Shown: piece by piece, positions 1-64,000 of the stretch
Position numbering within the stretch: position 1 is the stretch's first letter
Layout of the letters: every line of letters begins with the position of its first letter
Assembly: GCF_021890735.1 (NCBI RefSeq)
Contig: NZ_JAKKUR010000006.1
Span: 1-64,000 of the forward strand
Direction of reading: 5' to 3'
Origin: Thermanaeromonas sp.
GTDB taxonomy: Bacteria; Bacillota; DSM-521; Neomoorellales; Neomoorellaceae
DNA: 64,000 nt
The notes under the pieces: model-generated
Told to the model about the DNA's origin: nothing
Databases searched by the model: none
What the model saw: only the letters and a program-made list of their open reading frames with translations
Translations under genes and position numbers: made by a program

Positions 1-191
1 AAAAGGAGCTTAAAACCCAGCCGCTTTTCGGCCTTTTTAATACGGCCCCACGCCTGGCGGTAGGACATGTTTAAATTTCTAGCCGCTCTGTTTATGGACC
101 CTTCCTGCTCAATCTCCCGGAGAAGGGCGAACAACCCTTCGCCGAAGACGTGCTCCCCCTCCTCCAGCCATACTTTATACCGCACGCGCAA
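1..191 (-). CDS. ModE/LysR-like winged-helix DNA-binding protein (partial)
   Basis: Incomplete: the gene runs off the left edge, leaving about 63 N-terminal residues. They match the N-terminal winged-helix domain of molybdate-type ModE regulators: an opening RYKVWLEEG strand, then GEGLFALLREIEQEGSI, NRAARNLNMSYRQAWGRIK and a KRLGFKLL turn. The likely start is TTG at 191 (GTG at 185 is the alternative), about 10 nt behind a GGGGAG ribosome-binding site and 20 nt after the amidase stop, so the two may be co-transcribed. Whether a molybdate-binding C-terminal part follows cannot be seen. Stand-alone ModE-like domains are common in anaerobes with molybdo- or tungsto-enzymes. The assignment rests on sequence pattern only. 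Confidence 0.7.
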   Translation of the reverse strand, partial: MRVRYKVWLEEGEHVFGEGLFALLREIEQEGSINRAARNLNMSYRQAWGRIKKAEKRLGFKLL

Positions 192-211
192 AGGGGCCCA
201 CTCCCCTTTTA

Positions 212-943
212 TTATACGGTTTGACCTTGAACTTTGTCCAGAAGATTCAAAAGAGCGGCTGCTAATTCCGCACGGGTGGCCGGTTGGTCCGGTCTGAAGG
301 TGCCATCGGGATAACCCTTTAGGAGACCGAGTTCAAGGCAGCGGCGTATAACTCCTTCCGCCCAGTGCCCGACAATATCCTGGGGATAGGAGAAGACATC
401 AGAGTCAAGGCCGAAGTATAAAGCTATCCCCCGGGCTAAAGCCAGGGCTAAAGTTTGGCGGGTTTTTTTATCGCGGAGGGCAGCTTCCTGGTCGGGATTG
501 CTTAAGAAACCCATCTCTACCAGTACGGCCGGGGCTTTCGTCTCCCGCAAAATATAGAAGCCGGCCTGCCTTATTCCCCCATCGGGCCATTTTAAGGCTT
601 CCAACAGCTCCTTCTGGATAAAGCGGGCCGCCTTTTCTGCCCGCCCCCCAGGAGCAAGAATATAGGTGGCAATGTAGGAGGCCTCTTTATTAAAGGAGCT
701 GTTTACGTGCAGGCTTACCACCAGGTCTACTTCGGCCCGGTTAAAAAGGTCCGCCCGCTCAGCTAAGGACACATAAACATCCTCGCGCCGCGAAAAGATC
801 ACCTCGCACCCCGCCCGGGATAGCTTTTCTCCGAGCATGAGGGCTACATCTAAAGTTACTCCCTTTTCCATAAGGCCACCGGCCCCCACCGCACCGGGAT
901 CAGACCCACCATGGCCGGGATCCAGTCCTATACGGCAACCCAT
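212..943 (-). CDS. N-acetylmuramoyl-L-alanine amidase with C-terminal SLH domain
   Basis: A 243-residue Amidase_3 enzyme, predicted to cut the amide bond between muramic acid and the stem peptide. Visible zinc and catalytic positions are H in GLDPGHGGSDPGA (residue about 10), E in LMEKG, H in SLHVNSS and E in VLVEMGFLSNP. Residues about 185-240 form one S-layer homology repeat (VGHWAEGVIRRCLELG, GYPDGTFRPDQPATRAEL). The start is ATG behind GGAGGAG. The chain begins directly with the catalytic fold (MGCRIGLDPGHGG), so no signal peptide is visible, which is odd for a wall enzyme with an SLH anchor. The C-terminal half of the SLH repeat is complete. It is followed at 20 nt by the ModE-like gene. 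Confidence 0.88.
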   Translation of the reverse strand: MGCRIGLDPGHGGSDPGAVGAGGLMEKGVTLDVALMLGEKLSRAGCEVIFSRREDVYVSLAERADLFNRAEVDLVVSLHVNSSFNKEASYIATYILAPGGRAEKAARFIQKELLEALKWPDGGIRQAGFYILRETKAPAVLVEMGFLSNPDQEAALRDKKTRQTLALALARGIALYFGLDSDVFSYPQDIVGHWAEGVIRRCLELGLLKGYPDGTFRPDQPATRAELAAALLNLLDKVQGQTV

Positions 944-1012
944 GTTCTCCTCCCCCTTAAAGCTCCTTGTTTTAAGGCTCTTTCCTAGTTCCTTAGGGAG
1001 CTTGAATAAGAT

Positions 1013-1037
1013 TAAAAAACCGAGGCACCTAGCCTCT
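1013..1037 (-). terminator. Rho-independent terminator after fixX
   Basis: On the minus strand a GAGGC-TAGGT-GCCTC hairpin is followed by GG and a run of six T. It lies about 100 nt beyond the fixX stop and probably ends the etfB-etfA-fixC-fixX transcript. Confidence 0.7.
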
Positions 1038-1135
1038 TGTTTTCTTTAAGTAAATATATATCAGGCATCTCAGATCAAGGATAAAAGGGGAAAGTCTTTT
1101 TGGGCTTTACAGGCTTAAAATATTTTTATGTTTTT

Positions 1136-1414
1136 CTACCCGTACTTGTGCATTATCCCAAAACCGCCCCGCGGGTACCGCCAGTCTATGTTGTCATGGG
1201 CACACCCGTATCGGCAGGTCCCGCACTCAAGGCATCCCTCGTAGGCAGTCTCTATCCTTTCTTCTTTTTCATTCCAAGTATATACCCGAGCCGGGCAAAT
1301 ATAAGTACAGGGGCGTCCATCGCAATGGCGGCAGACTTCCCTGTCCTTGATGCGCAGGTGGGGATGTTTATCAGGCTGGTAGCGATTGAGGTAAAGCTTG
1401 TCTTCAAGCCGCAT
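1136..1414 (-). CDS. fixX: FixX-type ferredoxin-like protein of the EtfABCX complex
   Basis: A 92-residue iron-sulfur protein, the last gene of an etfB-etfA-fixC-fixX set. Two cysteine clusters are visible: CRHCDGRPCTYIC followed by P (residues about 28-41), and CLECGTCRYGC (about 60-70). The WRYPRGGFGI tail is the usual FixX ending. In this family FixX passes electrons between the Etf flavins, the FixC flavin and quinone. The start is ATG behind AAGGGAGACGGGAA. It is separated from fixC by 122 nt, a larger gap than between the other members, but on the same strand with no terminator in between. Confidence 0.9.
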   Translation of the reverse strand: MRLEDKLYLNRYQPDKHPHLRIKDREVCRHCDGRPCTYICPARVYTWNEKEERIETAYEGCLECGTCRYGCAHDNIDWRYPRGGFGIMHKYG

Positions 1415-1536
1415 TTCCCGTCTCCCTTTTTATCAGCATAAGTCCGATAAAGCCTGCAAGCCCCCTGGTAGCAGCCCTGGGCGCAGGGCCCTTATTCATG
1501 GGTACTACTTTGGGGGCAGCCTGTAGATACCCTGCT

Positions 1537-2832
1537 TCAACCCAAAACCCGCCACAGGCGGAAAAGATCCTGAGCTAACTTCCATCTGCTCCGGTGCGAG
1601 GTTATAATCTGCCATATCTTCCTTTGCTTCTCCCTCTTGGGTACACTGTCTACAGTTAAGAATTCCCGCGCTGCCAGGCTTAAAAGGCGGGGATACAGGG
1701 TAAAAAACTGGGGATTTTCGTTAAAGAAGAGGGATGTATTTTGATACTTCCTTAGGTCCTGGAGGACGAAGCTTTTTTCGAGCTTTTCCCGGTAGCGGGA
1801 AAGGTTTTTCTCATGATACCCACCCCGGGTACGCACTTCCAAAAGGGTTTCGGCCGCCAATTTCCCGGATATAAGGGCGAGGTTGGAGCCTTCGCGGTGT
1901 ATTCCGTTGACCAGCATGGCCGCATCTCCTGCTACCAGAAGGCCGGGTCCGTATAATTTCGGGATGGACCGGAAACCGCCTTCGGGTATGAGGTGGGCCA
2001 GGTATTCTTTGGGTTGGGCCCCGGCTAAAAATTTGCGTACGGAAGGGTGGTTTTTCAGGTGTTCTAAAACATCGTTAGGGTTCAGCCGCCTGCGGACAAG
2101 GTGGGACAGCAGTACCCCCACTCCTACGGAAAGGGTATCCTTGTTGGTATAGATAAATCCTACACCCATCATGCCTAAAGTGGCCTCGCCCAAAAGCTCG
2201 ATGGTGCATCCCTGGCCCTCCTCTAGGCCAAACCGGTCTTCTATCTTTTCTTTAGGTAAGGCCAGCACTTCTTTTACCGCCACGGCCAACTCGTGGGTCT
2301 GAAGGCCGCCTTTCTTAAGTCCTGCCTTTTGGGTAAGAAGAGAGTTAACGCCCTCGGCCAGGATAACTGCCTCTGCCCGCACGTCCCCCTGAGGGCGGCC
2401 CGTCCGTACCCCCACGACCCGGCCGTTCTCCCAGAGGAGATCCTCTACCACCGTCTCGGTTATGAGCAGGGCTCCGGCCTCTACCACCTTCTGGCCGAAC
2501 CAGCGGTCAAAGCGGGAACGAAAAACGGTAAAAGCATTGTACGGTTCGCCGGCAAAGGCCCGGGAGCGGTATCCCAAAGTTAGGGCATCATCTTCCGTAA
2601 GAATCCACAAGCGCTGCTCGACCACCGGCCGCTCCAGGGGTGCCTCCCGGTAAAACCCGGGTAATACCTCTTCGGTGGGCTGGCGGTAGAGAACCCCGCC
2701 CATGAGGTTTTTGGCACCCGGGTGGTCTCCCCTTTCGAAAACGGCTACTTCTACGCCGGCTTTAGCCAGGGTATAGGCAGCGGCAAGACCGGCCGGGCCG
2801 GCCCCTACGATCACTACTTCGAATTTAAGCAT
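1537..2832 (-). CDS. fixC: FixC-type flavoprotein:quinone oxidoreductase
   Basis: A 431-residue FAD enzyme of the Etf-quinone oxidoreductase (FixC) family. The N-terminal FAD-binding motif VVIVGAGPAGLAAAYTLA is at residues 6-23, and a second FAD contact, GPGLLVAGDAAMLVNG, is at about 295-310 with the following IHREGSNLA. In the EtfABCX complex it carries the FAD that hands electrons to quinone. The first 8 nt overlap the end of etfA, indicating translational coupling. The membrane-association loop typical of FixC cannot be judged by eye. Family assignment is firm; the electron acceptor is inferred from the family. Confidence 0.92.
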   Translation of the reverse strand: MLKFEVVIVGAGPAGLAAAYTLAKAGVEVAVFERGDHPGAKNLMGGVLYRQPTEEVLPGFYREAPLERPVVEQRLWILTEDDALTLGYRSRAFAGEPYNAFTVFRSRFDRWFGQKVVEAGALLITETVVEDLLWENGRVVGVRTGRPQGDVRAEAVILAEGVNSLLTQKAGLKKGGLQTHELAVAVKEVLALPKEKIEDRFGLEEGQGCTIELLGEATLGMMGVGFIYTNKDTLSVGVGVLLSHLVRRRLNPNDVLEHLKNHPSVRKFLAGAQPKEYLAHLIPEGGFRSIPKLYGPGLLVAGDAAMLVNGIHREGSNLALISGKLAAETLLEVRTRGGYHEKNLSRYREKLEKSFVLQDLRKYQNTSLFFNENPQFFTLYPRLLSLAAREFLTVDSVPKREKQRKIWQIITSHRSRWKLAQDLFRLWRVLG

Positions 2833-3925
2833 TTGAGATACCCTCGCTTGTACTGCGGCTCAAGCGCCGCCTGAACTCGGACGTTAGGGCAGGTACGATT
2901 TCTAAGAGGTCCCCCACTATTCCGTAGGTGGCTATCCGGAAAATGGGCGCTTCGGGATCCTTGTTTATGGCCACAATTATATCCGAGTTCTGCATACCCA
3001 CTAGGTGCTGGATGGCCCCGGATATACCGATGGCAAAATAAACCTTAGGCCTCACTATCGTGCCCGTCTGGCCTACCTGATATTCTGGTGGGACCCACCC
3101 CGCCTCCACCGCGGCCCGGGAAGCTCCCAGGGTTCCCCCTATGGTTTCGGCCAGCTCCTTCAGTAACTCAAAATTTTCTTTGGACCCCACGCCCCTTCCC
3201 CCGGCCACTATAACCTCAGCCTGATCCAAGTAAAGGGAACGGCCCTTCTCTTTTATAGTTTCCAAAATACGTACCCGCGCTTCTTCTTCCTTCAGTTCAA
3301 AGCTTTCTGCGATAAGGCGCCCTTTACGGCCGCTACGCCGGGGAGGCAGGGGAAATACCCGGGGCCGGACTGTGGCCATCTGGGGTCTGCGTTTAGGGCA
3401 GAGGATGGTGGCCATAACGTTTCCCCCAAAGGCGGGGCGCGTCTGCTCCAAAAGCCTTTTTTCCGTGTCTATCTTTAATTCAGTACAGTCGGCTGTAAGG
3501 CCCGTCTCCAAACTCGTAGCCACAACGCCGGCCAAGTCCCGGCCGAGGCTTGTAGCCCCCATAAGCAATACTTCAGGCCGGTATTTGCGGACCAGGTTTA
3601 TTAAAACTTTGGCATAAAGCAGGGTGCGGTAATCCCGCAGGAGAGGGTGGTCCGCTAAATAAACGACATCTGCGCCGTAGGCGAAGGCTTCGTCGCTTAA
3701 GTTTTCTACGCCCGAACCTAAAATGACGCCGGCCAGTTCTACTTCTAAACTATCCGCCAGCTCCCGGCCGGCGCCCAAAAGTTCCCAGGACACCGGTGCG
3801 GCCCTTCCCTCCACCTGTTCGATGAAGACCCATACCCCGCGGTAGCCGTCGTCCCCCGAAGGGGAGCCCTTAAGTTTCTGGGCCGCCCGCCCCCCGCCCT
3901 GAAGGGTATAAGTCTCTTCGGACAT
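2825..3925 (-). CDS. etfA: Electron transfer flavoprotein alpha subunit
   Basis: A 366-residue EtfA/FixB subunit with the N-terminal Etf domain and a C-terminal FAD-binding domain. Recognisable C-terminal motifs are AGGRGVGSKENFELL, GASRAAVEAGW, GQTGTIVRPKVYFAIGISGA and AINKDPEAPIF, which cradle FAD. The first 20 or so residues (polar, glycine-rich) extend beyond the usual start. ATG lies behind AAGGAGGACGG. It pairs with EtfB just upstream (26-nt gap) and overlaps fixC. The neighbourhood indicates the bifurcating EtfABCX class rather than an acyl-CoA dehydrogenase partner, because no acyl-CoA dehydrogenase gene is nearby. Confidence 0.94.
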   Translation of the reverse strand: MSEETYTLQGGGRAAQKLKGSPSGDDGYRGVWVFIEQVEGRAAPVSWELLGAGRELADSLEVELAGVILGSGVENLSDEAFAYGADVVYLADHPLLRDYRTLLYAKVLINLVRKYRPEVLLMGATSLGRDLAGVVATSLETGLTADCTELKIDTEKRLLEQTRPAFGGNVMATILCPKRRPQMATVRPRVFPLPPRRSGRKGRLIAESFELKEEEARVRILETIKEKGRSLYLDQAEVIVAGGRGVGSKENFELLKELAETIGGTLGASRAAVEAGWVPPEYQVGQTGTIVRPKVYFAIGISGAIQHLVGMQNSDIIVAINKDPEAPIFRIATYGIVGDLLEIVPALTSEFRRRLSRSTSEGISNA

Positions 3926-3951
3926 CCTTGCCGTCCTCCTTCTTAAGGGAG

Positions 3952-4770
3952 CTACAGGTCGGCGATGAGTTTGGTCTTAAGGAGTTTGTCTACCAATAAA
4001 GAGGCCGCTCGGGCAGGATCCTCCGTCCCTCCCGGTATCATCTCTCCACCGGGACGCTGCGGTGGAGCAAAGATACGCCGGACGGAAGTAGGGGAACCTT
4101 TTAGCCCGGTACGTCCCGGATCCACCTCCAGGTCCGCGGCCGTCCAGCGCTCAGGCCTGGTACGGGCGGCCCGGACGAGGTCGGGTAAGGCGGCATAACG
4201 GAGCTCATTTATCTCTTTCACCACGGTAAGAAGGGCGGGCAGCTTCCCGCACACTACCTGGCGGGCATCCTCCAGCTTGCGCTGCACCTTTATTTCCCCC
4301 GCCTCTATATCTATTTCCTCTACAGCCAGTACATAGGTTAAGGGAGTAAATCCTAAACGGGTAGCAATTCCCGGTCCCACCTGGCCTGTATCGCCGTCTA
4401 TGGCTTGCTTACCGCATAAAACTAAAGTTACGGGTTCCTCCCGGTCCAGCCGGCGTATGGCCTGGGCTAAAATATAGCTCGTGGCCAGAGTATCCGAACC
4501 CGCAAAAGTACGGTCAGTCAGGAGTATAGCCCGGTCAGCACCGATGGCCAAGGCCCGGCGCAGGACCTCCTCTGCCTGGGGTGGACCCATGCTTATAGCG
4601 GTAACTTTTCCCCCGTAGCGCTCCTTTAGCCGTACTGCCTCCTCTACGGCGTGGGCGTCATAGGGATTGATTATGGAGGGTACCCCTTCCCGTACCAGGG
4701 TTTTGGTGACCGGGTCCACCCGGACTTCAGTAGTATCCGGTACCTGTTTAACACAGACTACAAAATGCAA
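3952..4770 (-). CDS. etfB: Electron transfer flavoprotein beta subunit
   Basis: A 272-residue EtfB/FixA subunit opening with the family signature HFVVCVKQVPDTTEVRVD. The loop CGKQAIDGDTGQVGPGIA (about 137-154) is characteristic of Etf beta chains that bind a second FAD. In bifurcating complexes this subunit takes NADH electrons and splits them between ferredoxin/flavodoxin and, via FixC and FixX, quinone. The start is TTG, and its ribosome-binding site (AAGAAGGGGTGG) lies inside a strong hairpin. It is the first gene of the operon, about 200 nt after veg. Confidence 0.94.
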   Translation of the reverse strand: MHFVVCVKQVPDTTEVRVDPVTKTLVREGVPSIINPYDAHAVEEAVRLKERYGGKVTAISMGPPQAEEVLRRALAIGADRAILLTDRTFAGSDTLATSYILAQAIRRLDREEPVTLVLCGKQAIDGDTGQVGPGIATRLGFTPLTYVLAVEEIDIEAGEIKVQRKLEDARQVVCGKLPALLTVVKEINELRYAALPDLVRAARTRPERWTAADLEVDPGRTGLKGSPTSVRRIFAPPQRPGGEMIPGGTEDPARAASLLVDKLLKTKLIADL

Positions 4771-4772
4771 AA

Positions 4773-4804
4773 GGCCCCACCCCTTCTTAGTATGGGGTAG
4801 GGCC
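4773..4804 (-). promoter_or_regulatory. Hairpin covering the etfB ribosome-binding site
   Basis: On the minus strand GGCCCTACCCC and GGGGTGGGGCC form an 11-bp stem with one G-U pair around a 10-nt loop. The right arm contains the etfB Shine-Dalgarno sequence, and four T follow immediately before the CATTTT of etfB codons 2-3. The stop codon of a small upstream reading frame lies in the loop. It could act as a translational switch or a weak attenuator; this is inference from layout. Confidence 0.5.
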
Positions 4805-4903
4805 CCGCATAATTATGTGAGTATCTCCTGCCTCTACCACATCGGTAGGCCAGCCTTCTAGGCAAGGCGGTACGCGCTCCTCAGGCGGAAGGCTCCGGTC
4901 CAC
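4787..4903 (-). pseudogene. Small reading frame resembling a fragment of a trypsin-like peptidase family
   Basis: A 38-codon frame starting at GTG 4903 behind GAAGAAGGTGG and ending in the loop of the etfB hairpin. Its product contains LPPEERVPPCLEGWPTDVVE. This resembles the conserved N-terminal segment of a clostridial chymotrypsin-like (S1-type) peptidase family, where an 'IPxxLDGxPTDVVEVG' pattern is usual, but the catalytic part is absent. The frame stays open upstream into the end of veg. It is either a decayed remnant or a leader peptide; I recognise only the motif and cannot confirm expression. Confidence 0.4.
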
Positions 4904-4973
4904 CGTACCACCTTCTTCCCAGGGGCCAAAACAAGGCGAACTATCAAAAAGGAGCCAGGGCTTTAAAAATCCC

Positions 4974-5255
4974 TTAGCTCCTCGCCTTAGCTCCTATGCG
5001 TATATCTCCTTCTTCTCCTTCTACCATGAGCTCTACGGTATCGGTCAGTACGTCGGCATAGCTAAAGGAGATGCGCCGCTCCGGGCTCCTCTGCTCTTCC
5101 AGGCGTATGACGAAGATGTTGGGATAGGTTTTCTCCAGAATCCCTACTTTTTCGATGATCTTTTTCCGGCCCCGGTTAGCCCTCAGTTTTATCTTCTGGC
5201 CTACACGGGCCTCTAAATCCTGTCTGATGAGAGCAAGCACTTCTTTACCAGCCAA
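4974..5255 (-). CDS. veg: Veg family protein
   Basis: A 93-residue member of the Veg family, which in Bacillus subtilis is highly expressed and stimulates biofilm matrix genes through an unclear mechanism. Visible family features are the opening LALIRQDLEARVGQKIKLRA, NRGRKKIIEKVGILEKTYPN and FSYADVLTDTVEL. TTG is the start, after GAGGGTGG. As in many Firmicutes it lies next to yabG. No catalytic residues are known for the family. Confidence 0.93.
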   Translation of the reverse strand: MAGKEVLALIRQDLEARVGQKIKLRANRGRKKIIEKVGILEKTYPNIFVIRLEEQRSPERRISFSYADVLTDTVELMVEGEEGDIRIGAKARS

Positions 5256-5403
5256 CTATACCACCCTCTTTCCCGGCATACATACTTTATTATAGTACGC
5301 CGGCCGGAGGATGTCAAGGCTGGCAAATTATTTTACTAAAACTGCACCCCTATGTCAAGGACCGCAGAGCCTATATTAAGCCAATATTATGGATTTGTTA
5401 GGA

Positions 5404-6381
5404 TTATTTTAAGGGTTTTTCCCCGAAAGAAAAACTTTCTTGTGAGGTTTCTCCTGCAAAGGCCGGGAACGATCTCCAGCGGGGAGAGTCAGGGTACCCC
5501 AGGCGCAATTTCCCTTTCACCTCTACCCCGCCGATGCTTCCCTCTCCGGTAATGGTATCTTTAATTATTTCCCGGGGCACCACTGTCTCCCGGATGGGGG
5601 TGTAAGCCACCCTCTCCACCACCAGAAGGGGATCAAAGGCATGAATGAGTATCCGGGCCGGGGAGCTGGCAAAGGTAGCCCCCGCCTCGAGTAAGGCCTC
5701 ATAATGGGATTGGCAGGCTCCAGCAAAAATCACCAGGTCGTCATGGCTGGGCCTTAACCTCCGGGCGGCCTTTATAGCGGCCACAAAATATTTAGAATGC
5801 CGGTAACTGTCCAAGCTGGACAGGTCTGCCTTACGCTTAGTCAGCCCGTCGTGACCCGTGAGCACTAGAATATCGGGAGTATACCGGGAAAGCAACTCAG
5901 GAATCTTATAGGCCTGCTCCTCCTCGGCCACAAAAAAGCCCGTAGCCGGCAGACGGAGCTGCTGGTAGGCCTGGAGACAGCGGTCCAAGTATTCAGCGTC
6001 CCCATCTACATGCAGCACCCTGCCGGGAAGCTCAAAAAAACCTTCCCCCTCCCCTAAAGCTCCCCGCCCGCCCTCTTCGGAACCCGCTGCCACGTCCATC
6101 CAGGCCCAAAGGGCCGCCCGCCTCGTTTCCTGCCGTTCCCGGACCCGGCGGAAGTAGGCTGTACAGCGGTGAATATCTTGGTGCCGGTAAAGTAAAATTT
6201 GTTCGGCGGGCTGAAGTTCTAGGTCTTCTACGGGAGCATCCGCGCTAAGCCGCACATCCAGTCCCTTAAGCAGGGCCGTTTTCTTACCCTGCTCAGTGAT
6301 GGTCACGGCTTTGACCTTAAATAATATATCCTTTCCGTAAGACCGGCGCGCAACTATATCCCCCGGCTTTATCTCGGCCAT
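5404..6381 (-). CDS. yabG: Sporulation-specific protease YabG
   Basis: A 325-residue homologue of YabG, the cysteine protease that processes spore coat proteins and is made in the mother cell under SigK in B. subtilis. The N-terminal IKPGDIVARRSYGKDILFKV block, the DGDAEYL motif, LVLTGHDGL, VIFAGACQSHYEALLEAGA and the SSPARILIHAFDPL stretch match the family. Cysteine and histidine candidates lie in TGHDG and GACQSHYE. The chosen ATG at 6381 follows AAGGGAAGG; an upstream TTG in frame would add nine residues. The C-terminus is somewhat longer than in Bacillus. It is next to veg, the conserved arrangement. Confidence 0.92.
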   Translation of the reverse strand: MAEIKPGDIVARRSYGKDILFKVKAVTITEQGKKTALLKGLDVRLSADAPVEDLELQPAEQILLYRHQDIHRCTAYFRRVRERQETRRAALWAWMDVAAGSEEGGRGALGEGEGFFELPGRVLHVDGDAEYLDRCLQAYQQLRLPATGFFVAEEEQAYKIPELLSRYTPDILVLTGHDGLTKRKADLSSLDSYRHSKYFVAAIKAARRLRPSHDDLVIFAGACQSHYEALLEAGATFASSPARILIHAFDPLLVVERVAYTPIRETVVPREIIKDTITGEGSIGGVEVKGKLRLGYPDSPRWRSFPAFAGETSQESFSFGEKPLK

Positions 6382-6578
6382 TTTCTTTCCTTCCCTTCTG
6401 TCCTCCAAGGTAGCCTAAAATTTGGGGCTTCCCTGTTACCAGTTTATGCCGGAAAACAAGCGGGGGATATTAGTTAACATAAAATACCGGAGCTGCCAAC
6501 TATTTTGTAATGACGCGGGGCCGCCTGTCCCTGTATAATGATGAATGGGCTGGCAGGCGGTAGCCAGAAAAGGAGTTG

Positions 6579-7361
6579 ATGGCCATTAGGTACAGAGAAA
6601 GAAAAATTTTACTTTTTTTGGCTTGCGCCTTAGCCGTCTGTGTATTTTTATTTATCCGCCCCGCCACCGGATATGCTGCCACCTATACCGTGCAGCCTGG
6701 TGATACCCTCTACCTCATAGGCCTTCGCTACAATGTTACGCCGGAAGAAATACAGCAAGCCAACGGTCTATGGGATACCTGGATATATCCCGGCCAAGTG
6801 CTGTGGATCCCCACCAAGTCAGGTACTACTTATACAGTTCAACCGGGAGATACCTTGTTCCTCATCGGACTGCGCTTTGGAGTAAGCTACCAGGAAATAA
6901 TGGCCGCTAACAACCTTAAAAGCGAGTACATCTACCCCGGACAAGTCCTTTGGATACCGGATAGGGGCAGCTCAAGCCTTGCTTCCCGGGGCGGAAGGAT
7001 ATCCTACACGCCGGAAGAATTCGAGCTTTTGGCCCGCCTCGTCTACGCCGAAGCCCGCGGGGAGCCTTACGCCGGACAAGTTGCCGTAGCTGCGGTGGTC
7101 TTAAACCGTGTCCGGGACGGTCGTTTTCCCAATACCATCGCCGGGGTGATTTATGAGCCCTATGCTTTCGAATCGGTCTATAACGGGCAGATATGGTTAC
7201 AACCTAACGCTACCGCCTACCAGGCCGCCCGCGAAGCCCTGGCAGGAAAAGACCCCAGCGGTGGAGCCCTCTTCTTCTGGAACCCGGCTACGGCCACCAG
7301 CCCCTGGGTATGGACCCGCAAGATAATAACCGTCATCGGAAACCACGTCTTCGCCATTTAG
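6579..7361 (+). CDS. LysM-containing spore cortex/cell-wall hydrolase (SleB type)
   Basis: About 260 residues: a hydrophobic N-terminal signal segment (ILLFLACALAVCVFLFI), two LysM peptidoglycan-binding repeats (YTVQPGDTLYLIGLRYNV and YTVQPGDTLFLIGLRFGV, roughly residues 36-79 and 84-127) and a Hydrolase_2 (SleB) domain from about 145. The SleB motif LLARLVYAEARGEPYAGQVA contains the catalytic glutamate, and GALFFWNP is typical. The family are lytic transglycosylases that open cortex peptidoglycan during germination. ATG at 6579 follows AAAAGGAG closely; an in-frame TTG lies immediately before it. It is one of only three plus-strand genes here and is convergent with the YkuK-like gene. Confidence 0.9.
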   Translation: MAIRYRERKILLFLACALAVCVFLFIRPATGYAATYTVQPGDTLYLIGLRYNVTPEEIQQANGLWDTWIYPGQVLWIPTKSGTTYTVQPGDTLFLIGLRFGVSYQEIMAANNLKSEYIYPGQVLWIPDRGSSSLASRGGRISYTPEEFELLARLVYAEARGEPYAGQVAVAAVVLNRVRDGRFPNTIAGVIYEPYAFESVYNGQIWLQPNATAYQAAREALAGKDPSGGALFFWNPATATSPWVWTRKIITVIGNHVFAI

Positions 7362-7371
7362 CCCTTTAAAA

Positions 7372-7415
7372 AAGGAAGGCGGCGCTACCTACTTTGGTAG
7401 TGCCGCCTTCCTTTT
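7372..7415. terminator. Bidirectional terminator between convergent genes
   Basis: An 18-bp GC-rich stem (AAGGAAGGCGGCGCTACC against GGTAGTGCCGCCTTCCTT, one mismatch) is flanked by A-rich sequence on the left and TTTT on the right. It sits 10 nt after the hydrolase stop and can serve both convergent genes. Confidence 0.88.
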
Positions 7416-7462
7416 GGGGTTACTCGTTACGCTCCTGGGAGCGGATTCCGCCCGGTTTTCTC

Positions 7463-7939
7463 TCAGCCGCTCTTAGTATACTTGTCGGCCACCTTGGTGG
7501 CGCCGCAGGAATAAGGCTTTATCTTGGCGGCAAAGCCGCTCCCCACCACCATCCCTACAACTTCCCGGATGAGTTCCTTGGTGTCTCCGTTAGGACCTAT
7601 ATCCAGGTGTATCTCCACATTGAGGTCCGCATGACCGTTTTCGGCGAGCTTTTGGGCCAGGAAGCTGGCCACCTCCAAACTTAAGGCTGCCTCAATGAAG
7701 ATCCGCTGGCGCAAAGAGTTAAGCTTTCGCTGATATCTCTTGCGATAATAGTAGCGAGCACCCTTACCCACCTGGTGGATGATAACTGCCGTTACAAAGC
7801 AGGTCCTCACCCGGGCCTGGGAATCTGTCCCGATGATGACCTTGTACTGGGCATCAGGCGTCCCTTCTATAAACTCCATTATATCCCGGAACATTTCCTC
7901 GGCCGTAAGCCGACCCTTGGTAGGACTGATGAAGTACAC
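7463..7939 (-). CDS. YkuK family (DUF458) RNase H-like protein
   Basis: 158 residues of the YkuK/DUF458 family. The RNase H-like core is visible as VIIGTDSQARVRTCFVTAVI near residue 35, with a second acidic stretch HLDIGPNGDTKELIREVVGM near 110 and the conserved GFAAKIKPYSCGATKVADK C-terminus. The biochemical function of the family is unproven; the fold suggests a nuclease-like or nucleic-acid-binding role. GTG is the start after GAGGGTGA. It lies 7 nt beyond ksgA on the same strand, so it is probably in the ksgA transcript. Confidence 0.85.
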   Translation of the reverse strand: MYFISPTKGRLTAEEMFRDIMEFIEGTPDAQYKVIIGTDSQARVRTCFVTAVIIHQVGKGARYYYRKRYQRKLNSLRQRIFIEAALSLEVASFLAQKLAENGHADLNVEIHLDIGPNGDTKELIREVVGMVVGSGFAAKIKPYSCGATKVADKYTKSG

Positions 7940-7946
7940 TGCCGGT

Positions 7947-8837
7947 TCACCCTCTTCCTAACTCCTTCTTCAGGCACCGGCTTAGCCTGGCAAACTCTTC
8001 CAAACTCAAGGTCTCGCCGCGGCGTATGGGCATAATACCGGCCGTATCCAAAGCTTTAAATACTTTTTCCCGGTCTCCGACCAATTCCTTAAGAGCATTG
8101 GGTAAAATCTTGCGCCTTTTAGAAAAGCTTGCCCTTACCACCCGGAAGAAAAATTCTTCATCGTCTCCAACATCTACCGGAGGACGCGGCCGCTTATACA
8201 GCCGCACCACCGCCGAATCTACTTCTGGCCGCGGGAAGAAAACCGTGCGCGGTACCCGCATCACCCACTGGATGTCCGCAAAATACTGGGCAAACACGGT
8301 CAAAGCGCCGTAATCCTTGGTACCCGGCCCGGCTGTCAAGCGCTGGGCCACTTCCAGTTGCACCATAAGGACGAGGCGCTCTATGTTAAAGCCGCTGCCT
8401 AAAAGGTGAACTAAAAGCGGGGAAGTAATATAATAGGGAAGGTTAGCCACTACTTTGTAGGCTGGCAACCTCCCCCTGCCCTGCATCCCAAGGGTTTCAC
8501 CCACAAGCTCGTCGAAATTTATCTTAAGGGCGTCTCCCTCTACCAAAACCACATTAGGCTGCCCTTCCAGGATCTCGCGGAGCACCTGGACGAGATTTCT
8601 GTCTATTTCTATACCTATGACCCTTCCGGCCCGCTGGGCCAGCTCCCGCGTCAAAGCCCCCAGGCCGGGGCCTATCTCTACTACTACGTCATCCGCGGCT
8701 AAAGCCGCCTCTTCGGCTATCTTCCTGGCAATATTGGCGTCTAGGAGAAAATTTTGCCCCCTGGCCTTGCTAGGCCTTAAACCCTTAGCTTTAAGCAGTG
8801 AAACTATCTGGCCGGGGCTGGTCACAGCAGGGTACAA
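7947..8837 (-). CDS. rsmA: 16S rRNA (adenine1518-N6/adenine1519-N6) dimethyltransferase
   Basis: A 296-residue KsgA/RsmA enzyme that dimethylates two adjacent adenosines in the 3' hairpin of 16S rRNA using S-adenosylmethionine. The signature QNFLLDANIARKI is at about 24-37, SAM motif I VEIGPGLGALTREL at about 48-61, and the catalytic NLPYYITSPLL at about 131-141. It starts with TTG behind GGAGGG. Neighbours are the YkuK-like gene downstream and yabE-type genes upstream, matching the Firmicute yabE-rnmV-ksgA region, but rnmV is missing between them. Length is normal. Confidence 0.96.
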   Translation of the reverse strand: MYPAVTSPGQIVSLLKAKGLRPSKARGQNFLLDANIARKIAEEAALAADDVVVEIGPGLGALTRELAQRAGRVIGIEIDRNLVQVLREILEGQPNVVLVEGDALKINFDELVGETLGMQGRGRLPAYKVVANLPYYITSPLLVHLLGSGFNIERLVLMVQLEVAQRLTAGPGTKDYGALTVFAQYFADIQWVMRVPRTVFFPRPEVDSAVVRLYKRPRPPVDVGDDEEFFFRVVRASFSKRRKILPNALKELVGDREKVFKALDTAGIMPIRRGETLSLEEFARLSRCLKKELGRG

Positions 8838-8908
8838 CTTTATTTCCCTCCGGTGCCTCTTTTATTATACTACAAAAACCCCGGCCTAACAAAGGAAATA
8901 CGAGCCGC

Positions 8909-9916
8909 CTATTCTAGTATATAAACTTTTACGCGCCTTACACCCCACCGGCGTGTAGCTTCCAAGGACTCAAAAAACACATCTATACGTTCGCCCCTGA
9001 TACTGCTTCCTACATCCTCCGCCCGTCCAAAGCCGTAACCCTCGATGTACAAACGGCTACCCAAAGGGATTACTTGTGGGTCCACAGCTACGGTACCGAG
9101 CCGCGGCACAGTACCCGTAGCCGTACGGTTACCAGTATGAGTATAGGCGGTGGCCGTAACCCACAGGGCCTGCCTAAATCTTAAGGTATAGCCGCCCCGG
9201 GAGACTTCCCTCAATGTGCCTACAACTATCACCTGGGGCACGGGCTCCCGGACGATTTCTTCTTTTACTACCTCCCGCTTTACCTCTGCTCCGTCCTCGT
9301 AGGTCACGCGGTACTCGATCCGCTTAAGCCCTTTCCTGCCCTGCTGGAGGACCCGGGTCGTCCCTATCTCCAATCCGGGATCCTGCCGCCTTATTACTTG
9401 ATAGCCCACCTCTTCCTCTACCATCTCAGTCTTAACTTCCACCCTGATAACCTTTATGGTCTCCCCCGGTTCTACAAGCTTCTCTGTATCCGCTGGCTCC
9501 ACCCGGTCCAGGGGACCCAAATGTACCCCGGCACGCTCCAGGGCCTGGCCCACCGTCCCGGGCACAAGCCTTATCTCCCGCTCCCCGCCGTCCACAAGGA
9601 TCCGTACGGGAACAGCTCTTTTTACTTGTATGCGGAGGCCCCTCGTTACAGGGGTAAGAAGGGGGGGATTTACTTCATCCTCCGGGGCCAGGGTCACCCC
9701 CTCTTCCGCCAGCACTTGTTCCACAGTCTTGGCCCGGGTACGCAGCAGTTTTTCTTGCCCGTCCACCTCTAAAGCTACTTTTTTCCAGGGCAGGCTAAAC
9801 ATCCCCCAGCCTGCTCCTACAAAAAGTAATAACAAGGCCGCACAAAATAAAAAGAAGGAGCGGCGACGGGACCGCAACCTCTTTTCTTCGCGCCAGGCGG
9901 TTATCCAGCCGTCCAC
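8909..9916 (-). CDS. YabE-type protein with DUF348, G5 and 3D domains (copy 1)
   Basis: 335 residues with an N-terminal membrane segment (SFFLFCAALLLLFVGAGWG, about 20-38), two DUF348 ubiquitin-like repeats (LLRTRAKTVEQVLAEEG and EIRLVPGTVGQALERAG), a G5 domain (about 170-245) and a C-terminal 3D domain. The three signature aspartates lie in GTVAVDPQVIPLG, GRAEDVGS and GERIDVFF. Such proteins resemble RpfB/YabE and are thought to act on peptidoglycan, with the 3D barrel as a lytic transglycosylase. It is a tandem paralogue of the next gene upstream, with the same domain order. Confidence 0.9.
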   Translation of the reverse strand: MDGWITAWREEKRLRSRRRSFFLFCAALLLLFVGAGWGMFSLPWKKVALEVDGQEKLLRTRAKTVEQVLAEEGVTLAPEDEVNPPLLTPVTRGLRIQVKRAVPVRILVDGGEREIRLVPGTVGQALERAGVHLGPLDRVEPADTEKLVEPGETIKVIRVEVKTEMVEEEVGYQVIRRQDPGLEIGTTRVLQQGRKGLKRIEYRVTYEDGAEVKREVVKEEIVREPVPQVIVVGTLREVSRGGYTLRFRQALWVTATAYTHTGNRTATGTVPRLGTVAVDPQVIPLGSRLYIEGYGFGRAEDVGSSIRGERIDVFFESLEATRRWGVRRVKVYILE

Positions 9917-10115
9917 TAAGACTGCCTCCTAGGATCTTTTTGTGCCGACCTATATATTCTACGCCCGGCTAATGTTTCCCTGCTTTGGGGCCTGTAGTTT
10001 TACCTTGGAATTGGATCCATGCCACGTTCGGTGAAAAAGGGTTGCCTGGGTGCCGGATATGAACCCCTTAACAGTTATGTTCCGCAGAGCGAAAGCGGGC
10101 TTTTTCTGGGCGTCT

Positions 10116-11069
10116 TTATTCTAATATATAAACCTTAACCCGTCGCCGTCCCCAAAGGATGGCTTCCTTTTCCGTCTCCATGAAGAGGTCTATGCGCTGG
10201 CCCTTTATAAGCCCTCCCGTATCCTGGGCCCAGGCATACCCGTAGCCTTCTACATACAGCCTGGTACCCAGGGGTATAACCTTGGGGTCCACGGCCACAA
10301 TACCCCGGTAAGGATAGATACCGGTGGCCGTAGGGTTCCCGGTATGGGTATAAGCCGTGGCTTCCATTTCTAAAACTTTGCCGGCCTTGGCCAGGGCAGC
10401 CACCGCCTCAGGGGTACGGGTGCCGTAGGCTATGATTTTGGACTGGGGTTGCACTTCTACCCAGGTATCTAGAAGCTCCCGCTTAACCTCTTTTCCATCC
10501 TCCTTGGTCACCCGGTACTTCAGATAACGCAGTCCCGGCTTGCCTTCCCGGACGACCTTCTCCACCCCTCTCTCCAAGCTAAAATCTGCTCGCCTTTCGA
10601 TTTTAAAGGGTATGGCTTCCGATCGCACCTCTATCTCCTGGGTCACCCGGAAAATTTTAAGATAAAGTTTGTCGCCCGTCCCCAGGTTGGTCTCCACCCT
10701 GTCCATGGGGCCTAAAGTGAGCCCCGCCGCGGCAAGGACCTGAGCTACGGTAGGAACGGGAACCTTTACCACGGTCTTTTTGCCGTCGGCTTCAACGCTG
10801 ACGGGTACGGCGCGGGTTACCGAAATGACCAGTCCCGGCGTTACGGGTGAATGCGGATCCGGTACCACCAGGTCTCCCGGCTCTAACTTGACTCCTGCCT
10901 CCTCCAAAGCCCCGGCTACCGTCCAGCTTCTGGTAACCAGCTCCACGGCCTGCCCGTCAGCTTCAACCCTTACCTGCCGTTCGGCCCATCCTATGCTTAC
11001 CAGGGCCCAAAGGCTTAAGACCAGCCCCATAACAGCCCGTAAGGCCCGGTAACCCCAAATTTCCGCCAA
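10116..11069 (-). CDS. YabE-type protein with DUF348, G5 and 3D domains (copy 2)
   Basis: 317 residues with the same architecture as the neighbouring copy: an N-terminal membrane segment (VMGLVLSLWALVSIGWA), two DUF348 repeats, a G5 domain ending near GKEVKRELLDTWVEV and a 3D domain with aspartates in GIVAVDPKVIPLG, AWAQDTGG and GQRIDLFM. The 3D domains of the two copies are nearly superimposable while the middles differ, consistent with an old tandem duplication. TTG start 9 nt after GAGGAG. About 200 nt of non-coding sequence separates the copies. Confidence 0.9.
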   Translation of the reverse strand: MAEIWGYRALRAVMGLVLSLWALVSIGWAERQVRVEADGQAVELVTRSWTVAGALEEAGVKLEPGDLVVPDPHSPVTPGLVISVTRAVPVSVEADGKKTVVKVPVPTVAQVLAAAGLTLGPMDRVETNLGTGDKLYLKIFRVTQEIEVRSEAIPFKIERRADFSLERGVEKVVREGKPGLRYLKYRVTKEDGKEVKRELLDTWVEVQPQSKIIAYGTRTPEAVAALAKAGKVLEMEATAYTHTGNPTATGIYPYRGIVAVDPKVIPLGTRLYVEGYGYAWAQDTGGLIKGQRIDLFMETEKEAILWGRRRVKVYILE

Positions 11070-11200
11070 ATACTTTCACTCCTCGTTAAAGTGTGATTTT
11101 TCTCTTGTACCGGCGCCTACTATTATTGCCGTATAATTCGCAATTTAAACCTCCGGTGGAGAGGTAAAGGGCGGGGTCGTATGAAGCCGGGGATAATAAC

Positions 11201-11231
11201 AAAAAATTTTAGCCCGGTGTTAAACCGGGCT
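11201..11231 (-). terminator. Rho-independent terminator downstream of tatD
   Basis: AGCCCGGT and ACCGGGCT form an 8-bp stem, followed on the minus strand by AAAA and a run of six T. It lies about 110 nt after the tatD stop and 130 nt before the second yabE-type gene. The intervening transcript is long for a simple 3' end. Confidence 0.82.
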
Positions 11232-11342
11232 TTACTGGACCGCCGCTGACCACTATAGCTGGGGACAGACGAAAGAGTCACAAGCTGAATAGGCTGCGGG
11301 TATTACCCTCGTTCCTGCCCAAAGCTTTTTGGTGGAACCCCA

Positions 11343-12116
11343 TCACAGCCTGAACAGAGTGCGGGCGTTATGTGCGGTAGCCTCTATCACTTCCTCTACG
11401 GGTATGCCCCGGGCGCCAGCCACCGCCTCCGCTACAAAGCGCAGGTTGGCCGGTTCGTTGCGCTGGCCCCGGTAAGGTACGGGCGTAAGGTAAGGAGCAT
11501 CGGTCTCGATGAGTAACTTTTCCAAAGGTATTTTGGCCGCCACCTCCCGCAGGTTTTCCGCGTTTTTAAAGGTTACGGGGCCGGCCAAGGAAATATAAAA
11601 TCCTAAATCCAGAAACGGGCGGGCCATCTCCCAGGTGCCAGAAAAGCAATGCATCACCCCTCCGGGGAGCCCGTCCGCTTCCTGGCGCAAGATCCTTAAA
11701 ACATCTTTATGGGCCTCCCGGTCGTGGACGATAACTGGAAGGTTTAGCTGCCGGGCTAAATTGAGGTGCCAGCGAAAAACTTCCTCCTGCTTGCGCCGGG
11801 GAGAAAGATTCCGGTAATAATCGAGACCCGTCTCCCCTACGGCCACCACCACCCGGTCTAAAGCCAGGGCCCTTATAACCCGGGCGCCCTCCTCATCAAA
11901 GGAGGCAGCTTCATGGGGGTGGACAGCCACCGCCGCTTTCAGGAAAGGCCAGTTGTGGGCCTGGACCACGGCCTCCCTGGAAGATCTCAAATCATATCCC
12001 ACGTTTATTACCGTTTGCACCCCTGCTTCTTTAAGCCGGCTGAGAACCTCCGGGAGGTCGGGGCTGAAGGCAGGATCGTTTAAATGGGCGTGGGAATCTA
12101 TAAGTTCCCGGGTCAT
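11343..12116 (-). CDS. tatD: TatD family metal-dependent hydrolase
   Basis: 257 residues of the TatD family of TIM-barrel metal-dependent hydrolases/DNases. Metal ligands are visible: H-x-H in IDSHAHLND (residues 6-14), E in VAVGETGLDYYRN (about 92), H in LPVIVHDREAH, H in VMHCFSGTWE and D in LLIETDAPYLTPVPYRG (about 203-219). The order metG then tatD on the same strand, 15 nt apart, is the standard Firmicute arrangement. The precise substrate in vivo is unsettled for the family. Confidence 0.94.
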   Translation of the reverse strand: MTRELIDSHAHLNDPAFSPDLPEVLSRLKEAGVQTVINVGYDLRSSREAVVQAHNWPFLKAAVAVHPHEAASFDEEGARVIRALALDRVVVAVGETGLDYYRNLSPRRKQEEVFRWHLNLARQLNLPVIVHDREAHKDVLRILRQEADGLPGGVMHCFSGTWEMARPFLDLGFYISLAGPVTFKNAENLREVAAKIPLEKLLIETDAPYLTPVPYRGQRNEPANLRFVAEAVAGARGIPVEEVIEATAHNARTLFRL

Positions 12117-12131
12117 AACCGAAAGCCCCCT

Positions 12132-14048
12132 TTACCGGACCTGGGCACCGGGGCTCACGTCCCCTTCCGGTACGATAAGAGTAAGTTTATCCCCCTCTAC
12201 GGCCGCAAGGACCATACCTTGGGATACGATGCCCCGCAATTTGGCCGGTTTCAGGTTGGCCACCATTACCACTTTTTTGCCCACAAGATCTTCGGGACGG
12301 TAATGTTGGGCCACGCCGGCCACTACGGTCCGCCTTTCTGTGCCTAAGTTTACCTCCAGCTTCAAAAGCTTATCAGTCTGGGGCACCCTTTCTGCCGCTA
12401 TCACTTCGGCTACTTTAAGCTCCAGGCGGGAAAATTCTTCGATGGTGATCTCCTCTTTTCTCTGTCCAGCATCTACTTGTACGGTTTCTGCCACGTTATC
12501 TTCCTCCTTGCCTGCTTCTATCCGCGGGAAAAGGGGGGCTCCTCTTTTTACCCGCCTGCCCGGTGGGATCCCTCCCCAGGTTTTAAGGCTATCCCAGGTA
12601 TGGATGTGGGCGTCATCCTGAATGCCCAACTGCTCCCACACCCGGGGCGGTACGCCGGGCATGAAGGGTGAGCATAAAACGGTGGCTTGGCGTATGGATT
12701 CGGCCAGGTTGTAAAGGACCGTATTAAGCCGCGGCCTCTTCTCCGGCTCTCTGGCTAACGCCCAAGGTGCCGTCTCCTCAATATATTTGTTGGCCCTACC
12801 GATAAGCTGCCAGATGGAGCTTAAGGCCCGCGCAAACTCAAAATTCTCCAGGGCCTGCTCTACTTCCTCCGGTACCCTCTCCGCAACCCCTTTAAGCTCC
12901 CTGTCCAGCTCATTTTCTTCCGAAGGCTCAGGTATAACCCCGTCGCAGAATTTTTCTATCATGGCTACCGTGCGGTTTAACAGATTTCCGTAGTCGTTGG
13001 CCAAGTCGCTATTGTAGCGCTGGATCAGGGCTTCCTCGGAATAGTAGCCGTCAGCACCGTAAGGCATCTCCCTTAAAAGGAAATACCGGATGGCATCCGA
13101 CCCGTAGCGGTCTATGAGAAGCATGGGATCCACTACGTTACCCTTGGATTTGGACATCTTTCCCCCTTCTACCAGGAGCCATCCGTGGCCAAAGACCTTT
13201 TTGGGCAGCTCTATACCGGCCGACATGAGTATAGTGGGCCAAATAACAGTGTGAAAGCGGACGATATCCTTACCCACCAAGTGCACGGCCGCAGGCCAGA
13301 ATTTCTTAAAAAGGCTTTCATCGTCCGTACCGTAACCTAAGGCCGAAATATAATTGGTTAGAGCGTCAAACCACACGTAGATCACGTGTTTAGGATCTAT
13401 GGGAACCGGGATACCCCAATCAAAGGTGGTCCTGGATATGCAAAGATCCTCCAGCCCTCCCTTTATAAAGTTTATCATCTCGTTGCGCCGGGAGGGGGGC
13501 TGGATGAATTCCGGGTGTTCTTCGATGTACTTAAGGAGCCGGTCCGCATATTTGCTCATGCGGAAGAAATAGCTCTCCTCTTTTACCAGCTCTACCGGCC
13601 GGCCGCAGTCCGGGCAGTTGCCGTCTTTTAGTTGTCGCTCCGTAAAGAAGGTCTCGCAAGGCGTGCAGTACCAGCCCTCGTACTGGGATTTATAAATATC
13701 CCCTTTTTCATATATCCGGCGGAAAAGCTCCTGTACCACCTTCTTGTGCCGTTCCTCAGTAGTGCGTATGAAATCGTCATAGGAGATATCCAGCCTGCGC
13801 CAGAGTTCTTTGAAGGTGGCTACAATACGGTCTACGTAAGCTTGGGGCTCCAGGCCCGCTTCCCGGGCCTTGCGCTGTATTTTCTGACCGTGTTCATCGG
13901 AGCCTGTAAGGAAAAATACATCGTACCCGCGCATCCTTTTGTACCTGGCCAGGGTATCGGCCATGGTAGTGGTGAGCGCGTGGCCTATGTGCAGGCGGTC
14001 GCTGGGATAATAGATCGGGGTGGTGACGTAAAAAACTTTCTGCCCCAT
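12132..14048 (-). CDS. metG: Methionyl-tRNA synthetase
   Basis: A 638-residue class I synthetase charging tRNA-Met. The HIGH-type motif is SDRLHIGHAL (about 14-23) and the KMSKS loop is GGKMSKSKGN (about 296-305). Zinc knuckle cysteines lie in CTPCETFF and CPDCGRP. After the anticodon-binding helical domain comes a C-terminal tRNA-binding (Trbp111-like) module from about 535 (FSRLELKVAEVIAAERV, IVSQGMVLAA), typical of the dimeric long form. It has its own consensus promoter and is first in a metG-tatD unit. No T-box leader fits in the 60-nt 5' region. Confidence 0.97.
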   Translation of the reverse strand: MGQKVFYVTTPIYYPSDRLHIGHALTTTMADTLARYKRMRGYDVFFLTGSDEHGQKIQRKAREAGLEPQAYVDRIVATFKELWRRLDISYDDFIRTTEERHKKVVQELFRRIYEKGDIYKSQYEGWYCTPCETFFTERQLKDGNCPDCGRPVELVKEESYFFRMSKYADRLLKYIEEHPEFIQPPSRRNEMINFIKGGLEDLCISRTTFDWGIPVPIDPKHVIYVWFDALTNYISALGYGTDDESLFKKFWPAAVHLVGKDIVRFHTVIWPTILMSAGIELPKKVFGHGWLLVEGGKMSKSKGNVVDPMLLIDRYGSDAIRYFLLREMPYGADGYYSEEALIQRYNSDLANDYGNLLNRTVAMIEKFCDGVIPEPSEENELDRELKGVAERVPEEVEQALENFEFARALSSIWQLIGRANKYIEETAPWALAREPEKRPRLNTVLYNLAESIRQATVLCSPFMPGVPPRVWEQLGIQDDAHIHTWDSLKTWGGIPPGRRVKRGAPLFPRIEAGKEEDNVAETVQVDAGQRKEEITIEEFSRLELKVAEVIAAERVPQTDKLLKLEVNLGTERRTVVAGVAQHYRPEDLVGKKVVMVANLKPAKLRGIVSQGMVLAAVEGDKLTLIVPEGDVSPGAQVR

Positions 14049-14081
14049 ATAAGGCGTCCCCTTTCTGCGAATTCACGAGTT

Positions 14082-14110
14082 ATTATAAATTTGAGGCCGC
14101 AATCTGTCAA
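14082..14110 (-). promoter_or_regulatory. Consensus SigA-type promoter of metG
   Basis: TTGACA, 17 nt, TATAAT on the minus strand, a perfect match to the housekeeping consensus. It ends about 34 nt before the metG start codon, leaving a very short leader. Confidence 0.9.
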
Positions 14111-14234
14111 GTTTTGGCTATAAAGGCTTAAAATAGCCGTTTTTCCCCTTTTCTTCGAGTTTACTAGAAATGGAAAAGGTGGTACTCTGTAGATAGAATG
14201 TCGAAACATGTAGAAAGAAAGGGGGAGGAGAGCC

Positions 14235-14486
14235 ATGTTAAAATCCACCGGGGTTGTGCGTAAAGTGGACGAGCTAGGCCGGATCGTCATCCCTATAGAG
14301 CTGCGGCGTACCCTGGGTATTGAGGAAAAGGACGCCCTGGAAATTTATGTGGACCAGGAAAAGATAATCCTTAAGAAATACGAGCCGGCCTGCGTGTTCT
14401 GCGGAAATGCGGAGAATGTAACTAACTTCCGGGGTAAAAACGTGTGCCGGGATTGTGCCCGGGCCATGAGCTCTATAGCTGTTTAG
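14235..14486 (+). CDS. abrB: AbrB/SpoVT-type transition-state regulator
   Basis: 83 residues. The N-terminal swapped-hairpin AbrB DNA-binding domain occupies about 1-48 (STGVVRKVDELGRIVIPIEL, RRTLGIEEKDALEIYVD). The C-terminal part carries two CxxC pairs (CVFCGNAENV and VCRDCARAM), a zinc-ribbon-like tail found in many clostridial AbrB proteins. Such proteins repress post-exponential genes. ATG follows GGGGGAGGAG. It is on the plus strand within a minus-strand block, and its stop codon overlaps the stop codon of rsmI by 4 nt, as in B. subtilis where abrB also sits between rsmI and metG in opposite orientation. Confidence 0.95.
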   Translation: MLKSTGVVRKVDELGRIVIPIELRRTLGIEEKDALEIYVDQEKIILKKYEPACVFCGNAENVTNFRGKNVCRDCARAMSSIAV

Positions 14487-15313
14487 GTCTTCCGGGAAAG
14501 ACAAGCTTTGTATATTTCCCGCCGGGGGCGGCCGTAAAACTTGGCTACCATAGTCAAGGCTTCTTTGTGCGGCCGTCCTGCCTTTTCTAGGGCCTCTACC
14601 AGCAAAGCCGCCTCCTCCGGGACGAAGGCGGGAACTTCTCTTGAGGCACCCGCTACCACCAAAGTACATTCTCCCCGTGGGGGGGTCTCTTCAAAATACT
14701 TTAAGGCCTCCTGCAAAGTCCCCCGGAAGACGGTTTCAAACTTTTTGGTGAGCTCCCTTCCCACCGCCACGGGCCGGTCCCCCCAGGCCTCTAAAAGCTC
14801 CTTAAGAGTCCGCGTCAGGCGGTGGGGGGCCTCAAACAGTATCAGGGTCCTCTCCTCATAAGCCAGGTCCGCGAGCCTCTCCTTGCGTTCCTTACCCGCA
14901 CGGGGGAGGAAGCCCTCAAAGGCGAATCTTCCGGCGGGCAGCCCGGACACCACTAAAGCGGTAATGACCGCGCTGGGGCCGGGTACGGCAATCACTTCTA
15001 TACCGGCGCCCAAGGCCTCCCGCACCAGGTCCTCCCCGGGATCGGAAATGCCCGGCATGCCTGCATCGGTAACTAAGGCGATGTCCTGCCCTTCTTGAAG
15101 TCGCCGGATGAGGACCGGGCCCTTTTCTTTGCGGTTGTGATGGTGAAAGCTGGTAAGGGGTTTGTGGATGTTATAGTAAGAAAGAAGCGCCCGGGTCCTG
15201 CGGGTGTCCTCGGCAGCAATAAGGTCTACTTCTTTTAATACCCTTAGGGCTCTCAGGGTAATATCTTCCAAATTCCCCAAGGGAGTGCCTACTAAGAAGA
15301 GGCGACCTGCCAA
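14483..15313 (-). CDS. rsmI: 16S rRNA (cytidine1402-2'-O)-methyltransferase
   Basis: A 276-residue RsmI/YraL enzyme of the tetrapyrrole-methylase fold, methylating C1402 of 16S rRNA. Family motifs are LVGTPLGNLEDITLRAL (7-23), IAAEDTRRTRALL, TDAGMPGISDPGEDLV (about 82-97) and a VPGPSAVITAL SAM-binding stretch. It lies 2 nt after yabA on the same strand, part of the conserved tmk-holB-ricT-yabA-rsmI cluster. Length is normal. Confidence 0.95.
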   Translation of the reverse strand: MAGRLFLVGTPLGNLEDITLRALRVLKEVDLIAAEDTRRTRALLSYYNIHKPLTSFHHHNRKEKGPVLIRRLQEGQDIALVTDAGMPGISDPGEDLVREALGAGIEVIAVPGPSAVITALVVSGLPAGRFAFEGFLPRAGKERKERLADLAYEERTLILFEAPHRLTRTLKELLEAWGDRPVAVGRELTKKFETVFRGTLQEALKYFEETPPRGECTLVVAGASREVPAFVPEEAALLVEALEKAGRPHKEALTMVAKFYGRPRREIYKACLSRKT

Positions 15314-15315
15314 CT

Positions 15316-15609
15316 CTATCCCCTCTTCTCCAGGAAACTATGGCAAAAAAGGCACCCTTCGGTACTCCTCACCCGTCCGAACTGGGCAGGACAGATATGG
15401 TAGCCCTGCTCGTAGAGAAGACGGAGCTTATCCTCTCCTTTGATTTCAGAGGCGGCTTCTGTCAGCCAGGCCCTAAGCCTAGTATTCTCCTCCTCCAGGT
15501 TCCGGGCCAGCGCTTTAAGCCTCCTTAGTTCTCGCTGTATTTCGGCCACCTTCACCTCTAGGCCGGCCAGCACAGCTATTAGGGTGTCTTCCGGGTTAAA
15601 TTCACTCAA
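15316..15609 (-). CDS. yabA: Replication initiation control protein YabA
   Basis: 97 residues: an N-terminal coiled coil (VKVAEIQRELRRLKALARNL and on, about 15-50) that tetramerises, and a C-terminal zinc domain with the H/C set HICPAQFG and GCLFCHSFL. In B. subtilis YabA binds DnaA and DnaN and restrains initiation. Its position between ricT and rsmI is the standard one. It overlaps the end of ricT by 8 nt. Confidence 0.92.
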   Translation of the reverse strand: MSEFNPEDTLIAVLAGLEVKVAEIQRELRRLKALARNLEEENTRLRAWLTEAASEIKGEDKLRLLYEQGYHICPAQFGRVRSTEGCLFCHSFLEKRG

Positions 15610-16402
15610 TTTCCTCGACTTCCTCCCTGCGGAATTCCACTACACCTCGTTCGGGAAGTTCTACTACCACCGTACCCTTAAGGATGTTAAGGGCGGTCAC
15701 CTCCCCCTCACCGTAAGGGGTTCTGACCTTGTCCCCCACCTCGGGATAAAAGGGTTTGGCTTCCTGGTAAATATCATCCTCAAACCGCAAACAGCACATA
15801 AGGCGTCCGCACAGCCCGGATATCTTGCTGGGATTTAGCGAAAGGCATTGATCTTTGGCCATGCGGATGGAAACGGGTTGGAACTCACCTAGGAAAGTCG
15901 CGCAGCAGATCTCCCGGCCGCAGCAACCTAAACCTCCTATGATTTTTGCTTCATCCCTTACACCGATCTGGCGTAGCTCTATGCGCGTGCGGAAGACGGC
16001 AGCCAAATCCCGTACCAGCTCCCGGAAGTCTACCCGACCCTCGGCAGTAAAATAAAAAATTATCTTGCTCCCGTCAAAGGTGAACTCCACGTCAACCAGT
16101 TTCATGGGAAGCCCGTGTTTCTCTATTTTCTCCTGGCAGATGGCCCAGGCTTCCCGTTCCCGTTCCCTGTTCCTTTTTACTTGTTCTTCGTCGGCAGGGG
16201 TTGCCTTCCGGAGTACGGGCTTAAGAGGCGGCACTATCTCCTCTTCCGGAACCTCCCGGGGGCCTACCACTACTTCGCCGTACTCCAGCCCCCGTGCCGT
16301 CTCCACGATTACCTTATCTCCCACTTTTAATTCCAGGCTCCCAGGGCTAAAATAGTATATTTTACCTGCCTTTTTGAACCTCACCCCTACTACAACAGCC
16401 AA
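15602..16402 (-). CDS. ricT: PSP1-domain protein RicT (YaaT)
   Basis: A 266-residue YaaT/RicT homologue. The PSP1 domain covers about 45-135, preceded by VGVRFKKAGKIYYFSPGSLE. The cysteine-rich region GGLGCCGREICCATFL and GLCGRLMCCLRFE (about 155-205) provides ligands for the Fe-S cluster of the Ric complex, which in B. subtilis associates with RNase Y and affects mRNA maturation and sporulation. The partners ricA and ricF are not in this window. TTG start. Confidence 0.92.
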   Translation of the reverse strand: MAVVVGVRFKKAGKIYYFSPGSLELKVGDKVIVETARGLEYGEVVVGPREVPEEEIVPPLKPVLRKATPADEEQVKRNREREREAWAICQEKIEKHGLPMKLVDVEFTFDGSKIIFYFTAEGRVDFRELVRDLAAVFRTRIELRQIGVRDEAKIIGGLGCCGREICCATFLGEFQPVSIRMAKDQCLSLNPSKISGLCGRLMCCLRFEDDIYQEAKPFYPEVGDKVRTPYGEGEVTALNILKGTVVVELPERGVVEFRREEVEEIE

Positions 16403-16508
16403 TACTTTCCCCTTCTTTCCTTCTAGCCACCTATCTCCTTTCGTTTAATCCCGTTTCTCCCCATCCCGCCCCAAATTTCTCTCCCTAGCGCTTTTTTATT
16501 CTTAAAGC

Positions 16509-17453
16509 TTATATTGATCCCGATTTAAGCTCCCGATACAAGTTAAGGAGGCTAACTTCTAAAAGTAGGCGGCGGTTGGCGTTCTGCTCAAGATAAATCC
16601 GGGCCTTGTTTAAGTGCTTGTAGCACCTCCACAGGACTTCCGGGGGTATCCACCTGCTATCTAATCGGGTCACATCCTCCCCACTTGAAACCGGGCGGTC
16701 ACCGGCAATATTGTCGGGACCCGGCGGACACTCCGAGCCGCTCAAGCCGTCCCCGCCCTGCCCAAAACCGTGGGAAAAAAGTAGCCCCTCTTCGCCCGTA
16801 AGTTCCCATACCAGGTGCTCCCGGCAGGCCAGAATCAAGCCCTCTATTACGGCTCGAAGATCTTCCTCCCTTTCTAAGCGGGGCAGAAGTTCTACCATAA
16901 GCCGCCGGAGATCGGAGCTTAAAATTTCCTGCCAATAAAGCCACCCTACGGAGGGAAGCCCCCGGGAAGGAAGATAAACGACCTGACAGCGGGACCGGAT
17001 GGTAGGCAATACAGCATCGGGCTGGGCTGCAAGAAGAAAAAAGTATACACCGGGAGGGGGCTCTTCCAGTATTTTTAGGAGGCAGTTAGCGGCTTCTAAA
17101 GTCAAATCTTCCACCCTGCTTAAGACCGCCACCTTTGCCCGTCCCTGGAAGGCCTTAAGCCTTAGCTCCAGCTCCAGCTTTCGCACTTGGTCTATTTTAA
17201 GGCTGGCCCCGCGCGGTTCAAGGTAGTGAAAATCCGGGTGGTTTCCGCCGAGCATCTGACGGCAGGAAGGGCAAAGTCCACACGCCTGTCCGCCTTTCCC
17301 GGCCAGGCAATTGAGGGCGGCCGCCACCCGGCGGGCCACCTCTAGCCTTTCTTCAAGGCTGCCGCCCACCAAAAGGTAAGCGTGGCTTAGACGGTCCGCG
17401 GCCAGGGCTTGTTCCAACTGTTCGGCTGGAGAAAACTTTAACCTTTCAGCCAA
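16509..17453 (-). CDS. holB: DNA polymerase III delta' subunit
   Basis: A 314-residue clamp-loader delta' subunit. The N-terminal AAA+-like fold shows a degenerate P-loop (YLLVGGSLEERLEVARRV), a zinc module with four cysteines (CLAGKGGQACGLCPSCRQM, about 49-67) and sensor-like sequence ANCLLKILEEPPPGVYFFLL with the SRC box TIRSRCQVV. It lacks catalytic Walker residues, as usual for delta'. It follows tmk at 36 nt; yaaQ, often found between these genes, is absent. Confidence 0.93.
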   Translation of the reverse strand: MAERLKFSPAEQLEQALAADRLSHAYLLVGGSLEERLEVARRVAAALNCLAGKGGQACGLCPSCRQMLGGNHPDFHYLEPRGASLKIDQVRKLELELRLKAFQGRAKVAVLSRVEDLTLEAANCLLKILEEPPPGVYFFLLAAQPDAVLPTIRSRCQVVYLPSRGLPSVGWLYWQEILSSDLRRLMVELLPRLEREEDLRAVIEGLILACREHLVWELTGEEGLLFSHGFGQGGDGLSGSECPPGPDNIAGDRPVSSGEDVTRLDSRWIPPEVLWRCYKHLNKARIYLEQNANRRLLLEVSLLNLYRELKSGSI

Positions 17454-17489
17454 GGTTAGCCCCCCGGAAAGGCTGTTTTAGGTCTTATT

Positions 17490-18116
17490 TTAAAGCCAGG
17501 GTGCAATATAAGCCAGCACCTCAGCGAAAACTTTCTCCACGGGCTGGCGGGCATCTATAACCCGTATGCGTTCGGGTTCCTGCCGGGCAAGTTCCAAAAA
17601 CCCTTCCCTCACTCTACGGTGGAAATCCAGGTCTTGCAGTTCCAGCCTGTCCCGTGCCGTACCCTCTTTACCCTTTTTGCCACGGCATAGGCCCTCTTCA
17701 GGAGGTAGGTCGAGGAGTAAAGTAAGTGCGGGCTTTAAGCCTCCCGTGGCCAGGTAGTTGAGTTTCCGGAGAAAATCAAGTTCGATCCCCCGGCCGTACC
17801 CCTGGTAGGCCAGCGTAGAATCGGTAAAGCGGTCGCAGAGCACGATCTTCCCTTCGGCCAGGGCAGGTAAAATCTTTTCCCTTACATGCTGGACACGGCT
17901 GGCCGCATAAAGAAAGACCTCCGTAAGCCCGTGTATTTCTTCTACCCACGGAGAAAGAAGTAATCCCCGGATTTCTTCGGCCAGCGGGGTTCCCCCGGGC
18001 TCCCGGGTGCTCAATACCCTGTGTCCTGCCTTCCGGAGGTAGTCGGCCAAGAGGTTAAGCTGGGTGGTTTTACCGGCTCCGTCGGGCCCCTCGAAAGTAA
18101 TAAAAATTCCTTTCAT
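17490..18116 (-). CDS. tmk: Thymidylate kinase
   Basis: A 208-residue dTMP kinase that makes dTDP for DNA synthesis. The P-loop FEGPDGAGKTTQ (8-19), the DRF/SxxAYQG motif DRFTDSTLAYQGYGRG (about 93-108) and the LID region after LLLDLPPEEGL are present. Its start overlaps the stop of the upstream PLP-enzyme gene by 4 nt (ATG/stop overlap), so the two are translationally coupled, as in B. subtilis yaaO-tmk. Confidence 0.96.
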   Translation of the reverse strand: MKGIFITFEGPDGAGKTTQLNLLADYLRKAGHRVLSTREPGGTPLAEEIRGLLLSPWVEEIHGLTEVFLYAASRVQHVREKILPALAEGKIVLCDRFTDSTLAYQGYGRGIELDFLRKLNYLATGGLKPALTLLLDLPPEEGLCRGKKGKEGTARDRLELQDLDFHRRVREGFLELARQEPERIRVIDARQPVEKVFAEVLAYIAPWL

Positions 18117-19519
18117 ACGTCCACTACCCGTATAAGGGAATCTTTACCCCGGATTAAAGTGAGCCTGTCTACAATCTCCGGTGTTAAAACCTCACCCGGA
18201 GCCACCACTACATATCCCGGAGGGCAGGGGGCCACCAGTTCGGCTGCGATTTTCCCCTGGGCTTCCCGGACAGGTACTGACCGGTGCCGGGCAAAAAAAG
18301 CCTCCCTCGGAGTCATGGCCAAGGGAGGTAGGCTTTCCCCTGCGGGTAGCTCCTCTAACGGCTTGCTCCCCCGCCCTGCTCCTTCCTTTCTGAGCGTTCT
18401 CAGGGCCCGGAGGAATGACCCGGTACTCCTCTCGTCGTCCCCGGGAGTAAGGATAGCCACCACATAGCGGGTCCTCGCCAGCTCCATCTCGTGCCCGAGC
18501 CTCCTTAGGGCTGCCGCTGCTTCCTCGCCTGAAAGGCCCAGGGGTCCCGTAGGGATAACGAGCCTGGTCACATCAAGGCCCGCCGCAGCCTCCCCTACTA
18601 CATCTCCCTCCTCCAGGCACGGAAGCCCGAGCTCCCGCAGCCTCTGCCTAAGCTTAAGGGCCCTATCTACCGCCTTGGCCCACAATTTATATCCTTTAAG
18701 CTCCGCTACGTATCTGGCCATATCCAAAGAAGCCAGAAGAAGATAAGAGGGGCTGGAGGTTTGTAGCAGCCGGAGGGCCTCGGCCACGCCATCCCCGTCC
18801 AGACCGGCCCGTAGGTGGAGCATGGCAGCTTGGGTAAAGGCCCCCAGTGTCTTATGGGTGCCGTGTACCACGTAATCGGCCCCTAGCTTTAAGGGCGAGG
18901 GGGGAAGCCGGTCGTCCAGACCGAAATGGGAACCGTGGGCCGCATCTACCAATACCTGCACTTTGTACCGGTGGGCCAGTTTTACAAGACGTCCGGTCGG
19001 GGGAACGAGCCCCTCATAAGTGGGGTGCACCAAAACCAGCAGTTTAACTCCCTTATGAAGGGCTAAAGCCTCCTCTACCTCCCCTGGCGTAACGCCCAAG
19101 GGCAATCCCAGGGTGCTAAGCCAGCATCCCTTGAGGTAAACCGGGCGGCTCCCGCTCAAGATTAAGCCGGACCATACGGAGCGGTGGGCGTACCGGGGGA
19201 CTAGCACCTTATCCCCGGGCCGGCAGGTGGCCAGGATAACGGAAGCTATACCACTGGTAGCTCCGTTGACCAGAAAAAAGGTGCGGCCTGCCCCGAAAAA
19301 AGCGGCAGCCCTCTCTTGAGCCTCCCTAATGGGTCCCTCAGGATAATACAAGTTGTCCAGTTCCGGTAGCTCCGTTAAGTCCGCCTGAAATACGCCCCGG
19401 CCCAACCGGGTACGGAACTCCGCTGCGGCCCCCGCTCCCCCTTTATGCCCCGGGGTATGCCAGGAGAAGATCTTACGCTTAGTATATGCTTTAACCGCCT
19501 CCCATAAAGGCGCCTTAAT
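18113..19519 (-). CDS. YaaO-type Orn/Lys/Arg decarboxylase-fold PLP enzyme with apparent ATT start
   Basis: A PLP-dependent fold-type I enzyme of the Orn/Lys/Arg decarboxylase group. The PLP-lysine motif is VVHGTHKTLGAFTQAAM and the C-terminal domain is present. The conserved N-terminal block KIFSWHTPGHKGGAG lies upstream of the first TTG (19405). The frame between the preceding stop and 19405 has no ATG, GTG or TTG. ATT at 19519 fits best: it follows GGGGAG by 9 nt and AGGAGG more closely, and it gives a product beginning KAPLWEAV, aligned with the usual N-terminus of the family, at 468 residues. Activity (lysine or arginine decarboxylase) cannot be read from sequence. Overlaps tmk by 4 nt. 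Confidence 0.85.
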   Translation of the reverse strand: MKAPLWEAVKAYTKRKIFSWHTPGHKGGAGAAAEFRTRLGRGVFQADLTELPELDNLYYPEGPIREAQERAAAFFGAGRTFFLVNGATSGIASVILATCRPGDKVLVPRYAHRSVWSGLILSGSRPVYLKGCWLSTLGLPLGVTPGEVEEALALHKGVKLLVLVHPTYEGLVPPTGRLVKLAHRYKVQVLVDAAHGSHFGLDDRLPPSPLKLGADYVVHGTHKTLGAFTQAAMLHLRAGLDGDGVAEALRLLQTSSPSYLLLASLDMARYVAELKGYKLWAKAVDRALKLRQRLRELGLPCLEEGDVVGEAAAGLDVTRLVIPTGPLGLSGEEAAAALRRLGHEMELARTRYVVAILTPGDDERSTGSFLRALRTLRKEGAGRGSKPLEELPAGESLPPLAMTPREAFFARHRSVPVREAQGKIAAELVAPCPPGYVVVAPGEVLTPEIVDRLTLIRGKDSLIRVVDV

Positions 19520-19552
19520 ATCCTCCTTCTCCCCTCTTACCTTGCTTTTCGG

Positions 19553-19663
19553 GTTTCGGTTTACCCTATCATACTATATCTTTCCGCGGCCGGATTTGGC
19601 TCTTTGGAAGCCATACCTGTTCTTCTAGTTTCGGTTTACCCTATTATAACATCTTCCGCGGCC
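19553..19663. repeat. Two direct repeats upstream of the YaaO-type gene
   Basis: Copy 1 (19553-19591) and copy 2 (19628-19663) share GTTTCGGTTTACCCTAT, then a diverged A/T-rich stretch, then CTTCCGCGGCC or TTTCCGCGGCC. On the minus strand each includes a -10-like segment (TATAAT in copy 2, TATGAT in copy 1), so the repeat may have duplicated a promoter region. No good -35 is visible for either. Confidence 0.65.
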
Positions 19664-19690
19664 TCTTTCCAGCATACTGGGTATCTGAAT

Positions 19691-19817
19691 ATCCCCAGTT
19701 TTGCTCCCGGGTTTGCTTGACTTTACGCCCGCTCCGGGAACCCGCGCGCTAAACTAGCCCTCGAGTTTAGTTGCTTACTTTCATGCCAAGGTAGCCCTCC
19801 CCACAAAAGCTGGGGAT
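19691..19817. repeat. Intergenic repeat element, copy A (about 127 bp)
   Basis: Begins ATCCCCAGTT and ends AGCTGGGGAT, so the termini are inverted. It is highly similar to 44659-44787: shared blocks include TGCTTGACTTTA, GCGCTAA, CTAGCCCTCG, GCTTACTTT and TCCCCACAAAAG in the same order and spacing. It occupies the gap after the PdaB-like gene. No coding frame or known RNA family was recognised. It and the flanking direct repeats account for the gene-free stretch 19520-19872. Confidence 0.8.
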
Positions 19818-19872
19818 GCTAAGCCAAGCGTCAGTTGCGCCCGCGGCGTTTTCGGACCAGATGCCTAAGCCT

Positions 19873-20649
19873 TCAGCGTGCAGGGCGCTGCACGCCGTTA
19901 TGGTCTACATAGTAATCACCTTTTATAAGAAGCTCCGATACCGGTACTATCTGGTATCCCTCGGCTTTAAGCTTTTCCAGCAAGGGTCCCAGAACTGTAG
20001 CCGTATGTTTCCCGTTATTGTGGAACAAAACTATGGACCCGGGTTTTATCCCTTTGAGAACCCGCTGATAGATTTCCTCGGCAGAAAGGTGCTCCTGCCA
20101 GTCCAAGGAATCTACATCCCACTGGATGGCCTTATAGCCTAGCCGCTGCACTACCCTGATAACCGTATCGTTATAATCTCCGAAAGGAGGCCGGAATAGT
20201 TCGGGTTTATATCCGGTGACCTCCTCTACTAGGCGGTGGTTTTCCCGCAGTTCCTGTTCCATCTGCTCTTCACTCAAGGAGGTAAAATGAGGGTGGGTGG
20301 CCGAATGGAGGCCTATTTCGTGCCCTTCTGCCGCAATTTTTTTCGCCATGTCGGGATATTTTTCAAGCCAGATATTTGTAAGAAAAAAAGTAGTCCTTAC
20401 GTTATGCTGGCGCAGGACCTCCAAAAGCTTAGGTGTGTGTTCCGCCCCCCAGGTGGCATCAAAGGAGAAAGCCACCTTTTTCTCGGAGGTTGCTACACTA
20501 TAGATGGGCAGTAGTTTCTTGGTTCTTCCAACCAAAATAGCCAGAGGTGTTTTATCGGCCAGGTAAGCGCCGGCCAGCATTCCCAAAAAAAATATTAAAA
20601 CCCACCTTAACCCTCTGACAATATCCTTGCGCCGCGCCAAAATAAACAT
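19873..20649 (-). CDS. PdaB-like polysaccharide deacetylase
   Basis: 258 residues: an N-terminal membrane anchor (WVLIFFLGMLAGAYLA) and a NodB-fold deacetylase domain from about 60. Motifs are VAFSFDATWGAEHTPK (motif 1), GLHSATHPHFTSL (metal histidines), FRPPFGDYND, WDVDSLDW and IVLFHNNGKHT. The FSFDATWG form of motif 1 rather than TFDDG is typical of the sporulation protein PdaB, needed for spore maintenance. ATG at 20649 lies 7 nt after GGAGG; an in-frame GTG three codons earlier overlaps the ribosome-binding site. The substrate is presumably peptidoglycan (inference). Confidence 0.88.
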   Translation of the reverse strand: MFILARRKDIVRGLRWVLIFFLGMLAGAYLADKTPLAILVGRTKKLLPIYSVATSEKKVAFSFDATWGAEHTPKLLEVLRQHNVRTTFFLTNIWLEKYPDMAKKIAAEGHEIGLHSATHPHFTSLSEEQMEQELRENHRLVEEVTGYKPELFRPPFGDYNDTVIRVVQRLGYKAIQWDVDSLDWQEHLSAEEIYQRVLKGIKPGSIVLFHNNGKHTATVLGPLLEKLKAEGYQIVPVSELLIKGDYYVDHNGVQRPAR

Positions 20650-20691
20650 CCCCCGCACCTCCAGGATGATTCCTATTCGGCCGGGGGATGG

Positions 20692-20770
20692 GATATGTCT
20701 ACTTTTCCGGGAAGCTCGACCCCAGTTGCGATATGTCTACTTTTTCTGGTAGGCTTGATCCAAAAGTTGC
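20692..20770. repeat. Tandem duplication of the 3' end of glcF
   Basis: Units 20692-20729 and 20730-20770 both begin GATATGTCTACTTTT and end AGTTGC, with about 75-80% identity between. The right unit contains the last codons and stop of glcF; the left is a diverged extra copy carrying a second copy of the stop-codon region. Confidence 0.75.
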
Positions 20771-22005
20771 ATAATATGCACTGCCTTTCCGGGTAAACCG
20801 TGTACGTTGAGCCCGTGGGCGAGCTGCAGGAGGCAGGCCGGGCAAGAGGTAACAAGATACTGGGCGCCCGTGAGCTGGAAATTCTTCATCTTGCGCTCCA
20901 AAATACGCATGGACAGCTCGTAATGCGTTACATTATAGGAGCCCGCACCGCCGCAGCACCAGTCGGCCTCGTTCATCTCCACAAAATTTACGCCTGGGAT
21001 GGCCTTCAAAATCTCCCGGGGTTCCTTCTTTACTTTAAGTCCCCGGACGGCATGGCAGGGATCGTGGTAGGTGGCGGTTATGTTAAGGGAGCCCATATCC
21101 TTCTTTATACCCAGCGAGGCTAAAAAGGCTACCGCATCCTGGACTTTACCCGCCACCTCCCGGGCCAGATCCTTATAGTGCGGGTCGTCTTCTAGAAGTT
21201 GTGCGTAATTATGGAGCCCGTGGGCACAGGAAGCACAGTCGGTTATAATAGCATCCACTTTGTGTTGCTTAAAGGCCTCCAGATTTTGTTTGGCTAGATC
21301 AAGGAGTATTTCTACGTCTCCGTAGGCCTCATGGGGGATACCGCAACAATTGGTAGAAGGGACGACCACTTCGCAATCGTTATGTTGCAGAACCCGTAGG
21401 GTGGCTTCTCCGATGGCCGGGAAGAAATTGTTTATGACACACCCGGCAAAATAAGCCACCCGGTAGCGGGGCCGGACCGGAGGTTTGAGGATGTGAGGCA
21501 GGCGGTCACGCAAAGTATAGCCCGGGATGTCGGGCAAAAGCCCTTCCGCCTTGCCCAGGGCTCCCAGCAATTTTAAGAATCCCGTATGCCGCGCCAGCCA
21601 GCGCGCACCGCTACGCTGGTAAAAGCGCAGGGCCTTGGCTCCTAAAGTAAGCCTCCGCTGTTTTGCCAGCACCCCGCGCAAGGCTAGCCTGATGGGGAAG
21701 GGCTGCCCCTTGGCCCGGGTGATCTCGGCCCGTGCCGCTTTAACTAAGGTATCCGTAATTACCGAGGAGGGGCAGGCATTGACACAGGCGCCGCACAGGA
21801 GGCAGGAGTAAATATGGTGGTTTATCTCAGGGTTGTGGATCAGGTCGAAAGTTCCCTCCAGGGAAAGGCGGATGAGGCGGTTGCGGCCCCGGGCCAGAGA
21901 AAATTCCTCGCCAGTAGCCTTATAAGTAGGGCATACTTCCTGGCAAAACCCGCATTTATTGCAACGCACCACGTCCTCCAACATATCCTTTAACGCCTTG
22001 ACCAT
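20737..22005 (-). CDS. glcF: GlcF-type iron-sulfur subunit of a 2-hydroxyacid oxidase
   Basis: 422 residues. Two 4Fe-4S motifs are at the N-terminus (CNKCGFCQEVCP about 15-26, CLLCGACVNACP about 68-79). Two CCG domains follow: CVINNFF...CCGIPHEAYG and CHAVRGLKVK...CCGGAGSYNV, shared with GlpC and heterodisulfide-reductase-type proteins. In glycolate or D-lactate oxidases this subunit passes electrons from the flavin subunits to a carrier or quinone. It is last in a glcD-glcE-glcF series. The final codons are duplicated just beyond the stop. Confidence 0.92.
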   Translation of the reverse strand: MVKALKDMLEDVVRCNKCGFCQEVCPTYKATGEEFSLARGRNRLIRLSLEGTFDLIHNPEINHHIYSCLLCGACVNACPSSVITDTLVKAARAEITRAKGQPFPIRLALRGVLAKQRRLTLGAKALRFYQRSGARWLARHTGFLKLLGALGKAEGLLPDIPGYTLRDRLPHILKPPVRPRYRVAYFAGCVINNFFPAIGEATLRVLQHNDCEVVVPSTNCCGIPHEAYGDVEILLDLAKQNLEAFKQHKVDAIITDCASCAHGLHNYAQLLEDDPHYKDLAREVAGKVQDAVAFLASLGIKKDMGSLNITATYHDPCHAVRGLKVKKEPREILKAIPGVNFVEMNEADWCCGGAGSYNVTHYELSMRILERKMKNFQLTGAQYLVTSCPACLLQLAHGLNVHGLPGKAVHIMQLLDQAYQKK

Positions 22006-22046
22006 TGTAGCCTTCTCCTTTCCGCCCAGGCACTTTTTATTTCCTT

Positions 22047-23408
22047 TTAGCCTTGGGGAGACAAAGCGTAGGCTATGGCTTTGCTGTTGGGAGCCAGGAT
22101 CCCCTTGGGATCTAAAGCCTCTTTTATGCGCTTGAGGAGGGGCAGAAGGGCAGGACCCCGGTTTTCTACCTTCTCCCGTATGGCCTTAAGATCCCAGACG
22201 TTATCTAGCAGGAAAAGGCCCCCTTCCTTTACGGCTAGCTCCTCTATGCCGGTCAGGAAATCCCGCAGCTCCGAATAAGCCAGAGGCGGATGTTTTATAA
22301 AAATGTGCACGTGGCCGTTGCCAAAATGGGCCACGATACCCGCCTTGGCTTCTTTTGAAGATATAAATTCATCCACTGCGGTGATGAATTTACCCGTACT
22401 GGTAAAAGGAAGGGAAACCTGCCCCAAGAGGCCTCCTTTGTCGCCCGAGAAGGCCGCAAAGGCTTTACGTCTGGCTTCCCAGATAGCTTGAGCCTCGGAA
22501 TTCGCATAGACATTGATCCGGGCTTTGCGGCCGAAGCGCGCCGCTACCTGTTCTACCTGCCAGTCTACCGCCTCGGTAAAACCGGCAAAGGCTACCACCA
22601 ATCTCTCCTTACCTTCTCCCGCAACGGGGCTCCCTATGTTTTTCAAAGCTTCCAAGGTACGGCTATCCAAGAGTTCTAGGGCCACCGGCCCCCATTCTTT
22701 GCGCAGGGTATAAGCCGCTTCACAGGCCTCACCTAGTGTAGAAAAACCTAAGACCACGGTAACCTCTTTTTCCGGTAAAGGCTTAAGCTTCAGCATGGCC
22801 TTGGTTATGATGCCTAGAGCACCCCACGAGCCTGCTAGAAAGCGTGTGTTATCATAATCCTGAACGTTTTTAACTGTCTTTCCTCCGGTGCGTACAATTT
22901 CGCCGGTAGGTAAAACAACCTCTAATCCCAATAGGTAATCCTTAATGGTACCGTAGCCCAGTTTTCGCGGGCCAGAAGCATGGCTGGCTATGCACCCACC
23001 TAAAGTACAGTCTTCACCCTCTACCGGGTCCAAAGGAAGAAAGAGCCGGCCGCCACCGAAGATCTCTTTAAGCTGGGCAAGGGATAACCCTGTTTCCACG
23101 TAGGCCGTCTGGTTATCTTGGTCAAACTCAAGAACCCTTTGTAGGCCCGTCAAATTTATGACTATTCCCCCCCGCAAGGGCAAAAGGCCTCTAAAGGCAT
23201 GCCTTCCGGCCCCCCAGGGGATAACGGGAATACCTTCTTTAGCTGCCAACAAGACAACCCTGGCCACCTGTTCGCCATCTTGGGGAAAAACTACTGCATC
23301 GGGTAGGGAATTCGGGTCCACAGTTGCCGCCCGGCGGGCTTCTTCGTCATCCCGAACCTGGCCGGATCCAAGGACATCCTGCAGCTCCTTCACGAAGGTT
23401 GACTTCAT
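22047..23408 (-). CDS. glcE: GlcE-like FAD-binding subunit
   Basis: A 453-residue flavoprotein of the FAD_binding_4/vanillyl-alcohol-oxidase fold. The FAD pyrophosphate region is VIPWGAGRHAFRGLLPLRGG (about 59-78), followed by GLSLAQLKEIF, EDCTLGGCIASHASGPRKLG and TGGKTVKNVQDYDNTRF. The C-terminal FAD-oxidase cap includes GIVAHFGNGHVHIFIKH. It is longer than E. coli GlcE (about 350) and could equally be a second GlcD-type subunit. It lies between glcD and glcF, 41 nt before glcF. Confidence 0.87.
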   Translation of the reverse strand: MKSTFVKELQDVLGSGQVRDDEEARRAATVDPNSLPDAVVFPQDGEQVARVVLLAAKEGIPVIPWGAGRHAFRGLLPLRGGIVINLTGLQRVLEFDQDNQTAYVETGLSLAQLKEIFGGGRLFLPLDPVEGEDCTLGGCIASHASGPRKLGYGTIKDYLLGLEVVLPTGEIVRTGGKTVKNVQDYDNTRFLAGSWGALGIITKAMLKLKPLPEKEVTVVLGFSTLGEACEAAYTLRKEWGPVALELLDSRTLEALKNIGSPVAGEGKERLVVAFAGFTEAVDWQVEQVAARFGRKARINVYANSEAQAIWEARRKAFAAFSGDKGGLLGQVSLPFTSTGKFITAVDEFISSKEAKAGIVAHFGNGHVHIFIKHPPLAYSELRDFLTGIEELAVKEGGLFLLDNVWDLKAIREKVENRGPALLPLLKRIKEALDPKGILAPNSKAIAYALSPQG

Positions 23409-23513
23409 CTCTAAACCTCCCCTTGAGAATGTTAACCCTGCGGCCTTAAGTCTGTTGACAGGAGGTGTGGAGGCGAGTGCTCTCTAGCGAGAACGTATCT
23501 CTAAGTAAGCAGC

Positions 23514-24896
23514 CTAGGACTCCGGTATAAACTTTCCGGGGTTTAATATCCCCCGGGGGTCGAAGGCGCGGCGTTCCCGGCGCATGAAGTCAAGTTCCGC
23601 AGGGGTAAAGGCTAAAGGCATAAAGTCGAGCTTGCCTAAGCCTATACCGTGCTCGCCCGAGAGGGTCCCTTCTAGTTCTAAGGCAGCCCGGAAGATCTCC
23701 TCTCGCGTTTTGTGTACCCGCTCCATCTCTTCCCGGTCCCGTTCGTCGAATAAAACCAAGGGATGAAGATTCCCGTCGCCGGCATGGGCTAGCATCCCTA
23801 TGGGGACGCTATATTTTTGGGCTATGGCCTCCACCCGCCGGAGCATCTCAGGAAGCCGTGAGCGCGGGACGGTAGCGTCCTCTAGGTCGTAAGAAGGTCT
23901 TAATCTGGCCATGGCGCCGATGGCTGCGCGGCGGGCAAGCCACAAATTGTCCCTTTCTGCAGCATCCCTGGCCAATTGAACCTGGATGGCTCCATTAGCC
24001 CGGCATATCTCTATTATCTTCTCTGCCTGCCGCTCAAGCTCCGGTCCCCAGCCATCAACTTCGATAAGAAGCACAGCACCGGCCTCCAGGGGAAGCCCTA
24101 TGTGCAGCCACTCCTCCACCGCCTGGATGACTTTGTTATCCATGAGTTCTAAGGTAGTAGGAATTATGCCGTGGGCAACAATTTGGGAGACGGAATTACC
24201 GGCCTCTTCCAGGGTGTTGTAGATAGCCAGCAGCGTCTTGACTGCCCGTGGCAAGGGGAGTAGGCGGACCGTGATCTTGGTAGCTATCCCTAGGGTCCCC
24301 TCCGACCCTATAAGTAGTGACAGCAGGTTCAGCTCCGGTAAGATGGGTTCCCATTTACCTCCTATGTTCACTATGTCCCCGGTAGGTAGAACGAGCTCTA
24401 CGCCCAGAATATGGTCCTTGGTAACCCCGTACTTTATCCCCCGCATACCACCGGCGTTTTCCCCGAAGTTGCCCCCCATGGTGGACACCTTCTGGCTTGC
24501 CGGGTCGGGAGCATACATCAGCCCGTAGGCCGCTGCCGCCTTCTGCAACTCCATGTTGGTGACCCCGGGTTCCACTACAGCCACCCGGTTTTCCGCATCT
24601 ATCTCTAAAATGCGGTTCATCCGGGTCATTACGATCACAATACCGCCCCGGTTAGGTACGGTGCCGCCACTTAAGCCCATACCCGCTCCCCGGGGAGTAA
24701 CCGGTATACCCTTAGAGTTGGCCAGCTTCAGTATAGAGGCTATTTGTTTAGCATTTTCCACAAAGACGACCACATCGGGTTTACCGTAAAGCAAAGTGGC
24801 GTCGTACATGTAAGTAGCCAAGGAAACTTCCGAGGTCAGTACGTTTTCCCGGCCGACTATTTGGATGAGTTCCTTTAAAGTATCCCTATCCACCAT
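23514..24896 (-). CDS. glcD: GlcD-like FAD-linked oxidase subunit
   Basis: 460 residues, the catalytic-type flavin subunit of a glycolate/D-lactate-type oxidase. The FAD-binding segment is GIPVTPRGAGMGLSGGTVP (about 64-82), with KVSTMGGNFGENAGGMRGIK and LIGSEGTLGIATKITVRLLP. The C-terminal domain carries GMLAHAGDGNLHP and LEGTLSGEHGIGLGK, whose histidines bind metal and substrate in this family. In anaerobes such sets commonly oxidise lactate or glycolate, sometimes coupled to Etf. The operon is glcD-glcE-glcF; substrate is undetermined. ATG start about 8 nt after a G-rich run. Confidence 0.92.
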   Translation of the reverse strand: MVDRDTLKELIQIVGRENVLTSEVSLATYMYDATLLYGKPDVVVFVENAKQIASILKLANSKGIPVTPRGAGMGLSGGTVPNRGGIVIVMTRMNRILEIDAENRVAVVEPGVTNMELQKAAAAYGLMYAPDPASQKVSTMGGNFGENAGGMRGIKYGVTKDHILGVELVLPTGDIVNIGGKWEPILPELNLLSLLIGSEGTLGIATKITVRLLPLPRAVKTLLAIYNTLEEAGNSVSQIVAHGIIPTTLELMDNKVIQAVEEWLHIGLPLEAGAVLLIEVDGWGPELERQAEKIIEICRANGAIQVQLARDAAERDNLWLARRAAIGAMARLRPSYDLEDATVPRSRLPEMLRRVEAIAQKYSVPIGMLAHAGDGNLHPLVLFDERDREEMERVHKTREEIFRAALELEGTLSGEHGIGLGKLDFMPLAFTPAELDFMRRERRAFDPRGILNPGKFIPES

Positions 24897-25081
24897 AGTG
24901 TTTTGCCCCCCGCCCTTGACAAAAAATTACTAAGCTTGCTGAAACTTTACTTCCACTACGCCCCCGCCGGGGAAGGTTTTTTAAATATCTCCTGCCCGTT
25001 GTCACTTATACCACCCGTGGTCCCTTCTATCGTCCACCCACTCCTTAAGAGACTATTTCCGCTCTACTTTTCCTTGTTGCC

Positions 25082-25111
25082 ATTTTATCAATCTTTAGGC
25101 AAAATAGTCAA
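25082..25111 (-). promoter_or_regulatory. Putative SigA-type promoter for glcDEF
   Basis: TTGACT, 18 nt, TAAAAT on the minus strand. It would give a leader of about 175 nt before glcD. Apart from this and the hairpin at 25254-25307 I see nothing assignable in the gene-free stretch 24897-25325. Confidence 0.55.
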
Positions 25112-25253
25112 AGCCATCATCCTTTTATATTGCTTTCTCTGCAGGCGTCAGCGCCCTTAATTCCAGTCCTTGCTTCCTTTTTCGTCCTATCTGGCCCTCT
25201 TATGGTCTAACCAGTAGGCCAAGATAAGTCGAGATAACCTCCTATAAAGCGTT

Positions 25254-25307
25254 TTTCCCCTGCTCCCCGAGGGGTCTCCCTTATACTTCCTCGGGGAGCA
25301 GGGGAAA
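25254..25307. terminator. Perfect 19-bp inverted repeat downstream of porB
   Basis: TTTCCCCTGCTCCCCGAGG and its exact complement surround a 16-nt loop. On the minus strand it would follow porB by about 18 nt and could end the por transcript or stabilise its 3' end, but no T-run follows in that direction. On the plus strand TTTTT comes 4 nt after the stem. Confidence 0.6.
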
Positions 25308-25325
25308 GGGATTTTTCTTGTACCC

Positions 25326-26276
25326 TTACAGGTCCTCGCTCATTTTAGCCAGCCGCTGGAGGTGTTCCCAGCGCCGGTCCACTTCGGCTTGGAACTCCTC
25401 AATGAGGTATTCGTTGCCTTTCTGGAAGAAGTGGGCGAAGCGTCCCTGGGGCTTAAGATATTCCGTTACGGGTATCTTGTTCCTGGGCACATAGTTTATA
25501 ACCCACTTCCGCCCCCTATCTTCTACTTCGTACAGGGGGTAGAAGCAGCACTCGGTACCGAGCCGCGCGATCTCCACGGTCTTATCCTCCGGGAAGCGCC
25601 AGCCGCGAGGGCAGGGAGCCTGTACGTTAATGAAGGAGGGCCCGTCGTAGTTTAAGGCCTTCTCCACTTTACGCATGAGGTCCCGCCAGTTATGCAGGGA
25701 AGCGTTGGCCACATAGGCTCCGTGGGCTGCGGCAATCCAGGCCAGGTCTTTCCTGTGCTGCTGCTTACCCTTCTGGGCATCGCCCACATGGCTCGTAGTA
25801 GTCCAAGCCCCATAGGGTGTTGCTCCTGAACGCTGGATACCCGTATTCATGTAGGCTCCGTTATCATAACAGACGTATAGGACCCGGTGGCCGCGCTCGA
25901 GCATGCCCGATAGGGCCTGGAACCCGATATCGTAGGTTCCTCCGTCACCGCCGATAGCTATAACGCTAAACTTCTTGTTCTCATCCAGCTTCCCCCGGCG
26001 GCGGAGCGCGGTAATGGCCGCATCGATACCGGACGCTACGGCAGCAGCATTTTCAAAGGCGTTATGGTAGTACGGTACCTTCCAGGCGGTGTAGGGGAAA
26101 ACCGCCGAGGAAATCTCCAAGCAGCAAGTAGGGTTCACTACTATCGGAGCGTGGGGAGCGGCCAGCAGTACCTGTTTGACTACAATGGGTGCGGGGCAAC
26201 CCGCGCACAAGCGGTGACCTCCGGTGAAGAGGATTTCCCTCTGGCTAAGCTCCTTAAGGCTTGCCATTATTGCCAC
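25326..26276 (-). CDS. porB: 2-oxoacid (pyruvate):ferredoxin oxidoreductase beta subunit
   Basis: A 316-residue TPP-binding subunit. Cluster cysteines appear early (LCAGCPAPIVVKQVL, then NPTCCLE), the TPP/Mg motif is AIGGDGGTYDIGFQALSGML (about 125-144) and YDNGAYMNTGIQRSGATPYG follows. Together with PorA, PorC and PorD it makes a four-subunit enzyme converting pyruvate and CoA to acetyl-CoA, CO2 and reduced ferredoxin, or the reverse. It overlaps porA by 10 nt. Substrate preference (pyruvate versus another 2-oxoacid) is inferred from family. Confidence 0.92.
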   Translation of the reverse strand: MAIMASLKELSQREILFTGGHRLCAGCPAPIVVKQVLLAAPHAPIVVNPTCCLEISSAVFPYTAWKVPYYHNAFENAAAVASGIDAAITALRRRGKLDENKKFSVIAIGGDGGTYDIGFQALSGMLERGHRVLYVCYDNGAYMNTGIQRSGATPYGAWTTTSHVGDAQKGKQQHRKDLAWIAAAHGAYVANASLHNWRDLMRKVEKALNYDGPSFINVQAPCPRGWRFPEDKTVEIARLGTECCFYPLYEVEDRGRKWVINYVPRNKIPVTEYLKPQGRFAHFFQKGNEYLIEEFQAEVDRRWEHLQRLAKMSEDL

Positions 26277-27454
26277 CCCCTTAGATCGAGGTAGTTGAGG
26301 ATGCGGTCCACCTTGCCGGATGCGGCAATCTTTTGCAGATGTTCGTATACTCTGCGGATGCTCTTCGCCGGTACGTCGCGCCCGCCGAGGCCAGCCACAT
26401 AGCTTATAAGGTTTACATGCACGCCTTTATGGTACAGGGCGCCTAATACATCGCTAAACACGGCGGGTCCGGGAGCACCAGGCGAAAGGGCCTTCTCCAT
26501 CACGGCAGCCGCCTTGACTCCTTTCAGAGCTTCGGCTACTTCGTCAATGGGGAAGGGACGGTAGCAGCGGATCTTTAAAACCCCGGCTTTTATACCCTGC
26601 TGCCGGAGGTCGTCGGCCACTACCCGGGCAGTGCCTACCATGGAGCCAAGAGTCACAATGGCGATCTCGGCATCGTCCATACGGTAGGCTTCGATGATGC
26701 CGTAGCTGCGGCCGAACTTTTCCCCGAACTCCTTATCCACCTTCGCGATGACCGGCTTGGATTGTTCTAAGGCATAAGCCTGGGCATACTTGTGCTCGAA
26801 GAAGTACTCCGGCAGGGTAAGGTTGCCCATAGAAATGGGGTTTTCCGTATCGAGAAGGTTGATCACCGGCCGGAATTCACCCACGAAGTCCTTGACTTCC
26901 TGGTCATCCAGCACGTTAATGGGCTCCACATTGTGGCTCACTACAAAGCCGTCCAGGCACACCATCACGGGCAGCATGACCGAACGGTCCTCGGCGATGC
27001 GGACGGCCTGGATAACGGTATCGTAAACCTCCTGGGCGCCTTCGCAATACAACTGGATCCATCCGGCATCCCGGGAGCCCAGGCTGTCGCTCTGGTCATT
27101 ATGGATGTTGATGGGAGCAGACAGGGTACGGTTTACGTTTATGAGCACGATGGGGAGCCGGTTTCCGGCCGCGATGTAAAGCATCTCGTGCATCAGGGCT
27201 AAACCCTGGGAAGAGGTACAGGTAATGGTGCGCGCTCCTGCAGCGGACGAACCGCAGCAAGCGCTCATGGCACTGTGCTCGCTTTCTACCGTAACTAATT
27301 CCGTATGCACAGAACCCTCAGCCACAAACTCGGCAAAGCGTTCTACGATCTCTGTCTGCGGTGTAATGGGATAGGCCGCCACCACATCAGGATCGATCTG
27401 GCGCATGGCCTCGGCCGCCGCGCCATCACCGGTCAACCCGATGGTTTTCCTCAT
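26267..27454 (-). CDS. porA: 2-oxoacid (pyruvate):ferredoxin oxidoreductase alpha subunit
   Basis: A 395-residue PorA subunit. The N-terminal pyrimidine-binding domain has VVAAYPITPQTEIVERFAEF and VESEHSAMSACCGSSAAGAR, and TSSQGLALMHEMLYIAAG follows. The C-terminal domain II carries IAIVTLGSMVGTARVVADDL and LKIRCYRPFPIDEVAEAL. A methionine- and cysteine-rich CCGSSAAG segment is typical of archaeal-type PorA. It lies between porD (18-nt gap) and porB (overlap). Confidence 0.94.
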   Translation of the reverse strand: MRKTIGLTGDGAAAEAMRQIDPDVVAAYPITPQTEIVERFAEFVAEGSVHTELVTVESEHSAMSACCGSSAAGARTITCTSSQGLALMHEMLYIAAGNRLPIVLINVNRTLSAPINIHNDQSDSLGSRDAGWIQLYCEGAQEVYDTVIQAVRIAEDRSVMLPVMVCLDGFVVSHNVEPINVLDDQEVKDFVGEFRPVINLLDTENPISMGNLTLPEYFFEHKYAQAYALEQSKPVIAKVDKEFGEKFGRSYGIIEAYRMDDAEIAIVTLGSMVGTARVVADDLRQQGIKAGVLKIRCYRPFPIDEVAEALKGVKAAAVMEKALSPGAPGPAVFSDVLGALYHKGVHVNLISYVAGLGGRDVPAKSIRRVYEHLQKIAASGKVDRILNYLDLRGWQ

Positions 27455-27472
27455 ACTCCTTCCCCCTCCCTT

Positions 27473-27799
27473 TTAATACTCGCCGCCCGGGGCCATGGTC
27501 ATGGCCTTCTCCCGCGGGCATTCGTTGGCACATATACCGCAACCTTTACACAGGTTGGTGTCAATCCCTACAACTTTTCCGTTCTCCACCTTAATGGCGG
27601 TCTCGGGACAGTACATCCAGCATATCATGCAATGAGAGCATTCTTCAGCGTTCCATATAGGCCGCTTGGTCCGCCAGCTACCGGTGTGGTAATCCGTAGA
27701 ACCTTCCGCAACCAAGGTTCCTCCCAAGGGAATCTCGTACCAGGCAGGGAAGGATTTTTTGTCTAATTTGCGGATGGCATCGTTTATCTGGACGGTCAT
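27473..27799 (-). CDS. porD: Pyruvate:ferredoxin oxidoreductase delta (ferredoxin) subunit
   Basis: A 108-residue ferredoxin-type subunit with two 4Fe-4S motifs, CSHCMICWMYCPE (about 56-68) and CKGCGICANECPRE (about 85-98). It carries electrons from the TPP site to free ferredoxin. Its start overlaps the end of porC by 4 nt. Confidence 0.93.
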   Translation of the reverse strand: MTVQINDAIRKLDKKSFPAWYEIPLGGTLVAEGSTDYHTGSWRTKRPIWNAEECSHCMICWMYCPETAIKVENGKVVGIDTNLCKGCGICANECPREKAMTMAPGGEY

Positions 27800-28371
27800 A
27801 CTCCTTGCACCTCCTCATAGGCCCTCCGCACAGCCTTAAGGTTCTTCTCGACTATTTCCGGCTTAAACCGGTGGCTAAATTGCTCCTCAAACTCGGCCAG
27901 GACGTTATCCAAGGAGATAATCCCTAAAACTCTGGCCAGGGCCCCTACCATCGGGGTATTGGGAATGGGCCGCCCTATCTCCTCGGTGGAAATCTTATAT
28001 GCGTCCAGAGTATAGACCTTAAACTTCCCGTCAATATTCAGCTCTTTGGCCAGTTCTTCCGGCGTACCGGGGTAGTTGGCAATTATGCTTCCGCCTTCCT
28101 TCAGGTTGGCGGTGACGTTCACCGACTTAAGAAGGGTGGGATCCAGCACTACCACCACATCCGGCTCTTCGATCGCGCAGCGCAGGTTTATAGGGGCATC
28201 GCTTATACGGGTGTAGGCTACAATGGGCGCCCCCATCCTCTCAGTTCCGAACTGGGGAAAGGCTTGGAAATAAAGGTTCTGCCGGATGGCTGAGGCAGCC
28301 AGGTAACGGGAGGCTATAACCGCCCCCTGCCCGCCGCGGGCATGCCAGCGTATTTCTACCATCTTAGGCAT
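27796..28371 (-). CDS. porC: Pyruvate:ferredoxin oxidoreductase gamma subunit
   Basis: A 191-residue PorC subunit with the signature EIRWHARGGQGAVIASRYLA near the N-terminus, GTERMGAPIVAYTRISD and PTLLKSVNVTANLKEGG. ATG at 28371 is chosen because homologues begin just before EIRWHARGGQG; the frame is open 14 codons further upstream. First gene of porCDAB. A strong AGGAGGTGGTG sequence about 85 nt upstream precedes a short frame that overlaps this start. Confidence 0.93.
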   Translation of the reverse strand: MPKMVEIRWHARGGQGAVIASRYLAASAIRQNLYFQAFPQFGTERMGAPIVAYTRISDAPINLRCAIEEPDVVVVLDPTLLKSVNVTANLKEGGSIIANYPGTPEELAKELNIDGKFKVYTLDAYKISTEEIGRPIPNTPMVGALARVLGIISLDNVLAEFEEQFSHRFKPEIVEKNLKAVRRAYEEVQGV

Positions 28372-28541
28372 AGGAATTTTATCCCCCTCTCTATCTTTGT
28401 GTAGTAAATGCACATTATTTCACAAGTCTTCAGAACTGCCAAACGCTGCCCCACCACCTCCTATTTATGCTGTTTAAGTTAAATTTTATTGCAAGTTAAT
28501 TAAAGTGAATTAAACTAGGCTATACGATTACCAGGCAGCGG

Positions 28542-29471
28542 CTACTCCGCCCGCCCGCTCTCCAAGACATCGCCCACCTTCAGGCCCTGCTCCTTGGCCC
28601 AGTCGGCCGCAGGTACTTTGCCCCCGCCGGTATACTGCACGCGCTTGGCAAGTATAGCCCCGTCACCTGTAGCCACCGTAAAGCCGTCATCGCTTAAAGC
28701 GAGAACTTCACCGGGAGTCCCCTTCCCGGAAGTGGGCCTCGCTTCCCAGATTTTCAATTTCTCCCCGCGAAATACGCACCACGCACCCGGTGTGGGATCA
28801 GAGCCCCTAATGAGGTTATAAATAACCTGGGTAGGTTTAGTCCAGTCTATCCCTACGTCCTTTTCTTTTATCACGGGCTGGAAGGTGGCCTGGCTTTCGT
28901 CCTGAGGCACGGGTTTCGCTTTCCCCTCACGAATCAGCCGTACCGCCTCGGCTACCATTTTAACGCCCAGGGGATAAATCTTGCCGAAGTAGAGGGTTTT
29001 TACGCTGTCGTCGGGATCGATGGGAACCTTCTCCTGAAGGATTATAGGGCCAGAATCTACGCCTTCGTCGATCTGGTGGATGGTAATGCCGGTCTCTGTC
29101 TCACCGTTGATGATGGCCCAGTTCATAGCGCTTCCGCCGCGGTATTTGGGAAGCAAGGAAGGATGGAAGTTTATACCGCCGTAGGTGGCCAAGTCTATCA
29201 TGGCCTTGGGAACGAACTGTGTAACATAGGCTAGGACGAGGAGGTCAGGTTTTAGCGAGGCTACCCAATCGATAACGGCCTGGTCCTTAAGCTTGGGAGG
29301 CTGGAGCAGCGGCAAGCCCAGCTCCAAAGCCAGCTCCTTTACCGGGTTAGGAGCCTTTTGTCCGGGTTGCTCAGGGATTGTTAATACTCCGACAATTTTT
29401 TCACCTTGGTCAACCAATGCTTTTAGGCAGTCACGCCCGAACGGGGCCTGCCCTAGGAAGACGATGCGCAC
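28542..29471 (-). CDS. Formyltransferase-family protein resembling the 10-formyl-THF dehydrogenase hydrolase domain
   Basis: A 309-residue protein of the formyltransferase fold. The N-terminal part has MRIVFLGQAPFGRDCLKAL and VGVLTIPEQPGQK. The active-site set is GINFHPSLLPKYRGGSAMNW (N, H) with D in TIHQIDEGVDSGPIILQ. After about 200 comes a C-terminal OB-like domain. The wording IP(E/D) at strand 2, GASAINW-like RGGSAMNW and GSDPTPGAW resembles the N-terminal hydrolase domain of eukaryotic ALDH1L1 more than a standard methionyl-tRNA formyltransferase. Role, 10-formyl-THF hydrolysis or formyl transfer, is undecided. GTG start; own promoter; divergent from nifJ. Confidence 0.8.
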   Translation of the reverse strand: MRIVFLGQAPFGRDCLKALVDQGEKIVGVLTIPEQPGQKAPNPVKELALELGLPLLQPPKLKDQAVIDWVASLKPDLLVLAYVTQFVPKAMIDLATYGGINFHPSLLPKYRGGSAMNWAIINGETETGITIHQIDEGVDSGPIILQEKVPIDPDDSVKTLYFGKIYPLGVKMVAEAVRLIREGKAKPVPQDESQATFQPVIKEKDVGIDWTKPTQVIYNLIRGSDPTPGAWCVFRGEKLKIWEARPTSGKGTPGEVLALSDDGFTVATGDGAILAKRVQYTGGGKVPAADWAKEQGLKVGDVLESGRAE

Positions 29472-29510
29472 TTCGTCCCCTCCCCCGATTTCAAGCTCAA
29501 CTCGTATATG

Positions 29511-29539
29511 AGTATACCATCAGGCCAGAAGTCTGTCAA
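29511..29539 (-). promoter_or_regulatory. Promoter of the formyltransferase-like gene
   Basis: TTGACA, 17 nt, TATACT on the minus strand, ending 40 nt before the GTG start. It is a near-consensus SigA-type promoter. Confidence 0.85.
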
Positions 29540-29590
29540 CAATTTTTAGGTGTGCTCATCAGAAGGTCAGACCATCGAGCAATCTGACTT

Positions 29591-29607
29591 TTGTATAATG
29601 TATACAA
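29591..29607. promoter_or_regulatory. Palindromic operator-like site upstream of nifJ
   Basis: TTGTATA-ATG-TATACAA, a perfect 7-bp inverted repeat with a 3-nt spacer, placed 4 nt before the nifJ -35 element. The symmetry and position suggest a dimeric regulator site; I cannot name the regulator. Confidence 0.6.
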
Positions 29608-29611
29608 ATAA

Positions 29612-29640
29612 TTGACGAATAGCGTGTATAGTGATAAAGT
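29612..29640 (+). promoter_or_regulatory. Putative nifJ promoter
   Basis: TTGACG, 17 nt, TAAAGT on the plus strand, about 60 nt before the nifJ ATG. The leader contains the GGGGAGG ribosome-binding site. Confidence 0.65.
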
Positions 29641-29673
29641 ATTTAGGGATTTAGGTTGAGATTCGAAGATTAA

Positions 29674-33255
<3,582 letters not shown>

Positions 33256-33280
33256 AGCTATAATAGCAAGAATTAACAGT

Positions 33281-33317
33281 GAGGCGGCGGAAATTTCCGC
33301 CGCCTCCTTTTTATTTT
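33281..33317 (+). terminator. Rho-independent terminator of nifJ
   Basis: GAGGCGGCGGAAA and TTTCCGCCGCCTC form a perfect 13-bp stem followed by CTTTTTATTTT, 25 nt after the stop codon. Confidence 0.93.
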
Positions 33318-33456
33318 AACTGACCCGATCGAGGGTCCTCCACAGCCGCCCACTCTCTCCCCGTTTCTACTCCGCTTTTTGGACGATTAAAAGCCAGAAA
33401 CCTGCTATTTCTAAGCCCTCACTACAAACCTATAGCGGCCTTAAAGTTATATGCTG

Positions 33457-34905
33457 TTACCGGAAAAAGATAAGGGTATTTAAGATGAACAGCGGTATCA
33501 GGATGGCCAGGGACCATCCCATGTAACCGAAAAAGCTCGGCATGCGGATATTATTTTCTTCGGCAATGGAGCGGACCATGAAGTTGGGAGCATTACCGAT
33601 GTAGGTGTTGGCCCCCATAAAAACGGCCCCACAGGATATGGCCAAAAGCATCTTGGGATCCACTACCCCTAGGCTTGTCGGGACACCGGTGGTAGCACCC
33701 AGGCTTGCAGCCGTAGTTAGGAACACCAAATATGTGGGTGCGTTATCCAGGAAGCTGGACAAAAGCCCCGTAGCCCAGAAGAAGTGGGCGGGTTTGGTGA
33801 GCCCCAGCTCTGCCCCCCGGGCATGCAGGATGGCCAAAGCGGGTATCATGGTCATAAATATCCCTGCAAAAAGGGTGGCCACTTCCTTTATGGGCCCCCA
33901 GCTAAAGCGGTTATCCCGGCGGATAACTTGAGGCGTGGTCTTAAGGGAAAGATAAGCCGCCAAAAGAATAGCGAGGTCCCTGATAAGATTGACGTAAGGG
34001 AGCACTACGGTTTCCTCTCCTATTTTAAGCAAAGCCAGGCCGTAAAGCTCTCCTGTCTTTTGATCGGCAAAAGCCGGGTGCTTGGCCAGAAGGCCGCTTA
34101 GAATGACAGACCCCACAATGATACCCAAATAGATGAAATTTTGTAGGCCCTCCAGCCGGAGGGATGTATTCTTATCTGGGGTTCCTGCTGGGATATTTTC
34201 TTTACGGTAGTAATAGGTATCGAGAAGGTAGTACAGGGTTAGAAGGATAACGACGTTAAGGCCCATGGGTAAAATAAGCCTCATGGTCCAAAAGAAAGGG
34301 ACACCCCTCAAAAAGCCCAAGAACAACGGCGGATCACCCACGGGGGTAAGGCTTCCGCCGATATTGGAAACGAGGAAAATAAAGAAAATAATAATATGGG
34401 CCTTATACCGGCGCCACTCGTTGGCGCGGATGACCGGCCTTATAAGGAGCATGGAAGCCCCGGTTGTCCCGACCCAGCTAGCTAAAAGGGTCCCTATAAG
34501 TAGGAGCACCGTATTAACCTTGGGTGTACCCCTTAAGGTGCCCCGTAAAATAAGACCACCGGATACCACAAACAGCCCGAAAAGAAGGATGATAAAGGGC
34601 AAGTAGTCGAGGAGATACACCTCTAAAGCATTAAGAAAAGCAGTCTCCGGCCCGAAGGCGACTAAGAAGGGTATGAAAAACACCAGCGCCCAAAAAGCGC
34701 TCACCTTCCCCATATTATGTTCCCACCAGTGGGCGTTAACCAAAGGACAAATGGCTATGGAAAGAAGCATTCCCACGAAGGGAAGCACGCTCCAGAGGGG
34801 AAGAGAATGACCTAACTCCGCTGCCCCTGAGGCCCATGCTGTTTTCTCTCCCCCAAAAAAGGCTAAAATGAATGCTCCTATAAGTACAGCTACCCGGCGA
34901 TGCAC
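33457..34905 (-). CDS. Ion transporter superfamily membrane protein (NhaD/ArsB/CitM type)
   Basis: 482 residues, almost entirely hydrophobic, with about 12 predicted membrane segments. An N-terminal signal-like segment (VAVLIGAFILAFF) is followed by LPFVGMLLSIAICPLVNAHWWE. Family-like re-entrant motifs are TTGASMLLIRPVIRAN, SNIGGSLTPVGDPPLFLGFLRG and, in the second half, SSFLDNAPTYLVFLTTAASL and GANTYIGNAPNFMVRSIAEE. These paired GDPP and DNAPT/GNAPN loops mark the NhaD/ArsB-like superfamily; annotated relatives are called sodium:proton antiporters or citrate-type transporters. The substrate cannot be read from sequence. It is isolated, with convergent nifJ on its left. Confidence 0.82.
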   Translation of the reverse strand: MHRRVAVLIGAFILAFFGGEKTAWASGAAELGHSLPLWSVLPFVGMLLSIAICPLVNAHWWEHNMGKVSAFWALVFFIPFLVAFGPETAFLNALEVYLLDYLPFIILLFGLFVVSGGLILRGTLRGTPKVNTVLLLIGTLLASWVGTTGASMLLIRPVIRANEWRRYKAHIIIFFIFLVSNIGGSLTPVGDPPLFLGFLRGVPFFWTMRLILPMGLNVVILLTLYYLLDTYYYRKENIPAGTPDKNTSLRLEGLQNFIYLGIIVGSVILSGLLAKHPAFADQKTGELYGLALLKIGEETVVLPYVNLIRDLAILLAAYLSLKTTPQVIRRDNRFSWGPIKEVATLFAGIFMTMIPALAILHARGAELGLTKPAHFFWATGLLSSFLDNAPTYLVFLTTAASLGATTGVPTSLGVVDPKMLLAISCGAVFMGANTYIGNAPNFMVRSIAEENNIRMPSFFGYMGWSLAILIPLFILNTLIFFR

Positions 34906-35094
34906 GTAAATTTTCCCCTCCTTAAAGCTTCTTGAAAACCCTTCTTCCTCGGGCTACGGACTGCCGACATATACCTTAGGAAACGGTGCCCTCCTCTTCT
35001 CTAAACTCTGTTCCTAGTTGCACATTTAAATTAACTTCTTTATAATCCCGAAAAATCCTTCCTTACTGCCTAAAGTTTTAACTATTTTCTAGGC

Positions 35095-36414
35095 TTACAC
35101 ATCCTTTACTAGGGCATCGTATAAGGCGGCAAAAAACTCGGCTCCGTTCTGGACCACCTTTTCGTCCAGGTCAAAGGTAGAACTATGGTGCCCCCCGTAA
35201 ACCGGGGTGCCGAAAAGCACGTATAAGGCCTTGCCACCTCTTTCCTGGACGCGCTTCATCATGACTGTAAAGTCTTCGGAGGCGTTAAAAGGGCTCTCCT
35301 CAACGATCTCCTCGACCGACGGCAAAGTCCGGGCCACCTCGGTAGCCAGCCTCACCATATCAGGAGAATTTCTGGCGCATACAGCTGTGCCGGCAGGTTT
35401 GACTTCCAGGGCAAGATCATGCATTCTAGCCGCACCCTCCAATATTTGACGGACCCTTTGGACCATATACTCATTTATCTCATCACTTACACCCCGGGTT
35501 TCTACGCGGAGGTAGGCCCTGGCGGGAATTACGTTCCAGGCGATGCCGGACTGCAGGATACCGACGTTGATCCGTGAGGCCCCCAGCCCGTGCCTGGCGA
35601 TGGCATAAAGGTTGGTAACAGCGGTACAGGCCCCCAGCATAGCGTTCCTGCCCTCATCAGGGCGTAGAGCAGCATGGGCCGGCCGCCCCGTGTATATCAC
35701 TTCAAAACGGGAGAGGGCCATAAAGCTGTGCACATTCAACGCTATCTGCCCTATCTTCTTTAAGTTAATCCCGACGTGGCACCCTAGAAGGTAGTCCACA
35801 TCATCCACCACACCCCTCTCCACCATGGCGACCGCCCCACCTAGGGTCTCCTCGGCGGGCTGAAAAAGAAACTTTACGGTACCCCTGATTTTATCCCTGT
35901 TTTCGGCAAAATACAGGGCCAGCAGGAGGCCTATAGCCGTATGCGCATCATGCCCGCACATATGGGCATAACCCGGATTTCGAGAGGCAAATCCTTCCCG
36001 GGCTGGCCGGTGAAAATCTTCACTTGCCTCCGTAACCTCATTGGCATCAATATCAAAGCGAAAACCGACAACAGGTCCCGGCTGGGCGCCCCGCAGTATT
36101 CCCACTACCCCGGTCAACCCGCCTTTAGCCGGTGCCAAAAACTTTTCTTTAACCCCGGCCTTAAGGGCCCGCTCATATTCCGCTGCGAGTTTTTCAGGAG
36201 GCGGCAGCAGCAACCTCTCCCCCGGGGTGATAATGTCCCGACCCAGGAGAACCTCGTAGCCCCACTCCGACAATTTCTCTGCCACCAGCCCGGTAGCATA
36301 AAACTCCAGCCAAGAGGGTTGCGGAAAGCGATGCAGGGCGCGCCGCCACTCCACAGCCTCGGGATAATGATAAGCGATTGCCTCTTCCGGTCTATGAACT
36401 GTGCAAGGCTTCAT
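35095..36414 (-). CDS. M20 family amidohydrolase (AbgA-like)
   Basis: A 439-residue metal-dependent amidohydrolase of peptidase family M20. Metal-binding and catalytic positions visible are VGFRFDIDANEVTEAS (aspartate), AHMCGHDAHTAIGLLLA (about 152-168), QPAEETLGGAVAMVERG (catalytic glutamate), CHVGINLKK and the C-terminal GGHHSSTFDLDE histidine. The length and the FDIDANEV and SEDFHRPA wording resemble p-aminobenzoyl-glutamate hydrolase subunit AbgA more than N-acyl-amino-acid deacylases. No abgB or transporter partner is adjacent, so the substrate remains open. Confidence 0.85.
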   Translation of the reverse strand: MKPCTVHRPEEAIAYHYPEAVEWRRALHRFPQPSWLEFYATGLVAEKLSEWGYEVLLGRDIITPGERLLLPPPEKLAAEYERALKAGVKEKFLAPAKGGLTGVVGILRGAQPGPVVGFRFDIDANEVTEASEDFHRPAREGFASRNPGYAHMCGHDAHTAIGLLLALYFAENRDKIRGTVKFLFQPAEETLGGAVAMVERGVVDDVDYLLGCHVGINLKKIGQIALNVHSFMALSRFEVIYTGRPAHAALRPDEGRNAMLGACTAVTNLYAIARHGLGASRINVGILQSGIAWNVIPARAYLRVETRGVSDEINEYMVQRVRQILEGAARMHDLALEVKPAGTAVCARNSPDMVRLATEVARTLPSVEEIVEESPFNASEDFTVMMKRVQERGGKALYVLFGTPVYGGHHSSTFDLDEKVVQNGAEFFAALYDALVKDV

Positions 36415-36529
36415 GGTAATCTCCCTTCCGCCGAAGGCGAATTGTGCATAAGTGCTTGTCCGCTAGTCAACTTATGTGACACCACGGGTCGGCTTGGGGC
36501 GGAGAAGCCTGCGGAAAACCTTATGCATT

Positions 36530-36799
36530 TTAAAGTACAAGGCGGAAAAAGATGAGAAGCAAAAGCCCCGGAATGCCTAAGAAGCCGGCTATAAGAACCG
36601 TCAACCAGTTTAAAGGGATGGTAAAGCTAAAATAGCTCCCCATGAAATTAAAAACCCATAACAGAAGGAGCCCTAAAAAGGAATTTACCGCAATTTTAAA
36701 GGCCAGCCTTAAAGGCTTAAGAAGAAGCCCCCCCACAAGGTAAAGAAGAAAGCCCAGAAACAGCAGGGCCAGAATAAGCTGAAGTGTGTCGGCGGCCAT
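36530..36799 (-). CDS. bofA: BofA-like inhibitor of pro-SigmaK processing
   Basis: An 89-residue membrane protein with hydrophobic segments (LQLILALLFLGFLLYLVGGL, and a middle and a C-terminal pair). The central FKIAVNSFLGLLLLWVFN and the tail IPLNWLTVLIAGFLGIPG match BofA, which restrains the SpoIVFB protease that matures SigK. It ends the dnaX-ebfC-recR-yaaL-bofA series, the conserved Firmicute order. Confidence 0.92.
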   Translation of the reverse strand: MAADTLQLILALLFLGFLLYLVGGLLLKPLRLAFKIAVNSFLGLLLLWVFNFMGSYFSFTIPLNWLTVLIAGFLGIPGLLLLIFFRLVL

Positions 36800-36802
36800 C
36801 CC

Positions 36803-37027
36803 TTAGCCACTCCTTGCCCATTTCTGTTGCAGTTTCTTCCATAGATACATATACTTGCGCTCCGCCGCCTGAAGGCGATAGATGACTTGGTCTACCAGGT
36901 CCGGATCGCTAACTTCAGCAAAAAGGCTCTGGGCAGCTTCCCATTCTTCCTGAGCCTCCTTCAGAGCGGCGACCAGGGCTTCTACTTCTGGCTGCCGGGC
37001 CTTAAGGGGCGCAGGCATAAAAGCCAC
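36803..37027 (-). CDS. yaaL: YaaL family (DUF2508) small protein
   Basis: A 74-residue, largely helical protein (VEALVAALKEAQEEWEAAQS; DLVDQVIYRLQAAERKYMYL). Composition and position between recR and bofA identify it as YaaL/DUF2508, of unknown function. It is 3 nt from bofA and 56 nt after recR. Confidence 0.85.
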   Translation of the reverse strand: MAFMPAPLKARQPEVEALVAALKEAQEEWEAAQSLFAEVSDPDLVDQVIYRLQAAERKYMYLWKKLQQKWARSG

Positions 37028-37083
37028 CTCCCTGGTATGTCTCTGGAAATAGCTTATGCAGGAGGTGGCCGATTCTTGCCTTT

Positions 37084-37686
37084 TTAATCCATTTCGCGCC
37101 GGCCGCTTAAAGCCCTGGCCAGGGTGACCTCATCGGCATACTCCAGGTCTCCTCCTACAGGAAGGCCGTAAGCCAGCCTGGTTACTTTAATTCCCAGAGG
37201 CTTAAGAATCTTAGCCAAATATAAAGCGGTAGCCTCTCCCTCTACATCGGCGTTGGTGGCCAAGATCACTTCCCGCACACTCCTGTCTTCCAGGCGCCTG
37301 AGAAGTTCTTTGATGCGCAATTTTTCGGGTCCGATACCTTCAGTAGGCGAAAGGGCTCCGTGGAGTACATGGTAACGCCCGCGAAATTGCCTAGTCCTCT
37401 CTAGGGCTACCAGGTCCCTCTCCTCTTCCACTACGCAGATTACGGAAGGGTCCCTGTTCGTATCCTGGCAGAGCTCGCAGGGGTCTTCCTGTGTGAGATG
37501 GCCGCAGATAGAGCAGTACCGGACCTTTTCCCTCGCCTCTAAAATGGCCGTGGCCAGCGCTCTTACTTCCTCTAAAGGGCTGTGCAAAATATGAAAAGCA
37601 AGGCGCTGGGCGGTTTTGGGGCCTACACCCGGTAGCTTGTTTAATTCCTGAATGAGTCTAGCTACAGGCTCCGTATAATAAAGCAC
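37084..37686 (-). CDS. recR: Recombination protein RecR
   Basis: A 200-residue RecR of the RecFOR pathway that loads RecA at gaps. The N-terminal helix-hairpin-helix is [20 protein letters not shown], the zinc module [16 protein letters not shown] (about 57-72) and the Toprim region [17 protein letters not shown] and [20 protein letters not shown]; the C-terminal [20 protein letters not shown] is invariant in the family. It follows ebfC after 90 nt. Confidence 0.96.
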
Positions 37687-37776
37687 AAGGTTATCACTCC
37701 CTGGAAGGATAAACCTCCTTTATAACACTCGGCTACCTAAAGGGGGGTTAACAAAATAGCCCAGAAGTACGGGGAA

Positions 37777-38103
37777 TTAAAATAACCCCGGAAGCTTAAA
37801 TTGTCCGGTTATTTTCGCCATTTCATTGGCAGCCATCTCCTGGGACCGACGCAATGCCTCGTTAACCGCGGCCACTATTAAGTCCTGCAGCATCTCTATA
37901 TCGTCGGGATCTACGGCCTCCGGACTTATATAAAGGCTTACTACCTCCTGCTTACCGTTTACCACTGCCCGGACAACTCCACCTCCCGAGGAGGCCTCCA
38001 CCGTACGTTGGGCCAGTTCCTCCTGGATCTTGGCCAGCTGGCTCTGCATTTTTTGTACCTGCTTCATAACCTTTCCCATGTTACCTATGCCCATCTTCCC
38101 CAC
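37777..38103 (-). CDS. ebfC: YbaB/EbfC nucleoid-associated protein
   Basis: A 108-residue YbaB/EbfC DNA-binding protein. The coiled segment VMKQVQKMQSQLAKIQEELA and the core GGGVVRAVVNGKQEVVSLYI with ISPEAVDPDDIEMLQDLIVA are characteristic. It lies 2 nt after dnaX and before recR, the near-universal bacterial order. Confidence 0.95.
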   Translation of the reverse strand: MGKMGIGNMGKVMKQVQKMQSQLAKIQEELAQRTVEASSGGGVVRAVVNGKQEVVSLYISPEAVDPDDIEMLQDLIVAAVNEALRRSQEMAANEMAKITGQFKLPGLF

Positions 38104-38105
38104 TC

Positions 38106-39734
38106 CTAATCTTTAATTTCAACCTTGTCTCGCCCAAAGTAATCGATAAGTTTCTTCAGGGTGGCCTCCGGAACTTTAACCTCTTGGGGTTCTTCCTGGC
38201 CCGTTCCGTCCACCAGGACTACCTCCAGAGGATACCCAAAGACCTGTTCCAGAATCTCCTGTAGCGCCTGACGGTGGCCCGGCTGCTCCAGCATGCTCCG
38301 GTGAAACGCGGCACTGAAAGAAAGGATAAGCCGGGAGCCTTCTAGTGCCTGAGGTCTACCCCCCTTCAAATAAGCTTGTAATTGGACGCTCCTCTGACGG
38401 GCCGCTTGCAAAACTTGAGGCCAAAGACGTTTGACCTCTTCTATAGAAAGAGAAGGCTTATCCTTTGCCGTTTCAGAGGTTACCGCGATCTCCGTCTCGC
38501 TCCTTGAAGGCTTTGCCCCAGATGTCTTAAGTTGGGGTTTCAGAGGAGCCGCCTGTACCCCGGACTCGTAGCCCTTCTCCAACCGTTCCAGGCGTGCCTC
38601 CAATTTCTCAATTCTTTTTTCAAGATCCTCAAGACCCTCAGGGGACCTGTCCATTATCACCCCCAGGAGGGCCATCTCTAAAGATATCCGCGGCTGAAAA
38701 CTGTACCTCAATTCTCCCGCTGCCGCTTGAAGCTTTTCTATAACCCGGAAAAGCCGCCTGCTATCTAGGGCAGGGCCTAGTTCTTTGACTAACTCCCCTG
38801 CCTCGCCGGGTAAATTAGTCAATTCTTTCAAGGCAGGGTCCAGGGCTAATAAAAGGAGGTTGCGGCACCAATCTAGCAGTTCCTCTAAAAGACTTCGCGG
38901 CTCTATCCCCTCCCGCAAGACTCGGTCAACCACCTGTAAGATGCCGCCGGCATCCTCCTCAAGCAGGGCCTTTACCAGCTCCTTTAAGGCATCCTCCCGA
39001 GGCACTCCCAGGAGGCCGGCTACCTGTTCGGCGGTGATCCTCCCCTGGGTCGAAGATAGGATCTGGTCCAGGAGGCTTAAGGCATCACGCAATCCGCCTC
39101 CTGCCTTGCGGGCCAGAAGTTCTAAGGCCCGTGGCTCTACCTCCACCCCGCTCGCCTCAACTACTTCCTCTAACCTTTTAAGTATAGTATCTACCTTTAA
39201 GGGTTGGAAATCGAAGCGCTGACAGCGTGAAATAATAGTGGGTAGGACTTTACGCGGCTCGGTAGTAGCCAGAATAAAAATGACATGAGGGGGCGGTTCT
39301 TCTAAGGTTTTTAAGAGGGCATTAAACGCCTCGGTAGTAAGCATGTGAACCTCGTCTATTATGTAGACCTTATATCTTCCTTCCACAGGGCCCAATTGGA
39401 CCCCTTCTTTTAGCTGCCTGATCTCGTCTATGCCGCGGTTGGATGCGGCATCAATCTCGAGGACATCTAAAGATAACCCCTCGGTTATACGCCGGCAGTT
39501 GGGACAAAGATTGCAGGGTTCACCGTCCTGGGGTTGCAGGCAGTTCGCGGCTTTGGCCAAAATTTTTGCCGTACTCGTTTTTCCGGTTCCCCGCGGGCCG
39601 CAAAACAGGTAGGCATGTACCAAGCGGCCGGTACGCACGGCATTGCGGAGAGTGGAGGTAATGTGTTCTTGACCCGCTACCTCCCCGAACTTCTGGGGTC
39701 GCCACTTGCGGTATAAAGCCACATACTGGGGCAT
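38106..39734 (-). CDS. dnaX: DNA polymerase III gamma/tau subunit
   Basis: A 542-residue clamp-loader ATPase. The P-loop is FCGPRGTGKTSTAKILA (about 42-58), the zinc module CLQPQDGEPCNLCPNC, the Walker B IDEVHML and the SRC motif TIISRCQRF. After the AAA+ core and collar (to about 365) comes a coiled-coil (LEDLEKRIEKLEARLERLEK) and a tau-like C-terminus. ATG at 39734 is chosen because homologues begin QYVALYRKWRPQKF; the frame is open 14 codons upstream within the SRP RNA terminator region. I saw no obvious A-rich slippery site for gamma production. Confidence 0.95.
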   Translation of the reverse strand: MPQYVALYRKWRPQKFGEVAGQEHITSTLRNAVRTGRLVHAYLFCGPRGTGKTSTAKILAKAANCLQPQDGEPCNLCPNCRRITEGLSLDVLEIDAASNRGIDEIRQLKEGVQLGPVEGRYKVYIIDEVHMLTTEAFNALLKTLEEPPPHVIFILATTEPRKVLPTIISRCQRFDFQPLKVDTILKRLEEVVEASGVEVEPRALELLARKAGGGLRDALSLLDQILSSTQGRITAEQVAGLLGVPREDALKELVKALLEEDAGGILQVVDRVLREGIEPRSLLEELLDWCRNLLLLALDPALKELTNLPGEAGELVKELGPALDSRRLFRVIEKLQAAAGELRYSFQPRISLEMALLGVIMDRSPEGLEDLEKRIEKLEARLERLEKGYESGVQAAPLKPQLKTSGAKPSRSETEIAVTSETAKDKPSLSIEEVKRLWPQVLQAARQRSVQLQAYLKGGRPQALEGSRLILSFSAAFHRSMLEQPGHRQALQEILEQVFGYPLEVVLVDGTGQEEPQEVKVPEATLKKLIDYFGRDKVEIKD

Positions 39735-39760
39735 CCCCTTATCCACCGCCTTACATACAG

Positions 39761-39791
39761 AAAAAGGGCCCCACACCTTCCGGAAGCCCTT
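39761..39791 (-). terminator. Terminator of the SRP RNA gene
   Basis: AAGGGC and GCCCTT pair across a partly structured 16-nt interior and are followed by TTTTT on the minus strand, about 25 nt after the SRP RNA 3' end. It also lies in the leader of dnaX. Confidence 0.7.
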
Positions 39792-39814
39792 ATTTGCTAC
39801 ATCAATAAGATAGA

Positions 39815-40079
39815 CCGTGCACCCACTGTTGAACCTGGCCTCCGGGCGTTACCGGTGCCGGTAACTCCGGCCAGGCTCTCCTGCGGCACCCGAGATGGCT
39901 CACTTACCGCTGCTTCCTTCCGGACCTGACGGGGTTCATGAGTTCTCGCCGCGCAGGACCCGGCCTTCCTCATCCCTAACACCGGGCAGGCCCCACAGGC
40001 GAGGCCCGCCAGTGGGAATTCGACCCCGCTATAGCGGATTGCGGGTTACAGGGCACCGCTACCTCCCCGTCTAGCACGG
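39815..40079 (-). ncRNA. ffs: Signal recognition particle RNA (large Bacillus type)
   Basis: About 265 nt. The 5' end CCGTGCTAGAC pairs with the 3' end GTGCACGGTCTA. The S-domain apical motif GTCAGGTCCGGAAGGAAGCA is followed by GCGGTAAGTGA, the universal SRP54 (Ffh) binding loop, with its paired arms on each side. The 5' GACGGGGAGGTAGCGGTGCC region forms the Alu domain of Firmicute SRP RNA. Ends are set by the terminal pairing and may shift by a few nucleotides. It lies 25 nt after tRNA-Ser(GGA) and before dnaX. Confidence 0.95.
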
Positions 40080-40104
40080 TCCATCTGGCGAAAATATATA
40101 AAAA

Positions 40105-40200
40105 TGGCGGAGAGAGCGGGATTCGAACCCGCGAGACAGGCTTTCAACCCGTCTACTCGCTTTCCAGGCGAGTGCCTTCAGCCAGCTCAGCCATCTCTCC
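40105..40200 (-). tRNA. tRNA-Ser (anticodon GGA)
   Basis: Class II tRNA with a long variable arm. 5' GGAGAGA pairs with TCTCTCC; the anticodon loop is CTGGAAA; the T arm is GGGTTCGAATCCC; the CCA end is encoded. It reads UCC/UCU serine codons. Confidence 0.96.
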
Positions 40201-40326
40201 GCGCTGGTAACTGCCCTTACGCAGAGTTACAAACCGTATAGAAATACAAATCTGTTGTCTACTGTTTACCACAATCACAATGACAACATCATGCCCGCTA
40301 CGCTGAAACAGACTAAGGAAAATAGT

Positions 40327-40420
40327 TGGCGGAGAGAGTGGGATTCGAACCCACGAGGCGGCCTTTAAACCGCCTACTCGATTTCGAGTCGAGCGCCTTT
40401 ATCCACTCGGCCATCTCTCC
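40327..40420 (-). tRNA. tRNA-Ser (anticodon CGA)
   Basis: Class II tRNA: acceptor GGAGAGA/TCTCTCC, anticodon loop CTCGAAA, long variable arm with GGCGG/CCGCC, T arm GGGTTCGAATCCC, encoded CCA. The first 47 nt overlap the 3' end of tadA on the same strand. Confidence 0.95.
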
Positions 40421-40883
40421 GTGAAACAGCCTCTCTCCGCAATCCCCGGAAAAACTCTTGGAGGAGCAACCGGCACTCCTCTTCCCGTACCCCGGATATC
40501 ACCTCTACCCGGTGGTCCAGGCTGGGATGCTCCACCAGATGAAAAACCGAATCAACAGCTCCTGCCCGTACATCTGCCGCCCCGTACACCAGGCGCTTCA
40601 CCCTTGCCTGCGCCAGCGCCCCCGCACACATGGGACAGGGTTCCAAGGTAACATACAGAATGGATTTATCCAGGCGCCACGTGTTTAGCTTTTTTGCCGC
40701 CTGCCGCAACGCTAAAATTTCAGCATGAGCTGTGGGATCCTTCTCTGTCTCCCGCCGGTTATGGGCGCTGGCCAGTACTTCGCCGTCCTCTTGTACAACC
40801 ACGGCACCTACCGGTACTTCTCCACGATCCAGCGCCTTTCTCGCCTCGGCTAGGGCCAATCCCATGTAGTAGTTATGATCCAC
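40374..40883 (-). CDS. tadA: tRNA adenosine(34) deaminase TadA
   Basis: A 169-residue deaminase converting A34 of tRNA-Arg(ACG) to inosine. The zinc and proton-shuttle motif is PTAHAEILALRQAA (H, E) with LEPCPMCAGALAQARVKRLV (two C). GTG at 40883 is chosen by homology (DHNYYMGLALAEARKALDRG) although the nearest AGGGAGGAG lies about 15 nt away; an ATG at 40922 overlapping the CCA of tRNA-Arg(CCT) is the alternative (182 residues). The last 15 codons and stop lie inside tRNA-Ser(CGA). Its substrate tRNA-Arg(ACG) is encoded two genes upstream on the same strand. Confidence 0.94.
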   Translation of the reverse strand: MDHNYYMGLALAEARKALDRGEVPVGAVVVQEDGEVLASAHNRRETEKDPTAHAEILALRQAAKKLNTWRLDKSILYVTLEPCPMCAGALAQARVKRLVYGAADVRAGAVDSVFHLVEHPSLDHRVEVISGVREEECRLLLQEFFRGLRREAVSRRDGRVDKGARLEIE

Positions 40884-40921
40884 CGGGCCCGGACTTACTC
40901 CTCCCTGCCCGTGTATAGCCA

Positions 40922-40998
40922 TGGTGCGCCCGGGGGGACTCGAACCCCCGGCTCGCGGTTTAGGAAACCGCTGCTCTATCCTTCTGAGCTACGGACGC
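40922..40998 (-). tRNA. tRNA-Arg (anticodon CCT)
   Basis: Cloverleaf: GCGTCCG/CGGGCGC acceptor, D arm AGCTCAGAAGGATAGAGC, anticodon loop TTCCTAA, T arm GGGGGTTCGAGTCCCCC, CCA encoded. It reads AGG. Confidence 0.95.
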
Positions 40999-41021
40999 AC
41001 TCGCGTAATCATGGGGTGGAG

Positions 41022-41098
41022 TGGCGCGCCCGGGAGGACTCGAACCTCCAACCTCCTGGTTCGTAGCCAGTTACTCTATCCTATTGAGCTACGGGCGC
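41022..41098 (-). tRNA. tRNA-Arg (anticodon ACG)
   Basis: Cloverleaf: GCGCCCG/CGGGCGC acceptor, D arm AGCTCAATAGGATAGAGT, anticodon loop CTACGAA, T arm GGAGGTTCGAGTCCTCC, CCA encoded. The A34 is the expected TadA target, after which it reads CGU, CGC and CGA. Confidence 0.96.
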
Positions 41099-41123
41099 AC
41101 GTGTTTTCTGGCTGGCAGGTATA

Positions 41124-41152
41124 ATTGTAACAAATAAACCTATCATCGTCAA
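41124..41152 (-). promoter_or_regulatory. Promoter of the tRNA-Arg/tadA unit
   Basis: TTGACG, 17 nt, TACAAT on the minus strand, ending 25 nt before tRNA-Arg(ACG). It lies just after a strong hairpin, so the tRNA cluster has at least two transcription units. Confidence 0.85.
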
Positions 41153-41161
41153 GGACAGAAG

Positions 41162-41198
41162 AGCTGAAAGCATCCCCTCTTTCGGGATGCTTTCAGCT
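41162..41198 (-). terminator. Strong hairpin between tRNA-Ser(GCT) and tRNA-Arg(ACG)
   Basis: AGCTGAAAGCATCCC and GGGATGCTTTCAGCT form a perfect 15-bp stem around a 7-nt loop, 2 nt after the CCA end of tRNA-Ser(GCT). The downstream T-run is poor (CTTCTGTCCTTG), so it may be a terminator or a processing or stability element. Confidence 0.7.
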
Positions 41199-41200
41199 TA

Positions 41201-41297
41201 TGGCGGAGAGAGCGGGATTCGAACCCGCGGTACAGGCCTTGAAGCCTGTACAATCGCTTAGCAGGCGACCGCCTTCGACCTACTCGGCCATCTCTCC
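41201..41297 (-). tRNA. tRNA-Ser (anticodon GCT)
   Basis: Class II tRNA: GGAGAGA/TCTCTCC acceptor, anticodon loop CTGCTAA, long variable arm TACAGGC/GCCTGTA, T arm GGGTTCGAATCCC, encoded CCA. It reads AGC/AGU. Confidence 0.96.
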
Positions 41298-41307
41298 ACG
41301 TATCCCC

Positions 41308-41399
41308 TGGCGGAGGGAGTGGGATTTGAACCCACGGTGCCCTGCTCGGGCATCACCGGATTTCAAGTCCGGCTCCTTAAGCCGCTCGGACACCCCTCC
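41308..41399 (-). tRNA. tRNA-Ser (anticodon TGA)
   Basis: Class II tRNA: GGAGGGG/TCCCTCC acceptor, anticodon loop CTTGAAA, variable arm TGCCC/GGGCA, T arm GGGTTCAAATCCC, encoded CCA. It reads UCA and UCG, completing the serine set in this cluster. Confidence 0.96.
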
Positions 41400-41416
41400 G
41401 CGTAAGCTGCAATATC

Positions 41417-41445
41417 AATATACCACAGTATGCCCTGTAAGTCAA
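41417..41445 (-). promoter_or_regulatory. Promoter of the tRNA-Ser(TGA)/tRNA-Ser(GCT) unit
   Basis: TTGACT, 17 nt, TATATT on the minus strand, ending 17 nt before tRNA-Ser(TGA). Confidence 0.82.
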
Positions 41446-41504
41446 ATCTATGTAGGTGAAAAATGACGCCTGTTTAACCCTTTGAGGCCTCTAAAACTAT
41501 TTTC

Positions 41505-41984
41505 CTACCAGTGATAAGGTTCGCCTCGCTGGATTTTGCAGGCCCTGTAGAGCTGTTCCAGAAGGAGTACCCGCATGAGCTGGTGGGGGAAGGTGAGGCG
41601 AGAAAAGGACAGCCTAAAGTGCGAGCGGGCCAGGACTTCGGGACTTAAACCCAGCGTACCACCGATTATAAAGGCGATCTGGCTGTGTCCCCGGAAGGCC
41701 AAATCTTCCAGCCACTTGGCCAGCTCCTCCGAGGAAAGCATCTCGCCCTCTTTGTCCATGGCTACCACGTACGAGGATGGGGGCAAAAGTTCAAGGATGG
41801 AGCGCCCTTCTTTAGCCAAAATCCGTTCTACCTGGCCGGGCGAAGGATGATGGGGTATCTTTTCCTCTAAAGCTTCCCTTATTTTGAGCTTCAAATATGG
41901 CTTTAGACGCCGGCTGTACTCCTCGATACCGGCCGCTATGAATTTTTCCCGCACTTTACCTACGGCTATAAGGTATACCTCCAT
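41505..41984 (-). CDS. rlmH: 23S rRNA (pseudouridine1915-N3)-methyltransferase
   Basis: A 159-residue SPOUT-class methyltransferase that methylates pseudouridine 1915 of 23S rRNA. The family core is AVGKVREKFIAAGIEEYSRR at the start, YVVAMDKEGEMLSSEELAKW, FIIGGTLGLSPEVL (SAM knot) and SFSRLTFPHQLMRVLLLEQL near the C-terminus. The ATG at 41984 gives the standard length; GTG codons lie one and three codons upstream. It is the first gene before the tRNA cluster and follows htrA, a neighbour pair also seen in B. subtilis. Confidence 0.96.
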   Translation of the reverse strand: MEVYLIAVGKVREKFIAAGIEEYSRRLKPYLKLKIREALEEKIPHHPSPGQVERILAKEGRSILELLPPSSYVVAMDKEGEMLSSEELAKWLEDLAFRGHSQIAFIIGGTLGLSPEVLARSHFRLSFSRLTFPHQLMRVLLLEQLYRACKIQRGEPYHW

Positions 41985-42076
41985 CACACGCACCCGTCCT
42001 TGCTAAAGCCCGCGTTATCCAGGGTGCTCCACCGTTCCCGCCCCTCCGCTTCCTCTCTCCTCTTATCTCTTAAAAA

Positions 42077-43219
42077 CTACTCCCTAGACAATTCTCCTAA
42101 AATCGCGGTTACTGTCAACTCCCCTTTAGCTCTCCTGTATAACGTGAGGGCCACTTGTTCTCCGGGTTTTTTGTGCACTAGGGCTCGATCCAGGTCGCCA
42201 TAGGTTAGAACCTGCTGGCCATCTATTTTAGTGATGATGTCCTCTACCTTTATGCCGGCCCTGGACGCCGGGCTATCAGGAAGAACCCCTCCTACAAACA
42301 GTCCTGCAGGTATATTATACCACTCCGCCATCTCAGGTGTAATTTCCTTTAGGTTATATACGCCCAAAAAGGGCCGGCTTACGTATCCCTGCCGGATAAG
42401 CTGTTCTAGGATGGGACGCGCGTCATTGATGGGGATGGCAAACCCCATACCCTCCACCCCGGTGGTAGCTATCTTCACACTGTTTATACCTATAACCTCT
42501 CCCCGCATGTTCACCAAAGCTCCTCCGCTGTTACCAGGGTTGATGGGGGCATCTGTCTGCAAAACCCTTAAAGTGATCTGCCTTCCGTCTTGGCCTCCCA
42601 CTGTTATCTCCCGGTTTAAGGCGCTTATGACCCCTACGGTAACAGAGCGGGCGAACTCCCGGCCCAGCGGGTTACCGATGGCCACCACGGTCTCCCCGAC
42701 CTGTAAACTCGAGGAATCCCCCAGGCGGGCGGTAGGAAGGTTACCGGCTCTGACCCGGAGCACGGCCAGGTCGCTCCGCACATCCCTACCGACCACCTCC
42801 GCCGGCAACACCTGGTCCCGGTCCAGGCTTACGGTTATGCGGCTGGCACCGGCGATGACGTGGTTGTTGGTGACGATATACCCGTTAGCGCCGTCGAAAA
42901 TTATGCCTGAGCCCTGGCGGACGGATTCCCTGTTCAGCAAATTACTTCCGGTCAAGGCAGTAACGCCGACCACCGCTGGCCCTACTTGTTTGGCTACAGC
43001 CACTACAGGCGAGGGCTCCCCGGCCATGTGCGGGGGGTGAGCCAGGGGTAAGGGGGGCGGCGCTGTACCGGGTGGTAAGGGTTTGGCATAAAAGCGAGGA
43101 ACCATCAACGCTCCCAGCAGGCCCCCACCGAGAGCACTAAGGAACAAAAGTAAAAGTAGAGTTGCCCACCGGCCTAACTCCGCCCTCCCATTTGAGCCTT
43201 GTTTAAAAACAGCCGTCAT
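42077..43219 (-). CDS. HtrA-type trypsin-like serine protease with PDZ domain
   Basis: A 380-residue envelope protease. An N-terminal membrane anchor (LLLLFLSALGGGLLGALMV, about 22-40) is followed by a proline-rich linker and an S1C protease domain. The triad is H in IVTNNHVIAGA, D in VRSDLAVLRV and S in NPGNSGGALVN. A C-terminal PDZ domain has FLGVYNLKEITPEM and GLFVGGVLPDSPASRAGIKV. Degrades misfolded exported proteins in relatives. It lies 92 nt before rlmH. Confidence 0.93.
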   Translation of the reverse strand: MTAVFKQGSNGRAELGRWATLLLLLFLSALGGGLLGALMVPRFYAKPLPPGTAPPPLPLAHPPHMAGEPSPVVAVAKQVGPAVVGVTALTGSNLLNRESVRQGSGIIFDGANGYIVTNNHVIAGASRITVSLDRDQVLPAEVVGRDVRSDLAVLRVRAGNLPTARLGDSSSLQVGETVVAIGNPLGREFARSVTVGVISALNREITVGGQDGRQITLRVLQTDAPINPGNSGGALVNMRGEVIGINSVKIATTGVEGMGFAIPINDARPILEQLIRQGYVSRPFLGVYNLKEITPEMAEWYNIPAGLFVGGVLPDSPASRAGIKVEDIITKIDGQQVLTYGDLDRALVHKKPGEQVALTLYRRAKGELTVTAILGELSRE

Positions 43220-43332
43220 ATGGTACCCTCCTCTCTTCCTAAAGGATTGCCGTAAGGGCTCCTGTTTATCCTCTTATATTCGAAAAGTTACACCCCCGGC
43301 AGGGGTTTAAAAAGAGGAGGGCACCCTGCCAC

Positions 43333-44160
43333 TTAACGCAAGGCCGGCGGTAACAATTCCTCGGGCCGCGTTCCGGCCGCTGAAAATAACGCTTTTTCAA
43401 AGGACCATCCGGACCCTAAAAGCTCAAGGAGGCGCCTTATCCCCTCCCAACCAGCTCTTTCCAGTAACCGGCCCACCATAATCGAAGATTGACGGTAGGC
43501 CAAGGACTGGTCGGGAAGACCATCGAAACCCTTGTCCATCTCCTCCAGGGAATACCACGCTGAAACTTCCCCGGCTTCCGGTCCGGGCAGCTCATACCCT
43601 GTAACCTGCTTTTCCACCTGCTGGGCGATACCCTCCGTCAGCCACCGCGGGTAATTGCCCTTGGCCAGCCTGTCCACCAAAAGATGGGCAAATTCGTGAA
43701 CCACCGGACCCTGGGTCTTGAAGATCTCTTCGAACGCCTCCTTTGATTGTACCCAGTCTCGGGGTGAGACGATCCGGATTACCCCTGCCCAGTATACTCC
43801 CATAGCTTCTTCGTCATTTGCCCACCCGAAGGGTTTGGCCAGGCTGTAGCGGTCGGGATAGATTAATATCAGAGTTTTCCTAGAATCCCGAACCCCCAAT
43901 AAAGCCGTGGCCGGACGGTATTGCTCTTCAGCGGTACTTAGCACCAGATCTGCTATACCGGCGTCCGGAACAAGATATTTTACCCGGAAATGCTCACTTT
44001 CCTTGACCAGCCAATCCCGCGTTTGCCATTCGGTATAATACCGGGCTAGGGCGTTTAAAGGTGTGTAAATTTGCGGGAGTCCCCGAATGCTAAATATAAA
44101 TATGCTTAAGAATATGCTTAAGCATATAGCGTATAAGGCCACCCGCTCAAAAAGCGTCAA
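43333..44160 (-). CDS. Membrane-anchored peptidase MA-like metallohydrolase
   Basis: 275 residues with one N-terminal membrane helix (LFERVALYAICLSIFLSIFI) and an external gluzincin domain. The zinc motif HEFAH is in TQGPVVHEFAHLLVDRLAKG (about 150-169), with a downstream candidate ligand in PRWLTEGIAQQVEKQ. The preamble SEHFRVKYLVPDAG is typical of the peptidase MA family of clostridia. Substrate unknown. It lies 113 nt before htrA on the same strand, and a shared envelope role is possible but unproven. Confidence 0.83.
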   Translation of the reverse strand: MTLFERVALYAICLSIFLSIFIFSIRGLPQIYTPLNALARYYTEWQTRDWLVKESEHFRVKYLVPDAGIADLVLSTAEEQYRPATALLGVRDSRKTLILIYPDRYSLAKPFGWANDEEAMGVYWAGVIRIVSPRDWVQSKEAFEEIFKTQGPVVHEFAHLLVDRLAKGNYPRWLTEGIAQQVEKQVTGYELPGPEAGEVSAWYSLEEMDKGFDGLPDQSLAYRQSSIMVGRLLERAGWEGIRRLLELLGSGWSFEKALFSAAGTRPEELLPPALR

Positions 44161-44239
44161 TGTTCCTCCCCCCAGCTCTCCTCCTGTTTCTCCCTGATTA
44201 TACTATAGCCGGGCCAGGCCTTTCACTGTAAATAGAAGG

Positions 44240-44270
44240 CAAAAGCCCGGGCCATTTTGACGCCCGGGCT
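44240..44270 (-). terminator. Terminator after the CopZ-like gene
   Basis: AGCCCGGGC and GCCCGGGCT form a perfect 9-bp stem with a 9-nt loop, followed by TTTTGCC on the minus strand, about 28 nt after the gene's stop codon. Confidence 0.85.
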
Positions 44271-44297
44271 CTAACTCTTTCTGCCCCCGGCAAAATA

Positions 44298-44540
44298 TCA
44301 CTGTACAACGCTTGAAACCTCATAGCCGGCTTCCACCACTGCTTTCTTTAATTCCTCTACAGTTAGCCGGGCCGGGTAGTAGTCGACTACTGCTTCGCCG
44401 CCTCCTACATCTACTGCAACCTTTTCGACCCCGTCCAACCCCTTAAGGGCTGCCTCTACACTTCTTTTGCAATGTTCGCAGCTCATTCCCTGTATCTTTA
44501 AGATCACCCGCCGGCTGGCCGGCCCGCAGCAGCAACCCAT
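44298..44540 (-). CDS. CopZ-like copper chaperone (heavy-metal-associated domain)
   Basis: An 80-residue HMA-domain protein. The copper-binding motif is GMSCEHCKRSVEAAL (about 18-32), with the usual alternation of strands and helices. A CCCGPA cluster right after the start (MGCCCGPASRR) adds three cysteines not found in standard CopZ. ATG at 44540 lies behind AAGGAGGAG; the frame is open 14 codons upstream but without a ribosome-binding site. A CsoR-like operator is just upstream. No copper ATPase is nearby. Confidence 0.88.
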   Translation of the reverse strand: MGCCCGPASRRVILKIQGMSCEHCKRSVEAALKGLDGVEKVAVDVGGGEAVVDYYPARLTVEELKKAVVEAGYEVSSVVQ

Positions 44541-44573
44541 ATACCTTCTCCTCCTTATTTTACCTAAATCGTT

Positions 44574-44590
44574 ATACCCCACAGGGGTAT
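44574..44590. promoter_or_regulatory. CsoR-like copper operator
   Basis: ATACCCC-ACA-GGGGTAT, a perfect palindrome matching the G/C-tract operator of CsoR copper repressors. It lies about 7-23 nt downstream of the predicted transcription start of the CopZ-like gene, suitable for repression released by Cu(I). Regulator identity is inferred; csoR itself is not in this window. Confidence 0.75.
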
Positions 44591-44603
44591 ATCCCTCGCA
44601 AAT

Positions 44604-44632
44604 ATTATATCCGCTCTTGGGCTGAGATTCAA
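44604..44632 (-). promoter_or_regulatory. Promoter of the CopZ-like gene
   Basis: TTGAAT, 17 nt, TATAAT on the minus strand. The CsoR-like palindrome follows immediately downstream. Confidence 0.85.
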
Positions 44633-44658
44633 GTACTACGTGCTACGTGGCCTGGGTT

Positions 44659-44787
44659 ATCCCCAGTTATGCTCCCAGGCCTGCTTGACTTTACCCTCGC
44701 TCGAGAAACCCTCGGGCGCTAAGCTAGCCCTCGCGTTCCATCGCTTACTTTAAAGCCAGGGGAGCCTCCCCACAAAAGACTGGGAAT
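44659..44787. repeat. Intergenic repeat element, copy B (about 129 bp)
   Basis: Second copy of the element at 19691-19817, in the same orientation. Begins ATCCCCAGTT and ends ACTGGGAAT, again with inverted termini. Like copy A it sits directly behind the 3' end of a minus-strand gene (trxB). Differences between the copies are scattered substitutions with almost no length change. Confidence 0.8.
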
Positions 44788-44807
44788 GCGCGGACGAACG
44801 TTGGATC

Positions 44808-45728
44808 TTATTGAACGGCCTCGGCCAGGTACTTTTGGGCGGCCATAGCGGCAGCCGCTCCGTCGCCCACGGCTGTGGTCACTTGACGGAAGGCTTTAGA
44901 CCGTACATCCCCGGCCGCAAACACCCCCGGAGAAGAAGTAGATAGGTCCTCTCGTGTAATGATGTACCCGTTTTCATCCAGGGCTATCGTGTTCCCCAAA
45001 AACTCTGTGTTCGGCTTTAGACCTATGAAGATAAAAACGCCGTCAAAGGGCTCCTCCCATGTATCACCTGAGGCCACATTTTTAAGCCTTAAGGCTTCCA
45101 CTTTACTTTCACCTAGTATAGCCTCCACCACCGTGTTCCAGTAAAAGTTTATTTTAGGGTTTTCTTGGGCCCTCTGCTGTAAGACCTTTATAGCCCGGAG
45201 CTTATCGCGCCGGTGGATTATACTCACCTGGTCGGCAAAGCGGGTAAGGAATAAGGCTTCCTCCACGGCGGAGTCGCCCCCTCCTACCACTGCCACTTTT
45301 TTGCCCCGGAAGAAGGCCCCATCGCAAGTTGCGCAATAAGATACCCCCTTCCCGCGCAAAGCCTCCTCCCCGGGCACGTCTAGAGGCCGGGGACTGGCCC
45401 CTGTAGCTATGATAACAGCACGGCCCGTATATTCACCTTCTCCCGTCCAAACCCGCTTTATTTCTCCCGAGAAGTCCACTTTTTCCACCGTGCCCATCTC
45501 TAACCTGGCTCCATATTTCTGGGCTTGCTCGGTAAATTTAAAGGCCAGATCCAGGCCGCTTATCCCTTCCGGAAAACCGGGGTAGTTTTCTATCCTGTCC
45601 GTCTGGCCGGCCTGGCCTCCCGGCGCTCCCCTCTCTATGATAAGGGTGTGAAGCCCGCCCCTTGCGCCGTAAAGGCCGGCAGTAAGGCCGGCGGGACCTC
45701 CTCCGATGATTATAAGATCGTAAGTCAT
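44808..45728 (-). CDS. trxB: Thioredoxin reductase
   Basis: A 306-residue flavoprotein disulfide reductase using NAD(P)H to reduce thioredoxin. The FAD motif is IIGGGPAGLTAGLYGAR (6-22), the redox disulfide CATCDGAFF (about 135-143), the nucleotide motif VVGGGDSAVEEALFLTR and the C-terminal FAD contact GVFAAGDVRSKAFRQV. Monocistronic with its own promoter. Confidence 0.95.
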   Translation of the reverse strand: MTYDLIIIGGGPAGLTAGLYGARGGLHTLIIERGAPGGQAGQTDRIENYPGFPEGISGLDLAFKFTEQAQKYGARLEMGTVEKVDFSGEIKRVWTGEGEYTGRAVIIATGASPRPLDVPGEEALRGKGVSYCATCDGAFFRGKKVAVVGGGDSAVEEALFLTRFADQVSIIHRRDKLRAIKVLQQRAQENPKINFYWNTVVEAILGESKVEALRLKNVASGDTWEEPFDGVFIFIGLKPNTEFLGNTIALDENGYIITREDLSTSSPGVFAAGDVRSKAFRQVTTAVGDGAAAAMAAQKYLAEAVQ

Positions 45729-45844
45729 GGCAGGTTTCCTCCTTCTTAACTCAGCGTTTTCCTATTTGCCAATGCCCTTTACTTTTAGGTTTTGACGGTA
45801 CGTATTTATTATGTTTTATGCTATCTATTAGTTTGACTGGTTTA

Positions 45845-45873
45845 ATTATACGCTATAACTTGGGCGAGCACAA
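45845..45873 (-). promoter_or_regulatory. Promoter of trxB
   Basis: TTGTGC, 17 nt, TATAAT on the minus strand, leaving a leader of about 110 nt before the trxB ATG and its AAGGAGG ribosome-binding site. Confidence 0.75.
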
Positions 45874-45901
45874 GAAGGCGCAAAAGTATACGGGATGAAA
45901 C

Positions 45902-45931
45902 AAAAAAACCCGGTCCAGCCGGACCGGGTTT
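45902..45931 (-). terminator. Rho-independent terminator after the M23 peptidase gene
   Basis: AAACCCGGTCC and GGACCGGGTTT form a perfect 11-bp stem with a 4-nt loop, and the minus-strand T-run continues for four more bases. It begins 19 nt after the stop codon and probably ends a transcript carrying scfA, scfB and the M23 gene. Confidence 0.93.
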
Positions 45932-45949
45932 GCGGTCTCGCTTTTTACA

Positions 45950-47431
45950 CTAGCGCAGATAATTAAGCGGGTTCCGCGGTTCACCGCTTACCAGTACTTC
46001 AAAGTGGAGGTGAGGACCCGTAGCCCTCCCTGTGGCTCCAACGTAACCTATAACCTCTCTGCGGGACACCTGCTGCCCCACTTTCACGTTATAGCCCGAA
46101 AGGTGGGAGTAGCGGGTAGCCAAACCTCCCCCGTGGTCTACAATCACCGTGCGGCCGTAGCCACCGTCATAGCCTACATAAGTTACTCTGCCCGCTTCTG
46201 CCGCTCCTACCGGAGAGCCGTGGGGAGCCGCTATGTCTATCCCGGTATGAAATTCTCTGCCGCGGTACCCGAAGTTTGAAGTGATCTGCCCGTAAATGGG
46301 CCAGGCCAGCCGACCCGAACCTCCTCCACGGGAGGCCAGGGCGACCTGCACCCGTGTTCCCCTTTCTACGATGCGGGCTACCGGCTCTTTTATCACTTCA
46401 CTCTGTAAGGCTTCCTTGTGTACAACCTGGCCGTTTTCCGCTACCAGCCGGTAAATAACCTTCTTTTGCCCTTCTTCCCCTTCCTGTTTTACCCTCTCCT
46501 CTCCCCGCCATAGCGACGGATTGGACCGGGTTTCCGTAGTATAGGGGATGCTTTCTACTACCTCTTGACGGTAGGTCACCACTACACAGACTAGGGGTCT
46601 TGCGGTACGAACCTTGAGTATCTGGCCTATGTCCAGGCGTTCACCCTGGAGCTGGGGGTTATCAGCCCTCAATTGTTCAACCGTCAAGCCGTACTTTTGG
46701 GCGATACTCCACAGAGAATCCCCCGCTTCTACCGTGTAATCTTCCGTTCCTGTGCCCCCTAAGAGCTCGGATAAGGCCTGTTCGAAGGCCAGTACCTCCT
46801 CGGGCGTAGCCAACCTCTTGGCCAGGTCGATATGCTCTTTAAATTTTACCTCTTCTATCTCCACGCCTTCAGGGATATAGGCCTTTTTAACCTCTTCAAG
46901 TACCCTTTGAGCTGTTTCCTCATCCCTAACCAGGGTTACGGGCTTATCGTCCACCCTTATTTCGGTGGCCAAAACCCGGAAGGCCACCTTCTGGGCTAAA
47001 ATACGTTCCAGCTCTTCCCCGGTATTTATCTCATCCCGTTCCACCCTTACCGGGACATACTCTACCTGGCCTTCGATCTCTACCCCCTGGTAGCCAGAAG
47101 CCTCCAGAGCGCTCCTAACCCTCTCCAGGGCTTTCTCGGCTTCCTCCCGGGTAGCGACAATACCTACCCGTTCACCCGCCAGCATAACCGCCCAAGCATT
47201 GGGGGCCGTAAAGTGCCGCCAAAATCCTAAGGCCACAAGTATGCTAGCGATAACTAGCACAGCCTTAGGGTCTATACGCCAGCCGGGCCGCTGTCTCCGG
47301 ACGACCTTCCCTTTCAGTCGGCTAAAAGCACACTGAAGGATACGCCCTGTTTCCGAGAAAACCCCTGAACATGGAGCCAGTAAGCTTCTCCATAGAAAAG
47401 GCCTGTCCTTCTCTGGGTCGTGCGGTGGCAT
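45950..47431 (-). CDS. Membrane-anchored M23 peptidase with LysM and G5 domains
   Basis: 493 residues: a membrane segment (VLVIASILVALGFW, about 57-70), an intermediate helical region, a LysM repeat (YTVEAGDSLWSIAQKYGLTV, about 225-270), a G5 domain (about 280-360) and a C-terminal M23/LytM endopeptidase domain. Zinc ligands lie in GREFHTGIDIAAPHGSPVGA and the HxH of GPHLHFEVL, with TRYSHLSGYNVKVGQQV between. It is expected to cut peptide cross-links in peptidoglycan, as spore or vegetative envelope remodelling factor. It lies 54 nt after scfB. Confidence 0.92.
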   Translation of the reverse strand: MPPHDPEKDRPFLWRSLLAPCSGVFSETGRILQCAFSRLKGKVVRRQRPGWRIDPKAVLVIASILVALGFWRHFTAPNAWAVMLAGERVGIVATREEAEKALERVRSALEASGYQGVEIEGQVEYVPVRVERDEINTGEELERILAQKVAFRVLATEIRVDDKPVTLVRDEETAQRVLEEVKKAYIPEGVEIEEVKFKEHIDLAKRLATPEEVLAFEQALSELLGGTGTEDYTVEAGDSLWSIAQKYGLTVEQLRADNPQLQGERLDIGQILKVRTARPLVCVVVTYRQEVVESIPYTTETRSNPSLWRGEERVKQEGEEGQKKVIYRLVAENGQVVHKEALQSEVIKEPVARIVERGTRVQVALASRGGGSGRLAWPIYGQITSNFGYRGREFHTGIDIAAPHGSPVGAAEAGRVTYVGYDGGYGRTVIVDHGGGLATRYSHLSGYNVKVGQQVSRREVIGYVGATGRATGPHLHFEVLVSGEPRNPLNYLR

Positions 47432-47485
47432 GCCACACCTCCTTTGAACTTTTTAAAGGTAGCTCCCATCTTTCCCGAACTTAGA

Positions 47486-48928
47486 TTATTCGACTTGGCA
47501 GGCTTTAGATCCTGCTTCCGGGAGAAAATTTATCCGGGATCTGGCCAGGACGTAAAGTGCTGCTTCCAAGCGGGCTTTTTGTACGGCACAGGCCACCGGA
47601 TCGGGCTCCCTTAGGGTTCCCGTAGAAGCCAAGGCCGCGGCATGGCAGCCACCACTACAGTAAAAGCGGGCCCAACAACGAAGACACCGGGGCTTATTGT
47701 AGACGTGGGCCTGGCGGAATTCTTCTTGAAGTTCCTTTCTGGTGACACCCGTTTCTACATGGCCCAGGCGAAAGTCTTCCTGACCTACCAACTGGTGGCA
47801 GGGATAAAGCTCACCTTCCGGGCTCACCGCCAGGTAGGAGACTCCTGCACCGCAACCGTGCAGCCTCTTAGCCAGGCAAGGTCCTCCGTTAAGCTCCAGA
47901 TTAAAGTGGAAAAACTCAAAAGCCCTGCCTTTAGACCGGGCCTCGAGGTAAAAGGAGGCCAGCCTGCGGTATTCTTCCCTTATGGTGTTTATATCTTCCA
48001 TGCGCAAGGCATAGGGGTATACGGGCGGTGCCACCACGGGCTCTAGGGAAATAAAACGGAAGCCTAGTTCTACGAGGTGCCTCACATCGTCGGTAAAGTC
48101 CAGGTTATCCCGGGTGTAGGTACCCCGCACCCAGTAGTCCTGGTAGCCCCGCCTTTCGAGAAAATACTTTATCCGGGGAAGCACCCTGTGATAACTTCCT
48201 TGCCCCCGGTTGGTCCGCCGGTAGCGGTCGTTTGTCTCCGGCCGGCCGTCAAGGCTTAAAATTACGCTTATGCCCTCGCTGTTTAAAAAGTCGCCTATCT
48301 CTTTATTTAAGGCCAGACCATTGGTGGTGAGGGTGAAGCGTATCTCTTTCCCTAAATCCCTAGCTTTAGAGCGGCCGTAAAAAACAAGCTCCCTTACCAC
48401 CGGAAAATTCAAAAGGGGTTCGCCCCCAAAAAAGTCTACTTCCACGCGCCTCCGCGGTCCCGAAGCGGTCAAGAGGAAATCTATAGCTGCCTTGCCGACA
48501 GAGAGGGGCATTAGATTTTTTTGGCCCCCGAAGGAACCACCTCCGGCAAAGCAATACAGACAGCGCATATTACAATCGTGGGATACGTGTAAGCACAATC
48601 CCTGGAGGAGGGCTTCCGGCGGGCGGTACCACCCTGCCGCTAAATCCCGGGTAAAAAGGCTGCCTTCTTCCTGGCAGCGGGCCAGTTCTTCTAGTACCTC
48701 GGCAACCCGCTCCTCTCCCCATCTTCCAGTTGCCTTAAGCGCTTCGGCGGAGGGGCTTAAATCTCGAGCGCCTTCCATTAGCTCGTTTAAAACCTCTTTA
48801 GCCACATCATCTAAAACGTGCAGGGCTCCACTGTTTACATCCAGAAGAAGGTGGAGCCCGTTACAGGTAAATAAATGAAGGTCCGCCTGCCAGTCGATAC
48901 CTTTAAGGTCTGGCAATTTGCGAGCCAT
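47486..48928 (-). CDS. scfB: Radical SAM maturase of the SCIFF peptide
   Basis: A 480-residue radical SAM enzyme. An N-terminal RiPP-recognition-like segment (HLFTCNGLHLLLDVNSGALH) precedes the CxxxCxxC cluster motif CNMRCLYC (about 117-124). The C-terminal SPASM region has cysteines in GGPCLAKRLHGCGAGVSYLA, LYPCHQLVG, YNKPRCLRCWARFYCSGGC and DPVACAVQ for auxiliary clusters. It matches the maturase that installs a thioether between Cys and Thr in SCIFF peptides. The precursor gene lies 40 nt upstream, confirming the assignment. Confidence 0.95.
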   Translation of the reverse strand: MARKLPDLKGIDWQADLHLFTCNGLHLLLDVNSGALHVLDDVAKEVLNELMEGARDLSPSAEALKATGRWGEERVAEVLEELARCQEEGSLFTRDLAAGWYRPPEALLQGLCLHVSHDCNMRCLYCFAGGGSFGGQKNLMPLSVGKAAIDFLLTASGPRRRVEVDFFGGEPLLNFPVVRELVFYGRSKARDLGKEIRFTLTTNGLALNKEIGDFLNSEGISVILSLDGRPETNDRYRRTNRGQGSYHRVLPRIKYFLERRGYQDYWVRGTYTRDNLDFTDDVRHLVELGFRFISLEPVVAPPVYPYALRMEDINTIREEYRRLASFYLEARSKGRAFEFFHFNLELNGGPCLAKRLHGCGAGVSYLAVSPEGELYPCHQLVGQEDFRLGHVETGVTRKELQEEFRQAHVYNKPRCLRCWARFYCSGGCHAAALASTGTLREPDPVACAVQKARLEAALYVLARSRINFLPEAGSKACQVE

Positions 48929-48968
48929 ATAAATTTAAGGGGGTTTAGCGAATTATTATCTTAAGGAC

Positions 48969-49112
48969 TTACCTGTTCTCCTTTTCACAGGGCTGGTTGC
49001 TCACGGTTATAGATGTCTTGCAGGCTGACTGGCAGGAGACGTGACAGTTACCACAACCACCCCGGGACCAGGTCTCTTGAAGCCGCGGCTTTGCCACCGT
49101 AAGGATGTGCAT
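48969..49112 (-). CDS. scfA: SCIFF ribosomally synthesised peptide precursor, five-cysteine variant
   Basis: A 47-residue peptide starting at ATG behind GAGGTGGGG. The core GGCGNCHVSCQSACKTSI continues TVSNQPCE. The usual SCIFF core has KTSCTVANQAC, so one of the six cysteines is isoleucine here (residue 35); C20, C23, C27, C31 and C42 remain. The Cys31/Thr36 pair, at the spacing reported for the thioether link in a related peptide, is kept. It lies 18 nt after rpsI and 40 nt before its maturase. Function of SCIFF is unknown. Confidence 0.92.
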   Translation of the reverse strand: MHILTVAKPRLQETWSRGGCGNCHVSCQSACKTSITVSNQPCEKENR

Positions 49113-49130
49113 CTTCCCCACCTCTTTTCT

Positions 49131-49523
49131 TTAGCGTTTCGAGAACTGGGGTGCCTTGCGGGCTTTCTTAAGACCGTACTTGCGCCGCTCCTTCATGCGG
49201 GGATCCCGCGTAAGGAAGCCGGCCTGCCTCAAGATGGGCCTAAAGGATTCGTCGGCCTGGAGCAGGGCCCGCGCTATGCCTAAGCGGACCGCACCCGCCT
49301 GACCGGTTATTCCCCCTCCTTCTACCTTAGCTAGGACGTCAAAGCGGTCCACGGTATTAGTGACTTCCAGGGGTTTACGTATCATGTCAGCCAGTATCTG
49401 CTGGCCGAAGTATTCGGCAGGCGGTTTATTGTTTATTAGGATACGGCCCTGGCCGGGTATGAGGCGCACCCGGGCCACCGCGGTTTTGCGCCGTCCGGTG
49501 CCGTAAAACTGGACCTGAGCCAA
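49131..49523 (-). CDS. rpsI: 30S ribosomal protein S9
   Basis: 130 residues, complete: [20 protein letters not shown] at the start, [20 protein letters not shown] in the middle and the conserved [17 protein letters not shown] tail that reaches the P-site tRNA. It follows rplM by 105 nt. Unusually it is followed within 18 nt by the SCIFF peptide gene. Confidence 0.97.
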
Positions 49524-49628
49524 CCCTTCCCCTCCTTTCCCTTCTTAGATATATGTTTATGGCCGGCCTTTTTAGGACCCTAAGGGCCTGCCTTTTATCT
49601 TAAAGGCCCGCCTTTGTCCTGCCCGCGT

Positions 49629-50066
49629 TTACTCTTCTAAGGGCCATATTTCCGGCTTCTGGGCCTCGTGGGGATGGACGCTTCCTCTGTAGACCCGCAG
49701 CTTTTTAAAGATTTTCCTTCCCAGACGGTTATGGGGGAGCATTCCCCACACGGCTTTCTCGATGGCCCGCTCAGGATGGGTTTGGAGCAGGGTGGCATAA
49801 TTTATACGCTTAAGCCCGCCGGGATAACCGGAATGGGTGATGTATTCCTTTTTAAGAAGCTTTTTCCCCGTAAGCCTCACTTTTTCCGCGTTGATCACTA
49901 TCACATGATCGCCTGTATCCACATGGGGAGTGAAGATGGGCTTGTGCTTGCCCCGGAGGATAGAAGCAGCGGTAGCAGCAACCCTACCTAGGGTCTTACC
50001 TGCCGCATCTATGATGTACCATTTTCTCTTGATCTCGTGGGGTTTGGCCATATAGGTGGTGGTCAC
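49629..50066 (-). CDS. rplM: 50S ribosomal protein L13
   Basis: 145 residues, complete, with [38 protein letters not shown] and [22 protein letters not shown] start about 8 nt after AAGGAGGGA. It forms the usual pair with rpsI. Confidence 0.97.
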
Positions 50067-50149
50067 CCTGTGTCCCTCCTTCCTTACCCCAGGCTCGAAA
50101 TGTTCTGCAGCTTAATTTTACGTAAAGGCGGGGGGCTAGTCAACTTAAT

Positions 50150-50890
50150 TTAATAATCCACCCTCATCAGGCAGAGCCCATGAGCCGGCGCGGTCGGGCC
50201 CGCCAGGGAGCGCTCGCGACCGGCTAAAATCGTTTTCATATCATCGGGCCGGCGACGCCCCAGCCCTACCTCGACCAAAGTACCAACGATAATACGGACC
50301 ATGTTGTATAGGAACCCGTCTGCAGTAATATCAAAATGAAGGAAGGGGCCTTCCCTTGACCAGCTTACGTCCATAATTTCCCTTTCAAAACTTTTAACAG
50401 GCCGGCCGGAGGCCGCAAAGGAACGAAAGTCGTGCTTACCTACCAAATAAAGGGCTGCCTCTTCCATGGCCTTAAGGTCTAGAGGGTGGCGGATGTGCCA
50501 GGCGAACCTGCGCCGGAAAACATCGGGGAAGGGCCCGTTATCTATGGTATAACGATAAGTTTTGCTTTTGGCAGAATACCGGGCATGAAAATCCGGACCT
50601 ACTTCCAGAGCCTCAACAGCCACAATGTCCTCCGGCAGCACGCTATTCAAGGCCCAAGGCCAGCGTTCCACGGGTATGCGGCTGCGGGTTGAAAAGCTTA
50701 TAACCTGTCCCCGAGCGTGGACGCCGGCATCTGTCCGGCCCGCGGCCACCACCCGGATCCTTTCGCCCGTTAAACACGCCAGGGCCTCTTCGACCTTCCC
50801 CTGGACGGTAGGGCCATGGGTGCCCGGCTGGACTTGCCATCCCGCGTAGGCTGTACCCTCATAGGCCAAGGTAATCTTAAGATGGCGCAC
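50150..50890 (-). CDS. truA: tRNA pseudouridine(38-40) synthase
   Basis: A 246-residue TruA modifying positions 38-40 of many tRNAs. The catalytic aspartate is in AAGRTDAGVHARGQV (about 50-64), after ITLAYEGTAYAGWQVQP; FLYNMVRIIVGTLVEVG is the conserved late motif. GTG at 50890 is chosen because GGGGAGGGG lies 2 nt upstream and homologues begin here. It follows ecfT by 14 nt. Confidence 0.95.
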   Translation of the reverse strand: MRHLKITLAYEGTAYAGWQVQPGTHGPTVQGKVEEALACLTGERIRVVAAGRTDAGVHARGQVISFSTRSRIPVERWPWALNSVLPEDIVAVEALEVGPDFHARYSAKSKTYRYTIDNGPFPDVFRRRFAWHIRHPLDLKAMEEAALYLVGKHDFRSFAASGRPVKSFEREIMDVSWSREGPFLHFDITADGFLYNMVRIIVGTLVEVGLGRRRPDDMKTILAGRERSLAGPTAPAHGLCLMRVDY

Positions 50891-50904
50891 TGCCCCTCCC
50901 CTCG

Positions 50905-51687
50905 CTAGCGCCAGATAAAAGCCGTGGTGGCTAAAAGCAGGGTGGATAACAGGAATATATAATCTGGCCACCGCATCTCTAGCGTTTTTAAGCTAGTGCG
51001 GACTGAGCCCGGCCGGTATCCCCGGGCCTCAAGGGCTTGGGCCAGATCTTCCGCCCTCCTTAAGGTGCTTACGAAAAGAGGTACCACCAGAGGAAGCAGG
51101 CTCATCCCTTTTTTAAGTAGGTTCCTTCCCTCCAGGGTAAACCCCCTCGCTGCCTGGGCCTTGCTTATGCGCTCGGCTTCTTCCAGCAGGGTGGGTACAA
51201 ATCTCAAGGCCAGGGTCAGCATTAAGGAGAACTCCTCCACCGGAAGCTTTAGTTTGCGCCCCGGCTTAAGCAGCGATTCTAGCCCCCGGGCCAGGTCCAG
51301 GGGAGAGGTGGTAGCTGTGAGAAGAAAAGCGGCTACCAGAAGAAACAGCACCCTGCCCGCTGCCGTAAGGCCCTGGTACAGCCCTTCGCGACTTACCACC
51401 AGAGGACCCAATGTGACTAACTCGGCTCCCGGAATGAGAAGGGCCTCCAGGATGAGAATTATTACTAGGAAAAGGATGAGAGGTCTAAGCTGGCGCCATA
51501 GAAAGCGCGCAGGTAGACCGCTTACAGCCACGGCCACAAGGCTAGGGATTCCTAAAAGGTAGGTGCCCCCCGGACCAGGTGCGCCTAGAATCCCTATGCC
51601 GTAAAAGAGGATGCCCAAGATTTTTGTCCTGGGATCTAACCGGTGAAGAAAGCTATCTCCAGGCAGGTAATGGCCCAGCTCTAAAAC
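50905..51687 (-). CDS. ecfT: ECF transporter transmembrane subunit EcfT with no standard start codon
   Basis: The membrane scaffold of the shared energy-coupling-factor module for vitamin and metal uptake, with about five membrane helices and the coupling motifs AEAARGF-like KAQAARGFTLEG and AQALEARGYRPG. The conserved N-terminal block GHYLPGDSFLHRLDPRTKIL lies upstream of the first TTG (51618). No ATG, GTG or TTG occurs between the preceding in-frame stop and that point. GTT at 51687, 8 nt after GGAGGGGG, would give 260 residues, the usual length. The N-terminus overlaps the end of ecfA2 by about 35 nt. If TTG is used the protein lacks the conserved block. Confidence 0.88.
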   Translation of the reverse strand, partial: VLELGHYLPGDSFLHRLDPRTKILGILFYGIGILGAPGPGGTYLLGIPSLVAVAVSGLPARFLWRQLRPLILFLVIILILEALLIPGAELVTLGPLVVSREGLYQGLTAAGRVLFLLVAAFLLTATTSPLDLARGLESLLKPGRKLKLPVEEFSLMLTLALRFVPTLLEEAERISKAQAARGFTLEGRNLLKKGMSLLPLVVPLFVSTLRRAEDLAQALEARGYRPGSVRTSLKTLEMRWPDYIFLLSTLLLATTAFIWR

Positions 51688-52576
51688 TGTTCTCTCCCCC
51701 TCCGCAAGCTAGATGAGGACACCTTTTTCGGCCGGAAAGCCAGGACCATAGTTCCTCTTCTACTTCCTTTAGGGTAAAGGCGGCGAGGTTTAGGTCCGCT
51801 CCCTTCCGGTTGAGTTCCAACAACACCCGGGTAAGAGGCGGTGGAAGCAATCCCCACTCTTCTAGCTGACCGCCCCGGACAAAAACATCTGCCGGTGTCC
51901 CGCTTAGGACTATGCGCCCCCTGTGCAGGACGATGATCCTCTGGGCCAGCACAGAGACTTCCGCCATGTTGTGGGAAATAAGGATAACCGTCTTACCCCG
52001 TCGCCCGTGAAATTCCCGTATTATATGAATAACCTGGCGCCGTCCTCCCGGATCCAGTCCCGCCGTAGGCTCATCCAGTATGAGGATATCGGGGTCCAGG
52101 GCCAAAATGCCCGCCAAGGCTACCCGCCTTTTCTGTCCCCCGCTTAAAATAAAGGGAGAGCACCCGCAGATTTCCTCACTCAACCCTACTTTCTTGAGTG
52201 CCTCTTTAACCCTCTTTTCTACTTCCTCCGGGGGCAATCCTAAATTCCGAGGGCCGAAGGCTACGTCCTCCCCGACAGTTTCTGCAAAGAGCTGGTCTTC
52301 AGGCTGCTGAAGGGCTAATCCCACCTTACCCTGCCAGGTGATGAGGCGCTTGCCCTTGGGGCTCCATAGGGGCTGTCCGTCCCAGTAGACCTGTCCACCG
52401 GTAGGCTTTAAGAGCCCAGCTATGACCTGGGCCAGGGTGGACTTGCCCGAACCTCCTTCCCCGGTAATGGCAAGCAACTCCCCCGGGTGAATGACCAAGT
52501 CTATGTCCTTTAAGGCAGCCAGTTCTTGGCCTCCAAGCTGGTAATTAAAGTTTACCCCTTTTAAAAGGACCTCCAT
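51653..52576 (-). CDS. ecfA2: ECF transporter ATPase EcfA2
   Basis: A 307-residue ABC ATPase. Walker A ITGEGGSGKSTLAQVIAG (about 37-54), Q-loop LALQQPEDQLFAETVGED, signature LSGGQKRRVALAGILA (about 142-157) and Walker B DILILDEPTAGLDPGGRR. The C-terminal part is longer than usual by about 20 residues (ending in ENSFRAGPLPAWR) where it overlaps ecfT. With EcfA1 and EcfT it drives substrate-binding S subunits, none of which is encoded here. Confidence 0.95.
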   Translation of the reverse strand: MEVLLKGVNFNYQLGGQELAALKDIDLVIHPGELLAITGEGGSGKSTLAQVIAGLLKPTGGQVYWDGQPLWSPKGKRLITWQGKVGLALQQPEDQLFAETVGEDVAFGPRNLGLPPEEVEKRVKEALKKVGLSEEICGCSPFILSGGQKRRVALAGILALDPDILILDEPTAGLDPGGRRQVIHIIREFHGRRGKTVILISHNMAEVSVLAQRIIVLHRGRIVLSGTPADVFVRGGQLEEWGLLPPPLTRVLLELNRKGADLNLAAFTLKEVEEELWSWLSGRKRCPHLACGGGENSFRAGPLPAWR

Positions 52577-52630
52577 AATTTTATGCTCCTTAAGGGGCCC
52601 TTTAGGGGCCGAAACTCCAGTAGCCCCGCC

Positions 52631-53464
52631 TTAAGGCCCGCTCCGAGCTAGGGCCCACAGAGCTTGAGCCAGCTCTTCCGGTCTTAAGGCTCTGTGGGGC
52701 AGGTTTAGTCCCCTCCGGGCCAATCTCTGGGCTAGAAGGACCGTCTGGGGAGCTTCGAGTCCCCTCCTAAGAAGCTCCTCCGGTCGACTAAAGACTTCCT
52801 CAGGTGCCCCCTCTTTCCAAATAGTGCCTTCATAGAGGATAACTAGCCTGTCGGCCATCAAGGCTTCCTCCGGCAGGTGGGTGACCAGGAGGATCCCGAT
52901 TTTCTGCTGCCGGCATAAAAAATTAAGAAGCCCTAACACTTCCTCACGGGACCGGGGATCCAGCATGGCCGTAGCTTCATCAAGGAGAATATACTGCGGC
53001 TTCATAGCCAGGATCCCTGCCAGGGCCACCTTTTGTTTCTGGCCGCCGGATAACCGGTGGGGAGGGCGTTTACGGAGGGCGGTGATACCCAAGGTGGCTA
53101 GGGCTTCCTCAACCCGCTGCTTTATTTCATCTGGTGGCAGGCCCAGGTTTTCTGGCCCGAAGGCTATATCCTCTTCCACGGTGCCCGCTACCATTTGGTT
53201 GTCAGGATCCTGGAAAACCAAGCCCACCTTCTGGCGTACCCGGGGGAGGCCTAGCGGATCCCTCGTATTTAGCCCGTCCACCACGACCTCGCCTTCTGAG
53301 GGCTGCAGAAGCCCGTTACCCAGCCGCGTCAGGGTGGACTTTCCCGAGCCGTTAGGTCCCATGACCACCACAAACTCACCGGGGGTCAACGCAAGGCTGA
53401 CCTTTCTTAGAGCCGGCCGCGAGGCACCTGGGTAAGAAAAACTTACTTCCTTAAAACAGAGCAT
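52631..53464 (-). CDS. ecfA1: ECF transporter ATPase EcfA1
   Basis: A 277-residue ABC ATPase: Walker A VMGPNGSGKSTLTRLGNG (about 34-51), Q-loop GLVFQDPDNQMVAGTVEEDI, signature LSGGQKQKVALAGILA and Walker B YILLDEATAMLDPRSREE. The DPDNQ form of the Q-loop is typical of EcfA1. It lies 4 nt after rplQ, in the conserved Firmicute position. Confidence 0.95.
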   Translation of the reverse strand: MLCFKEVSFSYPGASRPALRKVSLALTPGEFVVVMGPNGSGKSTLTRLGNGLLQPSEGEVVVDGLNTRDPLGLPRVRQKVGLVFQDPDNQMVAGTVEEDIAFGPENLGLPPDEIKQRVEEALATLGITALRKRPPHRLSGGQKQKVALAGILAMKPQYILLDEATAMLDPRSREEVLGLLNFLCRQQKIGILLVTHLPEEALMADRLVILYEGTIWKEGAPEEVFSRPEELLRRGLEAPQTVLLAQRLARRGLNLPHRALRPEELAQALWALARSGP

Positions 53465-53468
53465 AGGT

Positions 53469-53807
53469 TTAGACTAGTTCCACCATGACCAGAGGGGCTC
53501 CGTCTCCCCGGCGGTAGCCGACCTTAACCAGCCTGGTGTATCCCCCTTGCCGGTCGGCGTAGCGCGGCCCGATCTCTTTAAACAGTTTGGTAACTACGTC
53601 TTCATCCAGCAGGTAGGCCAAGGCCTGGCGCCGGGCGTGCAAGTCCCCCCTCTTGGCCAGGGTGATCATTTCGTCGGCGATCCTCCTCAGTTCTTTGGCG
53701 CGGGGCTCGGTAGTAGTTAGCCGTCCTTCCCGCAAGAAGGAAGTGACGATGTTGCGCAAAAGCATCTTCCGGTGGTCGCACCTTCTCCCCAGCTTCCTAT
53801 AGCCCAT
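53469..53807 (-). CDS. rplQ: 50S ribosomal protein L17
   Basis: 112 residues, complete: [20 protein letters not shown] opening and [20 protein letters not shown] near the end. It follows rpoA by 38 nt, as in nearly all bacteria, and precedes the ECF ATPase genes. Confidence 0.97.
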
Positions 53808-53845
53808 GGATGTTTATCCCTCCTTTTTAATCCCCTTCCCCGGAT

Positions 53846-54787
53846 TTATTCGTCCGGGCTCCGCAGCTTGAGGCCTAGCTCGGCCAGCTTCTGCACTACT
53901 TCCTCCAGGGACTTCTTACCCAGGTTGCGCACCTTCATCATATCTTCCTCTGTCCTTTGTATAAGCTCTCCAACCGTGTTTATACCCGCCCTCTTGAGGC
54001 AGTTATAGGAGCGCACCGAAAGATCCAGTTCTTCAATGGTCATATCCAGCAAACGGTCCTTTTTGTCTTCTTCTTTAGGAGCAACATTGACCTCCGGAGC
54101 CACCCGGTCAGCAAGCTCTACGAATAGCTTAAAGTAATCTATCAGGATCTGGGCCGCCGTGCTTACCGCCTCATCAGGCGCAAGGCTCCCGTTGGTCCAC
54201 ACTTCTAAGGTGAGTCTGTCGTAGTCGGTGACCTGACCCACGCGCGTATTTTCCACGATATAGTTTACTTTGTGGACCGGGGAGTAAAGGGAATCCACCG
54301 GGATCACGCCTATGACGTGGTCATCCCTCTTGTTCTTTTCTGCCGGAACATAGCCCCGGCCCTTCTGGGCCGTTATCTCCATAAAAAGGCGGCCGTCCTT
54401 CTCCAGGGTGGCTATGTGGAGCTCGGGGTTAAGGATCTCCACGTCAGCGTCGGCTATTATATCCCCTGCCTTTACTTCCCCTTCGCCCTCAGCTTCGATC
54501 CGCAATATCTTGGGTTCATCGCTGTGGATTTTTAGAGCCAGGTTTTTTAGGTTCAAGATGATATCCGTGGTATCTTCCACCACCCCGGGAATGGTAGAAA
54601 ACTCATGGAGGACCCCTTCAATTTTAACTGAGGTTACAGCCGCTCCAGGCAAAGAAGAAAGGAGCACCCGGCGCAAGGAATTACCCAGGGTAATCCCGTA
54701 ACCCCTCTCTAAGGGCTCGATCACAAAGCGCCCGAATTTGGAGGTCTTCTCTACACATTCCAGCCTAGGCCGTTCCATTCCCAGCAT
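53846..54787 (-). CDS. rpoA: RNA polymerase alpha subunit
   Basis: 313 residues: an N-terminal dimerisation domain ([40 protein letters not shown]) and a C-terminal domain joined by a charged linker after about 235. The alphaCTD shows [20 protein letters not shown] and [20 protein letters not shown], which contact UP elements and activators. Three residues precede the usual start (MLGMERPRL). Positioned between rpsD and rplQ. Confidence 0.98.
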
Positions 54788-54831
54788 AAGCCATCCTCCT
54801 TTTCGCGGGCTCTATCCTTTCCCCGAAGGGA

Positions 54832-55458
54832 TTACTTGGAATAGAGCTCCACGATAAGGTGCTCTTGGATGGGTACATCTATCTGGTCGCGGGTGGGCAA
54901 GGACAAAACCTTCCCCTTCATGTTCGCAGCGTCTACTTCCAGCCAGGCCGGAGGGGTGCGGTGGGCTGCCTGGGCAGCTAGCTCCTGAAACTTGGGAGAT
55001 TCCTTGCTTTTCTCCCGGACCGCTATTTCATCCCCGGGCTCGACCAGATAGGAAGGTATATCTACTTTACGGCCATTGACGGTAAAGTGCCCGTGCCTCA
55101 CCAGCTGCCGGGCCTCAGCGCGGGAACTGGCAAAGCCCAAACGGTAGACTACGTTGTCCAGCCTGCGCTCAAGTAAGCGCAGAAGATTTTCGCCGGTAAC
55201 CCCCTTCTCCTTGGCAGCCCTTTCAAAGTAACGGCGGAACTGGCGTTCCATAACTCCGTAAATTCGGCGCGCCTTCTGCTTTTCCCTAAGTCTTAGCCCG
55301 TATTCGGAAAGTTTCCTTCTCTCCCGGCCGTGCTGGCCTGGTGCATAGGGACGGCGTGCTATGGCACATTTGTCCGTGTAGCAGCGCTCGCCCTTAAGAT
55401 AGAGCTTGATGCCCTCTCTGCGGCACAAGCGGCAAACCGGTCCTGTATATCTAGCCAA
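54832..55458 (-). CDS. rpsD: 30S ribosomal protein S4 (zinc-binding form)
   Basis: About 208 residues. The N-terminal zinc set is CRLCRREG and [11 protein letters not shown], so this is the cysteine-containing form. The S4 RNA-binding domain is [20 protein letters not shown] with [20 protein letters not shown]. The TTG at 55458 gives the usual [11 protein letters not shown] start; GTG two codons upstream has slightly better spacing from AGGAGG. S4 often represses its own operon in Firmicutes; no clear leader was resolved here. Confidence 0.96.
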
Positions 55459-55477
55459 AGGCACTAGCACCTCCTAA

Positions 55478-55867
55478 TTATACTCTCCGGCGTTTGGGGG
55501 GGCGGCATCCGTTGTGGGGTATGGGCGTTACGTCTTTGATCACGCTGACCTCCAGCCCGGCAGCCTGTAAGGATCTGATGGCCGCCTCTCGCCCCGCCCC
55601 TGGGCCTTTCACGTAACACTCTACAACCTTCACACCGTATTCCATAGCTTGCTTGGCCGCCGATTCAGCTGCCAGCTGGGCCGCGTAGGGCGTACTCTTA
55701 CGGGTTCCTTTAAATCCCACTGTGCCGCCGCTGGCCCAAGCTATGGTATTACCCGCTTTATCGGTAATGGTAACTATGGTGTTGTTAAAGGTCGATTTAA
55801 TATGGGCGATGCCGCTTTCGATATGCTTGCGCTCCCGCCGCTTACTACGGCTTCCCTTCCGCGGCAT
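55478..55867 (-). CDS. rpsK: 30S ribosomal protein S11
   Basis: 129 residues, complete: [40 protein letters not shown] and the end [18 protein letters not shown]. Lies between rpsM and rpsD in the alpha operon. Confidence 0.98.
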
Positions 55868-55887
55868 TTAGGGTCCCTCCCCTTCCT

Positions 55888-56262
55888 TTACTTCTTCTTA
55901 CGCTTCACGCCGACCGTCTTTCTAGGTCCCTTTCTGGTACGGGCATTGGTTCTGGTCCTTTGACCCCTCACCGGTAAGCCCCGGCGGTGCCTGAGACCCC
56001 GGTAGCAGCCTATCTCTATAAGCCTCTTGATATTTAGAGCTACCTCGCGGCGCAGGTCCCCCTCTACGGTATAATTTTTATCGATAAAGTCGCGAATTTT
56101 GGCCACTTCTTCTTCCGTCAGGTCCCGCACCCTTGTATCGGGATTAATGCCTGTGTGGGCCAAAATCTCCTTGGCCCTGGACCTGCCTATGCCGTAAATA
56201 TAAGTCAAAGCTATTTCTACCCTTTTATCCCGCGGCAGGTCTACTCCCGCAATACGTGCCAT
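55888..56262 (-). CDS. rpsM: 30S ribosomal protein S13
   Basis: 124 residues, complete: [32 protein letters not shown], and the basic tail [20 protein letters not shown] that contacts tRNA. First of rpsM-rpsK-rpsD-rpoA-rplQ. Confidence 0.98.
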
Positions 56263-56286
56263 CGGACTTTATACCTCCTGCCTGTC

Positions 56287-56400
56287 TTAGCCTTGTCTCT
56301 GTTTATGCTTGGGATTTTCACAAATCACCCTAACCTTGCCTTTGCGCTTTATGATCTTGCACTTTTCGCAAATGGCCTTAACAGAGGGCTTTACTTTCAA
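56287..56400 (-). CDS. rpmJ: 50S ribosomal protein L36
   Basis: A 37-residue protein starting at TTG, 7 nt after AAGGAGTG. The product [20 protein letters not shown] continues to [11 protein letters not shown] and keeps the zinc ligands C11, C14, C27 and H32. Its position between infA and rpsM is standard. Confidence 0.97.
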
Positions 56401-56446
56401 AGTAGTACACTCCTTCCCAGTATAACTACTGGACGTTCTTGACAAA

Positions 56447-56665
56447 CTACTTGTAACGGTAAACTATACGGCCCCGGGTCAGGTCGTAGGGTGATAGCTC
56501 CACCAAAACCCGGTCTCCCGGCAGGATACGGATAAAGTTCATCCGTATCTTACCCGAGACATGGGCTAGGACCTTATGGCCGTTGGGTAGCTCCACCCTG
56601 AACATGGCATTAGGCAAAGCTTCGACCACGGTCCCTTCTACTTCAATTACATCCTCTTTGGCCAA
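56447..56665 (-). CDS. infA: Translation initiation factor IF-1
   Basis: A 72-residue OB-fold factor: [20 protein letters not shown] and [20 protein letters not shown]. The TTG at 56665 gives the standard length and lies about 10 nt from GGAGG; a GTG three codons upstream overlaps the ribosome-binding site. It occludes the A site during initiation. Confidence 0.96.
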
Positions 56666-56686
56666 ATACTGCACCCCTCCTTCCCT

Positions 56687-56980
56687 CTAGGACATGTTTC
56701 CCTCTTCGCCTACAAGCTTGGCCAAGGCCCGCCTTACCTCAGCATCGCTTATGTTTTCACCTTTACTTCGTTTTGCGGCAATGTCCTCGGCCCAGCGGTT
56801 GACGGGCTGAACGTGGAGGGTATTTTTGAGCTTGGGTTTAGCCACCCTCCGCAGCTTACCGTCCACCAGAAGGACACGCCGGGGCGAGGGGATATCCCAC
56901 ACCAGAAAAGGACGCCCACGGTCCCTTCCGGCCCTAGAGTAGACAAGCTGCCCTACCCGCAAGGTCGGCCCTGTAGACAA
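56687..56980 (-). CDS. KOW-domain RNA-binding protein (L14e-like)
   Basis: A 97-residue small basic protein. The N-terminal KOW-like barrel reads RVGQLVYSRAGRDRGRPFLV then RRVLLVDGKLRRVAKPK, resembling ribosomal protein L14e of archaea and eukaryotes. Such genes are frequently found between map and infA in clostridia; function is unproven but a ribosome or rRNA partner is likely. The C-terminal part is a short helix (SDAEVRRALAKLVGEE). Confidence 0.82.
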   Translation of the reverse strand: MSTGPTLRVGQLVYSRAGRDRGRPFLVWDIPSPRRVLLVDGKLRRVAKPKLKNTLHVQPVNRWAEDIAAKRSKGENISDAEVRRALAKLVGEEGNMS

Positions 56981-57017
56981 AGGTTTTCTCCCCCCTCGAA
57001 CCTCGGGGTTAGTGGCT

Positions 57018-57770
57018 TCAGAGGAGGGTTAAGACATAAGGACCCTCCTCGGTTATGGCTACCGTATGCTCGAAATGGGCTGACGGCTTGCCGTCCGCAG
57101 TGACCACGGTCCAACCATCCGGTAAGGTTATAACCTCGTGGGTCCCAGCATTGACCATGGGCTCGATAGCCAGGGTCATGCCCGGTCTAAGCCGCGGCCC
57201 GCGGCCGGGAGGACCGAAGTTAGGTACCTGCGGGTCCTCGTGCATATTCTGACCTATGCCATGTCCCACATAGTCCCTCACCACTGAGAAACCGTTGCTT
57301 TCTACGTGGGTCTGGATGGCATGGGATATATCCGACAGCCGGTTTCCGACTACGGCCTGTTTTATACCCTGCCACAACGCTTCCTGGGTGACCTTAAGCA
57401 ACCGCTCCTTTTCTTCGTCAACACTCCCTACCGGAAAGGTGGCTGCAGCATCGCCATAGTATCCCTCTATTACCGCGCCGATGTCAATACTAATAATATC
57501 TCCTTCTACAAGCCTTTTTAAACCAGGTATGCCGTGCACAACCTCTTGGTTAACGGCCACACAGATGCTGGCCGGGAATCCCCGGTATCCTTTGAAGGCC
57601 GGTATAGCTCCCCTACGGATCAAGGCCTCCTCCGCAATTCGGTCAAGCTCCAGGGTCGTAACGCCCGGCGCAATATGCTCCTCTAGGATGGCCAGGACTT
57701 CGGCTACTACCCGCCCCGCCCGGCGCATAAGCTCAATTTCCCGCCGGCCTTTTAAGATAATCATACCCAC
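57018..57770 (-). CDS. map: Type I methionine aminopeptidase
   Basis: 250 residues removing the initiator methionine. Metal ligands lie in [20 protein letters not shown] (two D), [15 protein letters not shown] (H), [11 protein letters not shown] (E) and [13 protein letters not shown] (E). Start overlaps the adk end by 10 nt. Position after secY-adk is standard. Confidence 0.97.
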
Positions 57771-58414
57771 TCTCTTCCCAGCACGGCGCCGATATCCTTG
57801 AGCACCCGGGCGATCTCCTGGTTTCCGTTGATCTCGTGAAGAACGCCCCGTTCCAGGTAATATTTTTTAAGGGGTGCCGTCTGGCGGTCATAAACCTCAA
57901 GGCGTTCCCGTACGGTGTCTTCACGGTCATCTTGCCGCTGGACCAGTTCGCCTCCGCAAGCATCACACCGCCCGGGCTCCCGGGGCGGGTTATAGACAAC
58001 GTGGTAGGTGGCGCCGCAGCTCGAACATACGCGCCTACCGGTAAGCCGGACCAGAAGAACCTCGCGGGGTGCCTCTATATCTAAAACTGCATCCAGCTTT
58101 AGGCCCCTTTCCCCCAGCCAATCGTCCAGAGCCTGCGCTTGGGGAACAGTCCGGGGAAAGCCGTCTAATAAAAAGCCGCCGTCACAATCCCGCCGACTGA
58201 GCCGGTCTTTGACCAACCCGATGGTTACCTCGTCCGGCACCAGGAGCCCCGCCTCCAGGTACTCCTTTGCTTTACGCCCCAGTTCGGTCCCGCTCCTTAC
58301 GGCGGCACGAAACATATCCCCGGTAGATATATGGGGGATCTCCAGGCGCCGGCTTATTTCCTGAGCTTGAGTACCTTTGCCCGCCCCTGGCGGACCAAGT
58401 AGGACTAGGCGCAC
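57761..58414 (-). CDS. adk: Adenylate kinase
   Basis: A 217-residue long-form adenylate kinase: P-loop [13 protein letters not shown] (5-17), AMP-binding [13 protein letters not shown] and a LID domain with four zinc cysteines ([20 protein letters not shown], then RCDACGGEL). Zinc LIDs are common in thermophilic Gram-positives. GTG start. Confidence 0.97.
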
Positions 58415-58431
58415 GGCCCTCCCCCCTGCTG

Positions 58432-59694
58432 TTATTTTAGGAAGCCCTGGTAGTGGCGGAGTAAGAGCTGGGCTTCCAGTTGCTTCATAGTCTCCAGCGC
58501 CACGCCCACTACTATAAGAAGTGAGGTGCCCCCAAAGTAAAGGTTTATCCCGGTGATGGCCATCATCAGGTTAGGTAAGAGGGCGATGAAAGCCAGGAAA
58601 ATGGCCCCCGCCAGAGTAACCCGGGCAAGGATCCGCTCGATATATTCCGCGGTAGGACGTCCGGGCCTTAGGCCCGGGATAAACCCGCCATACTTCTTGA
58701 TGTTTTCCGCCACTTCCTGGGGGTTAAAGGTCACAGCAGTATAGAAGTAGGTAAAGAAAATTATAAGGAGCGCGTACAGCACCATATACAGGGCTGAACG
58801 CGGGTCGAAGAGGTGCACTATGGTCTGGGCCACCCGGTTCTGGGGAAACCATGAGGCTAAGGTCTGCGGGAAAAGGAGTATAGACATGGCGAAGATAACG
58901 GGGATAACCCCGGCCTGGTTCACCCGCAAGGGTATGTGGGTGCTCTGGCCCCCGTAAACCCGGCGGCCTACTACCCTCTTCGTATACTGTACCGGTATAC
59001 GGCGCTGGCCTTCCTGCATAGCCACGACAGCCGCGATAACTCCCACGGCGATAACGCCAAAAAGGAAGGCCGAGAATATATTCGTAGTCCCACCGGTGAT
59101 GTACTGGTATAACGTGACTGCACCGGCCGGAAGCCTGGACACAATTCCTGCGAAGATAAGGAGGGAGATACCGTTCCCTATACCCCTCTCTGTAATGAGT
59201 TCCCCCATCCACATGAGAAACACGGTGCCCGCGGTAAGACTTATCACAGTAACCACATGGTTTAGAACCCCCGGGTTTATATAAGCGCCCTGCCTGCCCA
59301 GCAATACAGACATGCCTGTAGCCTGGATCATACTTAATATAACCGTACCGTACCTGGTATACTGGATAATTTTCTTGCGCCCATCCAGCCCCTCCTTGGC
59401 CAGCCTCTCCAAGGAAGGAATGGCCACCGTGAGAAGCTGCATGATGATGGAAGCGTTAATATAGGGCATAATACCCATAGCAAAAACTGTAAAACGCTTA
59501 AAGGCGCCACCCGATATCACATCGAAAAACCCGAAAATGGTACCCGTCCCTAGAAGTTTCTTAAGCAGCTCCGCATCTACGCCGGGAACAGGTATATGAG
59601 CCCCTAGGCGGAATACTAGAAACATGAGCAAGGTAAAAATTATCCTTTTACGCAGGTCCTCCAGCTTCCAGGCGCTCTTTAAGGTTTGGAGCAC
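58432..59694 (-). CDS. secY: Protein translocase subunit SecY
   Basis: A 420-residue channel subunit of the Sec translocon with ten membrane helices. Landmarks are [13 protein letters not shown], the plug-region [40 protein letters not shown] and the cytosolic loop [17 protein letters not shown]-like [15 protein letters not shown]. It lies directly after rplO with no gap. Confidence 0.98.
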
Positions 59695-60135
59695 CTAAAC
59701 CACCTCAACCCTGCCGCCTGCAGCCTCGATCTTGGCAATAGCCTGCCGGCTGGCTGCCTGCGCACGCACCACCAGGGGTTTGGTTATTTCACCATCCCCC
59801 AGGATCTTCACACCATCCCGCACCTTCTTGACCAAGCCCGCCTCCCGTAAAAGTTCCGGGGTGACCACCGTCCCGCTTTCAAAACGCTCGAGATCCCCTA
59901 CATTAACTACGGCCAGCTTGCGTTTGAACTTGTTGGTGAAGCCGCGCTTGGGCACCCGGCGGGTAAGGGGCATCTGGCCGCCTTCAAAGCCGGGACGTAC
60001 TCCCCCGCCCGAACGGGCCTTCTGTCCTTTATGTCCCCTTCCAGAAGTCTTTCCCAGTCCCGAACCTATACCCCGGCCCACCCGGGTAGGCTTGGGCCGC
60101 GAGCCGGGCACCGGACGCAGTTCGTGTAGCCGCAC
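59695..60135 (-). CDS. rplO: 50S ribosomal protein L15
   Basis: 146 residues: [40 protein letters not shown] and the C-terminal [19 protein letters not shown]. Between rpmD and secY as expected. Confidence 0.98.
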
Positions 60136-60152
60136 ATCCTTCCCCCCTTAAC

Positions 60153-60344
60153 TTAAGCCTCCTCGTCAATCTTCTCTACTTCCACCAGGTGGGACAGCTT
60201 CTCTATCTGGCCCCACGTAGCCGGATTATCGGGCTGTATCACCTGCTGCCCTATCCGTCGCAACCCCAGGGCCTCTGCAGTTCGGCGTTGCTGAGCAGGC
60301 CTTCCTATAAGGCTCCTTTTTAGGGTGATTTTGAGCTTGCCCAA
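60153..60344 (-). CDS. rpmD: 50S ribosomal protein L30
   Basis: 63 residues: KITLKRSLIGRPAQQRRTAE, ALGLRRIGQQVIQPDNP and a short acidic tail. The bacterial short form. Confidence 0.97.
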   Translation of the reverse strand: MGKLKITLKRSLIGRPAQQRRTAEALGLRRIGQQVIQPDNPATWGQIEKLSHLVEVEKIDEEA

Positions 60345-60363
60345 CTTCTAACCGTCCCCCTCT

Positions 60364-60870
60364 TTAATGCAGGATTTCCTTTAAAGGCTTGCCGCGGAGC
60401 TGGGCTACTTTCTCAGGCCTCTTTAGGTTCTTTAACCCTTCTACTGTAGCCCAAACTACGTTGATGGGATTATTGGAGCCTAGGGATTTAGTGAGAATAT
60501 CCCGTATCCCTGCCGCCTCTAGCACAGCCCGCACCGCACCTCCGGCAATAACTCCGGTACCAGGCCTGGCGGGCTTAAGCAGGACTTTGCTGGCGCCGAA
60601 ATCCCCGATGATCTCATGGGGAATGGTGGTTCCCGCCAAGGGTACTTCGATGAGGTTTTTCTTGGCTTTCTCCACACCCTTACGGATGGCATCGGGAACC
60701 TCGGCCGCCTTGCCCAGCGCCGCTCCTACTCGTCCCTGGCCGTCTCCCACTACTACAAGGGCGGAAAAATTGAAACGGCGTCCGCCCTTTACCACTTTAG
60801 CTACGCGCCGTACCTGGACCACTTTCTCTATAAGCTGGTTATCTTTAACGTCAACCCGAGGCCGCGCCAT
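60364..60870 (-). CDS. rpsE: 30S ribosomal protein S5
   Basis: 168 residues: [40 protein letters not shown], and [23 protein letters not shown] at 60870 follows GAGGAGGGG; a TTG six codons upstream overlaps that site and is unlikely. Confidence 0.97.
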
Positions 60871-60891
60871 TCTTCCCCTCCTCTTCAATCG

Positions 60892-61257
60892 TTAGAATTC
60901 TAGGCCGCCTGCACGTGCGCCTTCAGCCAGAGCAGCGATTCTCCCATGGTATTTATTGCCCCCGCGGTCAAAAACGACCTTTTTTATGCCCCGTTCTAGA
61001 GCCTTCTTAGCTAAAAGCTCCCCCACTTTTCGCGCTGCTTCTTTGTTGCTGGTGGAGGGTAGGTCTCTTAGAGCCGGATCCAAGGTAGATGCCGCCACCA
61101 AGGTATGCCCGGCCACGTCGTCTATTATCTGGGCGTAGATGTGACGTAGGCTCCTGTACACGGAGAGGCGGGGGCGTTCAGGCGTACCAAACACCTTTTT
61201 TCTCACGCGCAGGTGCTTGCGTGCCCGCATTTCTTTACGGGTGGGTTTCTTTATCAT
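60892..61257 (-). CDS. rplR: 50S ribosomal protein L18
   Basis: 121 residues: [40 protein letters not shown] and [23 protein letters not shown] at 61257 lies 9 nt after GGAGGT and gives the standard length. Confidence 0.97.
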
Positions 61258-61358
61258 CGCCCGCTTACCTCCATAAGTCACAAAGTATCTTGTCGCCGTA
61301 TAACAATCCGTACCGCGCAAACTTATATAGCATGGTCTGCGCTGTTTCCTGCCGCTAA

Positions 61359-61922
61359 TTACTTCTTGCCTCCTTTTCCGCCACCCTTAGCCCCTGTCTT
61401 GCCCACCTTGCGGCGGATGTATTCGTCTTCGTATTTGATACCCTTGCCCTTGTAGGGTTCAGGCTCCCGCACGGCTCTTATATTGGCCGCCAGGTTGCCG
61501 ACAGCCTCCTTGTCGATCCCTTTCACAATTATCTTATTAGGTGCGGGGACTTCTATCTCCAGCCCCGGCGGTGGCTCGATTTCCACCGGGTGCGAATAGC
61601 CAACGTTTAAAACCAATTTCCTACCCTGCTTGGAGGCCCGGTAGCCCACCCCTACCAGCTCGAGGGTCTTCTGAAAGCCGTTAGTTACACCTTCTACCAT
61701 ATTCTTGAGCAAGGCCCGGGACAGGCCGTGCAGGGCCTTATGGGGTTTCGCATCCGATGGGCGCAATACCTTTAAGACGTCTCCCTCTTGCACTACGGTT
61801 ATAGGGTCCGGGAAGGTCCGGGTGAGCTCCCCCCGGGGTCCCTTAACAGTAACCGTGTTCCCTTCGATCTTAACCTCCACTCCTGCCGGTATTTTAACCG
61901 GCATCTTCCCGACCCGGGACAA
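61359..61922 (-). CDS. rplF: 50S ribosomal protein L6
   Basis: 187 residues: [40 protein letters not shown] and [20 protein letters not shown], with a glycine/lysine-rich end slightly longer than usual. Confidence 0.97.
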
Positions 61923-61944
61923 CCCTTCTTCACCTCCTTACAGG

Positions 61945-62340
61945 CTACCAGATGTAGCAGATGACCTCGCCGCCTACGCCTTCCCGCCTAGCTTGCTTGT
62001 CGGTCATGATGCCCTTGGAAGTGGATATTACCGCTATACCTAAACCACCCAGCACTCGCGGAAGCTGGTCTTTCCGGGCGTATATCCTTAGCCCCGGGCG
62101 GCTTATGCGCTTAAGGCCAGTAATAACCCGTTCCTTGTTGGGGCCGTATTTGAGGTAAATCCTTAGGATTCCTTGCTTGCCGTCGTCAATGTATTCGTAG
62201 TCCTTGATGAAACCTTCGTTCTTCATTATCTCGGCGATGGCCCGCTTCACCCGGGAGGCCGGTACTTCCACCTTCTCGTGGTAGGCTAAGTTGGCGTTGC
62301 GGATACGCGTGAGGAAATCCGCGATGGGATCTGTCATCAT
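61945..62340 (-). CDS. rpsH: 30S ribosomal protein S8
   Basis: 131 residues: [40 protein letters not shown] and [20 protein letters not shown]. Two consecutive ATG codons open the frame; either may be used. Confidence 0.97.
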
Positions 62341-62375
62341 AGGTAAAGCTACCCCCTTCCTTCTCTTCCCGGCCC

Positions 62376-62561
62376 CTACCAGCTAGCCTTCACTACGCCG
62401 GGGAGTTCCCCCCTGTGTGCCAGCTGGCGGAAGCATATCCGGCACAGGCCAAATTTACGCAGGTAACCGCGCGGCCGCCCGCAACGCTGACACCGATTGC
62501 GCGCCCGGACCTTAAATTTAGGCGGCTTCTGCTGCCTTACAACCAATGCTTTTCTAGCCAT
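62376..62561 (-). CDS. rpsN: 30S ribosomal protein S14, zinc-binding type
   Basis: 61 residues with the zinc ribbon [20 protein letters not shown] (about 24-43). This is the short C+ form, in keeping with the cysteine-bearing S4 and L36 of this cluster. Confidence 0.97.
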
Positions 62562-62588
62562 ACCTTTCCTCCTTTTAATTCCTTGACC

Positions 62589-63131
62589 TTAGTTGTCTCT
62601 AAAGGGCATGCCAAAGAGGCGAAGCAATTCCCGCGCCTCCTCATCTGTCTTGGCTGTAGTAACTATATTTATATCCATACCGCGGACCTGATCTATCTTA
62701 TCATAATCAACTTCCGGGAATATTAGCTGTTCCTTTATCCCCAAATTGTAGTTCCCGCGGCCGTCAAAGGAATGGGGCGAAACACCCTTGAAATCCCGCA
62801 CCCGCGGAAGGGCCACATTCACAAGACGGTCGAGGAATTCGTACATCCGGTCTCCCCTTAAGGTAACCTTGCAGCCGATTTTCATTCCTTTACGCAGCTT
62901 GAAGGCTGATATGGATTTTTTAGCCTTAATTACAATGGGTCTCTGACCCGTTATGGCCATAAGATCCTCTACCGCGCCATCCAAGGCTTTGGGGTTCTGG
63001 GTGGCCTCTCCCACCCCCATGTTGATGACGATCTTCTCTAGTTTGGGTACCTCCATCACGTTCCGGTACCCGAATTTCTTTTGCAGGGCCGGCCGTATTT
63101 CCTTAAGATATTTTTCTTTAAGTCTAGGCAT
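62589..63131 (-). CDS. rplE: 50S ribosomal protein L5
   Basis: 180 residues: [60 protein letters not shown] and a C-terminal [23 protein letters not shown] at 63131 is chosen by homology; two in-frame GTG codons (63137, 63146) lie between it and AAGGAGGGG. Confidence 0.95.
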
Positions 63132-63161
63132 CTCCACGGGGCTCACCCCCTCCTTTTAAAC

Positions 63162-63488
63162 CTAATCGATAATCTCCCCGCATTTCTTGCAGGCGCGCAC
63201 CTTGGTCCCGTCCTCCAGGAACCGGCGGGCTATACGGGTCGGACGCCCGCATTTGGTACAGACCAGCATCACATTGCTGCTGTCGATGGGTGCTTCCATC
63301 TCGATGATGCCGCCCTGCTGGTTTTGGGGACTGGGTCGCACGTGCTTCTTTACGATGTTAACCCCTTCTACTACTACCCGGCGCTTAGCAGGGATGACCC
63401 GGATGACCTTGCCTGTTTTACCTTTGTCCTTGCCGGTAATGACCATCACGGTATCGCCCTTTTTTACGTGCACCTTGGGCCTGGTCAA
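63162..63488 (-). CDS. rplX: 50S ribosomal protein L24
   Basis: 108 residues: a KOW motif in [20 protein letters not shown] and a C-terminal zinc-like [20 protein letters not shown] plus ACKKCG, the cysteine-bearing form. Confidence 0.97.
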
Positions 63489-63516
63489 CCTTATGCACCT
63501 CGCTTGCTGGCCACAT

Positions 63517-63885
63517 TTATAAGACCTCAGGGGCCAGGGAGATGATCTTCATGAAGTCCTTTTCCCTTAGCTCCCGGGCTACAGGACCGAAAATACGTGT
63601 GCCCCTGGGATTGCCCTGTTCGTTTATGATAACCGCTGCGTTTTCATCAAAACGTATATAGGACCCATCCTCCCGCCTTATGGGCTTTACGGTACGAACT
63701 ACTACGGCCCGTACCACGTCGCCCTTCTTGACCACACCTCCGGGCGCGGCCTCTTTAACCGAGGCAATTATAACGTCCCCCACGGACGCATAGCGGCGTT
63801 TGGAACCACCCAGAACACGGATGCACATGATCTTCTTGGCTCCCGTATTATCGCCTACTTTGAGGATGGATTGCTGCTGTATCAC
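63517..63885 (-). CDS. rplN: 50S ribosomal protein L14
   Basis: 122 residues, complete: [40 protein letters not shown] and [20 protein letters not shown]. Between rpsQ and rplX in the spc operon. Confidence 0.98.
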
Positions 63886-63942
63886 CGTCTTCTACCCCCT
63901 TTCCGTTAAAGGCTCTCTAAAAGTTTAGCCTTCAAGGAGAGG

Positions 63943-64000
63943 TTATTCCGGACGTTCCAGGAGCTGTACAACCCTCCACCTTTTTTCTTTACTCAAGGGA
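63943..64000 (-). CDS. rpsQ: 30S ribosomal protein S17 (partial)
   Basis: Only the last 18 codons are present before the right edge: PLSKEKRWRVVQLLERPE and stop, the typical C-terminus of S17. The 57-nt gap to rplN contains nothing notable besides its ribosome-binding site. Confidence 0.9.
   Translation of the reverse strand, partial: PLSKEKRWRVVQLLERPE

Follow-up and report, generated by a model that had tools for sequence, protein, structure and literature searches.

The window, that is, the whole 64,000-nucleotide stretch of Thermanaeromonas sp. DNA that was analysed, carries on its minus strand the genes rplM (ribosomal protein L13, 49629..50066; TIGR01066, 199.6 bits), rpsI (ribosomal protein S9, 49131..49523; NF001099, 190 bits), scfA (48969..49112) and scfB (47486..48928), in this order. 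The first two of these are ribosomal genes, and the last two encode a SCIFF precursor peptide of 47 aa and its radical SAM/SPASM maturase. Translation of the scfA frame (minus strand, 49112..48969) gives MHILTVAKPRLQETWSRGGCGNCHVSCQSACKTSITVSNQPCEKENR, which scores 71 bits against TIGR03973 (cut-off 50) and 69.5 bits against PF13165 (cut-off 27), both far above chance, and this is the only SCIFF copy in the genome. A Shine-Dalgarno-like sequence, AGAGGTGGGG (49116..49125, minus strand), was read within the 18 nt that separate the rpsI stop from the scfA ATG, supporting a start at 49112. Comparison of the precursor with the PDB returned ferredoxin-like chains at chance level (E 1.4).

The scfA product contains five cysteines, at positions 20, 23, 27, 31 and 42, and not the literal six of the family. 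As judged from the sequence and the column counts given below, an ATA codon (49008..49010, minus strand) places Ile35 where most SCIFFs have their fifth cysteine, in such a way that Cys31, Thr33, Ile35 and Thr36 of the window peptide correspond to Cys32, Thr34, Cys36 and Thr37 of CteA; columns are given below in CteA numbering. The preliminary description, which had presented the gene as a SCIFF precursor with one conserved cysteine replaced, is thus confirmed, its coordinates, length and sequence included. The five-cysteine core that it gave for the window is also correct, but not the family core that it set against it, ACKTSCTVANQAC, as the commonest core in our sample is ACKTSCTVGNQxC.

The scfB gene starts 40 nt downstream of scfA and encodes a full-length, intact protein of 480 aa (TIGR03974, 549.7 bits; cut-off 425), which aligned over almost its full length with CteB (PDB 5wgg/5why) in a phmmer search (467 bits). 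Its radical-SAM CxxxCxxC motif is formed by Cys119, Cys123 and Cys126, and its eight SPASM cysteines, towards the C-terminus, are found at positions 351, 359, 377, 415, 418, 424, 428 and 447, these eleven residues being conserved in 97-100% of 116 maturases. A co-occurrence of the altered precursor column with maturase residues, a check put forward in the preliminary description, was sought in two ways, the 116-maturase set included, and no residue covaried cleanly with the change from Cys to Ile or Leu across the variant clades; candidates near window residues 161, 162, 266 and 292 were discarded because they did not hold from one variant clade to another. In two Moorella genomes the space between scfA and scfB holds an extra 300-400 nt with inverted-repeat arms (L045:3409-3625 and L047:4069-4371), possibly a small mobile element.

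A single isoleucine codon in a draft genome could come from a misread cysteine codon, or belong to a decaying gene whose peptide has fallen out of use. For this, the precursors of near relatives were read: 85 of 101 genomes carry SCIFF, and all 85 precursors were examined. Within the window's own family the column holds isoleucine in 17/17 genomes with SCIFF, among them single-contig assemblies and the named species Moorella thermoacetica, M. mulderi, M. stamsii and M. sulfitireducens. Three synonymous codons are used for it (ATT in 12, ATC in 3 and ATA in 2), which settles the concern that resequencing might return a cysteine codon at residue 35. The pairwise pN/pS of the core within the family is 0.03, indicating that the precursor is under strong purifying selection with the isoleucine in place, and the maturases are intact. 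The fragmentation of the window genome into 142 contigs is the sole point in favour of error or decay, and the family-wide conservation together with the low pN/pS leaves that explanation practically no room. The five-cysteine form found in the window is therefore genuine and conserved, within an already known peptide family. One genome of the same family (G004, 98% complete) yielded neither precursor nor maturase, an apparent loss of both. Our literature search found no paper dealing with both Moorella and SCIFF, and no chemical analysis of a peptide from the window's own bacterial family.

The distribution of the replacement was then considered at a larger scale. A motif search in 399 genomes of the phylum found cysteine at the column in 292 and another residue in 25, the latter, covered by a pattern that admits any second codon base except G, being all Ile or Leu and belonging to four families. 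A search of named genomes added Leu or Ile in Desulfovirgula, Desulfotomaculum and other lineages and Ala in two Clostridium bins, in a set that is enriched for variants, because the peptide patterns used had been derived from the alignment of variants. Since such searches hold a part of the motif constant, their counts are blind to variation within that part. Among 157 different precursors, column 36 holds Cys in 113, Ile in 23, Leu in 19 and Ala in 2, and among the cysteine columns it alone shows appreciable variation, since C21, C24, C28 and C43 are present in 157/157 and C32 in 156/157. The fifth cysteine is therefore absent from 44 of the 157, in such a way that a literal count of six does not define the family as drawn by the profiles, and scfA is filed as a variant within it. 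When mapped on a tree built from 116 maturases, this column requires seven changes under the best topology, and supported branches by themselves demand no fewer than four; several origins of the Ile/Leu forms are thus likely but not proven, an AU test with 85 maturases having failed to reject a single origin of them all (p 0.23). The suggestion that the six-cysteine definition is looser than its name holds, but not its restriction to this lineage, as Ile, Leu and Ala forms appear to have arisen several times. Among other observations, one genome (G300) has two places with the SCIFF motif (C18:8752-8780 and C189:44620-44648), and three SCIFF loci (L143, L202 and L169) come from bins that carry the labels Armatimonadetes, Deltaproteobacteria and Acholeplasmataceae, either by transfer or because the bins are mislabelled.

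Which threonine takes the cross-link bears on how the replacement can be tolerated. As reviewed, two in vitro studies placed the SCIFF thioether between Cys32 and Thr37, and a later co-expression study between Cys32 and Thr34 (PMC8326336, PMC8172795); the link to Thr34 is reviewed as formed via the gamma carbon, and so is the linkage of CteA (PMC8172795), a thioether to a beta or gamma carbon being the mark of ranthipeptides and one to the alpha carbon that of sactipeptides. The window peptide keeps both the donor, its fourth cysteine (Cys31), and the two candidate acceptors, Thr33 and Thr36. As had been proposed, the lost cysteine is accordingly not the donor, and modification can still occur. 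The Cys-x4-Thr spacing that had been cited for the link corresponds to the Cys32-Thr37 assignment of some of this work, which is disputed, and conservation points to the other threonine. Thr34 is present in 157/157 precursors and Thr37 in 154/157, the latter being replaced by Gly or Ser in the remaining three and by Gly in five further genomes read later. In all, Thr37 is lost to Gly in seven genomes (L010, L028 and L219-L223, reading CKTSCG) and to Ser in one (L032, around 1480-1640 of the minus strand, reading SKTSCS, with Ser also at the position of the donor cysteine), with an intact maturase beside each. By contrast, a search of 250 genomes for a changed Thr34, with Ser, Ala and Pro outside its reach, returned no genuine SCIFF lacking it; the apparent matches were unrelated proteins or, in one case, a chance open reading frame without a maturase. 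These data favour Cys32-Thr34 over Cys32-Thr37, as support and not as proof, because those Thr37-less genomes that could be located on the tree fall into a single clade, one of the examples has Ser at the donor position, and the maturase of that clade may act in another way. If the ring joins Cys32 and Thr34, residue 36 lies outside it, which would explain the freedom of this position to change.

On these grounds we consider it probable that the window encodes a working SCIFF (ranthipeptide) system with a precursor that has permanently lost its fifth cysteine, receives a Cys31-Thr33 link and is probably co-produced with ribosomal proteins. ScfB would most likely bind the leader of the precursor and join Cys31 to Thr33 by a thioether, and an aliphatic side chain at residue 35 would be tolerated outside the ring. 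The mature peptide would then retain four free thiols (positions 20, 23, 27 and 42) instead of five. A different reading gives Cys36 a share in a second bond of the six-cysteine SCIFFs, a thioether or a disulfide, with the Ile, Leu and Ala lineages making a different and simpler product that has another role. The retention of Cys36 in 292 genomes of the sample and in 113/157 precursors means that it matters in most lineages, and serine at column 39 is confined to the Ile/Leu lineages (25/44 against 0/113). However, the two characterised SCIFFs have one thioether only (PMC8326336), no maturase column tracks the replacement, and the association with Ser39, striking in its counts, was not significant on independent pairs, so that Ser39 was rejected as a partner of residue 36. 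We regard such a change of topology as rather unlikely.

The last element of the favoured reading, joint production with ribosomal proteins, comes from the gene order. The location of the gene directly behind rplM-rpsI and before its maturase, pointed out in the preliminary description, is conserved in 17/17 family members with SCIFF, with rpsI-scfA gaps of 14-124 nt, mostly 15-18 nt. No terminator-like site was seen in this gap in any of the 17 loci. In the Moorella family scfA comes third in the gene run that begins with rplM and rpsI, and its precursor is probably produced from the ribosomal transcript. A sigma-70-like match ahead of rplM (50115..50143, minus strand; TTGACT-17-TAAAAT, 10 of 12) is a possible transcript start on weak evidence, such matches being no commoner than in shuffles. 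Past scfB the next gene in the same direction encodes a LysM-G5-M23 peptidase (45950-47431, minus strand), followed by a strong terminator-like site (45906-45931) that may end the scfA-scfB transcript too.

A scan run against shuffled controls found a terminator-like hairpin just after the precursor stop in 13/17 family loci (L034, L036 and L038-L048), against 0.5 expected from shuffles, and in 37/81 other loci, against 2.2 expected. It would appear from this that many lineages produce more precursor than maturase. The hairpin is absent from the window and from both genomes of its genus. A supply of precursor tied to ribosome synthesis, as had been proposed, is plausible from the synteny and from the lack of a terminator behind rpsI, and applies to the window's family only. 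It could also be argued that a chance rearrangement placed the gene behind rpsI and simply stayed, with no role in supply and the peptide regulated elsewhere: rpsI does not adjoin the SCIFF genes of the other lineages examined, and the maturase follows at varying distances. Against this, the arrangement is kept in all 17 genomes with mostly very short gaps and no terminator between, and the hairpin, outside the window's genus, would allow the precursor to be carried on the ribosomal transcript, with attenuation of the maturase. We consider a mere accident of position unlikely on balance. Going further, the Moorella-family SCIFF might be a growth-linked signal, in which scfA closes the rplM-rpsI unit, the hairpin limits the maturase in most species, the amount of cross-linked four-thiol peptide reports ribosome production and the four remaining thiols act as one set; this is a speculative idea to which we attach little probability.

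SCIFF occurs in most Clostridia-like bacteria, but the structure of the mature peptide is contested and little is known of its role. The fifth cysteine has been lost in the whole Moorella family and, as seems likely, separately in several other lineages, which makes the label "six cysteines" unsafe as an annotation definition. Naturally occurring peptides without Cys36 or Thr37 that keep Thr34, and mostly Cys32, show what the maturase can do without; they speak for one of the two linkages in the literature and could serve as substrates for its direct test.

We compared the system with its closest known relatives. The precursors CteA of Clostridium thermocellum and Tte1186a of Caldanaerobacter subterraneus (TIGR03973/PF13165) share with scfA their length, the leader, the CxxCxxxCQSACKTSxTV core, the fourth cysteine, both candidate threonines and an adjacent maturase, whereas scfA differs in the isoleucine at the fifth cysteine, in an expected number of four free thiols instead of five and in its location behind rplM-rpsI. 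CteB (TIGR03974, PDB 5wgg/5why) and ScfB alike keep the radical-SAM CxxxCxxC and SPASM cysteines, and no residue was found between them that tracks the change from Cys to Ile. A more distant likeness exists with the ranthipeptide freyrasin (PapA/PapB), where a radical SAM/SPASM enzyme also makes non-alpha thioethers and ScfB matches the PapB profile below threshold (259.6 bits; cut-off 340), but freyrasin carries six Cys-x3-Asp links (PMC8172795), a motif that is absent from the scfA product.
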